From the NCBI GenBank assembly GCA_016218045.1, contig JACRFB010000046.1:62001-126000 (forward strand): 64,000 nucleotides of DNA, written 5' to 3'. The position numbers were made by a program, and so were the translations under genes. Below, piece after piece: positions 1 through 64,000 of the stretch. The DNA comes from Ignavibacteriota bacterium (lineage in GTDB: Bacteria; Bacteroidota; Ignavibacteria; SZUA-365). The notes under the pieces are model-generated. The model searched no databases. It saw only the letters and a list, made by a program, of their open reading frames with translations, and was not told the DNA's origin. Position 1 is the stretch's first letter; every line of letters starts with the position of its first letter.

Positions 1-862
1 CGAAGCGCGCATTGGCCTCAGCGCAGCGTTCGCAGCGGCACTCGTTGTAATTGTCGTTGGTCGACACCGACCAGTAGCGCGCTTCCGGTTTGCGGGCAAT
101 CTGCGCGCGTAACGAATCCACCAAGACCTGGAACACGTCGGGATGCGTGAGGCAGAGCTGTCCGCTCGGAATGCGACGGCCGCCTTGCAGCGTGAACCAG
201 TCGGAATGTGCGGCGAAATGTTTTTCCGCCGGCACAAGATGCTGGAAGGTGTGCACCCACATACCCCACGACTCGTTGCGGTCGTCGGTTGAATGCAGCT
301 TGTGCCATTCACTGTACCCGCGGTCCATCGCGTTCAGATAGTGCACTTCGCGATGCGAGAAACGCGGCACCTGGCGCACGTCGACGCGACCGATCCGAAT
401 CGTGTGCCGTTCGGGAAGGACACGCACTGTCGCGCTGTACACGCGGCAGCCGAGTTGTTCCTCGAGGAACGAATACACGCCATACAATGTGCCCTTGCGC
501 GGACCACCGACGATGGCGAGCCGACTGCCCGTGCAGCGGATGATGAACCCATCGTCTCCGAGCGCCTGTAATTCAGGCGGGGTCACAAGGGATGCGCTGC
601 GTGCGGAGGGACCCACCAGTATCTCCCGTGGTCCAGGTTTTTCGTCGGCTGTCCTCAACGGCAGTGTCGCGCCGGATATCTGTGCGATATGGTCGCGCAG
701 TTCATGGGCGGCGCGCAGCACGATGCTGTCGGCATCCTCCGCCACCACGATGGCGCAGGTGCCGCGCATGTTTTCGACAAGCGTGAATTGTGCCTGCGCG
801 GGCGAGGCGCAGGCGAGGAGTGTGCACAGGATCGCGAGGCGGGCGGCGGCTGAAGGGTTCAT
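1..862 (-). CDS. DUF4838 domain protein with GH67-like N-terminal domain, 3' part missing
   Basis: The frame opens with ATG at 862 and runs off the left edge after about 287 codons without a stop. A Sec signal peptide covers roughly residues 1-25, ending in AQAQ. Residues about 30-150 look like the small domain preceding GH67-type catalytic domains, with the ELRDHI and GTLYGVYSFLEE blocks. From about 150 the sequence matches the DUF4838 pattern: HTFQHLVP, HSDWFTL, GQLCLTHPDV, a SxNDN motif and a CxCxxC cluster at the truncated end. Family knowledge suggests a secreted TIM-barrel glycosidase-like protein; the substrate is unknown. It is divergent from the GH38-like gene 100 bp away and may share its control region. 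Confidence 0.85.
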   Translation of the reverse strand, partial: MNPSAAARLAILCTLLACASPAQAQFTLVENMRGTCAIVVAEDADSIVLRAAHELRDHIAQISGATLPLRTADEKPGPREILVGPSARSASLVTPPELQALGDDGFIIRCTGSRLAIVGGPRKGTLYGVYSFLEEQLGCRVYSATVRVLPERHTIRIGRVDVRQVPRFSHREVHYLNAMDRGYSEWHKLHSTDDRNESWGMWVHTFQHLVPAEKHFAAHSDWFTLQGGRRIPSGQLCLTHPDVFQVLVDSLRAQIARKPEARYWSVSTNDNYNECRCERCAEANARF

Positions 863-866
863 GTTT

Positions 867-874
867 CAAAAATA
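867..874 (-). promoter_or_regulatory. Candidate TAnnTTTG-type -7 element for the DUF4838 gene
   Basis: On the minus strand this reads TATTTTTG, a full match to the Bacteroidota -7 consensus TAnnTTTG. It lies only 4 bases before the ATG at 862, so a transcript from it would be nearly leaderless, or the true start is further downstream. I found no convincing -33 TTG. The spacer is AT-rich compared with its surroundings. Confidence 0.35.
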
Positions 875-962
875 CGGAACACGGCACTTCCGCGTGTGCC
901 GCATGGGATCGCTGCGTATTTTCGTCACACGTACGAGTATTTCTATCACAACGGTCAGCCGC

Positions 963-3776
963 ATGTATATGGTCCGCATCAGCCGTTTACTGCCACTCCT
1001 TTCGGCAGTGGTCGCCGTGCAGGTATCCACCGCGCAGCAGCCGCGTGTGTACATCGCGCCCGACGATCACACGGACTATTTCTGGACGGCCGACGATACA
1101 CAATACCGCGACGGGTTCATCCGCACACTGGATTATTATCTGCGCCTGGCAGATTCCACGGAGAGTTCGGAGGCCGCGCTGCACAGCCGGTGGAACTGCG
1201 ACGGGTGGATGTGGCTGTGGGAGTACAAGGAGAACAAGAGCACGGCCGAGTATGCGCGGCTGCTTGGGCGTATACGCTCGGGACACATCTCGGTGCCGCT
1301 CAACGCGCTCGTCTCGTGTTACGGAGGCATGCCCGCCGAGGCCGTGCTGCGCGGCATGTACTGGCCGGGCACGGTCGAGCGCGAACACGGGCTGCGCTTC
1401 CGTCTGGCTGTCGCAATGGAAAATCAGACGCTGCCGCTGGGCCTCGCGTCGCTGTGGGCGGGAGCGGGCGCCGAGTTCAGTTGGCGCGGCATCTGCGGCT
1501 GCGCGACGCGTGTGCCTGAAGCCGGCGACCGCGAGCACGAGATCTATTGGTACACCGGTCTCGACGGCAGGCGTATTCTCATGAAGTGGCAGTCGATGCC
1601 GTTCGGCAACGCAAACGTCGGTGGCTACGCCGAGGCGCGCGATCCGGCCGCTGCTGTCGATGTCGGAATGGCGATGTGCAACACGCCGCAGTATCCGTAC
1701 AGTGTCGCCGGCTTGTTCGGCGCTGGGTGGGACGACTATACCACGATGACAAACAGCTTCATCCGTGCGGCGCATACGGCGCGGTCATCGGGACGCGATG
1801 TCGTTGTGTCGAACGAGGAGGATTTTTTCGAGAACTTTCGCGCGGTCTACGGTCCGTCGTTGCCCGAGGTGCGGCGCAGTTACGGCAATGAGTGGGAATT
1901 GCTCAGCGCCTCGATGCCCGAGACCAGCGCACGCGTCCGCCGCGCGGCCGAAAAACTGCGCGCGGCCGAATCGATGGCCGTGATGGTCCTGCCGCACGCT
2001 CAGCCCACCGCCGCGCTCGCAGTCGCGCGCGAAAAGGCGTTGCGCGGGTATGGGCTGTACTGGGAGCACGACTGGACCGCCGACGGACGCTTCTCACGAC
2101 AGGTGCGCGCCGACTGGCAGCGGCGCATCGCGGACGACATCGCGGCGTACTCCGAATCCCTGCACGATTCGGCGGCCGCGGCGCTCGCGCGTCTTATCAC
2201 CGCCGCCCCGGGAACGCAGCGCTTTTTCGTGTGGAACTCCCTCGGGTGGCCGCGCACCGAGGCGGCCGACGTCGCCTTCGCGGGCGCCGGACCCGTACAT
2301 GTCGTGGACGTTGAGACCGCAGTGGAAGTTCCCTCACAAATTTTGGATATCGGCGGAGCATCGTACCTGCGCATCGAGGCGCGCGCGGTGCCCGCCTTCG
2401 GGTACCGTGTGTACGAAATACGCTCGGGGCAAGGTCTCTCTTTCCCGTCAGTTGCTCGTTTCACGGATCACGTTTTCGAGAATGATCATGTGCGTCTGCT
2501 GCTCGAGGACCGCGGCGCCATTCGCAGTCTCGCGGACCTGGGCAACGGCGGCCGCGAGTATGTTGAGCAGGGCGCGGCGGCGAACGATTTGGGACCCGCA
2601 TCCGGCCGTCTTACACTCGAGAACAGCGGACCCGTCTCGGCCACGGTGCTCGCAGTCGTCTCATCCCCCGTCCCGCGCCGAACACGTATCACATTGTATC
2701 GGGCTTCGTCGCGCGTTGATATACACACGGTGCTCGAACAAGGCATCGACAAGGTCGAAACGTGGCGCTTCCCATTCGACATTGCGGATCCGATTATCCG
2801 GCATGAGGAGATCGGCGCGGTGCTGCGCGCGGCCTATGAACCCACTGGTCATTACGCCCGCAAGAATGCGCGCACCGACTGGCTCACGCTGAATCATTTC
2901 GTCGACGTCGCGGGGTCCGACGCGGGAATCACGCTGTCGAATGCCGACTGTGCGTTCATGCGTGTGGGCGGGAGCACCGCGTCCGCGCTCGACACTGTGT
3001 CGGCTGATATCCGTGTGCTCGCGGGCGGACAGGTGGACGGCACACATCTCGGCATCCCGACGCAGGACCTCGACGACGCCATCACGCAGCGTTTCTCTCT
3101 GCTGCCGCACAGGCGGCAGAGCATTGACTCGGCCATGCGTTTTGCGCTTGCGCATCAGAATCCACTCGTGGTACGGCGGCTCGAAAACGGCCGGACACTT
3201 CCGGCCTACCGTGATTCATTGTTTGAGACTTCCCCCGCTTTACCGTTTGTCTGGTCGGTCAAACCTGCGGAGGATGAGGGTCCGGGCGAAGTGGCGTTGC
3301 GTGTCTGGAATTATTCGTCATCGACGATGCCGCTGAACCTCCGAAGCACGCGGTCGATGCTCTCGCGTATTGCACGATCCACACACATCGAGACGCCGAC
3401 CGACACGCTGCCGGAGCGCGATGTGCTTCAGGACACCCTGCCTGCGGGGCGGATGCAGACATATCTCTACAAAACCGGCGGCGGCGGGACCGGCCTTGAA
3501 GGTGATGCTCCCGTGCAGGCATTCGACGCATGGCTTGCACCATCACCATCCCGCGATGGGGGACTGCTGCACATTGCGTTGCGTCACGAAGCCGAGGTGT
3601 TTGTCACCGTCTTTGACGCGCTTGGACGCCGTGTCTCGCGAATGCACTGCGGCGTGCAGCGTCCCGGCACGCATCAGGTGCGGTGGAATACCGTACGAGT
3701 TGCACCCGGCGTGTACACGCTGCGCATCGATGCGGGCACCTCGACGCGTGTTGTGCGCGCGCTGCTGCTGCGCTGA
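963..3776 (+). CDS. Secreted GH38-like glycosidase with T9SS sorting domain
   Basis: The protein has about 937 residues. The frame stays open upstream to 402, but that part overlaps the divergent DUF4838 gene; ATG at 963 (or 969) is followed directly by a signal peptide ending near residue 24 (STAQ). Residues 36-41 read H-x-D-x-x-W, the Zn-binding His/Asp signature at the first strand of GH38 alpha-mannosidases. The following region has GH38-like blocks, and a long beta-rich C-terminal half follows. The last 80 or so residues form a T9SS type A-like sorting domain (VFDALGRRV, APGVYTLRI, final LLLR). It probably acts on exported or surface glycans. Mannose specificity is not shown, because GH38 relatives vary. 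No clear Shine-Dalgarno was seen. Confidence 0.75.
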   Translation: MYMVRISRLLPLLSAVVAVQVSTAQQPRVYIAPDDHTDYFWTADDTQYRDGFIRTLDYYLRLADSTESSEAALHSRWNCDGWMWLWEYKENKSTAEYARLLGRIRSGHISVPLNALVSCYGGMPAEAVLRGMYWPGTVEREHGLRFRLAVAMENQTLPLGLASLWAGAGAEFSWRGICGCATRVPEAGDREHEIYWYTGLDGRRILMKWQSMPFGNANVGGYAEARDPAAAVDVGMAMCNTPQYPYSVAGLFGAGWDDYTTMTNSFIRAAHTARSSGRDVVVSNEEDFFENFRAVYGPSLPEVRRSYGNEWELLSASMPETSARVRRAAEKLRAAESMAVMVLPHAQPTAALAVAREKALRGYGLYWEHDWTADGRFSRQVRADWQRRIADDIAAYSESLHDSAAAALARLITAAPGTQRFFVWNSLGWPRTEAADVAFAGAGPVHVVDVETAVEVPSQILDIGGASYLRIEARAVPAFGYRVYEIRSGQGLSFPSVARFTDHVFENDHVRLLLEDRGAIRSLADLGNGGREYVEQGAAANDLGPASGRLTLENSGPVSATVLAVVSSPVPRRTRITLYRASSRVDIHTVLEQGIDKVETWRFPFDIADPIIRHEEIGAVLRAAYEPTGHYARKNARTDWLTLNHFVDVAGSDAGITLSNADCAFMRVGGSTASALDTVSADIRVLAGGQVDGTHLGIPTQDLDDAITQRFSLLPHRRQSIDSAMRFALAHQNPLVVRRLENGRTLPAYRDSLFETSPALPFVWSVKPAEDEGPGEVALRVWNYSSSTMPLNLRSTRSMLSRIARSTHIETPTDTLPERDVLQDTLPAGRMQTYLYKTGGGGTGLEGDAPVQAFDAWLAPSPSRDGGLLHIALRHEAEVFVTVFDALGRRVSRMHCGVQRPGTHQVRWNTVRVAPGVYTLRIDAGTSTRVVRALLLR

Positions 3777-3848
3777 TCACGGTGCCGTTGTGACGCGCCT
3801 CATGCGCGGCCGTCACTCGGTGGTAACAATGAGGAATTCGGCCGGCGC
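3777..3848. terminator. Imperfect hairpin between convergent genes
   Basis: This is the spacer between the GH38-like gene and the isoprenoid-enzyme gene. It contains the arms GTGAC/GTCAC and GCGC/GCGC around a short loop, with a GGCC bulge. It could end transcription in both directions, but there is no T-run and pairing is imperfect. Confidence 0.3.
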
Positions 3849-4802
3849 TCAGGGCACCGCGTGATTCGTGCCGAGATGCCGCGCGCGCTCGGCGAGGAAG
3901 AACTGCCGGCGGTGTTCAAGCTGCTGCGCATACCCGTGCACGAGCTGCGCAAGTCCGGGCACTGAGCCGGCGAGCGCCGTGCGGTGCGCGGTGGCGACGC
4001 GGCGTAATGCCGTGCGCAGAATGCGGTCGTGCGCATCGGTCGTGAGCAGCGCGTGACCGACACGCGCCAACAGTTCGAAGCGACCGCTGCCGCCTGTATC
4101 GCTCCCACGAGCCGTGTCGCCCAGCGCGACACGAGCCGCGTAATTCCAACGGCCGAGGGCGGCGTCCTCCGCAATGTCAGTGATATCGTCGTCGATGTGC
4201 AGGGCGACGGCGAGGTGCCGGGCGACGCCGTCGAGAAGTTCCGCGGTGCCGCGCTGCCGGTGTATGGCGCAGGTCGCGTGGATGCCGATGCGCAGCACGC
4301 CGTCGATGCGCTCATACGCATCGCAGAGTGCGCGCGGACGGAAGTGCGCGCTGCGCTGCAACGCGGTGGCCGTGAGAAGCGCCGCCGAAGTGCCCGTGAT
4401 CGCGGTCCGATACGTGTCCCAGACAGCGTCATTCGACGGGAATACGGATTGATATGCCCGCTGCGCTTCCATGAGGAAGTGGTTTGCGGCGAAGACGAGA
4501 CCTGGACTCGTCGCCTGCGCGTCGTACACGTCGTCCTGCATGCGGAACGCCATAAAAAGACAGAACTGTCCCCAGAGCGCTTCATCCACCGTGGCGCGTT
4601 TCCGGTCGGCACGTCCCTTTGTCCACGCCTGTTGGGCGAGCAGTGGGATTGAAAGCCAGTAGGGACGGCCGGACTGCGTGGCGGCATCGTGCAGGGAACC
4701 GCCGAATTCAGGTTCCAATGCCTTGATGACATTACGCAGGGATGTGGCGATCCCCGCGAAGGGTCCGCGCAGGGCGTGGTAACAGCGATCGATAAGATTC
4801 AT
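3849..4802 (-). CDS. Class-1 isoprenoid biosynthesis enzyme (polyprenyl synthetase/ComQ-type fold)
   Basis: A 317-residue, helix-rich protein. Two aspartate-rich motifs fit the class-1 isoprenoid synthase superfamily: DDVYD at residues 90-94 and DDDITD at 204-209, the two sites that bind Mg2+ and diphosphate in polyprenyl synthases. Length is close to both prenyl diphosphate synthases (~300-350) and ComQ pheromone prenyltransferases (~300). The sequence around the motifs is far from typical GGPP/FPP synthases; for example the GxxLRPxLv region is not evident. It is the last gene of the minus-strand operon, directly after two small NHLP-like genes, which favours a peptide-modifying role over housekeeping isoprenoid synthesis. 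That role is inference. A terminator-like hairpin lies just before its start and no clear Shine-Dalgarno is visible. Confidence 0.7.
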   Translation of the reverse strand: MNLIDRCYHALRGPFAGIATSLRNVIKALEPEFGGSLHDAATQSGRPYWLSIPLLAQQAWTKGRADRKRATVDEALWGQFCLFMAFRMQDDVYDAQATSPGLVFAANHFLMEAQRAYQSVFPSNDAVWDTYRTAITGTSAALLTATALQRSAHFRPRALCDAYERIDGVLRIGIHATCAIHRQRGTAELLDGVARHLAVALHIDDDITDIAEDAALGRWNYAARVALGDTARGSDTGGSGRFELLARVGHALLTTDAHDRILRTALRRVATAHRTALAGSVPGLAQLVHGYAQQLEHRRQFFLAERARHLGTNHAVP

Positions 4803-4838
4803 GAGGAAAAAGTCCGGCGGCGGGTGTGCCGCCGCCGG
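4803..4838 (-). terminator. GC hairpin plus T-run before the isoprenoid-enzyme start codon (attenuator?)
   Basis: Read on the minus strand, a perfect 10-bp stem (arms at 4829-4838 and 4814-4823, CCGGCGGCGG and its complement) encloses a 5-base loop. Two bases later comes TTTTT (4811-4807), and the ATG of the isoprenoid gene follows at 4802. This has the form of a Rho-independent terminator placed between the small-protein genes and the enzyme gene. It could lower enzyme expression relative to the peptides, and it covers the place where a ribosome binding site would be. Confidence 0.7.
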
Positions 4839-4884
4839 GTTCCAGTTGAGGGTAGGTGGTTCACGCGAGAGCCCGCGTGATCAC

Positions 4885-5286
4885 TCACGGTGTTTTAGGT
4901 GGTTTCGTCGGGGGATTGGGACCCTTCGGCAATCCCGGGCGCGGCGGGTGCGCATCACCGAGTCCACGCATCCATTTCTTCAGAGTGTCGGGCTGGCTCC
5001 AAGGTGGAATCGGCCCCTTGACCCCTATCCCTGCCAGCAGGTTCTTGCTGAGTTTCGTCAGCGAAAACATGAAGCGCATGGTGCTGATGCCCTCATCGCC
5101 AAGGCCCGCAACTTCGGCGCTGACAACCGCGAGTTCATCTGGTGTGAAGGTCATTTTCTCTTTTTTCACAGCGGAAGGAACGCTCTTCAACAGGCGTTCG
5201 AAGAACGTTGGATCCTCGAAACACTTCGCAAGGATCCGTGATATCGCATCCGAACCCCACGGTGAGCTGGGTTTTTTCTGAGGCAT
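4885..5286 (-). CDS. Small NHLP/Os1348-like protein 2 with PPWSQ motif and Pro-rich tail
   Basis: A 133-residue protein with no signal peptide. Residues about 15-55 form a short amphipathic helical segment with DPTFFERLL and TPDELAVV. This resembles the leader-like NHLP/Os1348 clan, related to nitrile hydratase alpha-subunit N-termini and used as leader peptides of some ribosomally made natural products. The C-terminal part has RFMF (71-74), PPWSQ (94-98, Trp96) and a second Trp at 105, then a Pro/Lys-rich tail from 113. The gene at 5341-5652 shares the same blocks in the same order, so the two are paralogues. A GAGG Shine-Dalgarno sits 8 bases before the ATG. A role as substrate or precursor of the adjacent enzyme is inferred from position. 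Confidence 0.7.
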   Translation of the reverse strand: MPQKKPSSPWGSDAISRILAKCFEDPTFFERLLKSVPSAVKKEKMTFTPDELAVVSAEVAGLGDEGISTMRFMFSLTKLSKNLLAGIGVKGPIPPWSQPDTLKKWMRGLGDAHPPRPGLPKGPNPPTKPPKTP

Positions 5287-5340
5287 GGCAGTATCCTCGA
5301 GTAGCTGTGATGTGTGCGTGAGTGAGATCCGACCGTTGTG

Positions 5341-5652
5341 TCAGAGTGTGTCGACCCAGGCGGTGAAGGCCTCTGTCTGACTCCAAGGCGGAGGAAGTGT
5401 TCCGCTGAGATACACATTGTTCACACCGATCTGGTTCAGACAGTTTGCCCGGAACATAAAGCGCAAGCCCGCCCTCTGAAACGGATCCTGTGCGGAGAGA
5501 AATTGTTCAAGTTCGCCAACCTGCGGCTGGGTTATTGGTATACCCTCGCCGTTCAGAAACGGCTCCAAGTTCCCGCCCAGATTCACGTACATCTGGTCGA
5601 TGAACGTCGGATCACTGTAACACCTTTGGAAAAGCAACTGCATCGGATCCAT
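5341..5652 (-). CDS. Small NHLP/Os1348-like protein 1 with PPWSQ motif
   Basis: A 103-residue protein. The start is taken at ATG 5652 because AGGAGG lies just upstream; a GTG at 5685 would add 11 residues but lacks a good site. It shares with the next gene a basic-C-aromatic-x-DPTF block (Cys11, DPTF 14-17), RFMF (64-67), PPWSQ (88-92, Trp90) and Trp99. The Trp-Trp distance is nine residues in both proteins. The N-terminal half looks like an NHLP-clan leader and the C-terminal half is the conserved novel part. There is no Pro-rich tail; the protein ends four residues after the second Trp. It lies 54 bp before paralogue 2 and 117 bp after the kinase. Function unknown. Confidence 0.7.
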   Translation of the reverse strand: MDPMQLLFQRCYSDPTFIDQMYVNLGGNLEPFLNGEGIPITQPQVGELEQFLSAQDPFQRAGLRFMFRANCLNQIGVNNVYLSGTLPPPWSQTEAFTAWVDTL

Positions 5653-5769
5653 CGGACCTCCTGAGTTAGTGCGGCCGCAGGACACGCAGCAAGCCGCGGT
5701 GTGGAATGGTGGGTTTCAGATGTGCTGTGTATGAGTGTGTCCGCAATACTGCCTGTGCATTCGGATTTC

Positions 5770-8175
5770 TCATCGATCAGAATTGACATATCTGCGATGA
5801 GCAAGCTCCACTGCTGCAAAACTCAGAGAATCGAGATCGAAGAAACGACGGTAGTGGACTTCGGCCAGTTCGACCCGACCGGCACTCTTGTGCAGCTCGG
5901 CGAGAAGCAACTGCACACGCGGGGCGTTCGGCGCCAGATGCGCGGCTTTTTCAAGTTCCTTCTGTGCCTCCGCGGTGTTCCCGAGCTTCATCAGTGCTTC
6001 CCCCAGAATCATTCGATGCCACCAGTAATCCGGCGCGACGGTGACGGCCCGACGAGCGAGTACCACGGCATCGGCGACATCCCCGATCGCCAAATACAGC
6101 CGTGCCGCGATAATACAACCAAAATCCTCGGCGTAGCCGCGTTCGAGACAGATGTCGATGCCGCGCTTTTCAAACTCGGCGGCTGAGTCGAGCTGACGCT
6201 CGCGCCGATACAGGGCGGCCCGCATCGCCCACGAAAGATGATATGTCTTTGCGAGCGACCACGTCTCCCGCAGCAGCGCGTGCGCCTCCTTCTCCTTTCC
6301 GAGGTTCATCAGGCATGCAGCCGCGGTCTGGTACACCGGGGCGTATGCCCATCGCGCGCGCACACTCGGCATGACATCCTCGAGCGCCCCGCCGTAATCC
6401 CCGGTTTCGAAACGCAGCTCGGCAAGATTCAGCAAGAGAATAAAATTGCCTGGTGAAATCTGCAGTGCAAGCTGCAGTGAACGCAACTGTTCGGGCTGGT
6501 CGCCACGCAGCACGGCGCCGATGTAGCGGATCATGACATGTTCGAAGGGATTGGCATCTCCTCGTTGCCTCAGCAGAATGTCATACTGACGCTGCATCTC
6601 TTTCACGTTGGGTGTGCCATGCAGATGTGAAATGTACCAGATGCGCGCAGCGATGAACGTCGAATCGTTCGCAAGTGCCTCTTCGAGCTGCTCGCCCGCG
6701 GCCTCACCGCGATAGATCACCTCACGCGCGGACAGGAACGCCTTCAAGGCGGCCATCGGACGTTTGCCTCGCATGCTGATCCACGCGGCAAAACTCGAAT
6801 CGGCCTTGAGCTTTTCGTTCAGCGCAAGGTAGTCGACAATCGCCCCCGCATATTTCCTCAGAGGATCATACAGAGCATCCTCGCCTTTTACGTTTGCGCG
6901 GGGTACCGCATGCAGCACGGCGCCGTTGCGGTCCACGAGACTGCATTGCATAGTATACTGGCTGTCCCGCCGCTGTATCGAACCTGTGATGAGGTGCGTG
7001 ATGCCACGTCCGGCGAGCAGCGTCTGTGTGGCCTTGCTGTGCAGATCCACGCTGCTGGATGCTCCCACTGCGCCGAGTGTCGTATTGAGACTCAGGGGAT
7101 CCTCGATTGTGATGCCCGGCGTGCCGGTCAGGGCATCCGCGAGGATGTATTGGACCGTCCCTGCAAGAGCGGAGTCATCACCGAGCGGCGAGATGACTGT
7201 GAAGGGGAGTACCGCTATATGCAGTTCACCCGAGCCCTCCGGCGGCATACCGGGCCGCCAGTAGAAATACGCGGCCGCGACTGCGAGCAGCACGAGGGCG
7301 CCTGCCGCGATGATGCGGCGTCGGCGTTGCGGCCGCGCCGGAGGCGCTGTGCTGCGCGTCTCCTCGACCCCGCGAATCGGATCGGTGAGATCCTCGGGGC
7401 GATCCTCGGGGCGTTTGCGGAGGCAGAGATCGATGAGGGCGCAGATCTCCTCGCGGATTCTCGGGCTCAATGTACGCGGATCGGGATGCGGCTCGTTCAG
7501 GATGGAATAACTCATCGCCGCTGGGAAACGTCCGGGGAAAGGCAACGCCCCGGCGAGCATTTCATACAACACCACGCCGATGGACCAGATGTCGGCGCGC
7601 CCGTCCGCTTCCTCGTTCCGCAGAACTTCCGGAGCCATGTACGCGAGTGTGCCCGCCGTCTGGCCCTCGAGCGTTTCCCTCATGTGCATGAAGCGCGCGA
7701 GTCCGAAGTCCAGCACCTTCACGCTGCCGTCGGGCAGCAGAAAGATGTTGTCGGGCTTGATGTCGCCATGCACGATCCCATGGAGGTGGGCGGTGCGCAG
7801 CGCTCGTGCGAGCTGCCGCATAATCTCCATCGCGCGCTCGTGCTCAAGCGGGCCGCGCTGGAGCGTATTGCGCAGCGATTCGCCCTCGAGGTATCCCATC
7901 GCAATGAAGAGACTGCCGTCGTCCGTCTCTCCGATTTCATGCACGCTGCAGATGTTGGGGTGCTCGAGTGTGGACGCGGTCCGCGCCTCTGTCAGGAAAC
8001 GTGCGCGCGCGCGTGTGTCGGCGGACAGCTCGCGGTGAAGAAACTTGAGAGCAACCGGCCGGCCCAGCGTGACATCCTCGGCCTTGTACACCACTCCCAT
8101 GCCGCCTTCGCCGAGTTTTTCGATGATGCGGTACCGGGCGGCGATGATGCCGGAGTGATGCTGGGTCGTGTCCAT
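5770..8175 (-). CDS. Membrane Ser/Thr protein kinase with FlgO/TolB-N-like and TPR domains
   Basis: 801 residues. An N-terminal PknB-type kinase domain spans about 15-275: glycine loop GEGGMG (22-27), Lys44 in VALKF, DFG at 156-158 and APE. The catalytic loop reads HGDIKPDN (136-143), so the usual Arg of HRD is Gly and activation-loop control may differ. A basic stretch and one membrane segment lie near 285-310. Residues about 318-440 resemble the domain that often follows such kinases (AVLPF, GRGITHLITGSI), and the rest is TPR-like helical repeats to the end. The kinase would face the cytoplasm with the TPR sensor outside. It follows the SpoIIE-type phosphatase by 43 bp and precedes the two small NHLP-like genes. 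Confidence 0.9.
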   Translation of the reverse strand: MDTTQHHSGIIAARYRIIEKLGEGGMGVVYKAEDVTLGRPVALKFLHRELSADTRARARFLTEARTASTLEHPNICSVHEIGETDDGSLFIAMGYLEGESLRNTLQRGPLEHERAMEIMRQLARALRTAHLHGIVHGDIKPDNIFLLPDGSVKVLDFGLARFMHMRETLEGQTAGTLAYMAPEVLRNEEADGRADIWSIGVVLYEMLAGALPFPGRFPAAMSYSILNEPHPDPRTLSPRIREEICALIDLCLRKRPEDRPEDLTDPIRGVEETRSTAPPARPQRRRRIIAAGALVLLAVAAAYFYWRPGMPPEGSGELHIAVLPFTVISPLGDDSALAGTVQYILADALTGTPGITIEDPLSLNTTLGAVGASSSVDLHSKATQTLLAGRGITHLITGSIQRRDSQYTMQCSLVDRNGAVLHAVPRANVKGEDALYDPLRKYAGAIVDYLALNEKLKADSSFAAWISMRGKRPMAALKAFLSAREVIYRGEAAGEQLEEALANDSTFIAARIWYISHLHGTPNVKEMQRQYDILLRQRGDANPFEHVMIRYIGAVLRGDQPEQLRSLQLALQISPGNFILLLNLAELRFETGDYGGALEDVMPSVRARWAYAPVYQTAAACLMNLGKEKEAHALLRETWSLAKTYHLSWAMRAALYRRERQLDSAAEFEKRGIDICLERGYAEDFGCIIAARLYLAIGDVADAVVLARRAVTVAPDYWWHRMILGEALMKLGNTAEAQKELEKAAHLAPNAPRVQLLLAELHKSAGRVELAEVHYRRFFDLDSLSFAAVELAHRRYVNSDR

Positions 8176-8218
8176 GGTGGCTGCGATGGATGAAAAAGTG
8201 ATGCGGGCGGTGCTGAGA

Positions 8219-9508
8219 TTATACGCGCTGTATCACAACGGCGGTCAGGTCGTCGCGTGAAGAAATAGGATCCGCAAATGTGTCGATGCGTGATGTCAGC
8301 GCATCGAGCAGGGCGCGCGCTCCGTGCGTGCGGAGGTGCGGAAGCGCGTCCATCATTCCCTCGACACCGAACATGCGCTGCCCGCTGTCCACAACTTCCG
8401 TCACTCCGTCGGTGTAACACACAAGCGCGTCGCCTGGTGCGACCCGCACCGTGTGTGTCGAAAATTCCACGTGCGGGAACACGCCGAGCAGCATGCCGTC
8501 GGGTTTGGGAAGCAGCATCGCGCCTCCATCCGCGGAGAGCAGGAGCGGACTGTCGTGTCCTCCGCTCGCATAGGTGAACGTGTGTTCCGCGGGATCGAGC
8601 ACTCCGAGCAGCATGGTGATAAACAACGAACCATGTTCCTCGATGCACAGCGTGTCGTTGAACGACCGCAGACATGCGGCCGGATCGCTGTTCGCCGCCA
8701 TGGAGGCACGCAGCAGCGTGCGGCACACCGACATGAAGAGCGCGGCCGGTACACCCTTGCCGGATACGTCGCCTATCGCGATGGCCCAGCGGCCGTCGTC
8801 CAGGGGAATGTAATCGAAGTAATCGCCGCCTATGATACGCGCGGGCACATACACGCCGCCGATGTCGTACGAATCCACGACCGGGGCCGTCGCGGGCATG
8901 AGACTGCGCTGTATTCCCGCGGCGACACGCATCTCGGCCTCGAGTGCGGCGAAGGAGGCCTCCTCCTCGCTGAGCCGCGCGTTCTCTATCACCTGCGCCG
9001 ACTGCATCCCGACTATCGCGAGCAGCCGCTGGTCGTCGTCGTTGAACGGACCGTCCTTCTTGTTGTACAGTGCAAGAATGCCGATCAGCCGGCCCTTCAC
9101 AAGCAGGGGGACGGCGAGCAGCGAACGCAGGTGCTCGTCCCACACCACGCCGGTGAATCGCGGGTCGTTCCGCGGATCGTCGATGCGCAGCGGTTGAAGC
9201 GCGTTGAGCATCCACCCCAGCAGCGCCTGCTGCACGTGATACGGCGACTGCGGCGCGGACTTGTTCACGCTGCGCACCAGGGTCTTCAGCGGATCCGACT
9301 GCTCCTTCTCGAGCAATGATATCACGCCCTGCTCCGCCGTGAGACGCCGCACCGAACGATGCACGATGATCTGTATGATCTCGGCCGATGATTGCACACC
9401 GCCGATCTGCTCCGCCAGTCCGTTCAGGAACACGAGCTCCTCGACGGTCTGACGCAAGTCCGCGATTTCCCTTTCCAAATGCTGAAGGTGACGCGATGCG
9501 TCGCTCAT
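8219..9508 (-). CDS. GAF-domain PP2C-type (SpoIIE/RsbU) serine phosphatase
   Basis: 429 residues from ATG 9508; an in-frame ATG at 9580 would add 24 residues but has no ribosome site, whereas GGGAG lies just before 9508. A short coiled-coil start (residues 5-30) leads into a GAF domain (about 35-185, with LLAVPLLVKGRLIGILALYNK) and then the SpoIIE phosphatase domain. Metal-binding motifs are visible: GGDYFDY, IGDVSGKG, YTDGVTE and RDDLTAV. Such proteins dephosphorylate anti-sigma-antagonist or other phospho-Ser/Thr proteins in response to a ligand bound by GAF. It is the first gene of the operon with the kinase, suggesting opposing activities on a common target. Confidence 0.9.
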   Translation of the reverse strand: MSDASRHLQHLEREIADLRQTVEELVFLNGLAEQIGGVQSSAEIIQIIVHRSVRRLTAEQGVISLLEKEQSDPLKTLVRSVNKSAPQSPYHVQQALLGWMLNALQPLRIDDPRNDPRFTGVVWDEHLRSLLAVPLLVKGRLIGILALYNKKDGPFNDDDQRLLAIVGMQSAQVIENARLSEEEASFAALEAEMRVAAGIQRSLMPATAPVVDSYDIGGVYVPARIIGGDYFDYIPLDDGRWAIAIGDVSGKGVPAALFMSVCRTLLRASMAANSDPAACLRSFNDTLCIEEHGSLFITMLLGVLDPAEHTFTYASGGHDSPLLLSADGGAMLLPKPDGMLLGVFPHVEFSTHTVRVAPGDALVCYTDGVTEVVDSGQRMFGVEGMMDALPHLRTHGARALLDALTSRIDTFADPISSRDDLTAVVIQRV

Positions 9509-10093
9509 CGTCTCCCGATAACTCCGCGGTTGATGGGTGAATGTGGCATCTTGGACGGCGTCTATTGCGGCATTCCGCATCGCGGAGCGATGGGAAGCGA
9601 GGTGCTTGTAACGTATCGGCGACGGGCCGGTACTGCCGGGCTATGTCGCCTGATGCGTGGGATGTGAATGTACAGCCAATGTGACGCATGATAGCAATCA
9701 GGCGATGGAAAAACAAGCGCAAGATATTCTTCTCCGATATTCTCACACTGTCGTTTGCATCACGCCCCGAAGTTTGCGATCTTGTTCTATGGACTAGCGC
9801 GGACCCGGCTCCGCGCGCTGCAGATCGCATCCGTTGCGGCAGGGATCCCGTGTTCGGGAATCGGTACAACCTCGCCGCTCACGCCGGCCGGTCTCCGCGG
9901 GAACAATCGACGCGAGAATCGGTGCTTGACGGAGGATGCAGGCAACTGCAATTGTCCATAGCGGACGCGCGACCGGCTCTGAAGCCGGCACGCGAGACAA
10001 CTATGAAGCAGAGGCCTCCAACCGCGGGTATGGCGTCGCTTCCATTGCACACCTTCAGCTTACCGACGTTATGCACGGTTCCGGATTCAACGG
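9509..10093. other. 585-bp divergent spacer with three strong hairpins, no gene recognised
   Basis: This lies between the divergent phosphatase and SNF2 genes. The first 72 bases could code for an N-terminal extension of the phosphatase. Three stable inverted repeats occur in the right half: 9797-9816 (7-bp GC stem), about 9843-9857 (5-bp stem, TGTT loop) and 9966-9994 (6-bp stem extended by CGCG/CGCG). This suggests a structured leader of the helicase mRNA or a small RNA. I could not match it to RNase P, SRP, tmRNA or 6S RNA landmarks. Confidence 0.4.
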
Positions 10094-13000
10094 ATGATTG
10101 CGCTGCATCTCTCGTTCCACAACGGCTCGCCCGTTGTATGGGCCGAGCGGGGCGGCCGGCCGATTTTCCGGCACGACCAACACCGCCGTGGCCGTGGTCA
10201 ATACCCCTTCGATCCGGGCTTCTACGGTCTGCGCGACATGTTGCGCCGCGTGGCTCCCGGACTCGAAACCGGCAAGGGCAACGTGACACAGACAGTGGCG
10301 TGGCTCCCGACGGACGGGAATCTGCCGTACCACTCCACGCCGGTGCTTGGGAAGAATCCCGCGCCGCAGCGCCCGCCGGAGCTGCGGCCATGGCGCGTCA
10401 CCTCGCGCGTGCTCACACTGCCCGAGCTTCTCACGCTGGTGGAAAACCTCGCGGGAGATTCCTTCGTCGGCACGGGTATCGTGCCCGATGAGGGCCTGCT
10501 CTGGGTAGATGCGCTGCTGCGTCTATCGATCGAAACCGTGGTGCGGGAACGTGTTCTGCCGGGACTTGTCATGCAGAACGACCGCTGGGAGGCGCGCTGG
10601 TCGCCGATCCCCGACGACGAAATGGAGGAGGCCCGCGCAGCGATCGCATCCACCATGCCGCCCGTGTGCCGCTGCATCACGGATCCGCAGGAGGCGCCGC
10701 CCGAGATATCGGCGTCACATCTTGTCGCCCGCCTGCACGCGCAGTGGGTCGACACGCTGTGCCGCGACGGCAACGCACCGTTGCGCATCATCGACAAACG
10801 CACGCGTCGCGGGAGACGCGATCCCGTGAGCCTGCACGACGCGTGGCTGACCGCGCTCATCGCGCGCAACGCGCAGGTGCGCTGGGCCAGCAACGACGAA
10901 CTCGCGTCCTTCGCCTCGCAGATCGCGCAGTGGCAGCGTCCAGTGGAGCTGCTCACCAAATCGCCGCTGCGCTTCTGCCTCCGGCTCAGTGAACCCTCGA
11001 GCGCCGACGCGCACGCCTTCGGGTGGAATGTCGAATATCTTCTGCAGCTCAAACAGGATCCCGAGAATCTCATCCCTGTCGCGGATTGCTGGTCGGGTCG
11101 CGTGCGTGATGCGCGCCTGAAGGAACTTGGCGGCGCCGTGACCGAATTTATTCTGTTTTCCCTCGGCCAGGCGGCGGGATTGAGCCCCTCCGTCGCCGCG
11201 AGTCTCAAGAGCCGCAATCCTTCGGGCTTCTCGCTCGACACGGGAAGCGCGCTCGCCTTCATGCGCGAGGAGGCGCAGTCGCTGCGCGAGGCGGGGTTCT
11301 CGGTGACGCTGCCCGAATGGTGGACGGGCGCCGGTACGGAACAATCGCTGCGTATCAGTGTGCAGGCATCGAGTCCGTCGGGACGCGCCAAGGGCGGACT
11401 CTCGCTTGACGCGCTCTTCGACTGCAAGCTCGCGCTCTCGCTTGGCGGTGACGTGCTCGAGGAGCGCGAAATGCGCGCCCTCGCATCGATGAAGGCCCCG
11501 CTCGTCAAGCTGCGCGGCACCTGGGTCGAGATCAATCCCGAACAGCTCCGCGCCGCATTGCGCATGCTCGAACAACCCACCAGCTCGCTGTCGGGACGCG
11601 AGGTGCTCCGTCTGGCGCTCGGCGCCGAGGCGAAACATCACGGACTGCAGGTCGACGGCGTGGTGTCGGACGGCTGGATGAAGGATCTGCTCGCGGCGAT
11701 GACGGGACGCGCGGAGTTCACGCTGCTCGAACAGCCGCCCGGCATGCACGGCCTGCTCCGCCCGTACCAGCAGCGCGGTTTCTCCTGGCTCGCCTTCCTG
11801 CGTCGCTGGGGCCTCGGCGCCTGCCTCGCCGACGACATGGGCCTCGGCAAAACCGTGCAGACCCTGGCGCTCGTGCAGAGGGAGAGGGAAAAAGGAGAGA
11901 AACGTCCGGTATTGCTCGTGTGTCCCACCTCCGTAGTCAGCAACTGGCAGAAGGAGGCCGAGAAGTTCACGCCCGACCTGCCGGTGATGATACATCACGG
12001 GCCCGACCGCGAACGGTCGCAGGCCTTCCTCAAGGCCGCGGCGAAACACGCGATGGTGGTGTCGAGCTACGGACTGCTGCAGCGCGATGTCGAGATCCTG
12101 TCGAAGATTTCCTGGGCCGGACTCGTCCTCGACGAGGCGCAGAACATAAAGAATCCGCGCACACTGCAGCATCGCGCCGCGCGCACGATCAGCGCCGATT
12201 ACCGCATCGCCCTCACGGGCACGCCCGTCGAAAATCATGTGGGCGATCTGTGGGCCATCATGGATGTGCTCAATCCCGGTCTGCTCGGCTCGCAGGGATC
12301 CTTCATCGAAACGTATCAGCGTCCCATTCAGCGTTGGCGCGATCCCGACGCCGCCACGCGTCTGAAGCGCGTCACCGGTCCGTTCCTGCTCCGCCGTCTG
12401 AAAACCGACCGCAGCATCATCGCGGATCTTCCCGAGAAGATGGAGATGAAGGTGTACTGCACGCTCACACGCGAGCAGGCGGGACTGTATCAGGCGGTGC
12501 TCGATGAAATGGACGAGCGGCTCGGCGCGTCGAAGGGCATACAGCGGCGCGGATACGTGCTCGCGGCGCTCACGAAACTCAAGCAGGTGTGCAACCATCC
12601 GGCGCATTTTCTCGGAGACGCGTCCGCGCTCGACGGGCGTTCCGGCAAACTCGCGCGCCTCACGGAAATGCTGGCCGAAGTGCGCGAGCTCAACGAACAC
12701 ACTCTGGTGTTCACGCAGTTCGCGGAAATGGGCGGTCTGTTGCAGAAGCACATCGAGGAGCAGTTCGGTGAAGAGCCGCTGTTCCTGCACGGCGCGGTGC
12801 CGAAGGCGAAACGCGACGCGATGGTCGCACGCTTCCAGGAGGATCAGGATGCGCCGAAGGTGTTTGTGCTCTCGCTGAAGGCGGGCGGACTCGGCCTCAA
12901 CCTGACGCGCGCCACACATGTGATACACTTCGACCGCTGGTGGAATCCCGCTGTCGAGAATCAGGCCACCGACCGCGCCTTCCGCATCGGTCAGACCCGC

Positions 13001-13183
13001 GACGTGCAGGTGCACAAATACATCGTGGCGGGCACGCTCGAGGAGCGTATCGACGCCCTCATCGAGCGCAAGGTGGGCATCACCGAGCAGGTGGTGGGAG
13101 CAGGCGAACAGTGGCTGACCGAACTGTCGGACGATGAATTGCGCGCGCTGCTGCAACTGGGCGGCGACGCGGTGGGGGATTGA
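10094..13183 (+). CDS. SNF2-family DNA/RNA helicase (bacterial RapA/HepA-like)
   Basis: 1029 residues. The first ~450 residues are a bacterial SNF2-associated region without catalytic motifs. The Swi2/Snf2 ATPase follows: motif I DDMGLGKT near residue 580, motif II DEAQ near 680, then SYGLLQ and LTGTPVEN. The C-terminal helicase lobe has VFTQFAEM, LKAGGLGLNL and a final RIGQTRDVQVHK block with the arginine finger region. It is a cytoplasmic ATP-driven translocase on duplex nucleic acid; the exact role (transcription recycling, repair or defence) cannot be read from sequence. The SWIM-domain gene follows 2 bp after its stop, a recurring bacterial pairing. No strong Shine-Dalgarno before the ATG. 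Confidence 0.92.
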   Translation: MIALHLSFHNGSPVVWAERGGRPIFRHDQHRRGRGQYPFDPGFYGLRDMLRRVAPGLETGKGNVTQTVAWLPTDGNLPYHSTPVLGKNPAPQRPPELRPWRVTSRVLTLPELLTLVENLAGDSFVGTGIVPDEGLLWVDALLRLSIETVVRERVLPGLVMQNDRWEARWSPIPDDEMEEARAAIASTMPPVCRCITDPQEAPPEISASHLVARLHAQWVDTLCRDGNAPLRIIDKRTRRGRRDPVSLHDAWLTALIARNAQVRWASNDELASFASQIAQWQRPVELLTKSPLRFCLRLSEPSSADAHAFGWNVEYLLQLKQDPENLIPVADCWSGRVRDARLKELGGAVTEFILFSLGQAAGLSPSVAASLKSRNPSGFSLDTGSALAFMREEAQSLREAGFSVTLPEWWTGAGTEQSLRISVQASSPSGRAKGGLSLDALFDCKLALSLGGDVLEEREMRALASMKAPLVKLRGTWVEINPEQLRAALRMLEQPTSSLSGREVLRLALGAEAKHHGLQVDGVVSDGWMKDLLAAMTGRAEFTLLEQPPGMHGLLRPYQQRGFSWLAFLRRWGLGACLADDMGLGKTVQTLALVQREREKGEKRPVLLVCPTSVVSNWQKEAEKFTPDLPVMIHHGPDRERSQAFLKAAAKHAMVVSSYGLLQRDVEILSKISWAGLVLDEAQNIKNPRTLQHRAARTISADYRIALTGTPVENHVGDLWAIMDVLNPGLLGSQGSFIETYQRPIQRWRDPDAATRLKRVTGPFLLRRLKTDRSIIADLPEKMEMKVYCTLTREQAGLYQAVLDEMDERLGASKGIQRRGYVLAALTKLKQVCNHPAHFLGDASALDGRSGKLARLTEMLAEVRELNEHTLVFTQFAEMGGLLQKHIEEQFGEEPLFLHGAVPKAKRDAMVARFQEDQDAPKVFVLSLKAGGLGLNLTRATHVIHFDRWWNPAVENQATDRAFRIGQTRDVQVHKYIVAGTLEERIDALIERKVGITEQVVGAGEQWLTELSDDELRALLQLGGDAVGD

Positions 13184-13185
13184 GG

Positions 13186-14124
13186 ATGCAGCGACGCAGA
13201 CCCAACGACGAACACCGCCACAATCCGCTGCCGCGCCGTGTGCGCGGCGGCATCAAGGCGCAGGAATCCAACGGCGCTTTTGCGAGCACCTGGTGGGGGC
13301 GGCGCTGGATCGAGACACTCGAAAGTTTCAGCATCGGCGCGCGTCTCGCGCGAGGGAAATCGTACGCGCGGCTCGGGCAGGTGGTGAGTCTCACCGTGGA
13401 AAAAGGCGAGGTGCGCGCCCGCGTGCAGGGCTCGCGTTCCAACGCGTACACGGTCACGATCCGTCTCGCGGCGTTTACACCGCAGCAGTGGCACAAGATC
13501 GTGCTCGCCCTCACCGAGAAACCGCTCTTCGCCGCGCGGCTTCTCGCCAATGACATGCCCGAAGACATGGAGGCGCTGTTCCGCTCCGCCGGTCTGGCCC
13601 TCTTTCCGCGCAGGCATCAGGACCTCGACACAAAGTGTTCATGCCCCGACTGGTCGAATCCGTGCAAACACATCGCGGCAGTGTATTACCTTCTCGCGGG
13701 CGCCTTTGACACTGATCCCTTCCTGCTCTTCCGCCTGCGCGGCATGGATCGCACAGAACTGCTCGACCGGCTGCGCGGCAGCGGTCCGCCGGATCAGCGC
13801 GCGCGCTTTGTGCCCGACGCGGCAGCCGCGCCCCTGCCCGCGCGCCCCGAGGATTTCTGGACCACGCCGTCCGACGACGACACGCTTGCCGTGCCGAATC
13901 CGTCGCCGCCCGCCCTGCATGCGGCAATCCCCAAGCGCCTCGGCAATCTGCCGTTCTGGCGTTCCGACAATCCCTTCCTCGCCGCGATGGAAGCGCTGTA
14001 TCGCAACGCCTCGGATTACGCCATCTCCATCATCGAACGCGGGGAGGCCGCGCGTGATCTGAAGGACGACGACGATGAAGACGACGATGCCGGCGACGGT
14101 GAGGAGAACACCGAACTCGGCTGA
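13186..14124 (+). CDS. SWIM zinc-finger protein, partner of SNF2 helicase
   Basis: 312 residues from ATG 13186, two bases after the helicase stop; a TTG at 13180 would overlap it. A GGGGG stretch about 8 bases upstream can serve as ribosome site. Near residues 150-161 the SWIM signature CxCxnCxH is complete (C-S-C-P-D-W-S-N-P-C-K-H). The N-terminal half has WWGRRWIETLE, typical of the helicase-associated SWIM family, and the C-terminus is very acidic (DDDDEDDDA). SWIM domains bind DNA or protein partners through Zn. Tight coupling to the helicase gene suggests the two proteins act as a complex. Confidence 0.9.
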   Translation: MQRRRPNDEHRHNPLPRRVRGGIKAQESNGAFASTWWGRRWIETLESFSIGARLARGKSYARLGQVVSLTVEKGEVRARVQGSRSNAYTVTIRLAAFTPQQWHKIVLALTEKPLFAARLLANDMPEDMEALFRSAGLALFPRRHQDLDTKCSCPDWSNPCKHIAAVYYLLAGAFDTDPFLLFRLRGMDRTELLDRLRGSGPPDQRARFVPDAAAAPLPARPEDFWTTPSDDDTLAVPNPSPPALHAAIPKRLGNLPFWRSDNPFLAAMEALYRNASDYAISIIERGEAARDLKDDDDEDDDAGDGEENTELG

Positions 14125-14130
14125 TCTCCT

Positions 14131-14150
14131 CCGCCCCGGTGTCGGGGCGG
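14131..14150. terminator. Bidirectional terminator-like hairpin between SWIM gene and typA
   Basis: A perfect 8-bp stem CCGCCCCG/CGGGGCGG with a GTGT loop lies in the 27-bp spacer between two convergent genes. There is no T-run on either strand, so termination efficiency is uncertain. Confidence 0.55.
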
Positions 14151-14151
14151 C

Positions 14152-15987
14152 CTAGGACGCGATCAGGTCTCCGCGCAGGCGATGCCTGTCGAGCGCGGGC
14201 AGGATGATCTTGCGCAGGCGTATGGACTTCGGCGTCACCTCCACCATTTCGTCGTCGCGGATGAATTCGATCGCGCGTTCGAGTGTCATGGGGATCACCG
14301 GCGTGAGTGCGATGGCGTCGTCCTTCGTCGAGGCGCGCATGTTCGTCAGCTTTTTCGGCTTGCACGCATTGACGTCGATGTCGCTGTCGCGGTTGTGCTC
14401 GCCCACGATCATGCCCTCGTACACGGGTGAACCCGGCTCGATGAAGATGATGCCGCGGGGCTCGAGATTGTAGAGCGCGTACCCGGTTGCGTCACCGCGC
14501 CTGTCGGACACGATGGAGCCCGTGGAGCGCGTGGGGAATTCACCGCGATGCGGCTCGTACCCCTGCAGGTACGAGTTCATGATGCCCGTGCCCTTGGTGT
14601 CGGTCAGAAATTCCGTGCGGTAGCCGATCAGTCCGCGCGACGGTATCGAGAACTCGAGCCGCACGCGTCCGGTGCCGTGGTTCACGAGGTTGAGCATGCG
14701 TCCCTTGCGCTGCGACAGTTTTTCGGTGACAATGCCGGTGAACGCCTCGTCGCAGTTGATGAAGAGGTGCTCGATGGGCTCGAGGATCTGGCCGTCCTTC
14801 TGCTTGTAGATCACGCGCGGCCGGCCGACGCTCAGTTCGTAGCCCTCGCGGCGCAGCGTTTCGATGAGGATGGCCATCTGGAATTCTCCGCGGCCCTTCA
14901 CAACAAAGGCGTCGGGCGTCTCGCCGTCCTCCACCACCAGGGCCACGTTCTGCAGCGTCTCGCGCACAAGGCGCTCACGGAGTTTGGCGGACTGCACGAA
15001 CTTGCCCTCGAGCCCCGCAAAGGGCGAGGAGTTGATCGCGAAGTGCATCGAGATCGTGGGTTCGTCGACGGTGATGCGCGGCAGCGCCTTCGGCGCGTCG
15101 AGGGCGCAGATGGTGTCGCCGATGTGCACGTCCTCGATGCCCGCGAGAATCGCGATGTCGCCCGGCGTGACGTCGTCGGTTTCCGCGAGGCCGATGCCGT
15201 CGTACACCTGTATCTTGGAGACGCGCAGCGGTTTCGGCTGGCCGTCTTCGCCGATACACGCCAGCGCGTCGTTCTGTTTCACCGATCCGTGAAAGACGCG
15301 GCCGATCGCGAGCCGGCCCACGTAGTCGGAATAGTCGAGATCCGATACGAGCAACTGGAAGGGCTCTTGAGGATCGTAGGCGGGCGCGGGAATCTCCTCA
15401 ATGATGGTTTCGAAGAGGGGCGCGAGATCCGTGCCCTGCTCCTCGAGATTGCGTTGCGCGATGCCCATTTTTCCGATGGCGTACAACACGGGGAAGTCGA
15501 TCTGCTGGTCGTCGGCATCGAGATCGATGAAGAGGTCGTAGATCAACTGCAGCACTTCCTCGGGACGCGCATCCTTGCGGTCGATCTTGTTCACCACGAC
15601 GATGATGCGCTTGTGCGCCTCGAGCGCCTTTTTCAACACGAAACGGGTCTGCGGCAGCGGACCCTCGGACGCATCCACCAGCAGTATCGCGCCGTCCACC
15701 ATCACGAGCGCGCGCTCCACCTCTCCGCCGAAGTCGGCGTGCCCGGGCGTGTCGAGGATGTTGATCTTCACGCCGTGCCACTGCACCGAGCAGTTCTTCG
15801 CCGAGATGGTGATGCCGCGCTCGCGCTCGAGATCCATGCTGTCCATCACCCGGTCGGCCACCTCCTGATTCGCGCGGAACGTGCCGCTCAGGCGGAACAT
15901 GTGGTCGACAAGTGTCGTTTTGCCGTGATCGACGTGGGCGATGATGGCAATGTTGCGGATGGCGGAATTTCTCTGTGCGTGTTTCAT
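14152..15987 (-). CDS. typA: Ribosome-associated translational GTPase TypA/BipA
   Basis: 611 residues, the usual TypA length. G1 is AHVDHGKT, G2 lies in the RGITI region, G3 is [14 protein letters not shown] and G4 is NKID. The C-terminal half carries the TypA/BipA-specific blocks ([38 protein letters not shown]) and ends in the basic KSIRLRK region. It binds the ribosome with GTP and assists 50S assembly and stress or cold growth. ATG 15987 is preferred, with AGGA a few bases upstream, over a TTG 21 bases earlier. Confidence 0.97.
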
Positions 15988-16175
15988 GGGGTCCTGTGTG
16001 CAATTCAATACAAACTTTCAATATCGGAAGAAATTCCGTGGGCAACAACCGCGGTGCTTCTCCGCAGCGCCGCGGGAAAAATCGACGGGCCGCCCGAACC
16101 CGCGTGAAACCGGACGTCTTGCGTCCCGTATGATGGCGGAAACGACACACACGCCGGTCGGAGCTCGCCGCGCAG

Positions 16176-16183
16176 TATCTTTG
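16176..16183 (+). promoter_or_regulatory. Candidate -7 element (TATCTTTG) for the 16.2-kb lipoprotein gene
   Basis: TATCTTTG matches the Bacteroidota -7 consensus TAnnTTTG completely and lies 30 bp before the ATG at 16214, leaving a short leader. No clear TTG is seen 19-20 bp upstream. Confidence 0.5.
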
Positions 16184-16213
16184 TGTCACATTTCCACATT
16201 CCAGGGTTTTATC

Positions 16214-16900
16214 ATGAAACGCATCGTGTCTCTCTCCGTGGTTTTCATTTCGGCCGCGCTGTTCATCTCCGCGTGCAGCAAGGACGATTCCCCCGTCACA
16301 CCGCCAGCCTCGCAGAGCAAGGCATCGGAGTACTGGCCGCCGACGGGCGCAAACAACACTCTGACACTCGAGGGTTCGGTGAAGGTCACCAGCAGCGGCG
16401 TGGTGGTGGGTGAAACGCCGCTTGTCACGGTCATGAAATCGTTGGGCGGCACGGCGACAACGGCCGACGGGAAACAGGTCATTCCCTACAGGTCGATCGA
16501 GATCAGCGACAATGAACCGGACACGAGTTATTTCTGGGCCTATCTCAGTGATGCCGTCGTGCTGAACTACCACTCGCTCGGCACCGGAGCCGACATCGAC
16601 ATCATGATCAAGGCCCCCATCGCGGTGGGCACGACATGGTCATCGAACAACAGCAACGACGGCCGCTACACGATCATGGCGGTGAACGAAACCGTGAGCA
16701 CACCCGCCGGCACCTTCTCGAACTGCGTGCGTATGCGCAGCAGCAGCACCGATCCCGCAACGGGTGCATCTTCGGAACTGCAGATCTGGGTCGCAAAGGG
16801 TGTGGGTCCCGTGAAGATGTCGGGCCTCTCCGACACGAGCATCGGCGGTGTGACCATGCGTGTTGAAACCAGTGTGCTGCTGAAAAGCAAAAACTTCTGA
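16214..16900 (+). CDS. Hypothetical outer-membrane lipoprotein
   Basis: 228 residues. A lipoprotein signal peptide ends in the lipobox FISAC with Cys21, followed by KDDS; the acidic residues after Cys fit surface-exported lipoproteins of Bacteroidota. The rest is Ser/Thr/Gly-rich and probably all beta, with repeated YRSIEISDNEP-like and STPAGTFSNCVRM blocks. The latter resembles the conserved core of many FCB lipoproteins of unknown function (a 'VETPAGTF..C' pattern). No enzyme motif. It stands alone with its own promoter-like element and a downstream hairpin. Confidence 0.75.
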   Translation: MKRIVSLSVVFISAALFISACSKDDSPVTPPASQSKASEYWPPTGANNTLTLEGSVKVTSSGVVVGETPLVTVMKSLGGTATTADGKQVIPYRSIEISDNEPDTSYFWAYLSDAVVLNYHSLGTGADIDIMIKAPIAVGTTWSSNNSNDGRYTIMAVNETVSTPAGTFSNCVRMRSSSTDPATGASSELQIWVAKGVGPVKMSGLSDTSIGGVTMRVETSVLLKSKNF

Positions 16901-16922
16901 CGCGTTGTCGTCGCGAACTCCT

Positions 16923-16965
16923 GGAAAGGAGAAACGGAACTTTCCTCGTTCTGTTTCTCCTTTCC
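16923..16965 (+). terminator. Long hairpin after the lipoprotein gene
   Basis: Arms 16923-16940 and 16948-16965 pair over 18 bp (one G-U) around a 7-base loop; one arm is purine-rich and the other pyrimidine-rich. It starts 22 bp after the stop. The lack of a T-run argues against a classical intrinsic terminator, but the stem would be very stable and could also protect the mRNA 3' end. Confidence 0.6.
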
Positions 16966-16975
16966 GATTAATGGC

Positions 16976-17031
16976 GAAGGGGGAAGAGGGACGATGGAAC
17001 GGGGAAGAGGGACGAGGGAAGGGGGAAGAGA
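16976..17031. repeat. Heptanucleotide tandem repeat (GAAGGGG/GAAGAGG family)
   Basis: Eight 7-bp units in a row, alternating GAAGGGG, GAAGAGG, GACGATG, GAACGGG and GACGAGG, all beginning GA in the same phase. Purine-only on the plus strand apart from a few C/T. Located in the spacer before the BNR-repeat gene. Confidence 0.8.
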
Positions 17032-17103
17032 AAGGGTGCGCGTATGAATGTGCGGTTCCGTAGATTAAGGACACCGCTTTTTGGACGATGCAGGATAGGA
17101 GCC

Positions 17104-18957
17104 ATGCAATCACACCGCTATGTCACCTGTTGTTCGGGTCTTTTTCTGATGATGTTTGTGAGCGCGACGTTCGGTCTTGTTGCACAAGATGCCGGTGTGC
17201 CCGTCGTGCGCGAGGTGTTTCTCGAAAAACTCAAATTGCCGTACGAAGAGGTGCAGAGGTTGATGGTGGAGAAGCGTTTCGCGCCCGCGTCGGACGGCGC
17301 GTTGCAACGTGCCGCGGCCGCCGCGGCCGATTCGAAGGTGAGCGCGGATCCGCTTCCCGAATCGGAAGTGCACGCGTTGATCAATCCCACGGACCCGGCG
17401 AACATCGTCGTCTCGGCGATGCGTTTGAACAACAGGAATCAGCAGGAGGTTCTTCTGTGTCCCGTGTATTACTCGAAGGACTTTGGCGTCACGTGGAATA
17501 AGAGTGCCTTCAAGAATCTCCCGCGTGAGACGGGGGCGGTGGTGCTCGGCGGAGGCGATCCCGTTTTTGCCGCCGACGCGAACGGACGGCTGTACTTCTC
17601 GTGGATCAATGTATACATGCAGAACTTTTCCCGTCTCGTGATGGCGATGTTCTGGGCATGGTCCGACGACGGCGGCGCCACCTGGCAGCGCGCGGCGAAC
17701 GACATGATCGGCAGCGGCCTGTTGAACGGCAGCGGGGGAGGAGTGGAGGCCTTCGACAAGCAGTGGCTCGCGGTCGACCGCACAAATTCTCCGTATCGCA
17801 ACACACTGTACGCCGCGATGTTCCACCCCGATGCGGGCGGAGTAAAAGTGGCTGTGCGCCGCAAGCCCGCGGACTCCGCGGCCTTTATTCAGACATCGGT
17901 GCGAGTGTCGCAGCAGGGGTACAAGTTTACACAGTTCCCGAGCATCGGCATCGACGCGTCGGGCGGCGTGCATGTCACCTACTTTGCGTCGCAGGACAGC
18001 AGCACCTTTGCGATGTATCACGCGCTGTCGACCGACGGTGCACAGAGTTTCACGGAGCCGGTGAAGATCAGCGACGTGAACATGCCGCGCTTCTCGCTTA
18101 ACGACCGCACGGGCACGGTGCCAGGCTTCCAGGATTCGCGTATCTATCCCTGCCCGCATCTTGTGATCGATCGTTCGAACGGCGTCCGCAGCGGTTTCCT
18201 CTACGCGGTGTGGGCGGGCAACGGCATCACGGCAAAAGGTGCCGACGGACTCGACATCTATCTCTCGCGCTCCACCGACAACGGCGCAAGCTGGAGCGCG
18301 CCGCGTGTCGTTAACGACGATCCGCGCGGCGTGGCGGTGGACCAGTTCCATCCGAGTCTGGCCGTCAACGACGCGGGCATCCTTGCCGTAACCTGGTACG
18401 ACCGGCGCGAAGATCCGCTGAACAAGGCGGGCCGGTACTATTACGCTGCGTCCACCGACGGCGGACTGACCTTTGCGCCGAACCGCCCCGCGGCCGACCT
18501 GCCCATGGATTTCACACGCGCCGGTTCCGCCAACGGCGGCTTTGCCGTGGGCGAGTACAACCAGGTGTTGATGACCAACGACTTTGTCATACCTGTCTGG
18601 GCCGACGGCCGCGCGGGCGATGGTAATCTCGATGTGCTTGTGTCGTTCATCCCGATGAACGCCGCCACACATGTGCAGCGCATTACGTCCGTCACCGACC
18701 GCTTCGCGCTAGGCGATCCCGCGCCGCATCCGCTGCTGCGGAACGGCAGTGTTGCACTGCGTCTCGCTGAATCCACACCCGTGCGGCTCGTACTCACCGA
18801 TCTGCTCGGACGCGAACTCCGCGTCATCACCGATGCCGCGTATGACGCCGGCACACACACCATCTCCCTCGATGTCTCCTCGCTTGCACCGGGTTCGTAC
18901 CGGCTTCTTGTGCGTACACGCTTTGGAGTGGCGGTGCGGGGGATCGTAAAGACGTAA
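17104..18957 (+). CDS. Secreted sialidase-like (BNR-repeat) beta-propeller with T9SS sorting domain
   Basis: 617 residues from ATG 17104, preceded by an AGGAG-like site; the signal peptide ends near LVAQ. Asp-box motifs are repeated (SDDGGATW, STDGAQSF, STDNGASW, STDGGLTF), as in sialidase/BNR six-bladed propellers. The catalytic Arg triad and Tyr/Glu of true sialidases cannot be confirmed, so enzyme activity is uncertain. The final ~80 residues are T9SS type A-like: LTDLLGRELR, LAPGSYRLLVRT. Probably secreted or cell-surface attached. The gene's last codons and stop lie inside an 8-bp tandem repeat. Confidence 0.8.
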   Translation: MQSHRYVTCCSGLFLMMFVSATFGLVAQDAGVPVVREVFLEKLKLPYEEVQRLMVEKRFAPASDGALQRAAAAAADSKVSADPLPESEVHALINPTDPANIVVSAMRLNNRNQQEVLLCPVYYSKDFGVTWNKSAFKNLPRETGAVVLGGGDPVFAADANGRLYFSWINVYMQNFSRLVMAMFWAWSDDGGATWQRAANDMIGSGLLNGSGGGVEAFDKQWLAVDRTNSPYRNTLYAAMFHPDAGGVKVAVRRKPADSAAFIQTSVRVSQQGYKFTQFPSIGIDASGGVHVTYFASQDSSTFAMYHALSTDGAQSFTEPVKISDVNMPRFSLNDRTGTVPGFQDSRIYPCPHLVIDRSNGVRSGFLYAVWAGNGITAKGADGLDIYLSRSTDNGASWSAPRVVNDDPRGVAVDQFHPSLAVNDAGILAVTWYDRREDPLNKAGRYYYAASTDGGLTFAPNRPAADLPMDFTRAGSANGGFAVGEYNQVLMTNDFVIPVWADGRAGDGNLDVLVSFIPMNAATHVQRITSVTDRFALGDPAPHPLLRNGSVALRLAESTPVRLVLTDLLGRELRVITDAAYDAGTHTISLDVSSLAPGSYRLLVRTRFGVAVRGIVKT

Positions 18958-19030
18958 AGGGGTAAAGAGGTAAAGGCGTAAAGGGGTAAAGAGGTAAAGG
19001 CGTAAAGGGGTAAAGAGGTAAAGGCGTAAA
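18943..19030. repeat. Octanucleotide tandem repeat (GNNGTAAA) spanning a stop codon
   Basis: Eleven consecutive 8-bp units ending GTAAA. The last nine form three perfect copies of a 24-bp higher-order unit (GGGGTAAA, GAGGTAAA, GGCGTAAA; 18959-19030). The TAA stop of the BNR-repeat gene at 18955-18957 is part of the second unit, so the array begins inside the gene. Confidence 0.9.
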
Positions 19031-19148
19031 GGAAAAACCTATGTTCTGTGATTTTCCGTGTGTTCCGTGGAAATGCTTTTCGAGGCCCCTCTGTCATATG
19101 CACCGTGTTGTGGTCTGAATGAATAGCTGTCTGGATGTGTGCCAGCGT

Positions 19149-21431
19149 ATGGTGAGGTGCAAAGTTGTTTTGCGTGCGATGCAATGCTGTGCCGTGTGGG
19201 TCGCGATGTTGTTGACGTGTGTCTGCGCGCGCGCCACGGCGCAGGGCAGTGTGTCGGGCACGGTGCAGGAGAAGGGCACGGGCGAGGTGATCGTGGGCGC
19301 GAACGTGCTTGTACAGGGCACGAGGCTCGGCGCGGCGACGAACCGTTACGGACATTTCTCCGTGGCCGGACTCGACACGGGCTCGTACGTGCTGCGTGTT
19401 AGCGCGATCGGTTACACCACGCGTCTCGTGCCCGTACACATCGGCGCCGCCGATGCCGCGCCGCGCCTGCGCATCGAGCTCGAGAGCGCCGCGGTGCAGC
19501 AGAAGGAAGTGCTCGTGGAAGCCGAGCGGCGCGGCGCGGCCGATGCGCCCGCGAGCGCCATCGACATGCCGGTGGCGCAGATTCTCCGTCTGCCGTCCCT
19601 AGGAGGCGAGGCCGACGTGTTCCGCGCGCTGCAATTGCTGCCCGGCGTGAAGGCCGTGTCGGAGATCTCGAGCGGCCTGTATGTGCGCGGAGGCAGTCCC
19701 GACCAGAACCTCGTGTTGCTCGACCGCATGATCCTCTACAATCCCTCGCACCTCGCGGGTTTCCTCTCCACCTTCAACGCCGACGCGGTGAATCACGTGC
19801 GTCTCATAAAGGGCGCGCTCCCCGCGGAGTACGGCGGCCGCCTCTCGTCGGTGGTGGACGTGACCATGCGCGAAGGTTCGCAGGAGCGATTCCGCGGCGC
19901 GGGCGGCGTGAGCATGATCGACGCGCGCCTCACACTCGAGGGTCCGGCCGGCGCCGACGCGACATGGATGGTGTCGGGTCGACGCGTGTATCTCGACGCG
20001 CTCGTGGGGCTGATGTCGAATGAGGCGCTCCCGTATTATTTCTACGATCTTCTCGCAAAGACCAACGTGCGGCTCGGCGAGCGCGATCGCGTGTACTTCT
20101 CGGGCTTCTTCGGGCGCGATGTGCTGGGCGGTGGATCCGACGAGGACTTCGAATCGTCCTGGGGCAACAGCGCGGGCAACCTGCGGTGGACGCACCTTGT
20201 GTCGAACACACTCTTCACCGACGTGTCGGCCGTTGTGAGCGATTACCGTTTCTCCACTGAAGTCCGTGAAGGAGAAGAGGAACCATTCAAGGCCGTGTCG
20301 GGCATACTCGACATGGCCCTGCGCGGCGAAGCCGAATGGACGCCCGGCGGCGCGCATGTGTTCAAGGCCGGAATCGAGGCGACACGCCACGCCTTCACGT
20401 CGGAGGCCACAACTGTGTTCGACGATTTCACGCGCCTTGGCGACCGGCTCCCGAGACGTGTCGGCACCGAACTCTCGCTGTACGCGCAGGACACATGGAC
20501 ACTCACACCCGCGTTGCGCGGCGATCTCGGCGCGCGGCTTTTTTATTTCGACCGCGACGGGGTTGTGCGCGCCGAGCCGCGTCTTTCGCTCGAGTACGCC
20601 TTCGAGGGAGACGGCACACGACTCAGCGCCGCGGTGATGGGCGCGAATCAGTTCCTGCACCTTGTCTCGCGCAACGACCTCGCGCTGCCCACCGACATGT
20701 GGTTCCCGACCACGCACAGCATTCGTCCCGCCTGGGGCATGCAGTATGTGCTTGGCGCCGCTCGTCCCGTGTACGGGGGCATGTTCGATGTGTCGATCGA
20801 ACTCTACTACAAGAGCATGGACAACCTGCTCGAATTCCGTGACGACGCGCGCTTCTCGCTGCTGGCACCCATCGAGGACGAACTGACAGCCGGATCGGGC
20901 GAGGCCTACGGCATGGAACTCTTCGTGCAGAAAAAGCTAGGCGACCTCACGGGGTGGATCGGATACACACTGGCATGGACCGAACGCACATTTCCCGACC
21001 TCAACGACGGCGAGCCCTTCCCGCCGCGCTACGACCGCAGGCACGACATCTCCGTTGTCGCGAATTACCGCCTCGCCGAGAGTTGGGAATTCACGGCCAC
21101 CTGGGTGTACGGCACGGGGCAGGCGTTTACCTTCCCGGTGGCGATATACTCGCTCGGCAGTTATGATTATGTGCGGTTCCTGTATTCATCGAGGAACGGC
21201 TACCGTCTCCCTGCGTACCACCGCCTCGACCTGAATTTCTCCCATGTCTTCACCTGGCTCGGCTGGAACTGGAAGGCGAGCTTTAATGTGTACAACGCGT
21301 ATAACCGCATGAATCCTTTCTCGCAGAGCATCGAACGCGAGTACAACGGTGACGGCAGCATCACCACACGGGTGAAGCAGCAGACACTGTTTCCCATACT
21401 CCCCACGCTCGGCATCAGCTTCGAGTTCTAA
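19149..21431 (+). CDS. TonB-dependent outer-membrane receptor with carboxypeptidase-like N-terminal domain
   Basis: About 760 residues from ATG 19149, which puts the signal peptide (32 residues, ending ARATAQ) directly at the N-terminus; ATG 19119 is also possible and neither has a clear Shine-Dalgarno. Residues ~33-110 are a carboxypeptidase-regulatory-like beta-sandwich (GSVSGTVQEKGTGEVIVGANV). A plug domain follows (ELLPGVK-like, YVRGGSPDQNLVLLD), then a 22-strand-type barrel ending in Phe (GISFEF). It imports a ligand using TonB energy. A DUF4249-like lipoprotein follows after 3 bp, a pairing known in Bacteroidota. Ligand unknown. Confidence 0.92.
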   Translation: MVRCKVVLRAMQCCAVWVAMLLTCVCARATAQGSVSGTVQEKGTGEVIVGANVLVQGTRLGAATNRYGHFSVAGLDTGSYVLRVSAIGYTTRLVPVHIGAADAAPRLRIELESAAVQQKEVLVEAERRGAADAPASAIDMPVAQILRLPSLGGEADVFRALQLLPGVKAVSEISSGLYVRGGSPDQNLVLLDRMILYNPSHLAGFLSTFNADAVNHVRLIKGALPAEYGGRLSSVVDVTMREGSQERFRGAGGVSMIDARLTLEGPAGADATWMVSGRRVYLDALVGLMSNEALPYYFYDLLAKTNVRLGERDRVYFSGFFGRDVLGGGSDEDFESSWGNSAGNLRWTHLVSNTLFTDVSAVVSDYRFSTEVREGEEEPFKAVSGILDMALRGEAEWTPGGAHVFKAGIEATRHAFTSEATTVFDDFTRLGDRLPRRVGTELSLYAQDTWTLTPALRGDLGARLFYFDRDGVVRAEPRLSLEYAFEGDGTRLSAAVMGANQFLHLVSRNDLALPTDMWFPTTHSIRPAWGMQYVLGAARPVYGGMFDVSIELYYKSMDNLLEFRDDARFSLLAPIEDELTAGSGEAYGMELFVQKKLGDLTGWIGYTLAWTERTFPDLNDGEPFPPRYDRRHDISVVANYRLAESWEFTATWVYGTGQAFTFPVAIYSLGSYDYVRFLYSSRNGYRLPAYHRLDLNFSHVFTWLGWNWKASFNVYNAYNRMNPFSQSIEREYNGDGSITTRVKQQTLFPILPTLGISFEF

Positions 21432-21434
21432 ACT

Positions 21435-22211
21435 ATGAGATCCTTCATCTTTGCTCTGCTGTCGTGTATTCTGCTTATGAGTGGATGCGAAACGGACGTC
21501 AACGATGTGACCTTTCATGAGTACAAGGAACTCCTCGTTGTGCACTGTTCCATGAAGACGAGCGGAAGATTCACGACGATATCATGCGAAGTGTCCCGGA
21601 CACTCCCACCCGGTGAAACCTATTCGCTGGAAAAAGCATGGGTCACCGATGCGGTTGTGACATACAGCACGGAGAGCAGCACACGCATTCCACACGTGAT
21701 ACCCAACACAGGCATATACAGGACAGCAGATTCCGGTCTTGTCGGAAAAACTGTGACACTCACGGTGTCATGGAAAGGAAAAACCGCGACGGCGCAGCAG
21801 CACATTCCACTCCTCACTGTTGTCGACACAATGACGGAACGGCAGTATATCCCGCAGCTCGGCTGGCATCGTGTTATCGGCCTTCGTGCGTTTCCAGACA
21901 TCGGTCGCGTCATACAAGGATATCAGACATTCTCGGGAGAGGGTGTCAGCGCAAGCTCGTGGCCGGAACACGCCGTGGGAGGTATGTACTATTTCACCGT
22001 TCGTGTGTCTTCAGCACAACAGGACAGCCTCATCCTGTGGACGGAAGTGTGGTCGAAGGCGAGAGAGGATTACACGCTCGCGAGCGAGTATTCCGGTGGT
22101 GGTGATTGGTTCTTTCCCGCCGCAGGAAAAAATCCGCGCTTCAACGTCCGCGGGGATGGAATCGGTTTCTTCTACGCAACAACACGGCGCGACACGGTTG
22201 TTGTGATGTAA
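21435..22211 (+). CDS. DUF4249-like lipoprotein, partner of the TonB receptor
   Basis: 258 residues; a lipoprotein signal with lipobox LMSGC puts the lipidated Cys at 18. The mature protein is beta-rich with a block typical of DUF4249 (VVHCSMK..., V.V.RTLPPGE, WVTDAVVTYS). Starts 3 bp after the receptor stop, so translationally coupled. By analogy with SusD-like partners it may cap the receptor or bind its ligand at the surface. The family assignment rests on layout and context more than on strong motifs. Confidence 0.65.
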   Translation: MRSFIFALLSCILLMSGCETDVNDVTFHEYKELLVVHCSMKTSGRFTTISCEVSRTLPPGETYSLEKAWVTDAVVTYSTESSTRIPHVIPNTGIYRTADSGLVGKTVTLTVSWKGKTATAQQHIPLLTVVDTMTERQYIPQLGWHRVIGLRAFPDIGRVIQGYQTFSGEGVSASSWPEHAVGGMYYFTVRVSSAQQDSLILWTEVWSKAREDYTLASEYSGGGDWFFPAAGKNPRFNVRGDGIGFFYATTRRDTVVVM

Positions 22212-22320
22212 GCACACAGTGACCCGCTCTGCGATTCTCCACAGCGAGAGGGGCGGGACGGCGTGAGTCGCTTCAAACAGTCGCAGCGTGTATCTTGCAT
22301 TTATTCACTCGGAGAGAACG

Positions 22321-23283
22321 ATGCCACGATATTTTATGCAGTACTGGTCCAACGCCGCCTGCGACGACGCACACACGCAGGGGCACAGCGGTAAGCCGCT
22401 GATATACACGGCGGGACGTGGTTTTTTACGCGCGGGAGTGCAGCCGGGCGACCTGCTCTACATCGTCAATGTGCTGGACGGCAGCGTGGTACTTGTCGGG
22501 CGTATGACCGTCGGCGAAATACTCACGCAGGAAGAGGCCTATCATCGCTTCAAGAATCGCGCGTGGGCCGCGCCGGAACACATCGTGGCGGCCGATGGCA
22601 CGGCGACTCCCCAGTTCTTTACACGCGACATTCCCAACGAGACAGTGCGCCTGTGGCGCTTTGTCGACGATGTGCGCGGAACCGGCCAGGTGGAGATCGT
22701 GCGCGGCGTGGTGGACCGCGCCTCGCTGCGCGGACTCAAGGAGATCGATGAAGCCACAGCGGCGCGTATCGACGCGGATCTTGCCATGCCGTTCGACGCG
22801 GCGATGGACACGGAGGACGGTCCGCTCGACGACGAGTTCGACATGGAAGGCGGCATCATCGACGATACAAGCACGGTGACCGACGACGAGCTGCGCGACA
22901 TTCGCAATCGCTACGAGAATCCCGAACTGCGCGAACGGCTCGACACGGCAGCGCGCACCGTAGCCACCCACGCAATGGAACAGGACGGATACACACGCAG
23001 CAGCATACTGCCGGGCGAGGAGTCGGGTTTCGACATCGTCTTCACACGCGACGGCGAGGACTACCCGCTGATCTGCAAGGGCAGCATCGACGATCCGCCC
23101 TCGTTTATCCTCGACGAGCGCGAACTCATGCAGCTCGAAGACGACCTGCGCACTATTTTCTGCATCGTCACCGATGTGCTTTCCGAGACGCCCTCGGCAC
23201 TGTTTTTTAATGCCGAGGAATTCTTCAGCTACTTCGATTATCGTGGGCTGACCTACGCGGCGACGTACCGGGCGATGGAGTGA
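22321..23283 (+). CDS. EVE/PUA-like domain protein with DUF3883-like C-terminal domain
   Basis: 320 residues from ATG 22321, with GGAGAG 7 bases upstream. Residues 1-110 start MPRYFMQYWSN and contain LRAGVQPGDLLYIVNVLDGSVVLVGRM, like EVE/PUA-fold domains that read modified bases in DNA or RNA. A linker rich in Asp/Glu lies near 150-200. Residues ~205-270 (ELRERLDTAARTVATHAM, GFDIVFTRDGEDYPLICKG) resemble DUF3883/Mrr-like nuclease folds, but the active-site E-x-K is I-C-K, so cleavage activity is doubtful. No signal peptide. A modified-nucleic-acid sensor is possible; alternatives remain open. Confidence 0.5.
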   Translation: MPRYFMQYWSNAACDDAHTQGHSGKPLIYTAGRGFLRAGVQPGDLLYIVNVLDGSVVLVGRMTVGEILTQEEAYHRFKNRAWAAPEHIVAADGTATPQFFTRDIPNETVRLWRFVDDVRGTGQVEIVRGVVDRASLRGLKEIDEATAARIDADLAMPFDAAMDTEDGPLDDEFDMEGGIIDDTSTVTDDELRDIRNRYENPELRERLDTAARTVATHAMEQDGYTRSSILPGEESGFDIVFTRDGEDYPLICKGSIDDPPSFILDERELMQLEDDLRTIFCIVTDVLSETPSALFFNAEEFFSYFDYRGLTYAATYRAME

Positions 23284-23377
23284 CGCAGGGAGCAAGAGGG
23301 AAATAGGTCGGGACGGAGGGCCGCGGTGACTTTGACCACAGGACCTCTGATCGTATGTTTGTGAACTCGGACGAGCC

Positions 23378-24541
23378 ATGTCAGTAATTATCCCAAGAGT
23401 ACCAGGAATCGAAGGCCGCGACTGCCGCACTTTCACCGGCTACAAACCGTGCCGGCCCGGCGAGGATTGCACCATTCAGTGCCGCAACGACAATCCGATG
23501 GGGATACGCATCCTGATCGTCAACCTCGATGCGATGGGCGACGTGCTCATGACGACGGCGCAGCTCCCCGCGATCAAACGCGCCTTTCCGTCGAGTTTTC
23601 TCGTGTGGCTCACACATCCGAGCGCCGTGCCCCTGCTCGCGGGCAATCCCTACCTCGACCGCGTGTACGCGTGGAACGATGACAATCGCCTTGTTCTTTC
23701 GGCCCAGGATTTTGACCTCGTGCTCAACGCCGACAAGTCGCAGCACGCGTGCGCTTTTGTCTCGCAGCTCAACGCCGACGAACCGCGCGGCTTTATGCTC
23801 TCGCGCAGAGGACAGGTGGTGCCGGCCAATCCGGAAGCCGCGTACAACTATCACCTCGGCCTCGACGATCACATGAAATTCCGGGTGAACCAGAGAACGG
23901 GACAGGACATCCTGGCCGAAACCTGGCTCCTCGACTACGCGCGCGACGAGTACGTGCTCGAACTCAGCGCCGAAGATCAGGACTTCTGCGCGCGGAAGCG
24001 CGCGGAGTGGGGACTCGCATCGCGCACCGTTGTGGCCTTCAACACAGGGTGTTCGGAATTGTATCCGAACAAAAAGATGACGGTGGCGCAGCATCTGCGA
24101 CTCCTCGAACTGCTGTCGGGAAGAGACGACATCGCGCTGATGCTGCTCGGCGGGCGCGAGGACACGGCGAGGAATGCGGAGATCGCCGAGGGTGCACGCG
24201 CGCGCAGCATCGAACTCTACAGCACACCCACCGACGAGGGTCTGCGCCGCGGCATCTGCTACGCGAATCTCGCCGATGCCGTGATATCGGGCGACAGCTT
24301 CGGCATGCACCTTGCCATCGCCCTGCGGAAACACGTCTTCGCGTGGTTTGGCCTGAGCTGCTGGACGGAAATCGATCTCTACGGCCGCGGCGCAAAATAC
24401 TTCCAGTCCGACCTCGCCTGTTCTCCGTGCTGGAAGCAGACCTGTCCCCACAATCTCGAATGTATCGAGCGTATCGATCTCGACACGATCGCGCGTGATG
24501 TGCGCGCTTTCGCCGACACGCGGAAAAAGGAAATTCACTGA
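23378..24541 (+). CDS. Glycosyltransferase family 9 (heptosyltransferase-like)
   Basis: 387 residues. An N-terminal Cys-rich extension (DCRTFTGYKPC then C-x3-C near residues 15-36) precedes the GT9 start ILIVNLDAMGDVLMTT at about residue 43. The C-terminal Rossmann domain has a NTGCSELYPNKKM block, LLGGREDTARN and SGDSFGMHLAIALRK, the sugar-nucleotide binding region. Near the C-terminus CSPCWKQTCPHNLECI adds four Cys. Similar N- and C-terminal Cys clusters occur in some non-proteobacterial GT9 proteins and may bind a metal. Probably transfers a sugar to lipopolysaccharide or a cell-surface glycan. The following lipoprotein gene overlaps by 1 base. Confidence 0.88.
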   Translation: MSVIIPRVPGIEGRDCRTFTGYKPCRPGEDCTIQCRNDNPMGIRILIVNLDAMGDVLMTTAQLPAIKRAFPSSFLVWLTHPSAVPLLAGNPYLDRVYAWNDDNRLVLSAQDFDLVLNADKSQHACAFVSQLNADEPRGFMLSRRGQVVPANPEAAYNYHLGLDDHMKFRVNQRTGQDILAETWLLDYARDEYVLELSAEDQDFCARKRAEWGLASRTVVAFNTGCSELYPNKKMTVAQHLRLLELLSGRDDIALMLLGGREDTARNAEIAEGARARSIELYSTPTDEGLRRGICYANLADAVISGDSFGMHLAIALRKHVFAWFGLSCWTEIDLYGRGAKYFQSDLACSPCWKQTCPHNLECIERIDLDTIARDVRAFADTRKKEIH

Positions 24542-24945
24542 TGCGCCATCTCCTCCTCTCCGTCCTGCTTCTCCCACTTCTGTTCTGTGTGTCGTGTTCC
24601 CAAAGTCCCGACGTCCAGGGCCTCTGGAAAAATCCCAACGGCGAAACGCTCACCTTCAAGGCCGACAGCACCGTGATGATGGGCATGGAAGGCGTGGAGG
24701 GCGGTCTGCCCGGCCGCTTCAGCGTGGATCGCGACACGGTGCGCATCACGACGCTGCCCGCGGTGGATGAACTCGGCGAGTACACGAACGAGTACATGCT
24801 CGCGATGCGCGACGAACACCTGCAGCTCGTGTCGTTTTCGCTCGTGCGCGGAAGCGACTATCACATGACCTTTGTGGCGGATCTCGCGAAGCGCCTGCGC
24901 AAAGCCGAATCCGATTACGCGTTCTCGCGCGTGGAGGAAAAATGA
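24541..24945 (+). CDS. Small lipoprotein of unknown function
   Basis: 134 residues, ATG overlapping the preceding TGA. Lipoprotein signal with lipobox FCVSC (Cys19). The short mature part starts DVQGLWKNPNGETLTFKADSTVMM, reminiscent of lipocalin/META-like small beta barrels. No catalytic residues visible. It is coupled to the GT9 gene upstream and overlaps the rpe gene by 4 bases (ATGA), so the three are co-translated. Confidence 0.7.
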   Translation: MRHLLLSVLLLPLLFCVSCSQSPDVQGLWKNPNGETLTFKADSTVMMGMEGVEGGLPGRFSVDRDTVRITTLPAVDELGEYTNEYMLAMRDEHLQLVSFSLVRGSDYHMTFVADLAKRLRKAESDYAFSRVEEK

Positions 24946-25619
24946 ACCGTCCGTTGCCGCCCCACCGCCCGCTCATCGCGCCGTCCTTCCTCTCCTGCGA
25001 CTTCGCGCGTATCGGCGAGGAAGTGCGCGCAGTGGAGGATGCCGGTGCGGATCTGCTGCATCTCGACGTGATGGACGGCCGTTTTGTGCCGAACATCACC
25101 ATCGGCCCCGTCGTGGTCGACGCCGTGCGCGGCTGTTCCACCGCGCCGCTCGACGTGCATCTCATGATCGTCGAACCCGAGCGCTACCTCGAGTCGTTCC
25201 GCGACGCCGGTACAGACATCTGCACCGTCCATTGGGAGGCCTCGCCGCATCTGCACCGCACCGTGCAGGCGATCCGCGCTCTTGGCATGCTGGCGGGCGT
25301 CAGCATCAATCCCGCCACACCTGTGACAGTGCTGCGCGACATCATCGCGGACCTCGACCTCGTTCTCATCATGTCGGTCAATCCCGGCTTCGGCGGACAG
25401 GCCTTTATTCCCCGGGCTCTCGACCGCGTGTCCGCCGTGCGCGCCATGGCTGCCGAGGAGGGCGTGCCCCATCTGCTTATCGAAGTTGATGGCGGCGTGA
25501 CCGCCGACAACGCGGGAGCGTTGCTTGCCGCGGGAGCGGACGTGCTTGTGTCGGGCTCGGCGCTGTTCCGCTCCGGCGACTACACGGGCTACATCAGCCG
25601 CCTGCGCAGCGGATCCTGA
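24942..25619 (+). CDS. rpe: Ribulose-phosphate 3-epimerase
   Basis: 225 residues, full length for the family. TIM-barrel motifs: APSFLSCDF, LHLDVMDGRFVPN (metal-binding His and Asp), DVHLMI, VNPGFGGQ (phosphate-binding loop), and EVDGGVTADNA with the catalytic Asp. Interconverts ribulose 5-phosphate and xylulose 5-phosphate in the pentose phosphate pathway. Overlaps the upstream lipoprotein by ATGA. Confidence 0.97.
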   Translation: MNRPLPPHRPLIAPSFLSCDFARIGEEVRAVEDAGADLLHLDVMDGRFVPNITIGPVVVDAVRGCSTAPLDVHLMIVEPERYLESFRDAGTDICTVHWEASPHLHRTVQAIRALGMLAGVSINPATPVTVLRDIIADLDLVLIMSVNPGFGGQAFIPRALDRVSAVRAMAAEEGVPHLLIEVDGGVTADNAGALLAAGADVLVSGSALFRSGDYTGYISRLRSGS

Positions 25620-25694
25620 GCGACACACGCCTGTCAGTGCACGGGAGCGCGGACGGCGCGGCACGATATCCACGAGACTGAACACGGGACCTGT

Positions 25695-27398
25695 ATGAAA
25701 GACGATTCTTCGGCCTTCCACCTGGCGGACGACGGCACGGCCGCGCGCATCCTCCACGCGCGCTCGCTGCCCGGCGCGCCCGCGCACGAGTTTCCCAACA
25801 TCGGATCCGTCGTAACGCACCACTGCGACGCGCACGGAGAAAAGGAGTGGCTCATCTTTTATCCTGAGAACGGGGAACGGGTGGTCGTATCGTACGCGCG
25901 TTTCGGCGAGTTAGTGCGGAAGACGGCGCACATGCTGCACCGTTTCGGCGTGCGCAGGGGCGACCGTATCGCGACGGTGAGCTTCAACCATCCCGGCGTG
26001 GTGGTGCAGTACTTCGCCGCATGGCTGCTCGGAGCCGCGGTAGTGCCCATCAACACAGGCGAGGACGACCGCCGCATCGCTTACGTGCTCGACCATTCGA
26101 AGGCGGTGCTCGCCTTCGTGCGCTCGCAATACATCGAACGCCTGCGCCACCTGCGCGGCGAACTGCCCGCGCTGCGGCACATCATCGAAGTCGGCACGGA
26201 TGTGTCCGGCACCTTCCCGTCCTTTCACGACGAACTCGATTCGAGCGATCCCGCCTTTGCGCCGAACGAGACACCCGCGCTCGACGACGATGCGTTGATC
26301 GTATACACATCGGGCACGACGGGTCTGCCGAAGGGTGTTGTCCTGGACCAGGGCAACCTGCTCGCCGACGCGTGCGAGATTGCACGCTGGCACGGCATCG
26401 ATGCAACCCAGCGGATGATGTGTGTTCTGCCGCTGCATCACGTGAACGGGACGGTGGTCACGCTTCTCACACCCATGGTGGCGGGCGCCAGTCTCGTGCT
26501 CAATCAGAAATTCCATACCGGCGCGTTCTTCGAACGCATCGCCGCCGAACGCGTGCATGTTGCGAGTGTCGTGCCCACACTGCTGCAGTTCCTGCTGCAC
26601 GAAAACGTCGAAACATCCCGCCTTGATCTGTCGCGCTTCCGGCACATCATCTGCGGGGCGGGACCTCTTACCTGCGAGTTGGCGGATCGTTTCGAAACAG
26701 CCTTCGGCATCCCCATCGTGCACGGCTACGGCCTCTCCGAGACCACCTGCTACTCGTGTTTCCTGCCGACGGATCTTTCACCCGAGCAACACCGGCATTG
26801 GATGCAGGATCACGGCTTCCCCTCGATCGGAATACCCGTGCCGTGCAACGACATGGCCATACACACTCCTGAGGGGCTCGACGTGCCCGAGGGCGAACGC
26901 GGCGAGATCGTGGTGCGCGGCACCAACGTGATGAAGTATTACTATGGAAACCCAGAAGCCAACAGCGCCACGTTTGCGCATGGCTGGTTCCGCAGCGGCG
27001 ACGAGGGCTTCTACCGGCGCGATACCGAGGGGCGCCGCTTCTTCTTCATCACCGGACGCCTGAAGGAATTGATCATCCGCGGCGGCGTGAATCTGGCGCC
27101 TCTGGAAATCGACGAGGTGATCAACTCCTGCCCGGGCGTGCGCGCGGGCATCGCCGTTGGTTTCGAGAACGACTGGTACGGCGAGGAAGTTGGCGCGCTC
27201 GTACACCGGTCCGATCCCGACCTCACTGCCGAGGCCGTCATCACGCACTGCCGTCGCTACCTGCCGTTTTCGAAAACACCGAAAGTTGTGATCTTCTCGG
27301 AAGACATTCCCGTCACCTCCACGGGAAAGTACCAGCGGAACAGAGTGAAAGACCAGTTCGCCGCCTGGCGCGGGACGCAGTTTAAGGATAGGAGCTAG
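25695..27398 (+). CDS. Acyl-CoA synthetase/AMP-dependent ligase (ANL superfamily)
   Basis: 567 residues. The adenylation core shows A3 YTSGTTGLPKG, the HHVNGTV block, GYGLSETTCYS (A5), RSGDEGFYRRD and the hinge region LKELIIRGGVNLAPLEIDEVI. The small C-terminal domain keeps the catalytic Lys in TSTGKYQRN. It activates a carboxylic acid as acyl-AMP and then as CoA thioester (or loads a carrier). The substrate cannot be told: the motif set resembles medium/long-chain and 'class I ligase' members. It follows rpe by 75 bp, perhaps in the same unit. Confidence 0.93.
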   Translation: MKDDSSAFHLADDGTAARILHARSLPGAPAHEFPNIGSVVTHHCDAHGEKEWLIFYPENGERVVVSYARFGELVRKTAHMLHRFGVRRGDRIATVSFNHPGVVVQYFAAWLLGAAVVPINTGEDDRRIAYVLDHSKAVLAFVRSQYIERLRHLRGELPALRHIIEVGTDVSGTFPSFHDELDSSDPAFAPNETPALDDDALIVYTSGTTGLPKGVVLDQGNLLADACEIARWHGIDATQRMMCVLPLHHVNGTVVTLLTPMVAGASLVLNQKFHTGAFFERIAAERVHVASVVPTLLQFLLHENVETSRLDLSRFRHIICGAGPLTCELADRFETAFGIPIVHGYGLSETTCYSCFLPTDLSPEQHRHWMQDHGFPSIGIPVPCNDMAIHTPEGLDVPEGERGEIVVRGTNVMKYYYGNPEANSATFAHGWFRSGDEGFYRRDTEGRRFFFITGRLKELIIRGGVNLAPLEIDEVINSCPGVRAGIAVGFENDWYGEEVGALVHRSDPDLTAEAVITHCRRYLPFSKTPKVVIFSEDIPVTSTGKYQRNRVKDQFAAWRGTQFKDRS

Positions 27399-27535
27399 GA
27401 GTTAGTATCTAGGAGTTAGGAGACACGAGTCAGCATAAAACCTGTCTCCTGTCTCCTTCATCCTGTCTCCTCACGCGGCCTCAGTAGATCGGCCTACCTA
27501 TCTACTCATCTACCATCTACCAACTACCATCTTCC
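27389..27535. repeat. Heptanucleotide-periodic spacer, several motif families in one phase
   Basis: Between convergent genes. Successive 7-bp blocks change from AGTTAGG/ATCTAGG types (from 27389) to CTGTCTC copies and then ACCATCT/ACCAACT copies, keeping the same 7-bp register. AGGAGACA (27418-27425) and TGTCTCCT (27443-27450) form an inverted repeat able to make an 8-bp hairpin, which may double as terminator. Confidence 0.75.
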
Positions 27536-27539
27536 AAAG

Positions 27540-29120
27540 CTACCTCGACACCACCAGCATCCTCGTCTCAACGAGACCACGTGATTCAAGCCGATACACA
27601 TACGTGCCCGCGCTGAGCGCGCGTGTGTCGAAACGCGCTTCGTGACGGCCGGGCGCGACGTCGGTGTCGAGAACGGTCGCGGCGAGTTTGCCCTGCATGT
27701 CGTACACACGCAGTGAGGTACGCCCGCCAGCGGTGCGGTATCCGATGTTCGTCACAGGTGCGGCCGACAACGAAACAGGATTGGGATAATTCTGCTCGAG
27801 CATGAAGCCCGCGGTGTCGGGCGACTGTGTGCCGACGGGTGGAGCGGGGAAGAGGTCTAGCGGCGAGAAGTCACCCTTCAGCACCAGCGAGGTCTCGGCG
27901 GGTTTTGCGCCGAACCACTGCGTCAACACGCTGGCATAGAGCTGCTTGAAATCGAATTGATGCACGATGTCGCCGTTCTTCAGATTGCCGAGATCCGGAT
28001 TGTTGCCATACACGCCGGGTTTTAATGTCGGACCGGCAAAGATCACAGGCAGAGCCGTTCCGTGATCGGTGCCTTCCTTGCCCGAGCCGAGATTGTTGGC
28101 TTGCGCGCGGCGGCCGAATTCCGACACGGTCATGAGCAGCACGCGGTCAGCCACACCCATCGCAGCGAGATCATCGAAGAACGAGGTGATGCCCGCGCTC
28201 AGATCGCCGAGCAGCGACTGGTGACGCGGCTTCTGGTCGGCATGTGTGTCGTAGCCGCGCTGAGAGATGATGTAGATCGGCGTGTCGAGTCCGCCCCCGA
28301 TCAGGCGCGCGACGATCTTCAACTGATTCGCCACGGTGCCGCTCGCGTAGGTGACCTTGTTCGGCATCGCGTTGAAAATGTCGCGCACGGGTTTTGCGTA
28401 CGAGATCGCCTCGGCGGCAATACGCTGGATGTAGTCGAGTTCCAGGCCGGCGGGCGTACTCAGATCGGGCTTCTCGGATCCGCTGATGTCGGTGCCCGCG
28501 ATGATGCGGTAGAACTGTTCGGGATCACTCACCGACATGCCCATCGGGTATTTCGGACCCTGCAGCAGCAGCGCGGTGGTTGATCCGATCTGCAGTGCCA
28601 TCGGATGTGCGGGTGTGGTGTCGGGATATCCGGGATAACGCTGGTCGAGATACCGCCCCAGCCATCCGTCGTACAACAGCGTGTTCGCGTCGGGAGGATT
28701 GGTGTTGTTGCTCGCGGTGAACCAGATGTCGGTCGCGCGGAAATGAGAGCGGTTGGGATTCGGGTATCCCACGTTCTGTACCACCGCGACACGCCCCGCA
28801 TCGTACATGCCGCGCACGCCGGTCATGCCCGGATTCCATCCGAGTGTGTCGTTGATGCGCAGCGAATCGGTGATCGCCAGACCGCCGCGCAACTGCGCGT
28901 ACAGCGGATCGGCGTGCGGCACCACGGTGTTGATGCCGTCGTTGCCGCCGTCGAGCTGCACGACGACGAGCACGCGGCCCGTGCCGGCGGCAGCCGCGAG
29001 GCGCGCGAGGGGATTGAGGCGGCCGTAGGCGCGCGCGGTGAAGGGATCGAAGACGGGTCCGAGGGCGGTGGATGCGAGGCCTGCCGCGACGGACGTGCTG
29101 ATGAAGGATCTGCGTTTCAT
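27540..29120 (-). CDS. DUF1501 family secreted protein with T9SS sorting domain
   Basis: 526 residues. The N-terminus is Tat-like (KRRSF, then a hydrophobic stretch to about residue 30). DUF1501 hallmarks: VVVQLDGGNDGINTVVPHADP, GYDTHADQ and SEFGRRAQANN with G-TDHG, the layout of an alkaline-phosphatase/sulfatase-like fold. Residues ~440-526 form a T9SS type A-like domain ending TRMLVVSR. DUF1501 genes almost always pair with DUF1800, as here; the biochemical role is unknown. Reads after the DUF1800 gene (37-bp gap). Confidence 0.92.
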   Translation of the reverse strand: MKRRSFISTSVAAGLASTALGPVFDPFTARAYGRLNPLARLAAAAGTGRVLVVVQLDGGNDGINTVVPHADPLYAQLRGGLAITDSLRINDTLGWNPGMTGVRGMYDAGRVAVVQNVGYPNPNRSHFRATDIWFTASNNTNPPDANTLLYDGWLGRYLDQRYPGYPDTTPAHPMALQIGSTTALLLQGPKYPMGMSVSDPEQFYRIIAGTDISGSEKPDLSTPAGLELDYIQRIAAEAISYAKPVRDIFNAMPNKVTYASGTVANQLKIVARLIGGGLDTPIYIISQRGYDTHADQKPRHQSLLGDLSAGITSFFDDLAAMGVADRVLLMTVSEFGRRAQANNLGSGKEGTDHGTALPVIFAGPTLKPGVYGNNPDLGNLKNGDIVHQFDFKQLYASVLTQWFGAKPAETSLVLKGDFSPLDLFPAPPVGTQSPDTAGFMLEQNYPNPVSLSAAPVTNIGYRTAGGRTSLRVYDMQGKLAATVLDTDVAPGRHEARFDTRALSAGTYVYRLESRGLVETRMLVVSR

Positions 29121-29157
29121 GGCTGTGTGTCCTTGCTCGTGAGTTCGTCGGGGCTGG

Positions 29158-30807
29158 TCAGATGAGTTGTGCTTCGTTGTTGCGCAGCGCGGCCTTGAGC
29201 AGATTCCGCACGCGGTCGGGAGCGCCCGGATTGGTGGGATCCCATTCGTAATCCTTCCATCCGCTCATGAACTTTTCGAAGAGCACCTCGGTCTGATAGT
29301 CGTTCAGCGTCAGGACAAAGAACAGTTCGATCACATCCTTGTTGATCTTGCGCGGATCCGTCGGTGTGGATATCGCCGTGATGAAGGCGATGGGATCGAG
29401 CGGGAATTTCGAGTTTGTCTTCTTGCTCTCGTCGATCAGCAGATCCGTGGCGTTCCATCTGCTGGACAGACGGCTCGCGGTGATCCAGGTCCGGTACTCG
29501 GGCCAGCCCTTCACGTTGGGCGGCTGCAGGAGCTGCAGACCGAGCGTGCCGCAGGTGTTGTAGATATCGGACAAGGCGGTGGTGCTGATGCCGAGTGTAC
29601 GGATCGCGCCGATGTACTGCTCGAGCGGCGAGGTGATGTGCGCACCCATGTTTGCTGTCTCGAAGAAGTGTTCGCTTTTGAGCAGCGTGGTCACGACGGG
29701 GCGCAGATCCCAGTTGTTTGCAAGGAGCATGGCCGAGAGCTGATCGACAATGGTCTCGTCGGCGATCTCGTAGACGAACTGGCGGTACAACTTGCGGCAG
29801 ATGAAATGCGCGACTTCGTTTTTTCTTTCCGTGAAGATGATATCGATCACGTCGGTCTCGCGCCAGTTGCCGGTCCTGCCCATAAACGTCTTGTCCGTGG
29901 CATCGTGATTCGAGGCGATGTACGCCGCCTCGTTCGGAGAATACTGGCGCCGCCCGTTCGGGAGCGCGCCGAGATCTTTCAGCGTCCAGCCGGTGAGGCC
30001 ACGCGCCGCCGCCTTAACGTCGTCCTCCGTGTACCCGTTGCCCTCGCCGAGTGTGTGCAGCTCCATCAACTCGCGCGCGTAGTTCTCGTTGGGCCGCGAC
30101 TTGGTATTGTAGCGTCCGTCGAGGTACACCAGCATCGCGGGTGATACGGTGACGGCGTTGACCATCTGCTTGAAATTGCCGAGGAAGTTCTTGCGGAATA
30201 GATCGAGGAACCAGTAGTTGAAATGCGGCTGTATCACATCCTGCGTTTCGGTGGACCAGTGGTCGTGCCAGAAGTACACCATCTTTTCGCGGATGGAAAA
30301 TTCCTGATTCACCAGGAGACCGGTCCACCAATACCGGAGGTCGTTCAACCACTGCCTGTTCTCGGCGTCGGAGTTGTCGGCGAGGCGGTCGTACACGTAG
30401 TTCTGGGTGACCCAGGAGCCGGGAGCTGCGGGCAGCGCGCTGTCGGCGAGCAGCATGTCGACGACTTCGCCGGGTGTTTTCCCGAGCGCCATGTCGACGT
30501 CCTGTTTCCTCGCGCCGAACATGGTGCGTCGAATCAGATACTGTGCACGTTGGCGGTTCCAGGGTTTTTCCGCGCGAGGCGTGTACGGCTCCAATCCGGC
30601 GGTGGTGCGCCGCGGCAGTGCGAGCGGTTCGGGTAGACCCTTCAAGCTGCCTTTCCGTTCGGCCAGCGCGCGCTGTATCGGATCGCCGCCGCCAGTATCC
30701 GGCCCCGCTGTCGCCGCGTCGGCTGCTGCGCCTGTTGCCGCGCGCGCGGCAAGTCCTGAGCCTGCAGCCGCGAGACCCGCGCCTGCGAGAAATCGTCTCC
30801 TGTTCAT
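29158..30807 (-). CDS. DUF1800 family secreted protein
   Basis: 549 residues. Tat-type signal peptide (NRRRFLAGAGLAAAG) followed by a long Ala-rich low-complexity stretch to about residue 45. DUF1800 pattern: YLIRRTMFGA, VYFWHDHW, YNTKSRPNENYARELMELHTLG and GLTGWTL. The family is exported and of unknown biochemistry. First gene of the DUF1800-DUF1501 pair, divergent from pdxB with a 210-bp spacer between them. Confidence 0.93.
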   Translation of the reverse strand: MNRRRFLAGAGLAAAGSGLAARAATGAAADAATAGPDTGGGDPIQRALAERKGSLKGLPEPLALPRRTTAGLEPYTPRAEKPWNRQRAQYLIRRTMFGARKQDVDMALGKTPGEVVDMLLADSALPAAPGSWVTQNYVYDRLADNSDAENRQWLNDLRYWWTGLLVNQEFSIREKMVYFWHDHWSTETQDVIQPHFNYWFLDLFRKNFLGNFKQMVNAVTVSPAMLVYLDGRYNTKSRPNENYARELMELHTLGEGNGYTEDDVKAAARGLTGWTLKDLGALPNGRRQYSPNEAAYIASNHDATDKTFMGRTGNWRETDVIDIIFTERKNEVAHFICRKLYRQFVYEIADETIVDQLSAMLLANNWDLRPVVTTLLKSEHFFETANMGAHITSPLEQYIGAIRTLGISTTALSDIYNTCGTLGLQLLQPPNVKGWPEYRTWITASRLSSRWNATDLLIDESKKTNSKFPLDPIAFITAISTPTDPRKINKDVIELFFVLTLNDYQTEVLFEKFMSGWKDYEWDPTNPGAPDRVRNLLKAALRNNEAQLI

Positions 30808-31017
30808 ATACGTGCCCTCGGTCTGGTGGAAGGTCTACGACACCTGTGCACCGAAGACTGCTCGTCGGTGCAGAGGGGAGTGCTGTGTGTCAATAATGAA
30901 GACAGTTTATATCCTCTTTTCGACAGAATCAAGCGGGAATGTGGAAAAAATTGTAGTTTATGCAGCGGAACGGAGGATGGACATCAAACACAGTAAAAAC
31001 CTGACAAAAAGGATGTG
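30808..31017. other. Divergent spacer with hairpin between DUF1800 and pdxB
   Basis: 210 bp without a gene. An 8-bp perfect inverted repeat TGCACCGA/TCGGTGCA (30847-30854 and 30865-30872) sits nearer the DUF1800 gene and could be an operator or RNA hairpin. The part before pdxB is AT-rich (about 30895-30960), as expected of a promoter, but no clear TAnnTTTG was found. Confidence 0.4.
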
Positions 31018-32169
31018 ATGTCTCTGAATATTCTCGCGGACGCCAACATACCGGGCATCGCCGAGGCCTGCGCTGCTCTCGGGACAGTGCGCTTGTACGG
31101 GATGGACGATGGCCCGCAGCTTCGTTCTTTGCTCGCAACAGCCGATGTGCTGCTCTGCCGCTCCACGCTGCGTGTGGATGCCGATCTGCTCGCCGGCACG
31201 CCCGTGGCTTTTGTGGCGACAGCCACGGCGGGCGTCGAACATGTGGATGTTGCCTGGCTGCGCGAGCGCGGTATTGGATTCGCGTCCGCCGCGGGGAGCA
31301 ACGCACTGTCCGTGGCCGAGTATGTCTTTACCGCGCTGTATGTGCTGGCGTGCAGGCAGGGAAGGAAGCTGCACGATACACGTATAGGCATTGTGGGTGC
31401 GGGACATGTGGGGACCTGGGTCGCTCATCTCGCAGAGAAAACAGGCATGCGAGTGATCCTGAATGATCCGCCTTTGGAAGCGGCACGGGGAGGGGCACAG
31501 TACCGACCGCTGCACGAGGCGCTCGCCGCCGATATCGTGACACTGCATGTGCCGTTCACCACGGAGGGCCCGTACGCGACACAGGGCATGATTGGCGACG
31601 CGGCGTTCGAGGCCATGAATCCGACGGCCGTGTTCATCAACACCGCGCGCGGTGCCGTCGTTGACACCGACGCGCTCCTGCGGGCGCACGCGCGCGGCCG
31701 TTTCTCCGGACTGGTGTTCGATGTATATCCCGATGAGCCGTACGCGGATCCGCGCCTCGTGCGCGCGGCCGATATCGCCACGCCCCATATCGCGGGCCAT
31801 TCACTCGACGGAAAAATGCTCGGTACACAAATGGTCTATGAGGCGCTGTGCCGCTTCGCCTCCGTCCAGCCCGCGTGGAATTATCTCGACACGCTGCCGC
31901 CTGCCTCGGCACTCGGACGCAGGGCGATACGCGGCGGACCTCCGGTGTGCGAAATCGCGGAGGCACTGACGGGCTGTTTCGACATCGGGGCCGACGACCG
32001 CGCGCTGCGCTCGATGTCGGCACTTCCAAAGGACCAGGCACGCGCGGCATTCAGCGCGTACCGGGCCTCGTATCCCGCGCGAAGGGAACTCCACTCGTGT
32101 TTCATCGACTTCACCGCGTATTCGCGCGAAGCCGCGCGTGTTCTCGCCGCCCTGGCGCAGCGCGGCTGA
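31018..32169 (+). CDS. pdxB: 4-phosphoerythronate dehydrogenase
   Basis: 383 residues from ATG 31018 (GTG at 31015 also possible); AAGGA lies 4-7 bases upstream. A D-2-hydroxyacid dehydrogenase: Rossmann loop GIVGAGHVG (GxGxxG), INTARGAVVD, and the catalytic His region ATPHIAGHSLDGK typical of PdxB. The C-terminal PdxB dimerisation domain is present. Oxidises 4-phospho-D-erythronate in the DXP-independent... more precisely the PdxB/SerC/PdxA route to pyridoxal phosphate. The family call rests on the HIAGHS.DGK pattern and the C-terminal extension. Confidence 0.9.
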   Translation: MSLNILADANIPGIAEACAALGTVRLYGMDDGPQLRSLLATADVLLCRSTLRVDADLLAGTPVAFVATATAGVEHVDVAWLRERGIGFASAAGSNALSVAEYVFTALYVLACRQGRKLHDTRIGIVGAGHVGTWVAHLAEKTGMRVILNDPPLEAARGGAQYRPLHEALAADIVTLHVPFTTEGPYATQGMIGDAAFEAMNPTAVFINTARGAVVDTDALLRAHARGRFSGLVFDVYPDEPYADPRLVRAADIATPHIAGHSLDGKMLGTQMVYEALCRFASVQPAWNYLDTLPPASALGRRAIRGGPPVCEIAEALTGCFDIGADDRALRSMSALPKDQARAAFSAYRASYPARRELHSCFIDFTAYSREAARVLAALAQRG

Positions 32170-32273
32170 ATCCGGACGCCCGCGGCCGGCATCACACTCT
32201 GTGCGTCCCTCCAGCCGCCTGTCGCCGAGGGGAAGTGCTCAGATTTGTATCCCGTTCTCGAGAGATAAACCCA

Positions 32274-32537
32274 ATGACCTCCGCCACTCCCGCGTCCAAC
32301 TCCATGGACACGACCATCACCACTCCCGAGTCCATCACCATGGACACGACTATCGAAGACCTCGTCACACAATTTCCGGCGACAGCCGGTTTCCTTATGC
32401 AGTATGGTGTGCGCTGCCTGCGCTGTGGTGAGCCGCTGTGGGGCACGCTCGGTGATGCCATGAAGGAGAAGGGCATTACCGGGGATCGTGCCGAGGCCGT
32501 GCTTGCCGCGCTGCGCAAGAGTGTCGTTTCCGCGTGA
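32274..32537 (+). CDS. Small DUF1858 domain protein
   Basis: 87 residues from ATG 32274; an inner ATG at 32340 would leave just the domain. Residues ~23-60 match DUF1858: TTIEDLVTQFPATAGFLMQYGVRC followed by C-x-x-C (RCLRCGEP), then TLGDAMKEKGI. The first 22 residues are a Thr/Ser-rich repeat (MDTTI twice). DUF1858 proteins are small, cytoplasmic and often linked with redox or hybrid-cluster proteins; function unknown. CAGATTTG at 32240-32247 resembles a -7 element. Confidence 0.8.
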   Translation: MTSATPASNSMDTTITTPESITMDTTIEDLVTQFPATAGFLMQYGVRCLRCGEPLWGTLGDAMKEKGITGDRAEAVLAALRKSVVSA

Positions 32538-32617
32538 ACTGGACGGCACGCGCAGGTGACTTCGACGATTTTCCTTTGTAGATTTCAGCCCGAATGCAAC
32601 AGCACCGGAGTCCTCGC

Positions 32618-33163
32618 ATGATTTTCCGACCCGCCCCGATTCTCTTTCGCGCGCTCTCGCTCTTCAGCGCCCTCATCCTCGTTGCCGGACTCCCGGCGTG
32701 CAAGAAGGCACCACGAACCGACGCGGTGACCCCCGTGGGCGCATCGGCGGAAATCGGAGCACCTGCTCCGGATTTTACACTGCTCTCCGTCGAAGACGAG
32801 AAAGTGTCGCTCTCGGAGTTCAAGGGCAAGGTGGTGATGGTGAATTTCTGGGCCACGTGGTGCCCGCCGTGCAAGAAGGAGATTCCGGACTTCATGGATT
32901 TCCAAAAGACGTACGGCGAGCGGGGTTTCGAGATACTCGGCATCTCGCTCGACGACGATCAGGACGCGGTGCACACGTATCTCACCTCGAATCCGATCAA
33001 CTACTTTGTATTATTCGGATCGCCCGATGTCGCCGCGAAGTACGGCAACATCCAGAGTATTCCGACCACGTTTCTTGTCGACCGCGAAGGCATCATTCGT
33101 GCCACCGAAGTCGGCATGATGCCGCGGTCGTATTGGGAACAGAAGATCGAAGCGCTGTTGTAA
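32618..33163 (+). CDS. TlpA/ResA-type lipoprotein thioredoxin
   Basis: 181 residues from ATG 32618, with CGGAG 7 bases upstream; an ATG at 32594 is less likely. Lipoprotein signal ends LPAC. The thioredoxin/AhpC-TSA fold has the redox site WCPPC in NFWATWCPPCKKEI and the cis-Pro region IPTTFLVD. Membrane-tethered periplasmic thiol reductant or oxidant, often used in cytochrome c maturation. This fits the nearby heme-binding barrel and Rieske genes, though those are on the opposite strand. Confidence 0.93.
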   Translation: MIFRPAPILFRALSLFSALILVAGLPACKKAPRTDAVTPVGASAEIGAPAPDFTLLSVEDEKVSLSEFKGKVVMVNFWATWCPPCKKEIPDFMDFQKTYGERGFEILGISLDDDQDAVHTYLTSNPINYFVLFGSPDVAAKYGNIQSIPTTFLVDREGIIRATEVGMMPRSYWEQKIEALL

Positions 33164-33168
33164 AACCA

Positions 33169-33183
33169 GCGCCGGAAGGCGCG
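33169..33183. terminator. Short hairpin between convergent TlpA-like and DUF2231-like genes
   Basis: Stem GCGCC/GGCGC with a GGAA tetraloop in a 23-bp spacer. A stable GNRA-like loop, but no T-run. Confidence 0.4.
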
Positions 33184-33186
33184 TAG

Positions 33187-33675
33187 TTATTGCGCGCCCG
33201 CGTCCGGCGTTGTCAGGTGTTCGTACGCGGGGAAGGTGTCGGGTCCCCAGCTCGCGCGGCCACCCATGTGCCCGCCCACGCCCCACAGTATCGCGAGAGT
33301 GACGGCGACGACAGCGGCGAGCCAGCGGTTCACTTTTCGTCCCCGCAGGTGCAGCACACCGAGTGACAGGAACACCAGTCCCACAATGGCTCCGCTGATG
33401 CCGAGCCGCTGATGCAGCACGACGTCGGCATTGTCGGGCGTGTCGGCCACCATGATGCCCTGCTCGATGTACCCGCGGCCCTTCGCGGCGTGAATGCCCG
33501 TGAGTATGGTCGGAATTACAGTCACCATGGCGACGATCGACAGCATGGCCCACGCCCAGGACAGTTGGGGTTTGTGGATGAATATCGCCAGCACCGCGGC
33601 AACGGCCGCGAGTATTGCGGCAGCAATGGGCAGATGCGTCATGGGCGCGTGGTTTTGCGCGAGGAACAGTTCCAT
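33187..33675 (-). CDS. DUF2231-like four-helix membrane protein
   Basis: 162 residues from ATG 33675, with AGGAG 6 bases upstream. Four hydrophobic segments are visible (about residues 15-32, 40-60, 90-110 and 120-140). THLPIAAAIL near the N-terminus and the conserved His residues (H9, H13, H62 region) fit DUF2231, a family proposed to bind heme and found beside Rieske proteins. Last gene of the minus-strand Rieske cluster, 88 bp after the barrel gene. Confidence 0.7.
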   Translation of the reverse strand: MELFLAQNHAPMTHLPIAAAILAAVAAVLAIFIHKPQLSWAWAMLSIVAMVTVIPTILTGIHAAKGRGYIEQGIMVADTPDNADVVLHQRLGISGAIVGLVFLSLGVLHLRGRKVNRWLAAVVAVTLAILWGVGGHMGGRASWGPDTFPAYEHLTTPDAGAQ

Positions 33676-33763
33676 GTCAATCTCCTGTGTGCGAATCGAG
33701 AGGCACGATGGCGGTGGCGGTGTGAAAAAAATCTGGGGGTGTGAGGTGATTGCGGACGGATGC

Positions 33764-34882
33764 TCAGAAAAAGAGATGCACCTGTCCGCCCCACTGCGCG
33801 ATGCGCGATGTGGGAGTATCGCGCCAACGGTACTCGGGCCGCAGCTCCAGCGAGGGCAGCACAAAAATCTGCGCGCCGAGCACGTATTGTTTCGTACTGC
33901 CGCTGCCGCCGCCTTCATAGCCATGCCGCGCCTCCTCGTACCGCGCCGTGAGGGCGAACGCCTCCACGATATCGTACGACGCGCCTATGGAAAACGCGCG
34001 CTCGGTGGACTCGCCGTTGTTGCCTGATGTCGTGCTCCGCATGGTCACGTATTCCGCAGTGAGTGACGCTCGTTCGATGAGTCCGATCCCGGCGTACAAT
34101 CCGGCCATGTCCTGGCCGCCGGCATGGAAGAAGGATGCGCCCGCGAAGCCGCTAAGGCCCTTGTCGAAATCTGCGTGCTGCAGATGCAGCTTGCCTGTCA
34201 CCAGCGGCGCGCCTTTGTCGATGACGGGATCTGTGCCGCGTGTGAAAATTTCCGCGCGCCTGTTGCGCGTATCAAAAAGTCCCGCAGTCACGGTAAGCCA
34301 CTCCAGCGGTGCGGCGACGACGGAGGCACCGAGTTCGTTCCACCCCGGATACAGTCGGAGCGTGCTGCGCGTGAGCGTCGTGTGATCGTCGTGACGTAGG
34401 CCCACGTCTGGTTGAAAGTATCCCGCCTCGATGGCAAGCTCTTCGAGCGGACGCACAATGATCGCCGCGGTGGCGCGCTGTTGCGAGGGCCATTCGGGCT
34501 TGACCAGATTTACGCCGCCGACAAATTCCACTTCCTCCATGGGGCGATAGGACACGTACGGCATGATCTGCATGAAGAAGGGCCGGCGTACAAAATCGCG
34601 CCTCTCGGGATCATAGCGGTACGCCGTCTGATTGCGGATGTCAAAGCCCCACGACAATTGCTCCGTGAACAGCGTGTTCGATTCTGGCGCCTCGTACAGC
34701 GACCACAGCCCGGTGCGTTTCATCGTGGTGAATCCGCCTTCGTTTCGTATTCCGCCGCCGGAACTCATCACGTGACAGGACGAGCAGGTCTGTCCGCCGG
34801 TCAATGCGAAGCGGGGGAGTGCGGAGCCCGCGCTGGGAAGGAACACGGCGACGGCAAGGAGCACGAGCACGGCGGACTTCAT
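33764..34882 (-). CDS. Outer-membrane barrel protein with N-terminal CxxCH heme motif
   Basis: 372 residues from ATG 34882, overlapping the Rieske stop by ATGA. Signal peptide of ~21 residues, then CSSCH at about 34-38, a c-type heme attachment motif, shortly before the barrel. The remainder alternates beta strands with aromatic ends (YVSYRPMEEVEFVGGVN, WNELGASVVAAPLEW) and stops VHLFF, as in outer-membrane barrels. Heme placement just inside a barrel would suit electron transfer across or at the outer membrane, but a single heme and no partner cytochrome leave this uncertain. Confidence 0.7.
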   Translation of the reverse strand: MKSAVLVLLAVAVFLPSAGSALPRFALTGGQTCSSCHVMSSGGGIRNEGGFTTMKRTGLWSLYEAPESNTLFTEQLSWGFDIRNQTAYRYDPERRDFVRRPFFMQIMPYVSYRPMEEVEFVGGVNLVKPEWPSQQRATAAIIVRPLEELAIEAGYFQPDVGLRHDDHTTLTRSTLRLYPGWNELGASVVAAPLEWLTVTAGLFDTRNRRAEIFTRGTDPVIDKGAPLVTGKLHLQHADFDKGLSGFAGASFFHAGGQDMAGLYAGIGLIERASLTAEYVTMRSTTSGNNGESTERAFSIGASYDIVEAFALTARYEEARHGYEGGGSGSTKQYVLGAQIFVLPSLELRPEYRWRDTPTSRIAQWGGQVHLFF

Positions 34883-35397
34883 GCGAGCACCACCGAGATG
34901 ATCGCGCCGCTGACGCTGGCGGGATAGGACTTGAGTCCCGATGCGGCCGGACCCTTGACGACCGTACCGTTCGAGGCCATGAAGGTGGATCCGTGGCATG
35001 GACAGACAAGGCGATCGGATCCGAGTACGCCCGTTGATCCCGGGCTGACGGAGCATCCCTGATGCGTGCAGATCTCCGACAGTGCGGAGGCCTCGGTTGC
35101 ACTCGTGCGGATCACGAGAATTTTTTCGGGGAGTCCGGCGAGGCCGGACACCAGCAGGTAGCCGTTGATACCCGTAAGTGCCGACAGGCCGTCGGCCGCG
35201 GTGTCGATGCGCAGCACGCCGTTGTCGATGCTGAGTCCGGTCGAGGGCACCGGACCCGTGGGATTCTTGAGTGTCACTTCTTCGCAGCCGCTTGCGGGCA
35301 GCACACCCGACGCGAGAACCAGGCCTCCGGCCGCGCCGAGCAGGCGCTTCATGAAAGTGCGGCGCGCATCATCGCGCGGTTCATTGTTCATGCTCAT
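34879..35397 (-). CDS. Rieske [2Fe-2S] protein, lipoprotein/Tat type
   Basis: 172 residues. The N-terminus has RRTFMKR then a hydrophobic stretch and ASGC, so it may be exported by Tat and lipidated. The Rieske cluster motifs are complete: CTHQGC and CPCHGS, with the two Cys and two His of the [2Fe-2S] centre plus the disulfide Cys pair. Typical small soluble or membrane-tethered Rieske subunit. Second of the two Rieske genes and coupled to the heme barrel gene. Confidence 0.9.
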   Translation of the reverse strand: MSMNNEPRDDARRTFMKRLLGAAGGLVLASGVLPASGCEEVTLKNPTGPVPSTGLSIDNGVLRIDTAADGLSALTGINGYLLVSGLAGLPEKILVIRTSATEASALSEICTHQGCSVSPGSTGVLGSDRLVCPCHGSTFMASNGTVVKGPAASGLKSYPASVSGAIISVVLA

Positions 35398-35427
35398 CTC
35401 CAGGGACGATGTGAATGGGGGTGCCGG

Positions 35428-35874
35428 TCAACCGGCATAAACCGTCAGCACACCATCTTTCAGCGCGACGGGAAAAGCGAGCAGGTCTTTCTTTGCGGGT
35501 CCCGACTGATATTTGCCCTCGATGCTGTAGGCCGATTTATGGCACGGGCACTGGATCAACTCGGCACTCTTCACCTTGACCTTGCACTCCTTGTGCGGGC
35601 AGATGTTGCTCATCGCCGTGTACTTGTCCTTCGCCGCGCGCACGACCAGAATATCGCCCTGTTCCGTTCCCTTGATCAGAATCGAGCCGCCGATCTCCGC
35701 GAGGGCCTCGTGCTCAGCGAGTTTCACCGTGGTCAGCACCGTCTTTTTGTCCTGCAGGGCCGCCTGCCCGAACTGCGGAAACATCGCACCCCCCATCAGC
35801 GCTCCGGCGCCGATAGCCGCGATCCGCGCCATAAAGCCGCGCCGTGTTGTTTCCTGCATGTCGTCGTTGTTCAT
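35428..35874 (-). CDS. Rieske [2Fe-2S] protein, Tat-exported
   Basis: 148 residues from ATG 35874 (GGAG 8 bases upstream). Tat motif RRGFMARIAAIG. Cluster ligands in CPH and CPCHKS about 20 residues apart. The first box reads CPHKEC rather than CTHLGC, so the second Cys is present for a disulfide but spacing is similar. First gene of the cluster, 30 bp before the second Rieske gene; together with the barrel and DUF2231-like genes it suggests a periplasmic redox module. Confidence 0.88.
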   Translation of the reverse strand: MNNDDMQETTRRGFMARIAAIGAGALMGGAMFPQFGQAALQDKKTVLTTVKLAEHEALAEIGGSILIKGTEQGDILVVRAAKDKYTAMSNICPHKECKVKVKSAELIQCPCHKSAYSIEGKYQSGPAKKDLLAFPVALKDGVLTVYAG

Positions 35875-36008
35875 ACCATAGCTCCTTGATGATTGTAAGT
35901 GTCTGGCTCCCGAGCGGACACTGCGTGGTACTCGGAACATGGCGGCGGCACGATAAAGAGAGGTCACTCTTTGTAACAACGACCAGCGGAAACATGTTCC
36001 CAGCGGGA

Positions 36009-36141
36009 GAATTCAGCATTCAGAATACAGGAGTGAAGATCTAGGATCTAGGATCTAGGATCTAGAAACAACATTACTCCCCCGTCCCTAGTCCCCCGTC
36101 CCTCATCCCAACTCCTAACTCCTAATCTCCAACTTCCTCGC
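36009..36141. repeat. Heptanucleotide array with changing motif but constant 7-bp phase
   Basis: About 19 consecutive 7-bp blocks in the spacer before valS. They run from GAATTCA-like units through GGATCTA units (three exact copies at 36044-36064) to CCCCCGT/CCCTAGT units and CCTAACT-like units, without losing register. The spacer 35875-36184 holds no gene. Confidence 0.85.
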
Positions 36142-36156
36142 CACGCAACATTTTCG

Positions 36157-36164
36157 TATTTTTC
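36157..36164 (+). promoter_or_regulatory. Candidate -7 element before valS
   Basis: TATTTTTC differs from TAnnTTTG at the last base and lies about 20 bp before the valS ATG, directly after the heptamer array. Weak. Confidence 0.3.
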
Positions 36165-36184
36165 CCGGACGTATCGGAGAAAAA

Positions 36185-38968
36185 ATGAGCAATAACGACA
36201 CACCAGAAACAATCGACAGCGCCTACGCGGCATCCGCCGTGGAAGACCGCTGGTATGCGTCTTGGGAAAACAAAAAGCTGTTCCACGCCGAGGCGGGGCA
36301 GGGCGCGAATCCGTACACCGTCGTCATTCCGCCACCGAATATCACCGGCATGCTCACGATGGGGCATGTTCTCAACAACACGTTGCAGGACATTTTTATC
36401 CGCTGGCACCGGCTTGACGGCGAGCAGGCCTGCTGGATACCGGGCACCGATCACGCGGGGATAGCGACACAGACCGTGGTCGAGAAGGAACTGAAAAAGC
36501 AGGAAGGTCTGAGTCGTCACGATCTGGGCAGGGAAGAATTTTTGAAGCGCGTCTGGGAATGGCGCGACAAATACGGCAACATCATCCTCGCCCAGCTCCG
36601 CAAGCTGGGTGTGTCCTGCGATTGGGACCGCCTGGTCTTCACCCTCGATCCCACACTGAGTGTCGCGGTGCGCGAGTCCTTCATACGCCTGTACCGCCGC
36701 GGACTCATCTACCGCGGCAAACGCATCATCAACTGGGATCCCGTCTCTCACACGGCGTTGTCGGACGAGGAAGTGGAGCACCGCGAACAGCAGGGCAAAC
36801 TCTATCACTTCCGATATCCGCTCATCGAAAACGGCGTGCCGAGCAGCACAAAATTTCTTGTTGTTGCCACCACGCGTCCCGAAACCATGCTCGGCGACAC
36901 CGCCGTGGCGGTGCATCCCGACGATGAGCGGTATGCCGCGTACATAGGCACATCCGTGATGCTGCCGCTGATGAACCGCGAGATTCCGGTAGTGGCCGAC
37001 GAGTATGTGGACCGCAGCTTCGGGACCGGGGTTGTGAAGATCACCCCCGCGCACGACCCCAACGATTTTGAAGTAGGACTGCGGCACGCGCTCCCGCAGA
37101 TCAACGTCATGAGTGTCGATGCGTCGATCAACGAAAACGGCGGCGTGTACGCCGGACTCGACCGTTTCGATGCGCGCGCGCGTGTTGTTGCCGACCTCGA
37201 GGCCCTCGGCCTCGTCGAAAAAATCGACGAACACACACACGCGGTGGGATACAGCTACCGCACACACGTGCCGGTTGAACCGTATCTGTCGGACCAGTGG
37301 TTCGTGAGCATGAAACCGCTCGCCGAACCCGCCCTGCAGGTAGTGCGCGACGGGGTCGTAAAATTCCATCCCGAGAGATGGACCAAAGTGTACGAACATT
37401 GGATGACAAACATCCGCGACTGGACCATCTCGCGCCAGCTCTGGTGGGGGCATCGCATCCCGGTGTTTTATTGCGACACCTGCGGATGGCAGGATGCGTT
37501 GCACGAAAATCCGGGCAACTGTCCCGCATGCGGCGCGCCCGGTGTGCGGCAGGACGAGGATGTGCTCGATACCTGGTTCTCGTCGTGGCTCTGGCCCTTC
37601 AGCGTCCATCACTGGCCGCAGGACAGCATCGATCTGCGGTACTTCTATCCGACGAAGCTGCTGGTCACGGGACCCGACATCATCTTCTTCTGGGTCGCGC
37701 GCATGATCATGGCCGGACTCGAATTCATGCGTGACGTGCCCTTGGCCGACGGCTCCCCGCGTGTCGAAGCACGCGACCTCGTGCCCTTCCACGATGTGTA
37801 TTTCACGAGTATCATCCGTGACGAGAAGGGGCGCAAGATGTCGAAGTCGCTCGGCAACTCGCCCGATCCGCTCGACGTGATCGCTGAGTACGGCGCCGAC
37901 GCGTTACGTTTCACCGTCGTGTACCTCGCGCCGCTCGGTCAGGACGTGCTCTTCTCCACATCGAAGTGTGAACTCGGGCGGAACTTCGCGAACAAGATCT
38001 GGAACGCCGCGCGTTTCCTCCTCATGAACAAGACTGCGGTCGAGACGCGGACGGGTTGGACGTGGCGCGACGGCGCCTGGCAAGCCCCTGCCGGCGCGCA
38101 GGAACTGGCGCTCGCCCCGGGCTCGATGGGCATCGAAGACCGCTGGATTTTCAGCCGCCTGCACGAGACCATCGCCGCGCTGCGTGAGGCGATGACGCGG
38201 TACCGCGTGAACGACGCATCGAAGGCGCTGTATGAATTCGTGTGGCACGACTTCTGCGACTGGTACATCGAACTGATCAAGGACCGCCTCTACGCGGACG
38301 ACGAGAAACTGCAGCGTGTGGCTCTCGGTCGCGCGCTGAACGTCTTCGAATCGATGCTCACGCTGCTGCACCCCTTCATGCCGTTCATCACCGAGGAACT
38401 CTGGCACAAACTCGAACCCGGACGCGATGAGCTCAGCATCATGGACGTGCGGCTTCCGGCCTACAATCCCGCCGCAGTGGACGAGGAGGCCGACGCCACA
38501 ATGTCGTATCTGCAGTCGCTTGTCGAGGCCGTGCGCGGCATCCGCGGCGAGATGAATGTGCCACCCTCGCGGCCCTGCGATCTCGTGGTGAACTGCCGCG
38601 GCGAGGAGCACCGGCGCGCGATTCTCGAGAACACGCATTTCCTGGAGCGCCTCGCGCGCATCGGCACCGTGCAGGCGGGCGACGGACTCGCGCGGCCGCG
38701 GCTCTCCGCCAGCGTGGTTGTCGCGGGCGACGACGTGTTCCTGCCGCTCGAAGGACTGATCGACATCACGAAGGAACGTGCCCGCCTGGCGAAGGAAATC
38801 GACCGCGTCGAGGGCATGCTGCGTGGCATTGTTTCGAAACTGTCGAATGACAAGTTTGTATCGTCCGCGCCCGCCGATGTTGTTGAAAAGGAGCGCGCGA
38901 AACAGGCCAATGCCGAAACAACTCTTGCGAAACTCAAGGCGAACCTTGCCAGTCTCGAAACGGAATGA
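36185..38968 (+). CDS. valS: Valyl-tRNA synthetase
   Basis: 927 residues, the usual length. Class-I signatures: PPPNITGMLTMGHVLN (HIGH) near residue 55 and RKMSKSLGNSPDP (KMSKS) near residue 545. The editing domain lies in between (TTRPETMLGDTAVAVHP), with Zn-like CDTCGW and CPACGA Cys pairs. The C-terminal ~70 residues are a long coiled coil with repeated Lys/Glu (VEKERAKQANAETTLAKL), specific to ValRS. Charges tRNA-Val in the cytoplasm. Confidence 0.98.
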   Translation: MSNNDTPETIDSAYAASAVEDRWYASWENKKLFHAEAGQGANPYTVVIPPPNITGMLTMGHVLNNTLQDIFIRWHRLDGEQACWIPGTDHAGIATQTVVEKELKKQEGLSRHDLGREEFLKRVWEWRDKYGNIILAQLRKLGVSCDWDRLVFTLDPTLSVAVRESFIRLYRRGLIYRGKRIINWDPVSHTALSDEEVEHREQQGKLYHFRYPLIENGVPSSTKFLVVATTRPETMLGDTAVAVHPDDERYAAYIGTSVMLPLMNREIPVVADEYVDRSFGTGVVKITPAHDPNDFEVGLRHALPQINVMSVDASINENGGVYAGLDRFDARARVVADLEALGLVEKIDEHTHAVGYSYRTHVPVEPYLSDQWFVSMKPLAEPALQVVRDGVVKFHPERWTKVYEHWMTNIRDWTISRQLWWGHRIPVFYCDTCGWQDALHENPGNCPACGAPGVRQDEDVLDTWFSSWLWPFSVHHWPQDSIDLRYFYPTKLLVTGPDIIFFWVARMIMAGLEFMRDVPLADGSPRVEARDLVPFHDVYFTSIIRDEKGRKMSKSLGNSPDPLDVIAEYGADALRFTVVYLAPLGQDVLFSTSKCELGRNFANKIWNAARFLLMNKTAVETRTGWTWRDGAWQAPAGAQELALAPGSMGIEDRWIFSRLHETIAALREAMTRYRVNDASKALYEFVWHDFCDWYIELIKDRLYADDEKLQRVALGRALNVFESMLTLLHPFMPFITEELWHKLEPGRDELSIMDVRLPAYNPAAVDEEADATMSYLQSLVEAVRGIRGEMNVPPSRPCDLVVNCRGEEHRRAILENTHFLERLARIGTVQAGDGLARPRLSASVVVAGDDVFLPLEGLIDITKERARLAKEIDRVEGMLRGIVSKLSNDKFVSSAPADVVEKERAKQANAETTLAKLKANLASLETE

Positions 38969-38984
38969 CACACAGGGCGTATCG

Positions 38985-39713
38985 GTGCGGCGTACAGCCG
39001 CGCTGATCGCCGCGTGTGTGTTCATCGTGCCGGTCCTGCTGCGCGCGCAGACGGAACCGGAATCACCCACTGTGCCTCCGCCGCCGCTCGTTAACGGATG
39101 GCAGATTTCGGCCTTCACCGGCGCGGCGCTTAACGTGTTCAGCGGCGGGTATTTCGGGGTCGGGGACCGCACCTTCGTCGCCGAGGAGAGCAGCTTCAAC
39201 ATGCCGTACGGCGTGTCGATTAACATCCCGGTCTTTTCCGACGCCTCGCTGTACCTGCGCGCCGGATGGCACGGCACGCAGACGGTGTTTTTCTCGGGCC
39301 GGCAGGACAGTTTGAAATCGATTCAGGGGTATGGCGACATCGGCGATGAACTGACACTGCGCTACGACCTCTTCCATGTCGACGTACTTGTGCGCCTGAT
39401 CGGTCGCCAGGACGGTGAGCGTGTGTTTGTGGGACCGAGTTTCAACTACGTCCGCTCGAAGCGCGTGCGGCTCATCGAAACCGAATATCAGACCGGCGTG
39501 TCGTATATGTACGAGGACGGCGATCTTGCGGGCGCGGCGTCCATGCGCACCTCTCTCGTGCTCGGCGCCGAATACGCGTTTGTACCACTGCGGAATCTGT
39601 ACGTGATACCCTCCGTGCAGGTCGATTACAGTCCGCAAAAACTCTCGACCGAACACCCGATCAAGGCGGTGTTCTACAAATTTCTTGTGACGGTTGCCTA
39701 TCAACCGTTCTGA
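38985..39713 (+). CDS. Outer-membrane beta-barrel protein (unknown)
   Basis: 242 residues from GTG 38985, with AGGG 7 bases upstream and 16 bp after the valS stop. Signal peptide ends LLRAQ. The mature protein is an 8-strand-type barrel pattern (GWQISAFTGAALNVFSGGY, YGVSINIPVFSDASLYLRAGW), ending in the aromatic VAYQPF, as outer-membrane barrels do. PorT/OmpW-like proteins have similar layout; no catalytic motif. The frame stays open upstream inside valS, so earlier starts cannot be fully excluded. Confidence 0.65.
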   Translation: MRRTAALIAACVFIVPVLLRAQTEPESPTVPPPPLVNGWQISAFTGAALNVFSGGYFGVGDRTFVAEESSFNMPYGVSINIPVFSDASLYLRAGWHGTQTVFFSGRQDSLKSIQGYGDIGDELTLRYDLFHVDVLVRLIGRQDGERVFVGPSFNYVRSKRVRLIETEYQTGVSYMYEDGDLAGAASMRTSLVLGAEYAFVPLRNLYVIPSVQVDYSPQKLSTEHPIKAVFYKFLVTVAYQPF

Positions 39714-39750
39714 TCCGGCGCCGGGGGCGCAGAACAAAGGATATACTGGT

Positions 39751-42300
39751 ATGAAAATCGCGACGATCGGCCTGCGGGCGGCCCTCATGGCCGCGAGCGC
39801 GGCACTGTGTCTTTTCCTGACGGCACCCGGCATCGATGACACGACGCCGCGGACCGCGTTGCGCGCGCACGACAGGCCGGGGGAGGCCGACAGGTTTTTC
39901 TACGCGCAGCGGGTCTGGCCGTACGGCTCCGCTCCGGCCGGCTGGCGCGAGGACGCGATGGAACATATACGCCGCATGCGCCCCGCACCGATGCAGAAGA
40001 CTGCGGATGCATGGACGTGGGTGTCGCTGGGTCCTTCCAACATCGCCGGGCGTATCCGATCGCTCGCGATGGATCCCACGAATCCAGCGATTCTGTACGC
40101 TGGCAGCGCCGGCGGAGGCATCTGGAAAACGACGGACGCGGGCACGACCTGGCGGCCGCTCGACGACTTTCTGCCGAATCTGCGTATTGGCAGCATCGCG
40201 GTGCATCCGACGGATCCGTCGACGGTGCTTGCGGGCAACGGCGAGGGTTTCGTTCTCTGGCAGGATTCGTTCGCTTATGGACGCGGCATATACCGCAGCC
40301 GTGACGCGGGAGCGACGTGGGAATTAATCCCGGCCACCGCCATCCCGAACTTCGAATTTGTCTTCGACATCGCCTTCGATCCCTTCGATCCGCGCATCGT
40401 GTTGGCGGCGACAAAGGCCGGCATCATGCGCAGCAGCGACGGCGGCGATTCGTGGGTGCGGCTGCGTGTGACATTCTCGGCCATACGCGGGATGATGTCG
40501 GTGTTCAGCCGCACGACGGAAGGTCTGGTCTATTGCTCGATCGAGGGTGTCGGAATATTTCGGTCAACGGATCACGGCGCCACATGGGAAGGACCGAAGG
40601 TCTCGGGCATCACCGCTACGAATTTTTCTCGCATACAGCTTGCGGCCGCGCCCTCAAACGGCGATGTCGTGTACGCCGCTTTTACCGCGACTGACGAGTC
40701 GTGCGCGGGAGTGTATCGCAGCAGCAACAGGGGCGATACCTGGACGGCCGTCACGATCCCGCGTAGTGAACTCGATGGCGACGATTACATGCGCGAGCAG
40801 GGGCAGTACAATTCGGTGCTCACCGTACATCCCACCAATCCGAATCAGGTGTGGGCGGGCGGCATCGACTTGTATCGATCCACGAATGGCGGATCCACCT
40901 GGAAGCAGATGTCGAACTGGTATCCCGCCGCGGGCTACGGGTACGTTCATGCCGATCAGCACGCGCTGCTTTTTAATCACAAGACTCCCGCGCAGTTGTT
41001 CGCCGCCTGCGACGGCGGTATCTACCGCACCAATACAAGCGGTCTGAGCTGGATCGACGCAAACGCCGGACTCGTCACGACGCAGTTCCACAGTGGAACA
41101 CCGCACCCGACAAACGATGTGGTGCTGGGCGGCACCATCGACAACGGCAATCTGCGAGTCTCCTCCGGCCCGTCCTGGCTGGATGTCACGGGCGGTGACG
41201 GAGGCGCCACCGCTATCGATTATTCCGATCCGCGCATCATGTACGCCGAACTGTATTATCTGGATTTTATGAAGTCCACCCTGTCGGGCTCCGCCGGAAC
41301 CTTTCAGTCGAAGATGAACGGAATTCCGCGAAGCGCGGAAGGAGGGACCACCGACCGCTGCGCATTTCTGCCCCCCTTCGAAATGGATCCGTCCGATCCC
41401 AAGGTGTTGTACGCCGGCACGTACAGGATGTATCGCACTACCAACGCCGCAGAGTTATGGACGCCCGTCAGTCCGGATCTGAGCAACAATGGCTTCATCA
41501 CGGCGATCGGTGTGTCGAAAAGCAATCCCTCCGTGGTGTACACCGGCTCCTCATCGGGTGTGGTGTACGTGACGACAAATGGCGGGGGAAACTGGACGCG
41601 TGTCACCACCGGACTCCCGGTTCGGTATATAACGGATCTGGCCGTCAATCCCACCGATCCTGCCGTCGCGTACATTACATTCAGCGGATTCAGAGCGGGC
41701 CATGTCTATAAAACCTCCAATTTCGGTGCACAATGGACAAACGCCTCCGGTTCGGACACACTTGCCACCTTGCCTGATGCCCCGGCAAATACCATTGTGT
41801 TCCATCCCGGAAACACTTCTAAATTGTATGTGGGGACGGATGTCGGCGTGTTTATGACCGAGGATGGAGGAGCCACCTGGACTCCTGCAAATTCTGCAAT
41901 GGGCAATGTCACTATTGCTGACTTGCAGGTGCGAAAAGACGGGACTCTTTTTGCGGCGACACATGGCAGGGGAGTTTTTAAGAGCAGCTACTCTCTTTTG
42001 GATACACAACGTTCTCCTTTGGCGGAAGAATTTTCGGTCGGGGCGCTGTACCCGAATCCTCTGCTCAGGGGAGAAAACAGCTTCGTTCTTCCGATCCGTG
42101 TCGAAAAACCGACGGAAGTAACAGTTCAGATGTATGACGCAAACGGTCGTAAAATGAATGAATTGCGGAGATCATTCGAAACACCAGGCAGTTACAACAC
42201 CATCATGCCGCTCGGTGCATCGTCTTCGGGAATCTATCACTGCGTGGTGCTCCGCGGTGAGAAGATTGTGTCTGTGCGCAAGCTTGCGGTCACGGAATGA
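39751..42300 (+). CDS. Secreted VPS10/BNR-type beta-propeller with T9SS sorting domain
   Basis: 849 residues from ATG 39751. Signal peptide to about residue 25. Residues ~90-750 hold many Asp-box or YCF48/VPS10-like blades (GGIWKTTDAGTTW, GIYRSRDAGATWELI, GIFRSTDHGATWEGP, GVFMTEDGGATWTP), probably two seven-bladed propellers as in xyloglucanase-like or sortilin-like proteins. No GH74 acid residues were identified, so an enzymatic role is unproven. The last ~80 residues are a T9SS type A-like domain (MYDANGRKM, GIYHCVVLRG). Codon use is like its neighbours. Confidence 0.85.
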   Translation: MKIATIGLRAALMAASAALCLFLTAPGIDDTTPRTALRAHDRPGEADRFFYAQRVWPYGSAPAGWREDAMEHIRRMRPAPMQKTADAWTWVSLGPSNIAGRIRSLAMDPTNPAILYAGSAGGGIWKTTDAGTTWRPLDDFLPNLRIGSIAVHPTDPSTVLAGNGEGFVLWQDSFAYGRGIYRSRDAGATWELIPATAIPNFEFVFDIAFDPFDPRIVLAATKAGIMRSSDGGDSWVRLRVTFSAIRGMMSVFSRTTEGLVYCSIEGVGIFRSTDHGATWEGPKVSGITATNFSRIQLAAAPSNGDVVYAAFTATDESCAGVYRSSNRGDTWTAVTIPRSELDGDDYMREQGQYNSVLTVHPTNPNQVWAGGIDLYRSTNGGSTWKQMSNWYPAAGYGYVHADQHALLFNHKTPAQLFAACDGGIYRTNTSGLSWIDANAGLVTTQFHSGTPHPTNDVVLGGTIDNGNLRVSSGPSWLDVTGGDGGATAIDYSDPRIMYAELYYLDFMKSTLSGSAGTFQSKMNGIPRSAEGGTTDRCAFLPPFEMDPSDPKVLYAGTYRMYRTTNAAELWTPVSPDLSNNGFITAIGVSKSNPSVVYTGSSSGVVYVTTNGGGNWTRVTTGLPVRYITDLAVNPTDPAVAYITFSGFRAGHVYKTSNFGAQWTNASGSDTLATLPDAPANTIVFHPGNTSKLYVGTDVGVFMTEDGGATWTPANSAMGNVTIADLQVRKDGTLFAATHGRGVFKSSYSLLDTQRSPLAEEFSVGALYPNPLLRGENSFVLPIRVEKPTEVTVQMYDANGRKMNELRRSFETPGSYNTIMPLGASSSGIYHCVVLRGEKIVSVRKLAVTE

Positions 42301-42398
42301 AATAATTGCACGACATTTACGGTTATAAGAACAGTTCGGCACACTATATGAAATAATTTCACGGCAGAGACATACTCACCAACGTTTGGGGATCTGCC

Positions 42399-43238
42399 AT
42401 GAAAATAGTTCAATTCTTCCTGTCCTCCCTGTGTGTCATCCTTCCAGAAATTGCGCCCACATACTTGCTAGGGCAGGATATTCCCGGCATCTGCCTGAGC
42501 GGCGATTGTATCAATGGAAATGGTACAATGTTCTGGGACGATGGCCGCAAATATTCCGGATCCTTCGAAAACGGTCTGCGGCATGGCATCGGAACGATCA
42601 CGTTTCCCACCGGCCGGCAGTATGCGGGAGCATGGTTGCGTGACAGGCGGACGGGTAAGGGGGAATTGGTTTTCCCAAATGGCGAGAGGTACGTCGGTGA
42701 TTTTATCGACGGACGGATGGAAGGCGAGGGGCAGTACACGTATCTCTACGGCGAAGTCTACGTGGGTGAGTGGCGCGACGGGTTGCGGTGCGGGAACGGT
42801 GTGCAGCTCCTGAGCGACGGGCGTATGTTTTTCGGAACGTGGGAGGAAGATCGGAGACACGGGAGCGGGACCATGTTGCTGCCGGGAGGCGACCGATACG
42901 TGGGTGAGTTTTGCGCGGGACGTTACAGCGGATTCGGGACGATGTACTGGGCCGATGGGAAAAGTTATGTGGGCGATTGGAGTGGCGGAGTGCAACACGG
43001 CTACGGCGTGTCCACCTTTTCTGAGCGTTCGAAATATGACGGTATGTATCTCGAGGGTGAATACCAGGGGTACGGTTCGTGGCTTTTCCCCGACGGCGGC
43101 GTGTACCGCGGCGGATGGAAACACAGTAAACGTCACGGTCGCGGGGTGATGTACGATCGCCACGGCGAAATTGCACAGGAAGGCGTGTGGATCGACGACA
43201 AGTATCAGGGAGCGTCGATGACGTCGATTCCCGAATGA
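42399..43238 (+). CDS. Secreted MORN-repeat protein
   Basis: 279 residues. Sec signal to about residue 25 (TYLLGQ). Residues ~45-270 hold nine full MORN repeats and a tenth partial one, each of 23 residues of the YxGxWxxGxxHGxGxxxxxxGxx type (YSGSFENGLRHGIGTI, YVGDFIDGRMEGEGQY, YVGDWSGGVQHGYGV). MORN repeats form an elongated beta-solenoid for protein or membrane binding. The signal peptide makes it envelope-located; no partner is evident. It ends before a strong terminator. Confidence 0.9.
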   Translation: MKIVQFFLSSLCVILPEIAPTYLLGQDIPGICLSGDCINGNGTMFWDDGRKYSGSFENGLRHGIGTITFPTGRQYAGAWLRDRRTGKGELVFPNGERYVGDFIDGRMEGEGQYTYLYGEVYVGEWRDGLRCGNGVQLLSDGRMFFGTWEEDRRHGSGTMLLPGGDRYVGEFCAGRYSGFGTMYWADGKSYVGDWSGGVQHGYGVSTFSERSKYDGMYLEGEYQGYGSWLFPDGGVYRGGWKHSKRHGRGVMYDRHGEIAQEGVWIDDKYQGASMTSIPE

Positions 43239-43248
43239 CATAAAAAGT

Positions 43249-43274
43249 GAGCGCCGCGGTTTCCCGCGGCGCTC
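43249..43274. terminator. Intrinsic terminator between convergent genes
   Basis: Perfect 11-bp GC stem (GAGCGCCGCGG and its complement) around a TTTC loop. On the minus strand it is followed by ACTTTTTA, so it is a good Rho-independent terminator for the choice-of-anchor gene. On the plus strand it lacks a clean T-run but may still end the MORN gene transcript. Confidence 0.85.
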
Positions 43275-43298
43275 GGTGTTTGAAACCGTAACGTGGTG

Positions 43299-45128
43299 TT
43301 ACTTTGCGAGCGTGATCTGTATCACATTCGAGCGTTCCACCACGCTGCCGCGGATGAGACGGCATTCGATGGAGTACACGCCCGACGCGAGCATCGAGCC
43401 GTCGTACTGCACAGAATGGACTCCGGCCTCGCGGAACTCGCTGTTGATGACGCCGATGTCTTCGCCGTACATCGTGTACGCACGCAGTTCCACCACTCCC
43501 GCAACGTCGGTCTCGTAGCGGAATGTCGTACCCGGGTTGAAGGGATTCGGGTAGTTCTGGTGCAGACGGATGCTGCGCGGCAGAGCCGCGGGATCGTACA
43601 CGCCCGTCGCGGTGGCAATGAGCGCGAGATCGAAGGTGCGCTGTGTCGGATCGTTGGACTCGACAGAGTAGTTCGCACGTTTGTTGCCGGCGGTGAACGG
43701 CCGGCAGCCGAGGCGCACTGTGGCGCTTCCACCCGGTGCAATCGTTGTAGTGGCGGGCGATACGATCGAGAAGTCCGCCGCGTCGATGCCTGTGATAAGC
43801 TGCTGCGAGATCACAAGATCCTGATTGCCCGTGTTGCGGATCACCACATCCTCCACCTTCTGCACGCCGGTTTTCACCGGAGTGAAATCGATGTAGGACC
43901 TGCTCGCGGCGATGCGCGGCCCGGTTGATACCGCGCTGCACTGCCCGTTCAACGTCACCGAGACCGACAGATTCGCCGGATCGTTGCTCGTGAGCGAAAA
44001 GGTGCCGCTATAGGATCCGACCGCAGAGGGTTGGAATGCCAGTGTCGCCGTTGTTGTCCCGCCCGGACTAATGACTCCGCCCGCGGGGCTCTGAAGACTG
44101 AATCCTGTGCCGGAGACATTCTGTGAATTGAGCGTGAGCTGCGCCGTTCCGGTGTTCGAAATCACGACGACGCGGGTGACGAGCGTTGATGGTGTCGTCG
44201 TTCCGAAGTCGATGGGCGAGGTGCTCATCGTCAGCCGCGGCGTGCTGCCCGAAGTGGCGTTGCCGTTCAGGTTCACAATCGCGGTGGGTGTGTTCGGGTC
44301 GTTGCTGGTGATGGTGAGAGTGGCGGCGTGGTTGCCCGCGCTGGTGGGGGAGTAGCGGATTTCGATGAAGTCGTTACTGCCACCTGCTATCGGGGAGGCC
44401 GCGTTGTGGGTGATGGTGAACAGCGACGCGTTCGGTCCGCTGATCGCCTGACCGCTCAGGGTCAACGGGGCATTGCCCGTGTTCGAGAGTGTCACACTGC
44501 GCGTATCGCTGCCGCCCACTGTCGCGTTGAAGGGCAGCGATGTTGTGCTGAGCTGCAGGTTGGGCGCGGATGACGTGCCCGTGCCGCGCAGCGCCACATC
44601 AAAGCTCGGATCATTGCCCGCATTGCTGTTGATGGTCAGCGTGCCCGTGAGCAGACCCGCGGCCGATGGTGCAAACTGAATCTGCATCGTGACGGAACCG
44701 CCCGGCGCGATAGTCTGCGCGCCGCCGTTCGCGATGACGGTGAACTGTGATGGCGTGGCAGGGGTGCCCGAGATGTTCAGTGGCTGAGCGCCCGTGTTCT
44801 GCACGGTGAGCGAGCGTGTCTCGGTCTGCCCGACAAGCACGCTGCCGAAGTCGATGAGCGACTGCGTGCTGATGGTGGCGACACCTGTCGGCACAAGCCG
44901 CACATACAGGTAGCCGCTGTTCAGGATTCGGCCGGTGCCGGTGGTGACGCCGTTGACGGACTGACCCACGTTGCTGTATACGCGGATCAAACCCTCCTGC
45001 GAGCGTTCGGCTCCCGAGGCGTCGGCCGCCTGCCAGTTGATGCGCCCCTGCCCGTGCACATCCGCGCAGAGCGCGAGTGCCAGCAGCAGAAACGCCGGGA
45101 TGAGAGTGGAAATCGGATGTGATTTCAT
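43299..45128 (-). CDS. Secreted choice-of-anchor D (HYDIN-like) repeat protein with T9SS domain
   Basis: 609 residues from ATG 45128, with GAGG 7 bases upstream. Signal peptide ends DVHGQG. Five tandem ~100-residue immunoglobulin-like ASPM/SPD2/HYDIN-type repeats follow, each with FG(S/T)...V(G/T)xxxxxxxxxNTG and xxxPG(G/T)xxxxxxxFxPxxxG. The C-terminal ~90 residues are a T9SS type A-like domain (NYPNPFNPGTTFRYE, AYTMYGEDI, YSIECRL). A structural or adhesive surface protein. It follows the tail-fibre-like gene by 36 bp, so the pair may be one unit. Confidence 0.9.
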   Translation of the reverse strand: MKSHPISTLIPAFLLLALALCADVHGQGRINWQAADASGAERSQEGLIRVYSNVGQSVNGVTTGTGRILNSGYLYVRLVPTGVATISTQSLIDFGSVLVGQTETRSLTVQNTGAQPLNISGTPATPSQFTVIANGGAQTIAPGGSVTMQIQFAPSAAGLLTGTLTINSNAGNDPSFDVALRGTGTSSAPNLQLSTTSLPFNATVGGSDTRSVTLSNTGNAPLTLSGQAISGPNASLFTITHNAASPIAGGSNDFIEIRYSPTSAGNHAATLTITSNDPNTPTAIVNLNGNATSGSTPRLTMSTSPIDFGTTTPSTLVTRVVVISNTGTAQLTLNSQNVSGTGFSLQSPAGGVISPGGTTTATLAFQPSAVGSYSGTFSLTSNDPANLSVSVTLNGQCSAVSTGPRIAASRSYIDFTPVKTGVQKVEDVVIRNTGNQDLVISQQLITGIDAADFSIVSPATTTIAPGGSATVRLGCRPFTAGNKRANYSVESNDPTQRTFDLALIATATGVYDPAALPRSIRLHQNYPNPFNPGTTFRYETDVAGVVELRAYTMYGEDIGVINSEFREAGVHSVQYDGSMLASGVYSIECRLIRGSVVERSNVIQITLAK

Positions 45129-45164
45129 GATGCGCCTCGTATGGGATGGATGTGCATCATGCAA

Positions 45165-47177
45165 TTAGCGTACGCCGGTGACGATCACCTGGAAGTCGCA
45201 GTCGACCTGTGTGCCTGATCCATTGTACGTTTCGATGTCGATGTACGTCGTGCCATAGAGAGCGATTGTCGCGGTATAGTTGCCCGCGGACTGGCGGCAG
45301 CTCGCAACAGCGCAGATGTTGTTGGAATTGCCGAAAGCCGTGGTGAAGGTCAGCCGGTAATTACCCACGCCCGAGCGCGCCACCGTACAACCGAAACTCG
45401 CGAGTGTGGTGAGGGTCGTGCCTGACAAGTCAACACGCGCCCAGGCGTACACCACATTGTTCACACCCACGGAACCGGCCGCAGTGCTCGCGTTCGACGT
45501 CGCGATGAAGCGGGTACCGGAGACTTCTTCATCCGCAGTGATCTTCCCATCCGCAGAGATGTCCCCTTCCCGGTCAATCGTGACATCGCCACCGCCACCA
45601 TACGTTTTCAATATAGGCGCGTTGGCCGTAGTGCTGGTGTTTTGGAAATTCGCAGTGGGATACGACGTACTGGTGTTAACACCGAAATACGCTCCACCTG
45701 TCGAGGTGTTTCGGGAGTACACAGTGTTGGAGCCTGAGGTGATGGCCGATTCACCATAGAATGCGCGGCCCGCGTTTGCCTTCGCCTGAAATGCATCGGA
45801 TGAGGCCGATGTGCTTTTCGACTCCGCGTAGACGGCGTTTTCCGTCGACGTCGTGTTTTCAATATGAAAATATGCCGCCTTGCCGGTGCCGTCCTGCCGC
45901 AATTCGATGCCTGTGCCGGTGGAGTTATTGTCTACATAGATGGCATTAGAACTACCGCCATAGGTGATGTTCATACCTTTGCCTGTACCGCCGCTCTTGG
46001 TAATCTCGACGATATTCCCCGCACTGGTGCTCCCGTTCCCGAATTTCGCCACGGAACCTCCACCGAGGTTGTAGACATCGATGGTTGCCACTGTGCCGCT
46101 ATTGTTGCGGGCCTCAATGGCATTTCCACCACCGCCGTCGATATCGAGAGCATTACTGGACGTGGAAGTAGAATTTGTGACAATATACACTGCATCCTGC
46201 GTGGAGGACGCGTTGTTGATTTCGAACTGGGCAGCGCGTCCGGTGCCGGTGTTTTCCACCGCAAAGGCGTTTGTTGCGCTGCTCACGGTGCCGCTGTACG
46301 GCAACGTCAGTCCACCCCCGCCGCCGCCCGCGGCTGCGATGGTGATGGTGTTCGCCGCGTCGTTCGGTGTGATGGTGACATTGGCGCCCGCAACGAGGTT
46401 GATGTCGCCGCCGTCGTTGGACACGCCCGCGATGCTCGACACCACGTTCGGGGCAATCTTTGCGGCCGTGACAGCGTCGTTGGCGATCTGCGTTGTGCCG
46501 ACTGCGTTGGTGGCGATCTTTGCATTCGTCACAGCGTCATTGGCGATCTTGGCCGTCGTCACCGCGTTGTTTGCGATCACATTCGAGCCGGCCGGTCCCG
46601 TCACGTCACCCGCCAGCACCACGGCGCCGGGCGAGGCATTGATGGTCAGGTTGCCGCCCGCGCGGTCGATGGTCACGCCAGAACCGGCAAGAACCTCGGC
46701 CTCGGTGAGGATGCTGCTCTGCAGTTTGCTGGCGGCGATGTTGGCGCCCGCCGCCACACTTGCATCGGTGATCGAACCCGGCGCAACACCGTCGGCTGTG
46801 CGCGCGTGGAAGCTGTACGCGCTTGTGCTCAGCCGCACGCGGGGTGTCATTTCAGGATCGACGCCCATCTTGATGCCGAGAAAATACTGCTGGTCGAACA
46901 GCGGTGTCAGAGGCACGGCGGGATTGCCCCGGCCGAGGTGCACCGCAAAAAGTCCCTTGGTCACAGCCACTGTCGGATGTGTTTCCTGCCACAGCGCGGT
47001 GCCACCGCTCTCGACAGTATACAGCGCGAAAGTGAATGAGTAATTGCCGTCCGCGACGGGCGAGCCCGCCAGATCCGTGACGTAACCCTGGTAGGCCATG
47101 CTCTGCGGCACGCCTTGCGCCAGCAGCGCCGGCCCGAGGAGCAGCGTCAGAACAATGGTGAAGACACAATTGCGCAT
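45165..47177 (-). CDS. Secreted tail-fibre-like repeat protein
   Basis: 670 residues from ATG 47177, preceded by AGGAGG 5 bases upstream. Signal peptide of ~20 residues ending LLAQ. Residues ~20-140 resemble the N-terminal domain of FCB secreted fibre-like proteins (YQGYVTDLAGSPVADGNYSFTFALY, HTRTADGVAPGSI-like). Then four near-perfect 10-residue repeats of the NAVTTAKIAN/DAVTNAKIAT type lie around residues 195-245, and Gly/Ser/Thr-rich beta-helix-like stretches follow to about 560. The C-terminal ~100 residues are Cys-containing (FGCTV, ICAVASC, VDCDFQV) and there is no T9SS-type domain. Probably a trimeric surface fibre. Confidence 0.75.
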   Translation of the reverse strand: MRNCVFTIVLTLLLGPALLAQGVPQSMAYQGYVTDLAGSPVADGNYSFTFALYTVESGGTALWQETHPTVAVTKGLFAVHLGRGNPAVPLTPLFDQQYFLGIKMGVDPEMTPRVRLSTSAYSFHARTADGVAPGSITDASVAAGANIAASKLQSSILTEAEVLAGSGVTIDRAGGNLTINASPGAVVLAGDVTGPAGSNVIANNAVTTAKIANDAVTNAKIATNAVGTTQIANDAVTAAKIAPNVVSSIAGVSNDGGDINLVAGANVTITPNDAANTITIAAAGGGGGGLTLPYSGTVSSATNAFAVENTGTGRAAQFEINNASSTQDAVYIVTNSTSTSSNALDIDGGGGNAIEARNNSGTVATIDVYNLGGGSVAKFGNGSTSAGNIVEITKSGGTGKGMNITYGGSSNAIYVDNNSTGTGIELRQDGTGKAAYFHIENTTSTENAVYAESKSTSASSDAFQAKANAGRAFYGESAITSGSNTVYSRNTSTGGAYFGVNTSTSYPTANFQNTSTTANAPILKTYGGGGDVTIDREGDISADGKITADEEVSGTRFIATSNASTAAGSVGVNNVVYAWARVDLSGTTLTTLASFGCTVARSGVGNYRLTFTTAFGNSNNICAVASCRQSAGNYTATIALYGTTYIDIETYNGSGTQVDCDFQVIVTGVR

Positions 47178-47457
47178 GATACCTCCTGAGAAGTTGGTGG
47201 GTGGGATATGGGTGATGGCTCCAAGCATCAATTCAGCGGACGAGTTCGTCCGAATCCGAAACAGTGATACGTCTGTCGTGAGCAATCAGTAGGAGAGTGC
47301 GACGCAATCGCCGGTCCTGAACGCACCCTCGCGCGCCGGTTCCAACGATGAACATGTAATGGTTAGCGGGAATATACGGCGAATGATCGCAATATCAATA
47401 CTTGCTGGTGTTTTTTAGTGATAATAGGATATAATTTGTCCGAATAGAGAGAGCGAC
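47178..47457. other. Spacer without a gene, AT-rich in its right part
   Basis: 280 bp between the tail-fibre-like gene and the repeat block. GC-rich at first, then AT-rich at about 47385-47450 with T-runs. No coding frame with a family match and no tRNA-like fold. It may hold the promoter of the minus-strand pair, but I found no clear consensus. Confidence 0.4.
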
Positions 47458-47570
47458 GGAGTGGGGAGTAGGGAGTAGGGAGTGGGGAGTAGGGAGTAGG
47501 GAGTGGGGAGTTGGGAGTAGGAGTAGGGAGTGGGGAGTAGGGAGTAGGGAGTAGGGAGTGGGGAGTTGAA
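47458..47570. repeat. Heptanucleotide tandem repeat (GGAGTAG/GGAGTGG)
   Basis: About sixteen units of GGAGTAG, GGAGTGG and GGAGTTG, with a single 6-bp unit near the middle shifting the phase once. Same GGGGAGT composition as classic heptamer STRRs of cyanobacteria. Confidence 0.95.
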
Positions 47571-47738
47571 GTGGGATGCACGGCGGGAAGCCATTCTACT
47601 TTGCCACTTTGCTACCTTGCTACTTCGCACGTGTCATGTTGAACGTGTGACGGGGGAGTGGGGAGTTGAAGTGGGACGCACGGCGGGAAGCCATTCCACT
47701 TTGCCACTTTGCTACCTTGCTACCTCGCACGTGTCACG
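47558..47738. repeat. 100-bp direct repeat, two copies
   Basis: A segment beginning GTGGGGAGTTGAAGTGGGA at 47558 recurs at 47658, exactly 100 bp on, with only a few T/C changes over about 80 bp. It contains short near-repeats of ACTTTGCC/ACTTTGCT (8-bp period). Confidence 0.9.
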
Positions 47739-47784
47739 TGTAACGTGTAACGTGTAACGTGGAACGTGTAACGTGGAACGTGCG
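47729..47784. repeat. Heptanucleotide tandem repeat (ACGTGTA/ACGTGGA)
   Basis: Eight units in constant phase: ACGTGTC, ACGTGTA (three), ACGTGGA, ACGTGTA, ACGTGGA, ACGTGCG. ACGT cores make the array partly self-complementary. Confidence 0.93.
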
Positions 47785-47826
47785 CCGGGGGGAAGGGATG
47801 GGATTTTTCCCGCCATGGGCATTTTG

Positions 47827-47834
47827 TACCTTTG
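47827..47834 (+). promoter_or_regulatory. Candidate -7 element (TACCTTTG) for lptD
   Basis: TACCTTTG is a complete match to TAnnTTTG, 37 bp before the ATG at 47872. A T-rich stretch about 20 bp upstream (TTTTTC near 47804) could be a weak -33. Confidence 0.55.
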
Positions 47835-47871
47835 AAACACAAATTCGATACGGGGCGCCTGTTCCATCACA

Positions 47872-50511
47872 ATGATCCGTTTCTCCCTGATATTTCCGGT
47901 CTTTCTTATCCTCTGTACGATTTCCGTGCATGGGGAGGACCGGTCGTACACGGGTGCGTTCTCCTGCGGTCTACCGCAAGCCCGAATCGACAGTCTCGAC
48001 ACGGCTCTGGTGCTGATCGACGACTCGCTCACGGCGGAGCCCGATACGGCCTTTGTGTTTCCAGTGAAAAACGCGGTCGATACGCTCGTCACATACGCGG
48101 CGAAGGACTCGGTGGTGTACCGGCTCCGTCAAAAACGTATGGCGCTGGCCGGGAGTTCGTCCATCGCCTATGGAGCCATGAACATCAAGGCCGAACGGCT
48201 CGTGTTGGATTGGGACTCGTCCACCATTCGCGCGGAGGGTGTACCCGATACCGCACAGGGCGCGGGAGCAAAAAGCCTGGGACGGCCCGTGCTGAAGGAC
48301 GGCGGCGAGTCGTACGAGGGCGAATCGATGACGTACAACTTCCGCACCAAGCAGGGAGTCATTTCGCAGGGCGAAACGTCCATCGACGACGGTTTCTATC
48401 TCGGCAAACGTATCAAACGCAAATCCGAAAAGACGTATTTCGTGGAGGACGGTCAATACACCACGTGTGACAATCCGGATCACAAACACTTCTATTTCGG
48501 ATCACCCAAAATGAAGTTTGTGCCCGACGATGTGATCATCGCCGAGCCGATCTATTTCTTTGTCGAAGACATTCCGCTCTTTGCCCTGCCTTTTGCCGTG
48601 ATCCCGAGCCAGGGCGGCCGCAGTTCGGGCATCATTCTCCCGGCCTTCGGGTACGACTACGCCCGCGGACGCTACCTCACGAACGGCGGCTACTATCTTG
48701 CCGCCAGCGATTACTGGGATGCGCGATTCACGGGCGACATCTTTTCGAAGGGCGGTTACAGGGTGGGGGTGGACCTGAACTACAAACTCCGCTATGCTTT
48801 CGCGGGATCCATCAAGGCCTCGTATGGAAGGCAGACCTTCCAAATCGGATCTCCATACCTGCCCGACGATCAGCCGCGTACCGAATACCGTTTCGATCTG
48901 CAGCACCAGCAGGAACTGGATCCGCAGTCGACCATCACGGCGAACATCAGCTATCTTACAAGTTCCTATTACCAGAGCTTCAGCAACAACATCAATCAAT
49001 TGTTGAATCAAAACGTGTATTCCACCGCCGCCTATTCCACGGCGTGGGAGGGAACCGGTCGTTCGCTGTCGGTGAACATGTCCCGCAACCAGAATCTGCA
49101 GGACGGAACGAGCAACAACGTCCTCCCCGACATCACGTTCAACCAGTCGCAGGTCTTCCCATTCAGGAGCGGGTCCGGAACCGGCACCGAGGCGTGGTAT
49201 GAAATGATCGGATTCAATTACACGGCGCATTTCAAAAATTCGATCGACATCCTGAAACACACGAGAATTTCGAACTCCGACACCAGCGTGGTGAGCGCCC
49301 AGTACGACAGGCGCGGCATCTCGCATTCGGTCGGTTTTCTTCTAACACCCAAATTAGGCTACATCACCATCTCTCCATCGCTCAGTCTCACCGAGCGCTG
49401 GTACGACCACCGTCTCGAGCGGTCGTACGACAGGTCCACCAACTCCGTGGTCGCCCGCGACGTGCGCGGATTTTATGCGCTGCACGGTTTCCAGAGCGGC
49501 GTGGCTGTCAGCACCAAATTGTACGGGACCCTCTCTCCCAACATCGCGGGCATACAGGGTGTGCGGCACACCGTGGAACCGCGCCTTTCGTACACGTACA
49601 ATCCCGACTTCTCGACCCCCGGCTGGGGGATGTATCAGTCCTACCGCGACAGTCTCGACCGCGAGGTGCGCTACGACCCGTACACCGGCTATGCCGAGCG
49701 GCCGGCGGAAGTGTTCGGCGGCGTGAGCGCGTTCGAGTCGCAGACGCTCGGTTTTCAACTCTCGAACATCTTCGAAATGAAGCTGGATCCCGCCGAGGCC
49801 GACACCACAATGACGCCAAGGAAATTCCGCCTTCTCGACATCTCGCTCGGATCCGCCTATAATTTTGTGAGCGACAGTCTGAATTTGTCGGATGTAAATC
49901 TGGACTACCGCACCAACATCGGCGGACTGTTTGATGTGTACGGCCGCGCGAGTTTTTCGCCGTATCAGTGGCAGAGCGCGCGATACGGTCTCGACACCGC
50001 GGGCGCACTGGTCATGATCGAGCAGGGGCATGTCGTGAATTCGTATCTCGCGCAGACGGGCGGCCCGCTGCGTCTTACAACTTTCGACTTCCACCTCACT
50101 TCGACGCTCACCCAGGAACTCTTCACCAGTTCCACGCGTGATACATCGGCGATGCCTGCCAGCACTGCGTATCGTATTCCCTGGTCATTGTCCTTCGGCT
50201 TCGATTACGGGATGGACCAATACAATCCCGACGCCCAGACACGGTCTGCCAGCATGCGCGCGAATCTGAGCATCAGCCCCACGCCCGGCTGGCATGTCAC
50301 TGCGGGGCTCTACTACGATCTGCCGTCGCGCACACTCGGCACACCCTCGCTCAACATTACGCGCGACCTGCATTGCTGGGAGATGATGTTCAATTGGGTT
50401 CCCGCGGGGCCGTATCGCAGTTTTTCCCTCGTCATTCGTGTCAAGGCGCCGCAGCTCCAGGACATCAAACTCGAGCGGAAAGGCAGCGACCGCGGGGTGT
50501 ATGGGTATTAG
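47872..50511 (+). CDS. lptD: LPS assembly outer-membrane protein LptD-like
   Basis: 879 residues. Signal peptide to about residue 22. Residues ~75-220 form an OstA-like beta-jellyroll (KAERLVLDWDSSTIRAEGV, SYEGESMTYNFRTKQGVI, YFVEDGQYTTCDNPDHKHFYF). LptD-like strands follow, with the conserved Pro-containing block IPLFALPFAVIPSQGGRSSGIILP, then a ~26-strand barrel. This would insert lipopolysaccharide into the outer leaflet. A domain order of jellyroll then barrel and the GRxSGfL-type block support the call; the symbol is assigned by family only. The stop codon's last base begins a heptamer array. Confidence 0.85.
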   Translation: MIRFSLIFPVFLILCTISVHGEDRSYTGAFSCGLPQARIDSLDTALVLIDDSLTAEPDTAFVFPVKNAVDTLVTYAAKDSVVYRLRQKRMALAGSSSIAYGAMNIKAERLVLDWDSSTIRAEGVPDTAQGAGAKSLGRPVLKDGGESYEGESMTYNFRTKQGVISQGETSIDDGFYLGKRIKRKSEKTYFVEDGQYTTCDNPDHKHFYFGSPKMKFVPDDVIIAEPIYFFVEDIPLFALPFAVIPSQGGRSSGIILPAFGYDYARGRYLTNGGYYLAASDYWDARFTGDIFSKGGYRVGVDLNYKLRYAFAGSIKASYGRQTFQIGSPYLPDDQPRTEYRFDLQHQQELDPQSTITANISYLTSSYYQSFSNNINQLLNQNVYSTAAYSTAWEGTGRSLSVNMSRNQNLQDGTSNNVLPDITFNQSQVFPFRSGSGTGTEAWYEMIGFNYTAHFKNSIDILKHTRISNSDTSVVSAQYDRRGISHSVGFLLTPKLGYITISPSLSLTERWYDHRLERSYDRSTNSVVARDVRGFYALHGFQSGVAVSTKLYGTLSPNIAGIQGVRHTVEPRLSYTYNPDFSTPGWGMYQSYRDSLDREVRYDPYTGYAERPAEVFGGVSAFESQTLGFQLSNIFEMKLDPAEADTTMTPRKFRLLDISLGSAYNFVSDSLNLSDVNLDYRTNIGGLFDVYGRASFSPYQWQSARYGLDTAGALVMIEQGHVVNSYLAQTGGPLRLTTFDFHLTSTLTQELFTSSTRDTSAMPASTAYRIPWSLSFGFDYGMDQYNPDAQTRSASMRANLSISPTPGWHVTAGLYYDLPSRTLGTPSLNITRDLHCWEMMFNWVPAGPYRSFSLVIRVKAPQLQDIKLERKGSDRGVYGY

Positions 50512-50580
50512 AATTCAGAATTCAGAATCTAGAATCCAGAATTCAGAATTCAGAATTCAGAATACTGAACGCAGAACCGA
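50511..50580. repeat. Heptanucleotide tandem repeat (GAATTCA)
   Basis: Ten 7-bp units starting GAA: five exact GAATTCA copies (EcoRI-site containing), with GAATCTA, GAATCCA, GAATACT, GAACGCA and GAACCGA variants. The first unit begins with the last base of the lptD stop. Confidence 0.95.
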
Positions 50581-50634
50581 AAACACGGAATACATAGCGG
50601 ACATTTGATTCACTCCATTCCCCCCATTCACTCG

Positions 50635-51990
50635 ATGTTACGATACAGCCGCCTTATAAAGAACTTCGCCAGACACTTCCCAGGCAGTGAGGCCGAGGGG
50701 GTGCGGCGGGTGCCGGGCAGGGTGAATCTGATTGGGGAGCATACGGATTACAACGGGTATCCCGTGCTGCCGATTGCAATCGACCGCGACATGGCCGTGG
50801 CATACCGGCGCCGCAACGATTCGACGGTGCGCATCAGCAACAGTGAGGGGCTGTATGGCGAACGCATGTTCCGGCTTGGTTCGGTGGATGCGATGTTTCC
50901 GCGGGGGGATTGGGGCAACTACGTCATCGCCGCCGCGCGGGAGCTGCTCGACGAAGGACTGATCGACATCGACCGCGGCATGGATGCCTGCTTCGACAGC
51001 GGCATCCCCGTCGCGGCCGGACTCTCGTCGTCCTCCGCCCTGCTCGTCGCGGCCGGACTCGCGCTGCTGGCAGTCAACGACACGGCCGCCGATCCGCTGT
51101 ACCTTGCCGACGTGTTCGCGCGTGCCGAGCGGCACGCGGGCATCGAGGGCGGCGGCATGGATCAGGCGGCCGCGCTGCTGTCGGCACGCGGCACCGCGCT
51201 GTGCATCGACTTCTATCCGCTGCGCGCCCGCCGCATCCAACTGCCCGCGTCGATGGCCATCGTCGTCAGCGACAGCCTGCAGCGCGCGCCGAAGACCGCG
51301 GCAATGCGCCACGCCTACAATCTCCGCGCCGTGGAATGCCGCCTGGCCTTCGCGCTCGCGCGCGCGGCGCATACGGAGGCGGGGGCGCGTGTCGACGGCG
51401 CGGAGCGGCTCGCCGATCTCGACGGCGCGGGTGCCGATGCGGAGACGGTGCTGGCCAAACTCGCGGGGGGACCGCTGCAGCTTTCCGAGATCGCCGCGCG
51501 GACCGGAATGGGAGAAGAGGATCTGATACTCTCATTCTGCACGACCCGCGACGGGTCGGTGGTGGAAGCGGGGCCGGACGGATTCCGCGTCGCGGAGCGC
51601 TACCGCCACGTGGTGCGCGAAGCGGCACGTGTGCGCGCCGCGGCGGACGCTCTGCAGGCCGGCGAGATCGCCGCCTTTGGCGATCTCATGAACGCCTCGC
51701 ACGAAAGCTGCCGCGACGATTTCGGGATCAGCACCGCGGAACTCGACACGCTGGTCGCCATCGCGCGCGCAAACGGAGCGCTCGGCGCGCGCGTCACAGG
51801 CGCGGGATTCGGCGGATGCACCGTTTCGGTCACACCGCCGCAGCTCGTCCCGGATCTGCTTGCCGCCTTGCGGGCGCAGTACTATGAGCCGCGCTCCGAT
51901 CTGCTTGCCGCCCAGGGGCGCTCGATCGACGACGCACTGTTTGTCGTGCGGGCATCCGAAGGCGCGGGTCCGGTGGAACTGCGGGGATGA
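50635..51990 (+). CDS. galK: Galactokinase-type GHMP kinase
   Basis: 451 residues from ATG 50635; a TTG at 50605 is possible and neither has a clear Shine-Dalgarno. The galactokinase signature GRVNLIGEHTDYNGYPVLP is near residue 23-41, the ATP loop GIPVAAGLSSSSAL near 122-135 and the C-terminal GHMP motif GARVTGAGFGGCTV near 393. The central part has an extra stretch rich in Ala/Gly. Phosphorylates galactose or a close relative (GalNAc-kinase members share the motifs). It heads the overlapping carbohydrate operon, so its substrate is probably produced by the downstream enzymes. Confidence 0.9.
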   Translation: MLRYSRLIKNFARHFPGSEAEGVRRVPGRVNLIGEHTDYNGYPVLPIAIDRDMAVAYRRRNDSTVRISNSEGLYGERMFRLGSVDAMFPRGDWGNYVIAAARELLDEGLIDIDRGMDACFDSGIPVAAGLSSSSALLVAAGLALLAVNDTAADPLYLADVFARAERHAGIEGGGMDQAAALLSARGTALCIDFYPLRARRIQLPASMAIVVSDSLQRAPKTAAMRHAYNLRAVECRLAFALARAAHTEAGARVDGAERLADLDGAGADAETVLAKLAGGPLQLSEIAARTGMGEEDLILSFCTTRDGSVVEAGPDGFRVAERYRHVVREAARVRAAADALQAGEIAAFGDLMNASHESCRDDFGISTAELDTLVAIARANGALGARVTGAGFGGCTVSVTPPQLVPDLLAALRAQYYEPRSDLLAAQGRSIDDALFVVRASEGAGPVELRG

Positions 51991-53882
51991 ACGCCTCATC
52001 CCTTGATTTGCACAGGGATCGCCGCGCGGCATTGCTGCAGCTCGCGCGGACCTGCGGCGACCGATACTTCGATCCGGCGCGGCGCATCTGCCTCATCGAA
52101 CGCGACACCATCTGGTATGCCATCGCATTGCTCACGGACGAGGAAACACGGCGGCGTGATCTCGGCCGCGCGCTGCTCCGCGAGACACCCAGCGTCGATG
52201 GTACACACACACCCGCAACACTGCTTGCCATACTGCATACATCCGGTCTTGAACTTTCGCCGGAATTACGCGTGACGTTGGAAGGGCGCGTCCGTTCCCA
52301 GCTCGTGGCCGCCGCCGGAGTCGGCTGGCACGACGGCAACGTGAATCATCCCCTCGGCGCCTGGGCCACGCTCATACTCGGCGGCGAGATGTGTAACGAG
52401 CCCTGGGCCGTGGAACTGGGCGTTCAGGCCCTCGCGCGTTTCAGGGCGGTGACGGGCGACCGGCGCCGCACAGGCCGCAGGCAGGCCGACATGTCGGAGT
52501 ATCACAGTCCGACCTACACCGCGCTCGACCTCTGTTTCCTCGCCCTCATCGCCGAACACGCGCGTGATGCGCGCGCCCGGCGTCTCGCGGCCTTCCTCGA
52601 GGCCGGACTCTGGCGCCTCACCGCGCTTCACTACCACGCTCCCAGCGCGCAATTCGCCGGACCGTTTTCCCGCGCGTATCAAGACGACAGCAGCGGCGGC
52701 TATTCCGGCCTGCACAGCATCTGGTACGCCGTCTTCGACAGGCAGGATGTGTATATCGATCCCTCCATCGCACAGCAGTTTGAACATCTGTCCGCGTATC
52801 TGCAGAACGGCCTTGTGGCACTGACGCCGTTTCATCCGCCATCGGACGTCGAAACATGTGTGTTCCATAAACCTCTTCCATTCGAGCTGCGCCGCTCCAC
52901 ATACGGCGAGGCGTATCACGAAAATGCCGCGGGCAGAGGTTTCGATACGGAGGTGTATCCCGGCGGCTGGGCCGAGCTGACCACATATCTCTCGGAGCAT
53001 TTTGCGTTGGGGACGGCCACGTCGCCGTACGTCAACGGCGCACACTCCGATGCCATCATGCTGCGCATCGCGCGCAGGAGTCCGATCCGCGGCCGCGGGG
53101 ACTTCCGGTCGTTTTTCACACGCGGCGTGTACAACGACGCACATTTCGGACAGGGGAATCCTTTTCACTGCACGGGAGGCGTCACGGACGCGAGTTATTA
53201 TCCCGAACAGGGACGGCCGTTCACGGTACAGCACGGCGGCAGCGCTTTGGTGATGTACGCCGCGAAACGATCCGGCCACAACGGTGTGACCTCGTTCCGC
53301 GTCGAACTCGTGTTCGGTTTCGACGAACCGTTCCGGCGGCTGCGTATCGGCGACCGCGAGGTGACGGACTTTCCGGCAGAAGGGAAGGCGGGCGAGCGTA
53401 TCCTGTTTGACGACGGCACCGTGTATGGTCTCATCGTTCCGCTGACAGCGGCACCGGTTCCGGAAGAGGCCGGATGGACCGCAGACATCAGAGCCGGTCA
53501 CCTTGTGTTCGGTCTGCACAATCTCCGACACGCGCCGCGCGACTACCGCCGCGACGAGGTGTCCACCTGGCGCAACGGTTTCGCCATACACATCGTCGAG
53601 GCGTCGGCCTATCCGGATTTTGAGGCCTTTGCCGCCTTTTGCGACACCATAGTCGTGGAGGAAACAATGGACGCCGACGGCACGCGCTGCGCGTCGATGC
53701 GCGGCGGTGTCGCGCTTCTGCTGCGCGCGGACACCCGTGCCGAGCGTGTAGTGGAGAGGCGCGCGGGGGATACGGAGCTGACCTGGGCGCACTGGTATTT
53801 AGAAAGCGACGACGAGGCGCTCCGACACATACCGGCCCCCTTCGGGCGCGAGGCCTGGGAGGATTTCGAGGCGGAGGTATGA
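51987..53882 (+). CDS. Putative cytoplasmic glycan-processing protein (alpha/alpha-toroid-like, family unknown)
   Basis: 631 residues, start ATGA-overlapping galK. No signal peptide. The first ~300 residues are Ala/Leu/Arg-rich helices with NVNHPLGAW, MSEYHSPTYTALDL and YSGLHSIWYA, like the alpha-toroid domains of heparinase II/III-type lyases (an EY/EF-NSPTY pattern). Residues ~320-600 are beta-rich (HCTGGVTDASYYPEQG, VELVFGFDEPFRRL), resembling the anti-parallel sheet domain of such enzymes. I do not recognise an established family. Coupled to galK and the importer, so probably acts on imported oligosaccharides. Confidence 0.6.
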   Translation: MNASSLDLHRDRRAALLQLARTCGDRYFDPARRICLIERDTIWYAIALLTDEETRRRDLGRALLRETPSVDGTHTPATLLAILHTSGLELSPELRVTLEGRVRSQLVAAAGVGWHDGNVNHPLGAWATLILGGEMCNEPWAVELGVQALARFRAVTGDRRRTGRRQADMSEYHSPTYTALDLCFLALIAEHARDARARRLAAFLEAGLWRLTALHYHAPSAQFAGPFSRAYQDDSSGGYSGLHSIWYAVFDRQDVYIDPSIAQQFEHLSAYLQNGLVALTPFHPPSDVETCVFHKPLPFELRRSTYGEAYHENAAGRGFDTEVYPGGWAELTTYLSEHFALGTATSPYVNGAHSDAIMLRIARRSPIRGRGDFRSFFTRGVYNDAHFGQGNPFHCTGGVTDASYYPEQGRPFTVQHGGSALVMYAAKRSGHNGVTSFRVELVFGFDEPFRRLRIGDREVTDFPAEGKAGERILFDDGTVYGLIVPLTAAPVPEEAGWTADIRAGHLVFGLHNLRHAPRDYRRDEVSTWRNGFAIHIVEASAYPDFEAFAAFCDTIVVEETMDADGTRCASMRGGVALLLRADTRAERVVERRAGDTELTWAHWYLESDDEALRHIPAPFGREAWEDFEAEV

Positions 53883-53931
53883 GCGCGAGACATTCCGCGG
53901 GGAGATCATTATCTTTCACCCTTCCCGTGTA

Positions 53932-54873
53932 TTGCGCGCGTTGCGGCGCGTTCATCCCATCCCCAACACTGTGCGACTATCGCGATTCCAGGGCTATCTC
54001 TTCATCTCCCCGTGGCTGGCCGGATTTCTCCTGCTCACCGCGGGTCCGATGCTCTATTCGCTGTATCTGAGCTTCACCTCCGCCACGCTTCTCTCGCCGC
54101 CTGTCTGGATTGGATTCGACAATTACAGGGCGATATTCCGTGACGACGCGCTGTTCCCCGCGAGTCTCGCCAACACATTCGTGTACGTGGCGTTGGCCGT
54201 GCCGCTGTCGATAACCTTATCCCTGGCGCTGGCCTTGCTGCTGCACGCACCGCTGCGCGGCCTCCCGCTGTTCCGCGCGTTGTTCTACCTGCCCTCCATC
54301 GCAAACATCGTCGCGGTGTCGGTGTTGTGGATATGGATGTTGAATCCGGAATTTGGTCTGGTAAACGGACTGCTGCGCGGCATCGGCATCGAGGGGCCCT
54401 TGTGGCTGCAGAGCGAGGTGTGGGCCAAGCCGGCGCTGGTCGTGATGTCGCTCTGGGGTATCGGCGGCATGGTTGTCGTTTTTCTTGCGGCGCTCGAAGG
54501 TGTGCCGCGCGAATTACACGAAGCCGCCCGCATCGACGGCGCCTCCGCCGCGCGGCGTTTCTTCCGCATCACACTGCCCATGATCTCGCCCGCCATGCTC
54601 TTCAGTGCGATCATCGGCGTGATCGGCGGCCTGCAGGTGTTTGCACAGGCGTATGTCATGACCGGTGGCGCGCAGCCGGGGAGCGAGGGCGGGCCCGGCA
54701 ACGCGACACTGTTCGCGGTACTGTACATCTACAAAAAGGCCTTTCAGGAATTCCGCATGGGTTATGCATCCGCCCTTGCCTGGATCCTGTTCCTGATCAT
54801 ACTTGGCGCCACCGTGGCGGCGATGCGCCTCGCGCGCTCGCGGGTCCATTACGAGGGAGGGGACGCCGCATGA
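53932..54873 (+). CDS. Sugar ABC transporter permease (MalF/UgpA type)
   Basis: About 313 residues using TTG 53932; GTG 53971 would give 300 and is also possible, as no ATG is in frame. Six membrane segments with the family start LSRFQGYLFISPWLAGFLLLTAGP. The cytoplasmic EAA loop EAARIDGASAARRFFRITLP, which docks the ATPase, is near the last third. Pairs with the following permease in a heterodimeric sugar importer. 50 bp after the preceding gene and overlapping the next by ATGA. Confidence 0.93.
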   Translation: MRALRRVHPIPNTVRLSRFQGYLFISPWLAGFLLLTAGPMLYSLYLSFTSATLLSPPVWIGFDNYRAIFRDDALFPASLANTFVYVALAVPLSITLSLALALLLHAPLRGLPLFRALFYLPSIANIVAVSVLWIWMLNPEFGLVNGLLRGIGIEGPLWLQSEVWAKPALVVMSLWGIGGMVVVFLAALEGVPRELHEAARIDGASAARRFFRITLPMISPAMLFSAIIGVIGGLQVFAQAYVMTGGAQPGSEGGPGNATLFAVLYIYKKAFQEFRMGYASALAWILFLIILGATVAAMRLARSRVHYEGGDAA

Positions 54874-55727
54874 GCCACGGACGCGCGGCGGTGCCGGTCA
54901 TTGCGCGATACACCGCGGCCTATGCCGTCCTCACAGCGCTCGGCGCGCTCTTCGCGATGCCCGCGCTGTGGATGATCTCGTCGTCGCTGCACGATTCGGC
55001 GGGTGTGTTTGCACAGCCGTTCCGCTGGCTACCGGCCGAGCCGCATTTCGAGAACTACACGCGCGCGCTGCACATCGTGCCATTCGGGCGCTTCTTCATC
55101 AACACGATGCTCGTCACCGTGCCGAGCGTGCTGTTCACCGTCGTGTCCTGTTCCCTGGTTGCGTACGGTTTCGCGCGGCTGCGCTTTCCCGGACGCGACC
55201 TGCTGTTCTCAATCTGCCTCGCGACCATGATGCTCCCCGGACAGGTGACGATGATCCCGCAGTACATGCTGTTCGCGCGGCTGGGATGGATCGACACGCT
55301 GCTGCCGCTCATAGTGCCGAGCCTGTTCGGGACACCGTTTTATATTTTTCTTCTTCGCCAATTCTTCCTTACCATACCACGCGAGTCCGACGATGCCGCC
55401 CTCATCGACGGCGCCGGCCGGCTGCGCATCCTCTGGAGTATCGTGCTCCCGCAGGCGCGACCCGCGCTCGCAACCGTGGTGCTCTTCAGTTTTATCAATT
55501 CGTGGAACGACTTCTTTACGCCTCTGCTCTACATCAACACGCCCGAACACGCGACACTCACGCTCGGACTCAACATGATGAAGACGCAGATGCTCGGTTC
55601 GGGCGTGGTGGAATGGAACACCCTGATGGCCGCGTCGGTGATGGTGATGGTGCCAAATGTGATCCTGTTTCTGCTGGCGCAGAAACACTTCGTGCGCGGG
55701 ATCGCCGCGGGCGCGAGGATGGGATGA
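54870..55727 (+). CDS. Sugar ABC transporter permease (MalG/UgpE type)
   Basis: 285 residues from ATG 54870, overlapping the first permease stop. Six membrane segments and the EAA-loop variant DDAALIDGAGRLRILWSIVLPQARP. The first periplasmic block (PFRWLPAEPHFENYTRAL) is typical of the carbohydrate uptake CUT1 subfamily. Second half of the importer. No ATPase gene occurs in the window; CUT1 importers can share a general MsmX/MalK-type ATPase encoded elsewhere. Confidence 0.94.
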   Translation: MSHGRAAVPVIARYTAAYAVLTALGALFAMPALWMISSSLHDSAGVFAQPFRWLPAEPHFENYTRALHIVPFGRFFINTMLVTVPSVLFTVVSCSLVAYGFARLRFPGRDLLFSICLATMMLPGQVTMIPQYMLFARLGWIDTLLPLIVPSLFGTPFYIFLLRQFFLTIPRESDDAALIDGAGRLRILWSIVLPQARPALATVVLFSFINSWNDFFTPLLYINTPEHATLTLGLNMMKTQMLGSGVVEWNTLMAASVMVMVPNVILFLLAQKHFVRGIAAGARMG

Positions 55728-55782
55728 ACGGAGCGGGCACGGGTCGTCGGCGCGGGTGGATTCACTTCTCAGTCGGAGCAGA

Positions 55783-57171
55783 ATGAGTGCCGTGAACATA
55801 CATGGACCTGTGAAGAATCGCGCGGCCGCGGGCCTGCTGTTGTGCGCGCTGATGCTGATACTCGGCTGCGTGAAAACCGAGCGTGGCGACGAAATAGTGT
55901 ATCAATGCGCCGCCAACACCGCCGAGGTTGCCGCCCTGGAAGCCGACATCCCTGCGTTTGCCGCGCAGAGCGGGATCACGATACGGCTCAATCCCTTTTC
56001 GGGCGACGAGAAACTGCTGGCGATGATCGCGGCGGGGCAGGAACCCGACATCTTCTACGCGAGCGCCTCATTGCGCGACCGCCTCGCGGCGGAGGGGCAT
56101 CTGCTGGATTTGCGCACGGTCGGCGAAGGGGATCCCTTCGTCGCGCGCCTGTATGAAGCAGCGCTGCAGGACGGCCGCGCCATCGACGGAGGGTGGTACA
56201 GTTGCGGAAACTGGGCGTTCACCTGCGGCGTGTATTACAACCGCCGGCTCTTCGACGAGGCACGGATCCCATATCCCGACACGTCGTGGACCTGGGACGA
56301 CATGCAGCGCGCCGCCCGCGTACTCACGCGCGATAAAAATGGCGACGGCAAGACCGACCAGCACGGCATCTACATCGGGACACACTTTGTCGAAACACTC
56401 GAGCGCATGAATCACGCGCCCATAGGGCGAGATGAGATGCTGCTCTCCATCTCGCCGGAAGCGCGGGAGGTGTACGGAAAATATCTCGCGCTGCTCGACG
56501 CGGGCCTGATGCTCGATCCGCGGCGCGTGCAGGCGATGGGCATGCAGCCCCCGCAGATGCTTGAGAACGGTACCGTGGCGATGCTTGTCGAAGGTCTTCC
56601 GAATCCGTCGATGTATGCGGCGCTGCGCGTGCCCTGGGGCGTCGCGCCGCTGCCGCGTTTTGCCGGGAAGGCGCCCCTGTATTTCCGGTCGCGCAGCGGC
56701 GGCCTCTGCATCAGCGCGCGCACAAAAAATCCCGCGCGCACGTGGGCGGCGCTGAAATGGATCATCGGCACCGCGTCGGCGTATCAACCGAATCCCGTGC
56801 TGCGCGACGTTGATTTTACGGGAGGGTGGGAGGCACGGTATCCGACGCTGCGCGGATCCGGCTTCCGCGAGGTGTGGGAGCGCAGTCTCGTCAACGATGG
56901 CGGCGATTCACGATACTTTGCGCGGCTCTCGAGCTGGACCATGAATCCCATCATGGAACGCTTCCAACCCCTGCTCGACCGGCTCTGGGCGCGCGACATC
57001 GGCATCGACGCAGTGCTCGCCGAAATCCCGTCCATCAACACCGCCGTCGAAGCCGACCTCGCGCGTATCCTGCGCGAGACCGCCCTGAAACCCGCGTTCC
57101 GCCGCGCGCTCGAGGAACGAATGCACGAACTCGCGCCGCGGAAATCCTCCGATCACTCAACCGCCCCATGA
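55783..57171 (+). CDS. Sugar ABC transporter substrate-binding lipoprotein
   Basis: 462 residues from ATG 55783 (CGGAG just upstream). Lipoprotein signal ends LILGC. Type-1 extracellular solute-binding fold: an early QCAANTAEVAALEADI strand-helix, PDIFYASASLRDRLAAEGHLLDL, NRRLFDEARIPYPDTSWTWDDMQRAARVLT and the signature region NPARTWAALKWI. Contains the Trp/Asp-rich sugar-binding regions typical of CUT1 proteins. It delivers an oligosaccharide to the two permeases just upstream. Overlaps the following gene by ATGA. Confidence 0.93.
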   Translation: MSAVNIHGPVKNRAAAGLLLCALMLILGCVKTERGDEIVYQCAANTAEVAALEADIPAFAAQSGITIRLNPFSGDEKLLAMIAAGQEPDIFYASASLRDRLAAEGHLLDLRTVGEGDPFVARLYEAALQDGRAIDGGWYSCGNWAFTCGVYYNRRLFDEARIPYPDTSWTWDDMQRAARVLTRDKNGDGKTDQHGIYIGTHFVETLERMNHAPIGRDEMLLSISPEAREVYGKYLALLDAGLMLDPRRVQAMGMQPPQMLENGTVAMLVEGLPNPSMYAALRVPWGVAPLPRFAGKAPLYFRSRSGGLCISARTKNPARTWAALKWIIGTASAYQPNPVLRDVDFTGGWEARYPTLRGSGFREVWERSLVNDGGDSRYFARLSSWTMNPIMERFQPLLDRLWARDIGIDAVLAEIPSINTAVEADLARILRETALKPAFRRALEERMHELAPRKSSDHSTAP

Positions 57172-58547
57172 GCATGCGCTGCACCTACCTCCCCAGCGGT
57201 CCCTCCTCCGGAGTCCTTCAAGTGGACGGCGCCGATGCCGCCATCATAGAGGATCTTTCTCTCCGTGATATCCGATTTTCCGCGGACGCGCCGCCGCTGC
57301 TCGGCACACGTCTGCCCGTGCCGCTGTACTGGCGTCAATACCATCGTCACGAGGAACCCGGGCGCAGCGTTTCCTCCGCCGCCACCGTCACACAGATATC
57401 GCAGTCCGCGGGCAGTGTCTCCGTGCGCTGCGAGGGACGCACCCCCGACGGGACGGTGTTGAGCCGCGTCGACCTCATGCTGCGCGCCGACGACCGCACC
57501 GGCCAGTTCGAATACCATGTGACGGCCGCACTCGAAGTGGACGACGGTGCGGAATGGAGCGTGTCGTGGCATGCGGACCATGGCGATATCGAATTCCTGA
57601 ACCTCTGGCCCGAGGCCGTGTTTACGCCGGAGAGGCCCGAGGACAAACGGTACAGCGCATGCTGCGTGCTGCGGCCGGACGGTATCCGCCACATTCCGCA
57701 CCATCATCTGGAATCGCGCGACAAGAAAAACATACCGCTGCACGGAGGTGATGTGTTCGCCTGGCTGCTCGAGGACCACAATCCCGCCGTCGAGATCATC
57801 GCGCCGGCGGTTGTCGAGGCGGGCATCTGCGCGTACATGTGGGACGCACATTTTGGTGTGCGCGTGTGCACGGACGGGCGGGACGCGGTGCTCACAGGCG
57901 GCAGGCGTGTCACAGCCGCGTACCGCCTTTTCACACTGTCGCGTCACGAGGGTGAGTTTATGCTCTTCACCGCCGACAGTGACGACGATCCCTCCCTGCT
58001 TGACGTGCCTCTTGTGGAGGAAGGGCGCTCGCTGTTCGACACACACATCGCGACAGTGCTCGATCCGGGCACGGTGTGGCCCTGGAATTTTTCGGGCGCC
58101 CCCGGTGCGAGCGGCGGACTCGATACGCCCGACGGTCGCGCCGGAGCGCGTTCCCTGGTGATCCGCGGCGCGGAGGGACTTTCACGCTGGGAGGCCACAA
58201 CTCTGGGTCCGGCCTTCGGGGGTGCACCGTTCATAGCGGGCGGGCGCTACCGCCTGCGTGTGTCGGTGAAGACGTCGCTCGAGCGCGGCTTTGCGCGTAT
58301 CGCGCTGCGCTGGCATCGCGAAGGGCGCGCGGGCATAAGCGATCCGAACACCTACGAGCGTCTTTCGTCGGCCGGAGTCGGTCCGCGCTGCGATTGGACC
58401 GACATCATCATCGAGACCGATGCCATCGATCCCGCGCCCGACCGCCTCCACATACTCCTCGAAAGCGCGGGCGAGGGCGAATGCTGGTTCGACGCCGTCG
58501 AGTTTCAGCGCATCGAAGCGCAAGGCGGGGAAGGATCCGGCGTGTGA
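57168..58547 (+). CDS. Cytoplasmic beta-sandwich protein with CBM-like C-terminus (unknown)
   Basis: 459 residues, ATGA overlap with the binding-protein stop. No signal peptide. Residues ~30-300 are all-beta with aromatic patches (LYWRQYHRHEEPGRS, WHADHGDIEFLNLWPE, HHHLESRDKKNIPLHGGD), fitting a mutarotase- or lyase-like sandwich. Residues ~300-450 resemble a carbohydrate-binding module (GARSLVIRGAEGLSRWEA, RYRLRVSVKTSL, CWFDAVEFQRIE). I cannot name a family. Operon position suggests it binds or processes the imported oligosaccharide. Confidence 0.55.
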   Translation: MSMRCTYLPSGPSSGVLQVDGADAAIIEDLSLRDIRFSADAPPLLGTRLPVPLYWRQYHRHEEPGRSVSSAATVTQISQSAGSVSVRCEGRTPDGTVLSRVDLMLRADDRTGQFEYHVTAALEVDDGAEWSVSWHADHGDIEFLNLWPEAVFTPERPEDKRYSACCVLRPDGIRHIPHHHLESRDKKNIPLHGGDVFAWLLEDHNPAVEIIAPAVVEAGICAYMWDAHFGVRVCTDGRDAVLTGGRRVTAAYRLFTLSRHEGEFMLFTADSDDDPSLLDVPLVEEGRSLFDTHIATVLDPGTVWPWNFSGAPGASGGLDTPDGRAGARSLVIRGAEGLSRWEATTLGPAFGGAPFIAGGRYRLRVSVKTSLERGFARIALRWHREGRAGISDPNTYERLSSAGVGPRCDWTDIIIETDAIDPAPDRLHILLESAGEGECWFDAVEFQRIEAQGGEGSGV

Positions 58548-58548
58548 C

Positions 58549-60558
58549 ATGAGCGCCCGCCGCGCGCATACTCCGCACACCGTCATGGTATGGGCGCTGA
58601 CCGACAGCCGCATCGAGGATACGGCCATGCTGCGGGCGGATCTGCACGATATCGCGGAGAAGGGCTTCGAGGGTGTGGCCGCCTTTGTGCGCTGCTCGCG
58701 GTACATGTGGACCGATGCCGCGGCGCTCCGCGCGTTGTATGCTGCATCCTCATACTGTTGCGACAGAGGGCTGGCGTTTTGGTTCGGCGCGGATCCGCGC
58801 CTCGCCGCACCGAAGCTCCAAAGCCGCGCGAAGCCGCTGCACATTCTTGCGTACGGCGCACATCCCTCCGCCGCCGAGCCGCTGTATGCGCCTGTGACAG
58901 GGGGACGATTCCTGCTGTCCTGCAGCACCACACCCCGGCCCACACACATACTGCCCGGCGGCGCCGTCCACTACACGCCGCTCGGTCTGGAAAGGGTGTA
59001 CGCACTGCGTGCAGGAGTGTCTCTGCTGCGGGAAGGGCGTGATGTGGTGGATATCACCACCCGCGCGCACGTCCATCACAACGTGCGCGAGGGACGTGTG
59101 GAAGCGTTCGGCCGCTGGGATCCGCCCGATTCGGGAGCCTGGGAGGTGCTGGTCTTTTTCCGATTCGAGACCAACCAGTTCGACTACTCGAATCCCTCCT
59201 CGATGGCGAGGTATCTCCGTGCGCTCGAGAGCGCTGCGCGCGCGGGCATCAGGTGTGATGCGGTGCTGTGGGACGAACCGGGTTACGGGTGCGCGCCCTG
59301 CGCACTTGCACTTCCGCGCGGGAGTTCCGCACCCTTCGGGGTCGTGCGCAACAATATGAGCGGCGCCCTGTGGCGTGTGGCGCGCGAGGCCGACGACGGC
59401 AGCCATGCGGGTCCGCGCAGCACACATGCGCGTGTCCTGCAGGAAACGGTCGACAGCGCGCGGGCCGCGATGGTCGACGCGGCGCGTCGCATCTGGGGCC
59501 GCGCGGTGATGACGGGTATGCACGACACGTGGCGCTGGGAATCGGCCGACATGACCGACATGCGGCACGGCAGTATGGACCTCTGGCGCGCCGCACAGGC
59601 GTCGAGCGGCGGATTCGTGGACCTCGGCAGCGCGCAATTGCTCGCTGATCCTGACTCGCCCTTCCGCGCGAATCTTGCGGCGATGCTGCATGTGGGCACC
59701 GCGCTCGGCCGCCGTTCGACCCGTCGCTGTGTGTATAACAATCTGTGGGTATCGGACGGTGCCGGCACAACGCGGGCGCTCGATGCATGCGTCGACGCGA
59801 TGGCCGCCTTCGGGCATGGATGGATGGCGCACATATACGGTCCCGCGGGAGTGCTCGGCGACGAGGACTCCTTCCTCGGCCTGCCATTTACTCCCGGCTA
59901 TCCTCGGCACGGGGACTGGCCCCGTTTTACCGAATGGACACAACGGTTGCGCGCGCATCATCACCTGACAGGCGGCGCGCTGCCCGAGGCAAATGTGCTG
60001 CTCGCCTTTCCGATCGAGAGTCTGTACGCGGCCGGACCCCGGGCGGCGTCCGCGCAGGCAGACGTGCTGTTCCGCCTCATTCTCGCGCTCGCCGACGCGC
60101 ACTACCTCGTGGACGTCGCACCCGAGTACGACCTCGCCGCTCTGCGGTCGCGCGGCGCGCGGCTCGCGCTGCAGGGCCGTGAATTCGACGCCGTCATCAC
60201 GACAGCGCGCGCCGCGCTCCCGCGCGCCGCGCGCGCACACGATCCACGCGTCATACAGGCACAACTCCCCGCGCCCGGAGAGGCACAGCTTGCGGACAAC
60301 GGCACGTCCCTGATCGAGGCCGTCCTGCGCGCTCTCGAAGCTCTCCCGGCGGCGCGGCGCGTCTCGGGTCCGCGCGGGAGCTGGATCACACTCACACGCA
60401 CCTCGCGGGGTCTGCTCGCCACACTCTGCGCCGCGCGGCCCGGAACGCGCTACGGCGGGCTGCTGCGTGTTGATGGCGCGACGATTCGTCTTCCGCGCGG
60501 AGGCGGACTCCGCCGCGTTCTCTTTGATCCCGACACCGCGCATCCCGTGGAATTGTGA
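58549..60558 (+). CDS. Putative cytoplasmic TIM-barrel glycosidase (family unknown)
   Basis: 669 residues from ATG 58549, one base after the previous stop. No signal peptide. The order TVMVWALTDSRIEDTAMLRADLHDIAEKGFEGVAAFVR, then CDAVLWDEPGYG and later VMTGMHDTWRWE is like retaining glycosidase barrels, with Asp/Glu after strands, e.g. the WDEPG stretch near 235-240. C-terminal third (~500-669) includes a Rossmann-like ...ESLYAAGPR...VLFRLILALADAHYLVDV stretch, as in the beta-galactosidase trimerisation or amidotransferase-like domains of GH42-type enzymes. A GH42-like galactosidase would suit galK, but identity is unproven. Confidence 0.5.
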   Translation: MSARRAHTPHTVMVWALTDSRIEDTAMLRADLHDIAEKGFEGVAAFVRCSRYMWTDAAALRALYAASSYCCDRGLAFWFGADPRLAAPKLQSRAKPLHILAYGAHPSAAEPLYAPVTGGRFLLSCSTTPRPTHILPGGAVHYTPLGLERVYALRAGVSLLREGRDVVDITTRAHVHHNVREGRVEAFGRWDPPDSGAWEVLVFFRFETNQFDYSNPSSMARYLRALESAARAGIRCDAVLWDEPGYGCAPCALALPRGSSAPFGVVRNNMSGALWRVAREADDGSHAGPRSTHARVLQETVDSARAAMVDAARRIWGRAVMTGMHDTWRWESADMTDMRHGSMDLWRAAQASSGGFVDLGSAQLLADPDSPFRANLAAMLHVGTALGRRSTRRCVYNNLWVSDGAGTTRALDACVDAMAAFGHGWMAHIYGPAGVLGDEDSFLGLPFTPGYPRHGDWPRFTEWTQRLRAHHHLTGGALPEANVLLAFPIESLYAAGPRAASAQADVLFRLILALADAHYLVDVAPEYDLAALRSRGARLALQGREFDAVITTARAALPRAARAHDPRVIQAQLPAPGEAQLADNGTSLIEAVLRALEALPAARRVSGPRGSWITLTRTSRGLLATLCAARPGTRYGGLLRVDGATIRLPRGGGLRRVLFDPDTAHPVEL

Positions 60559-62864
60559 TGAGCGCGGACGTACACACACACGGCTCCTCATCCGCGGACG
60601 GCCATCACCTCACGCTCGACGCCGGACCGGCCTGCACGCTGCTTCTGCACCTCGACGCGTCCGTGTATCCGGTGGAACGGCACTGCCGCTACGCGCGTCC
60701 CGCCGATGGCCCGCTGCGGCTTTTCTCCGCGCTTACCTGGCACGAGGAGGAGCCCGGCCTTCGTGTCGGACCCTGGCCCGGCTGGCGCGGCATACCGGAC
60801 ATGCCGGATATACATGTCCTCTGCGAGGATCGCGAGATACACGGGCGCTGGGTGTTTTTTGGTGATGAAATCCACATGCGCCGCCTCCACGTCGCCTTCG
60901 AACTGCCCGCGCACAGCGGCATCACCGTTGCACTGCGCTGCACCGACGCGCGGCTGCAGTACATCTCGCATGAATTTCTCGCCGGCGCGCGTCCTGCGGC
61001 ACGTCCCGTCCCACTCGTGCATCCTGCACACGGCAGGCATCCGCGCCTGCTGACGGGCGAGCGGGATCTCGAGGAAATGCGCGTGCGTGCCCGCGGCGGA
61101 CACCCGTCGTGGACGCGTCTCTGCGCCGTGGCAGCCGCGCCGGGCGGATTTCGTGAAACGGCGCAGGCAAAAATTCCCGCGGGCTCGGAGTCGGCCAGTC
61201 TGGAGGACCAGGCACTGATCGCCGCATGTATTGCCGCGGTGCAGCCCGGCGACGAGGAGATCCGGCGCGCGCACGAGTCCTTCCGCGCCTGCCTGGAACA
61301 GTCCGCCGATCCCGGCTTCGGTCCGCTGGGCATCGACACACAGCTCGGCGAATATCTCGCCGTGCTCTGCACGGCCTTCGATCTTCTGCACGGCACATAC
61401 ACCGAAACCGAACGCACGGCGATTCACGCGTCTCTCGCGCGCCTCGCCGAGGCCTGCGCCGCGTTCCTCACGCCCGGCCGCCGCGATTATGCGCAGGCGC
61501 ATTATCTGGGCTGCGGACTCGGCCTGCTTGCCTACTGCGCTCTCGACGACGGCGCTGATCCGCGTGTGGAACGCTGGGGCGCGGAAGTACACGGCGCCTT
61601 CCGCGAGGTGCTGTCGATGCTCCCGGACGACGGCTCGCATCCGCACGGAATCAATCTCTGGATCTACGAGTACGGCTTTCTGTTCCGCTGGCTCGAAATG
61701 CTTCGACACACCTTCGGCCTCGACTACTGGGAGATGAGCGGGCATTGGGAACGCGCCTCGCGCTTCCGCGGTGATTGTACCTCAAGCGCCGCGCGCCGCG
61801 GCATCACGTTCGGCGATACACAATTCCGCACGGGTGGAGACGCGTGGATGCACTACCTCGTGGCACGTCGCACGGGAAGTGCCGACGCGGCTGCTCTCGC
61901 GGACCGCCTCGAACCGCTGCCCGTCGAGGGTGTCGATTTCCGCTGCGCGCCCCTGCGCCGGCGTGTGTACGAGTTTCTGTATGCTGCCGACGTCGGGCCC
62001 GACACCGCGCATGGAAAAATATCGGACGATGCAGTCCTGTATTCGGATCTCGGGCAGGCCGTGCTGCGCTCCGCTGATGTGACCTTGGTCGCGCGCTGCG
62101 GCGCGCCGCTGGGCCGCAGCCGCCGCGCCGCGGGTGAGGCGGGCGGATATGGGCACAGCGATCCGTGCAACGGCTCGATACTGCTTGAACGCGCGGGCGT
62201 GCTGGTACTCGCGGGTCCGGGACCCGTGTACCGCCGCGACACCGCGCTGCAGAATCTGTACACAGTGGACGGCCGCGGCCAACTGGGCGATGGCATGGTC
62301 TGGGCGCCCGATTGTACGCCCGACCGCCATATTCCGGACAATCCTGTCCTGTACTCGCGCGGAGACGTGTCATGCCTCGCGATGCAGTTCGGCTGTGCGT
62401 ACCTCGATGACCTCGGTGTCACGTCCTGTACGCGCGCGCTGGCGCTGTTCCCCGACGGGGCTTTGCTCGTTGTGGACCGCATCTCGCTCGCGGAAACACG
62501 ATCGGTGCAATGGAATCTGCACACACAGGCGCTGCTCGAGTCGCGCGGATTTGCCCCCTGCCTGACCTTCGCCGTGAAGGCGGGAGGCGCGGACGGTCGG
62601 CTGCAGATACTGCCGGGAGCGCCGTTTTCGTGGACGCAGTCCGACTGCGAGTTTGTTCCCGCGTATCCGCACGACGGCACGCGCGACACACACCTGCGGC
62701 TGTCCTTCGACGGCGCGAAGGGCACGGTGGTCTGGACGCTCGCCTTCGGCCGTGACGACGAGTTGCGGGCTGCGCAGCACGGTCCGCGTGTCGCGCGTCT
62801 TTCGCTTGGGCCGGCCTCGCTGCTCTTCGATTTTTCCACGAATCTTTTCGAGCCGGCCCCATGA
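60558..62864 (+). CDS. Heparinase II/III-like polysaccharide lyase, cytoplasmic
   Basis: 768 residues from ATG 60558, sharing one base with the previous stop (TGATG); a GTG at 60555 is an alternative. No signal peptide, unlike periplasmic relatives. An N-terminal beta domain (~1-150) leads to an alpha/alpha toroid (~150-480; LGEYLAVLCTAFDLLHG, HPHGINLWIYEYGFLFRWLEM, YDYAQ-like). The beta-sandwich heparinase II/III domain follows (EAGGYGHSDPCNGSILLERAGVLVLAGPG) with the conserved His-x-Asp pair. Such enzymes cleave uronic-acid-containing oligosaccharides by beta-elimination. Overlaps the next gene by ATGA. Confidence 0.75.
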   Translation: MSADVHTHGSSSADGHHLTLDAGPACTLLLHLDASVYPVERHCRYARPADGPLRLFSALTWHEEEPGLRVGPWPGWRGIPDMPDIHVLCEDREIHGRWVFFGDEIHMRRLHVAFELPAHSGITVALRCTDARLQYISHEFLAGARPAARPVPLVHPAHGRHPRLLTGERDLEEMRVRARGGHPSWTRLCAVAAAPGGFRETAQAKIPAGSESASLEDQALIAACIAAVQPGDEEIRRAHESFRACLEQSADPGFGPLGIDTQLGEYLAVLCTAFDLLHGTYTETERTAIHASLARLAEACAAFLTPGRRDYAQAHYLGCGLGLLAYCALDDGADPRVERWGAEVHGAFREVLSMLPDDGSHPHGINLWIYEYGFLFRWLEMLRHTFGLDYWEMSGHWERASRFRGDCTSSAARRGITFGDTQFRTGGDAWMHYLVARRTGSADAAALADRLEPLPVEGVDFRCAPLRRRVYEFLYAADVGPDTAHGKISDDAVLYSDLGQAVLRSADVTLVARCGAPLGRSRRAAGEAGGYGHSDPCNGSILLERAGVLVLAGPGPVYRRDTALQNLYTVDGRGQLGDGMVWAPDCTPDRHIPDNPVLYSRGDVSCLAMQFGCAYLDDLGVTSCTRALALFPDGALLVVDRISLAETRSVQWNLHTQALLESRGFAPCLTFAVKAGGADGRLQILPGAPFSWTQSDCEFVPAYPHDGTRDTHLRLSFDGAKGTVVWTLAFGRDDELRAAQHGPRVARLSLGPASLLFDFSTNLFEPAP

Positions 62865-64000
62865 CGCGGATCGACTCACGCACCGCGTCCGCGGCGTTCG
62901 GCGCGCCTCTGCGCATCGACAGCTTCGCCGATGGCGGCGTGTGGATTTCCGACGATCGCGTCTCGGCCTTTGTATCGGGCCGCGACGGATCGCTGCGTGA
63001 ATGTGCGTATCACGGCCGGCAAATCGTGAGCCGCAACGCGCGGATATTTTCGTGTGAGACCGGTGCGCTGCACCTGCTGTACGAAAGTCAGAACCGCTGG
63101 CTGCCCGTTGACATGCGCACGGCGCGGGTCGGCACGCGCCGCGTCGAGACGGAGCCCGGGCAGGGTCCGCGGTGTGTGATCTCGGCGGACGGACGCGTGA
63201 TCGTCCTGCAGCTCACACACGCCGGACGCATCCGCGTCGTGCTGCGAAAACAGAGCCGTGTCACTTCCGTGCAGGGGGAACGCGCGTGGAGTGAGGCATC
63301 CATAGACGGATCGGTGCTGCGACTGTCCTGTACCGACCGGCTGTTTCTGTATGACTGGCTGCGCCGCGAAGGACCGTACGCCGGCGATTTTCTCATTCCG
63401 GAACATTGGCGCCGGCGCCTGTTTGTCGGACCCCCGCGGTCGGGCAGGGCCCGGGTCTCCGATCTGCGTCCCGAATGGCGGGACGCGGATCCGTGCCTGT
63501 ATGACGCCACGGTGTACACCACCATACAGTGCCAGGGCGGAGCGTGGGATGTGGACGAGCAGGGCTGGCAATGGACAAGCCCCGCGCGCGCGGATGTTCA
63601 CATGGAGGAGATACAGATCTGTTTCACCGATACCGACCGCGCCGAGGAATCCGGCGCAACGGCAGGGGCTCGGACGGTTGCACACGCCGGCATTCACTGT
63701 ACACCGGAAACGGAGGGCGGTGTGGCGCATCCCGTGCTTCGACTTCCGGGGTACCCGGCAGTGGAGCGATTCTTTTTGCAGGCGCCATCCATCGTCGATG
63801 CCTGCACCGTCCGCGATCACGGTATGCCCCGCGCCTCGTTCGGCGCCTACTACTGGCTGTGGGCCTGGGACGCGCTGGTTGCGGCGGCGGAATATCCGCG
63901 CTGGGGCGCGCTCGCCGCGATGCGACGCGTGATCGAGTTTGTGCATCGCCATCGCGACGTCGACGGGCGCATACCCATGCGCTGGACGCGCGACCTCGAC
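62861..64000 (+). CDS. Glycoside hydrolase-like alpha/alpha-barrel protein, 3' end missing
   Basis: The frame starts at ATG 62861 (overlapping the previous stop) and stays open to the right edge: 380 codons. No signal peptide. The N-terminal ~270 residues are a beta-sandwich (GGVWISDDRVSAFVSGRDGSL, RVVLRKQSRV). From ~285 the sequence turns into the start of an alpha/alpha toroid with YYWLWAWDALVAAAEYPRWG and VIEFVHRHRDVDGRIPMRW, as in GH63/GH15/amylo-1,6-glucosidase-like families where WDW/WD carries a substrate-binding Asp. Catalytic residues would lie beyond the edge. Last visible member of the carbohydrate operon. Confidence 0.65.
   Translation, partial: MTRIDSRTASAAFGAPLRIDSFADGGVWISDDRVSAFVSGRDGSLRECAYHGRQIVSRNARIFSCETGALHLLYESQNRWLPVDMRTARVGTRRVETEPGQGPRCVISADGRVIVLQLTHAGRIRVVLRKQSRVTSVQGERAWSEASIDGSVLRLSCTDRLFLYDWLRREGPYAGDFLIPEHWRRRLFVGPPRSGRARVSDLRPEWRDADPCLYDATVYTTIQCQGGAWDVDEQGWQWTSPARADVHMEEIQICFTDTDRAEESGATAGARTVAHAGIHCTPETEGGVAHPVLRLPGYPAVERFFLQAPSIVDACTVRDHGMPRASFGAYYWLWAWDALVAAAEYPRWGALAAMRRVIEFVHRHRDVDGRIPMRWTRDLD

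Follow-up and report, generated by a model that had tools for sequence, protein, structure and literature searches.

A conserved cassette in Ignavibacteria, KSB1 and Zixibacteria that may encode a tryptophan-prenylated peptide and its Ser/Thr kinase receptor

A 64,000-nucleotide stretch from an Ignavibacteriota bacterium (contig JACRFB010000046.1, positions 62,001 to 126,000; the window) raises the question of what an enzyme resembling an isoprenyl diphosphate synthase does beside two small, related proteins. A sequence-only reading had pointed to these proteins, P1 (103 aa) and P2 (133 aa), as PPWSQ-containing products encoded directly before an enzyme with two Asp-rich motifs. This arrangement was confirmed, on the minus strand (Table 1). 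That reading was silent on the kinase gene upstream of P1, which proved to be a third component of the cassette. From the kinase gene to P1, P2 and the enzyme gene, the intergenic gaps measure 117, 54 and 82 bp, and because these gaps are short, the four genes fit one operon. The hairpin between P2 and the enzyme gene is possibly an attenuator limiting the enzyme relative to the precursor; a check of the other loci showed that it is not conserved.

Table 1. Positions of the cassette features in the window
Feature	Position	Strand	Description
Enzyme gene	4802-3849	minus	317 aa, trans-isoprenyl-diphosphate-synthase-like (trans-IDS-like), proposed peptide Trp prenyltransferase
P2 gene	5286-4885	minus	133 aa, putative NHLP/Os1348-like precursor
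P1 gene	5652-5341	minus	103 aa, paralogue of P2, putative precursor; good AGGAGG ribosome site
Ser/Thr kinase gene	8175-5770	minus	801 aa, one membrane span and extracytoplasmic TPR domain, proposed receptor
Kinase sensor part	5773-7215	minus	small alpha/beta domain and TPR superhelix
GAF-SpoIIE (PP2C-type) phosphatase gene	8219-9580	minus	SpoIIE 7e-52, GAF
First Asp-rich motif of the enzyme, D90-D91-V-Y-D94 (FARM)	4521-4535	minus	Asp invariant in 19 homologues
Second Asp-rich motif of the enzyme, D205-D206-I-T-D209 (SARM-like)	4176-4190	minus	Asp invariant in 19 homologues
Trp96 codon of P2 (PPWSQ)	4999-5001	minus	invariant column in the alignment of 23 precursors
Trp90 codon of P1 (PPWSQ)	5383-5385	minus	same invariant column, 23 precursors
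Hairpin, 10 G+C-rich pairs then T5	4814-4838	minus	between P2 and enzyme gene; terminator scan

The motifs C-[YF]-x-DPTF, RFMF and PPWSQ occur in both P1 and P2, as does a second Trp, placed exactly nine residues past the first. BLASTP aligned them over 102 aa with 21% identity (E = 8e-9), so that their likeness reflects paralogy and not chance. The conserved Trp is followed by 13 residues in P1 and by 37 in P2. The NCBIfam model NF038399 matched P2 with E=3.3e-4 and 20.7 bits, below its curated cut-off of 40.

As a single-sequence query, the enzyme gave no match of note in Pfam, NCBIfam or the PDB, and none in 296 genomes of the phylum or in the species-genome collection; the plasmid collection yielded nothing useful, and PHROGs contained no match. 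A class-wide genome search recovered 13 homologues (1e-19 to 1e-33); one more from Zixibacteria and four from KSB1 came to light by profile and pattern searches, giving 18 further genomes in three phyla (Ignavibacteria, KSB1 and Zixibacteria). For pattern search, an alignment of 14 rows proved too diverse. The searches covered sampled genomes, and genes at the loci were called from open reading frames, without a gene finder. No enzyme homologue was found in the other sampled members of the source bacterium's own family, which indicates a patchy distribution of the cassette.

The pairing noticed from the sequence held throughout these genomes: one small ORF or a tandem pair stands just before the enzyme gene in 19/19 loci across the three phyla. 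The small proteins are often NHLP/Os1348-like, and where upstream sequence exists they sit between the enzyme and kinase genes. Five of the loci were discovered only once this pattern had been recognised and served as an out-of-sample test, which all five fit. Across the 19 loci the cassette has no regular neighbour that encodes a protease, an exporter or a response regulator, and no lanthionine or azole enzymes are linked to it. There was no reason to label the cassette a defence system, PADLOC having returned generic kinase-domain matches only.

The AlphaFold model of the enzyme (pLDDT 88) found its best Foldseek matches among polyprenyl diphosphate synthases and the Trp farnesyltransferase Ord1, the latter being among the best PDB matches with a target-normalised TM of up to 0.72. 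The family profile reached the polyprenyl synthetase PDB 4lob (E=2.9e-5), and PF00348 matched 3 of 19 relatives. The class-1 isoprenoid fold assigned in the sequence-only reading is therefore supported by the model, by Foldseek and by the profile. The Asp motifs read D90-D91-x-x-D94 and D205-D206-x-x-D209-x3-D213, and P47, D90, D91, D94, Y163, D205, D206, D209, D213 and N220 are invariant in the 19 homologues. Residue 202, just before the second Asp motif, is Gln in 16 of the 19, His in the window enzyme and Leu at L022 and L025. In trans-IDS enzymes, the motifs GKRxRP, RRG after the first Asp motif, KTG and GKK serve to bind IPP. They are absent from the enzyme family and present in the genome's own two synthases (L102/L103); the only well-conserved basic positions in the family are R87 and R218, and conservation is weaker at a third, 59. 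Judged by its residues, the enzyme has retained what is needed to ionise a prenyl diphosphate but has lost the means of gripping IPP, so an acceptor other than IPP is expected.

The polyprenyl-synthase fold and the Asp motifs would also suit an ordinary prenyl-diphosphate or terpene synthase, whose small neighbours would be unrelated or regulatory. We regard this as very improbable, since the enzyme lacks the basic motifs for IPP binding, the genome has two complete synthases at other sites, and the neighbour and its invariant Trp are kept in 19/19 loci even though the relatives' enzymes are 19-27% identical to that of the window.

Distant homologues of the enzyme fused to a squalene-hopene-cyclase-like domain were observed at L074 (6256-8307), L075 (5709-7934, minus strand) and L076 (6069-8027). 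These ChrPC-like proteins are related to the enzyme family at E values of about 1e-8 to 1e-9, and small Cys-rich peptides with DPW/APW lie near those at L074 and L075; additional RiPPs that are both prenylated and cyclised are likely made in this class. An isoprenoid-synthase-like domain is fused to a weakly matched SPASM iron-sulfur domain (E 0.0085) at L031 (5950-8199, minus strand), an unusual combination.

Alignment of 23 otherwise very diverse small proteins left a single invariant column, the Trp of PPWSQ. This Trp follows Pro in 18/23 precursors (shuffled sequences: mean 3.7, maximum 12 in 20,000 trials) and Ala, Glu or Ile in the remainder; 0-51 residues lie behind it, and elsewhere in the precursor proteins Trp has an ordinary frequency of 1.0%. 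The sequence-only reading had treated PPWSQ-x8-W as a shared block with two conserved Trp. The alignment upheld the first of these, but the second is private to the window, and the pair was rejected as a functional block.

Prenylation of the invariant Trp by the enzyme appears highly probable. The combination, which the sequence-only reading had taken to be undescribed, already exists in PalX-PalQ-PalP of Paenibacillus alvei, where PalQ prenylates a Trp of the NHLP precursor PalX beside the kinase PalP (Miyata et al. 2023; PMC10853753). This precedent makes the idea of Trp prenylation much more likely, yet less new.

Alternatively, the small proteins could be RiPP precursors that carry their modification on a residue other than this Trp, or the class-1 isoprenoid fold could catalyse a different reaction on them, such as terpene-like cyclisation after prenylation as in ChrPC. 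The occurrence of cyclase-fused enzymes in the same class (L074-L076) and the Cys residues that flank the Trp in the L020 and L024 precursors (CPWxDCP) are in keeping with such a route. However, Trp is the only invariant residue across the 23 precursors, no class-II-like cyclase domain is fused to the window enzyme (317 aa), and all characterised trans-IDS-like peptide prenyltransferases act on Trp, according to a 2026 review that lists ComQ, ChrPC and PalQ (PMC13290415). We consider this alternative improbable.

The relationship to NHLP/Os1348 proteins proposed from the sequence gained support from NF038399, which matched 10/23 precursors with a best E value of 1e-9; the NHLP leader model TIGR03793 matched 5/23. 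Genome searches with NF038399 gave no match above the curated cut-off. Its matches fell nearly all at the enzyme locus in the 19 genomes searched and occurred in few other genomes among 382 of the class. One of these, G572, was found independently in this way and has a kinase and an NHLP precursor with PPPPPW at a contig end; other matches in the class belong to a separate, ABC-transporter-linked system (G105, L101) or are probable false matches in long reading frames. Precursors were rarely seen without the enzyme, and the first Trp is the same in all of them; regular occurrence without the enzyme and varying Trp positions were among the results named in the sequence-only reading as refuting its proposal, and none of these results was found. 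In the separate RiPP system at L101 (4730-7899), Os1348-type precursors with Cys-rich cores occur in tandem alongside ABC transporter genes, and the genome lacks the enzyme. At L089 (G614; 2488-3265, minus strand), two Os1348/NHLP-like ORFs occur without a prenyltransferase near a SpoIIE-like phosphatase, one of them apparently fused to a STAS-like domain, which places NHLP domains among partner-switching genes.

The kinase combines a Ser/Thr-type Pkinase domain (5e-54) with TPRs, and its strongest hydrophobic span comprises residues 288-306. In 18/18 loci having upstream sequence, the precursor is preceded, at a median gap of 29 bp, by a membrane-spanning Ser/Thr kinase that has a TPR part; only the C-terminal part of the kinase is on the contig at L019 and L022. 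One extra gene separates kinase and precursor at L020 (13281-14075). It encodes a DUF5648 protein with a weak Lectin_C_term match, which may act as a cysteine protease for leader removal. Adjacency of the kinase is in itself weak evidence, because such kinases are common in these bacteria. When the sensor part (residues 321-801) was used as the query, the best match lay exactly at the cassette in 17/19 other genomes (G572 counted), with values of 4e-22 to 1e-49 at the cassettes and of 1e-7 or worse for all other matches in these genomes. The exceptions were G614, where the contig is cut, and G489 (L023). L023 is the only complete locus with a kinase sensor not homologous to the others, and its precursor (7898-8131, minus strand) is the only one of 23 with Trp as its very last residue, as in PalX; here a different ligand end goes with a different sensor.

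Enzyme and sensor distances are correlated (r = 0.77; 0/5000 permutations), a pattern that genes inherited together in one operon could show even if their products never touch. The sensor model (pLDDT 89) consists of a small alpha/beta domain and a TPR superhelix, with TPR matches. TPR grooves often bind peptides. A GAF-SpoIIE phosphatase gene precedes the kinase gene in the window, L018, L024, L027, L028, L030 and L066 (L028 and L030 assigned by sequence), with a STAS-like ORF between the two at L027 and fragments only at L065. This phosphatase is probably an accessory of the kinase.

We propose that the cassette encodes a Trp-prenylated ribosomal peptide and a dedicated kinase receptor, similar to ComX-ComQ-ComP, and consider this reading likely on the whole. 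It builds on the observed neighbourhood, the enzyme fold, the loss of IPP-binding residues, the invariant Trp and the cassette-specific kinase sensor. From these we infer that the Trp receives a prenyl group, that the leader is cut off and the peptide exported, and that the kinase binds it as ligand and passes on a phospho-signal. P1 and P2 would be the precursors, with an N-terminal helical part of NHLP/Os1348 type as recognition leader and a C-terminal Pro-rich core carrying the single acceptor Trp (PPW). Two ordinary polyprenyl synthases encoded elsewhere in the genome would supply the prenyl diphosphate, which the trans-IDS fold and its two Asp-rich motifs would ionise, and the enzyme would then attach the prenyl group to the PPW Trp instead of to IPP. 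Unlinked proteins would probably trim the product and carry it out of the cell. The kinase would then bind the peptide through its extracytoplasmic TPR domain and signal inward, and the GAF-SpoIIE phosphatase may counter this signalling. Provided that Trp prenylation occurs, the receptor role of the kinase seems reasonably likely. The more specific proposal, namely a prenylated-RiPP pheromone that a dedicated Hanks-type Ser/Thr kinase senses through its extracytoplasmic TPR domain in Ignavibacteria, KSB1 and Zixibacteria without two-component parts, seems to us evenly balanced. Against the preferred reading stand the want of a regularly linked protease, exporter or response regulator, the possible origin of the distance correlation in common inheritance, and the residue just before the second Asp motif, a Gln in PalQ and Ord1 that is replaced by His in the window enzyme and by Leu in two relatives. 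Moreover, any extension after the Trp abolishes activity in PalQ (PMC10853753), whereas 0-51 residues follow it in the window family.

A different use of the prenyl group was weighed, in which the enzyme modifies the small proteins as intracellular membrane anchors or modulators, and the kinase responds to a tethered prenyl protein rather than to an exported pheromone. The many residues past the Trp in P2, L019 and L066, the close spacing of kinase and precursor genes and the fact that neither a protease nor an exporter recurs regularly at the 19 loci all fit such a role. On the other hand, the cassette-specific part of the kinase lies beyond the membrane span, suggesting an extracytoplasmic ligand, and the precedents ComX and PalX are processed peptides (PMC10853753), so we judge a tethered protein unlikely.

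If the proposal of an exported, sensed peptide is true, the cassette would form a prenyl-peptide quorum-sensing circuit without two-component parts. Prenylated peptide pheromones are, to our knowledge, known only from Bacillus-like bacteria, and the ligands of bacterial Ser/Thr kinases are, as far as we know, mostly unknown. Gene order, the invariant acceptor Trp and the cassette-specific sensor indicate one particular ligand and its receptor across the three phyla, with a directly testable substrate (the PPW peptide), enzyme and receptor. The enzymes would constitute a new branch of Trp prenyltransferases and, unlike PalQ, should accept a Trp with residues behind it. A search of open-licence full texts found no description of such a system in Ignavibacteria, and one may exist elsewhere. 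No mention of a Ser/Thr kinase was found in the relevant passages of the 2026 review (PMC13290415).

Compared with known systems, the N-terminal part of about half of the precursors resembles the Os1348/NHLP leader clan (NF038399, TIGR03793), but the family scores below the curated cut-off and lacks the linked exporter and lanthionine/azole enzymes. Ord1 (PDB 9v4g-9v4j) is one of the closest solved folds to the enzyme model; it shares 13-17% identity with the window enzyme and acts on free Trp (PMC13290415). In ChrPC (Hubrich et al. 2024, as cited in PMC13290415), a trans-IDS-like P domain likewise prenylates an internal Trp, but a second, cyclase domain is present that the window enzyme does not have. 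ComX-ComQ-ComP of Bacillus subtilis is similar in its small peptide with an internal Trp near the end, its adjacent enzyme of trans-IDS fold and its membrane kinase receptor. The window cassette differs in that no NHLP leader is reported for ComX, ComQ is without the second Asp motif (PMC10853753) and ComP is a histidine kinase. The ComX family model PF05952 matched neither the source genome nor any control genome.

PalXQP shares all three genes with the cassette: a kinase, an NHLP-type precursor with a conserved Trp and a trans-IDS-like Trp prenyltransferase. The Asp motifs occupy near-equal positions, D89/D93 and D200/D204 in PalQ and D90/D94 and D205/D209 in the window enzyme. PalP, however, is a histidine kinase, whereas the window kinase is of the Hanks Ser/Thr type with a TPR sensor and is joined in several loci by GAF-SpoIIE. 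PalX ends in Trp, whereas the Trp of the window family is mostly internal and usually in Pro-Trp. Gln197 of PalQ corresponds to His202; in PalQ and Ord1, the Gln before the second Asp motif is proposed to bind the N-H group of the indole (PMC13290415). PalXQP occurs in Firmicutes and the window family in Ignavibacteria, KSB1 and Zixibacteria. By PalQ's description, the window family is thus set apart in kinase type, acceptor position, key Gln and phylum, and what is new relative to PalXQP is the Hanks-type kinase, the other phyla and a Pro-Trp acceptor that mostly does not lie at the very end.
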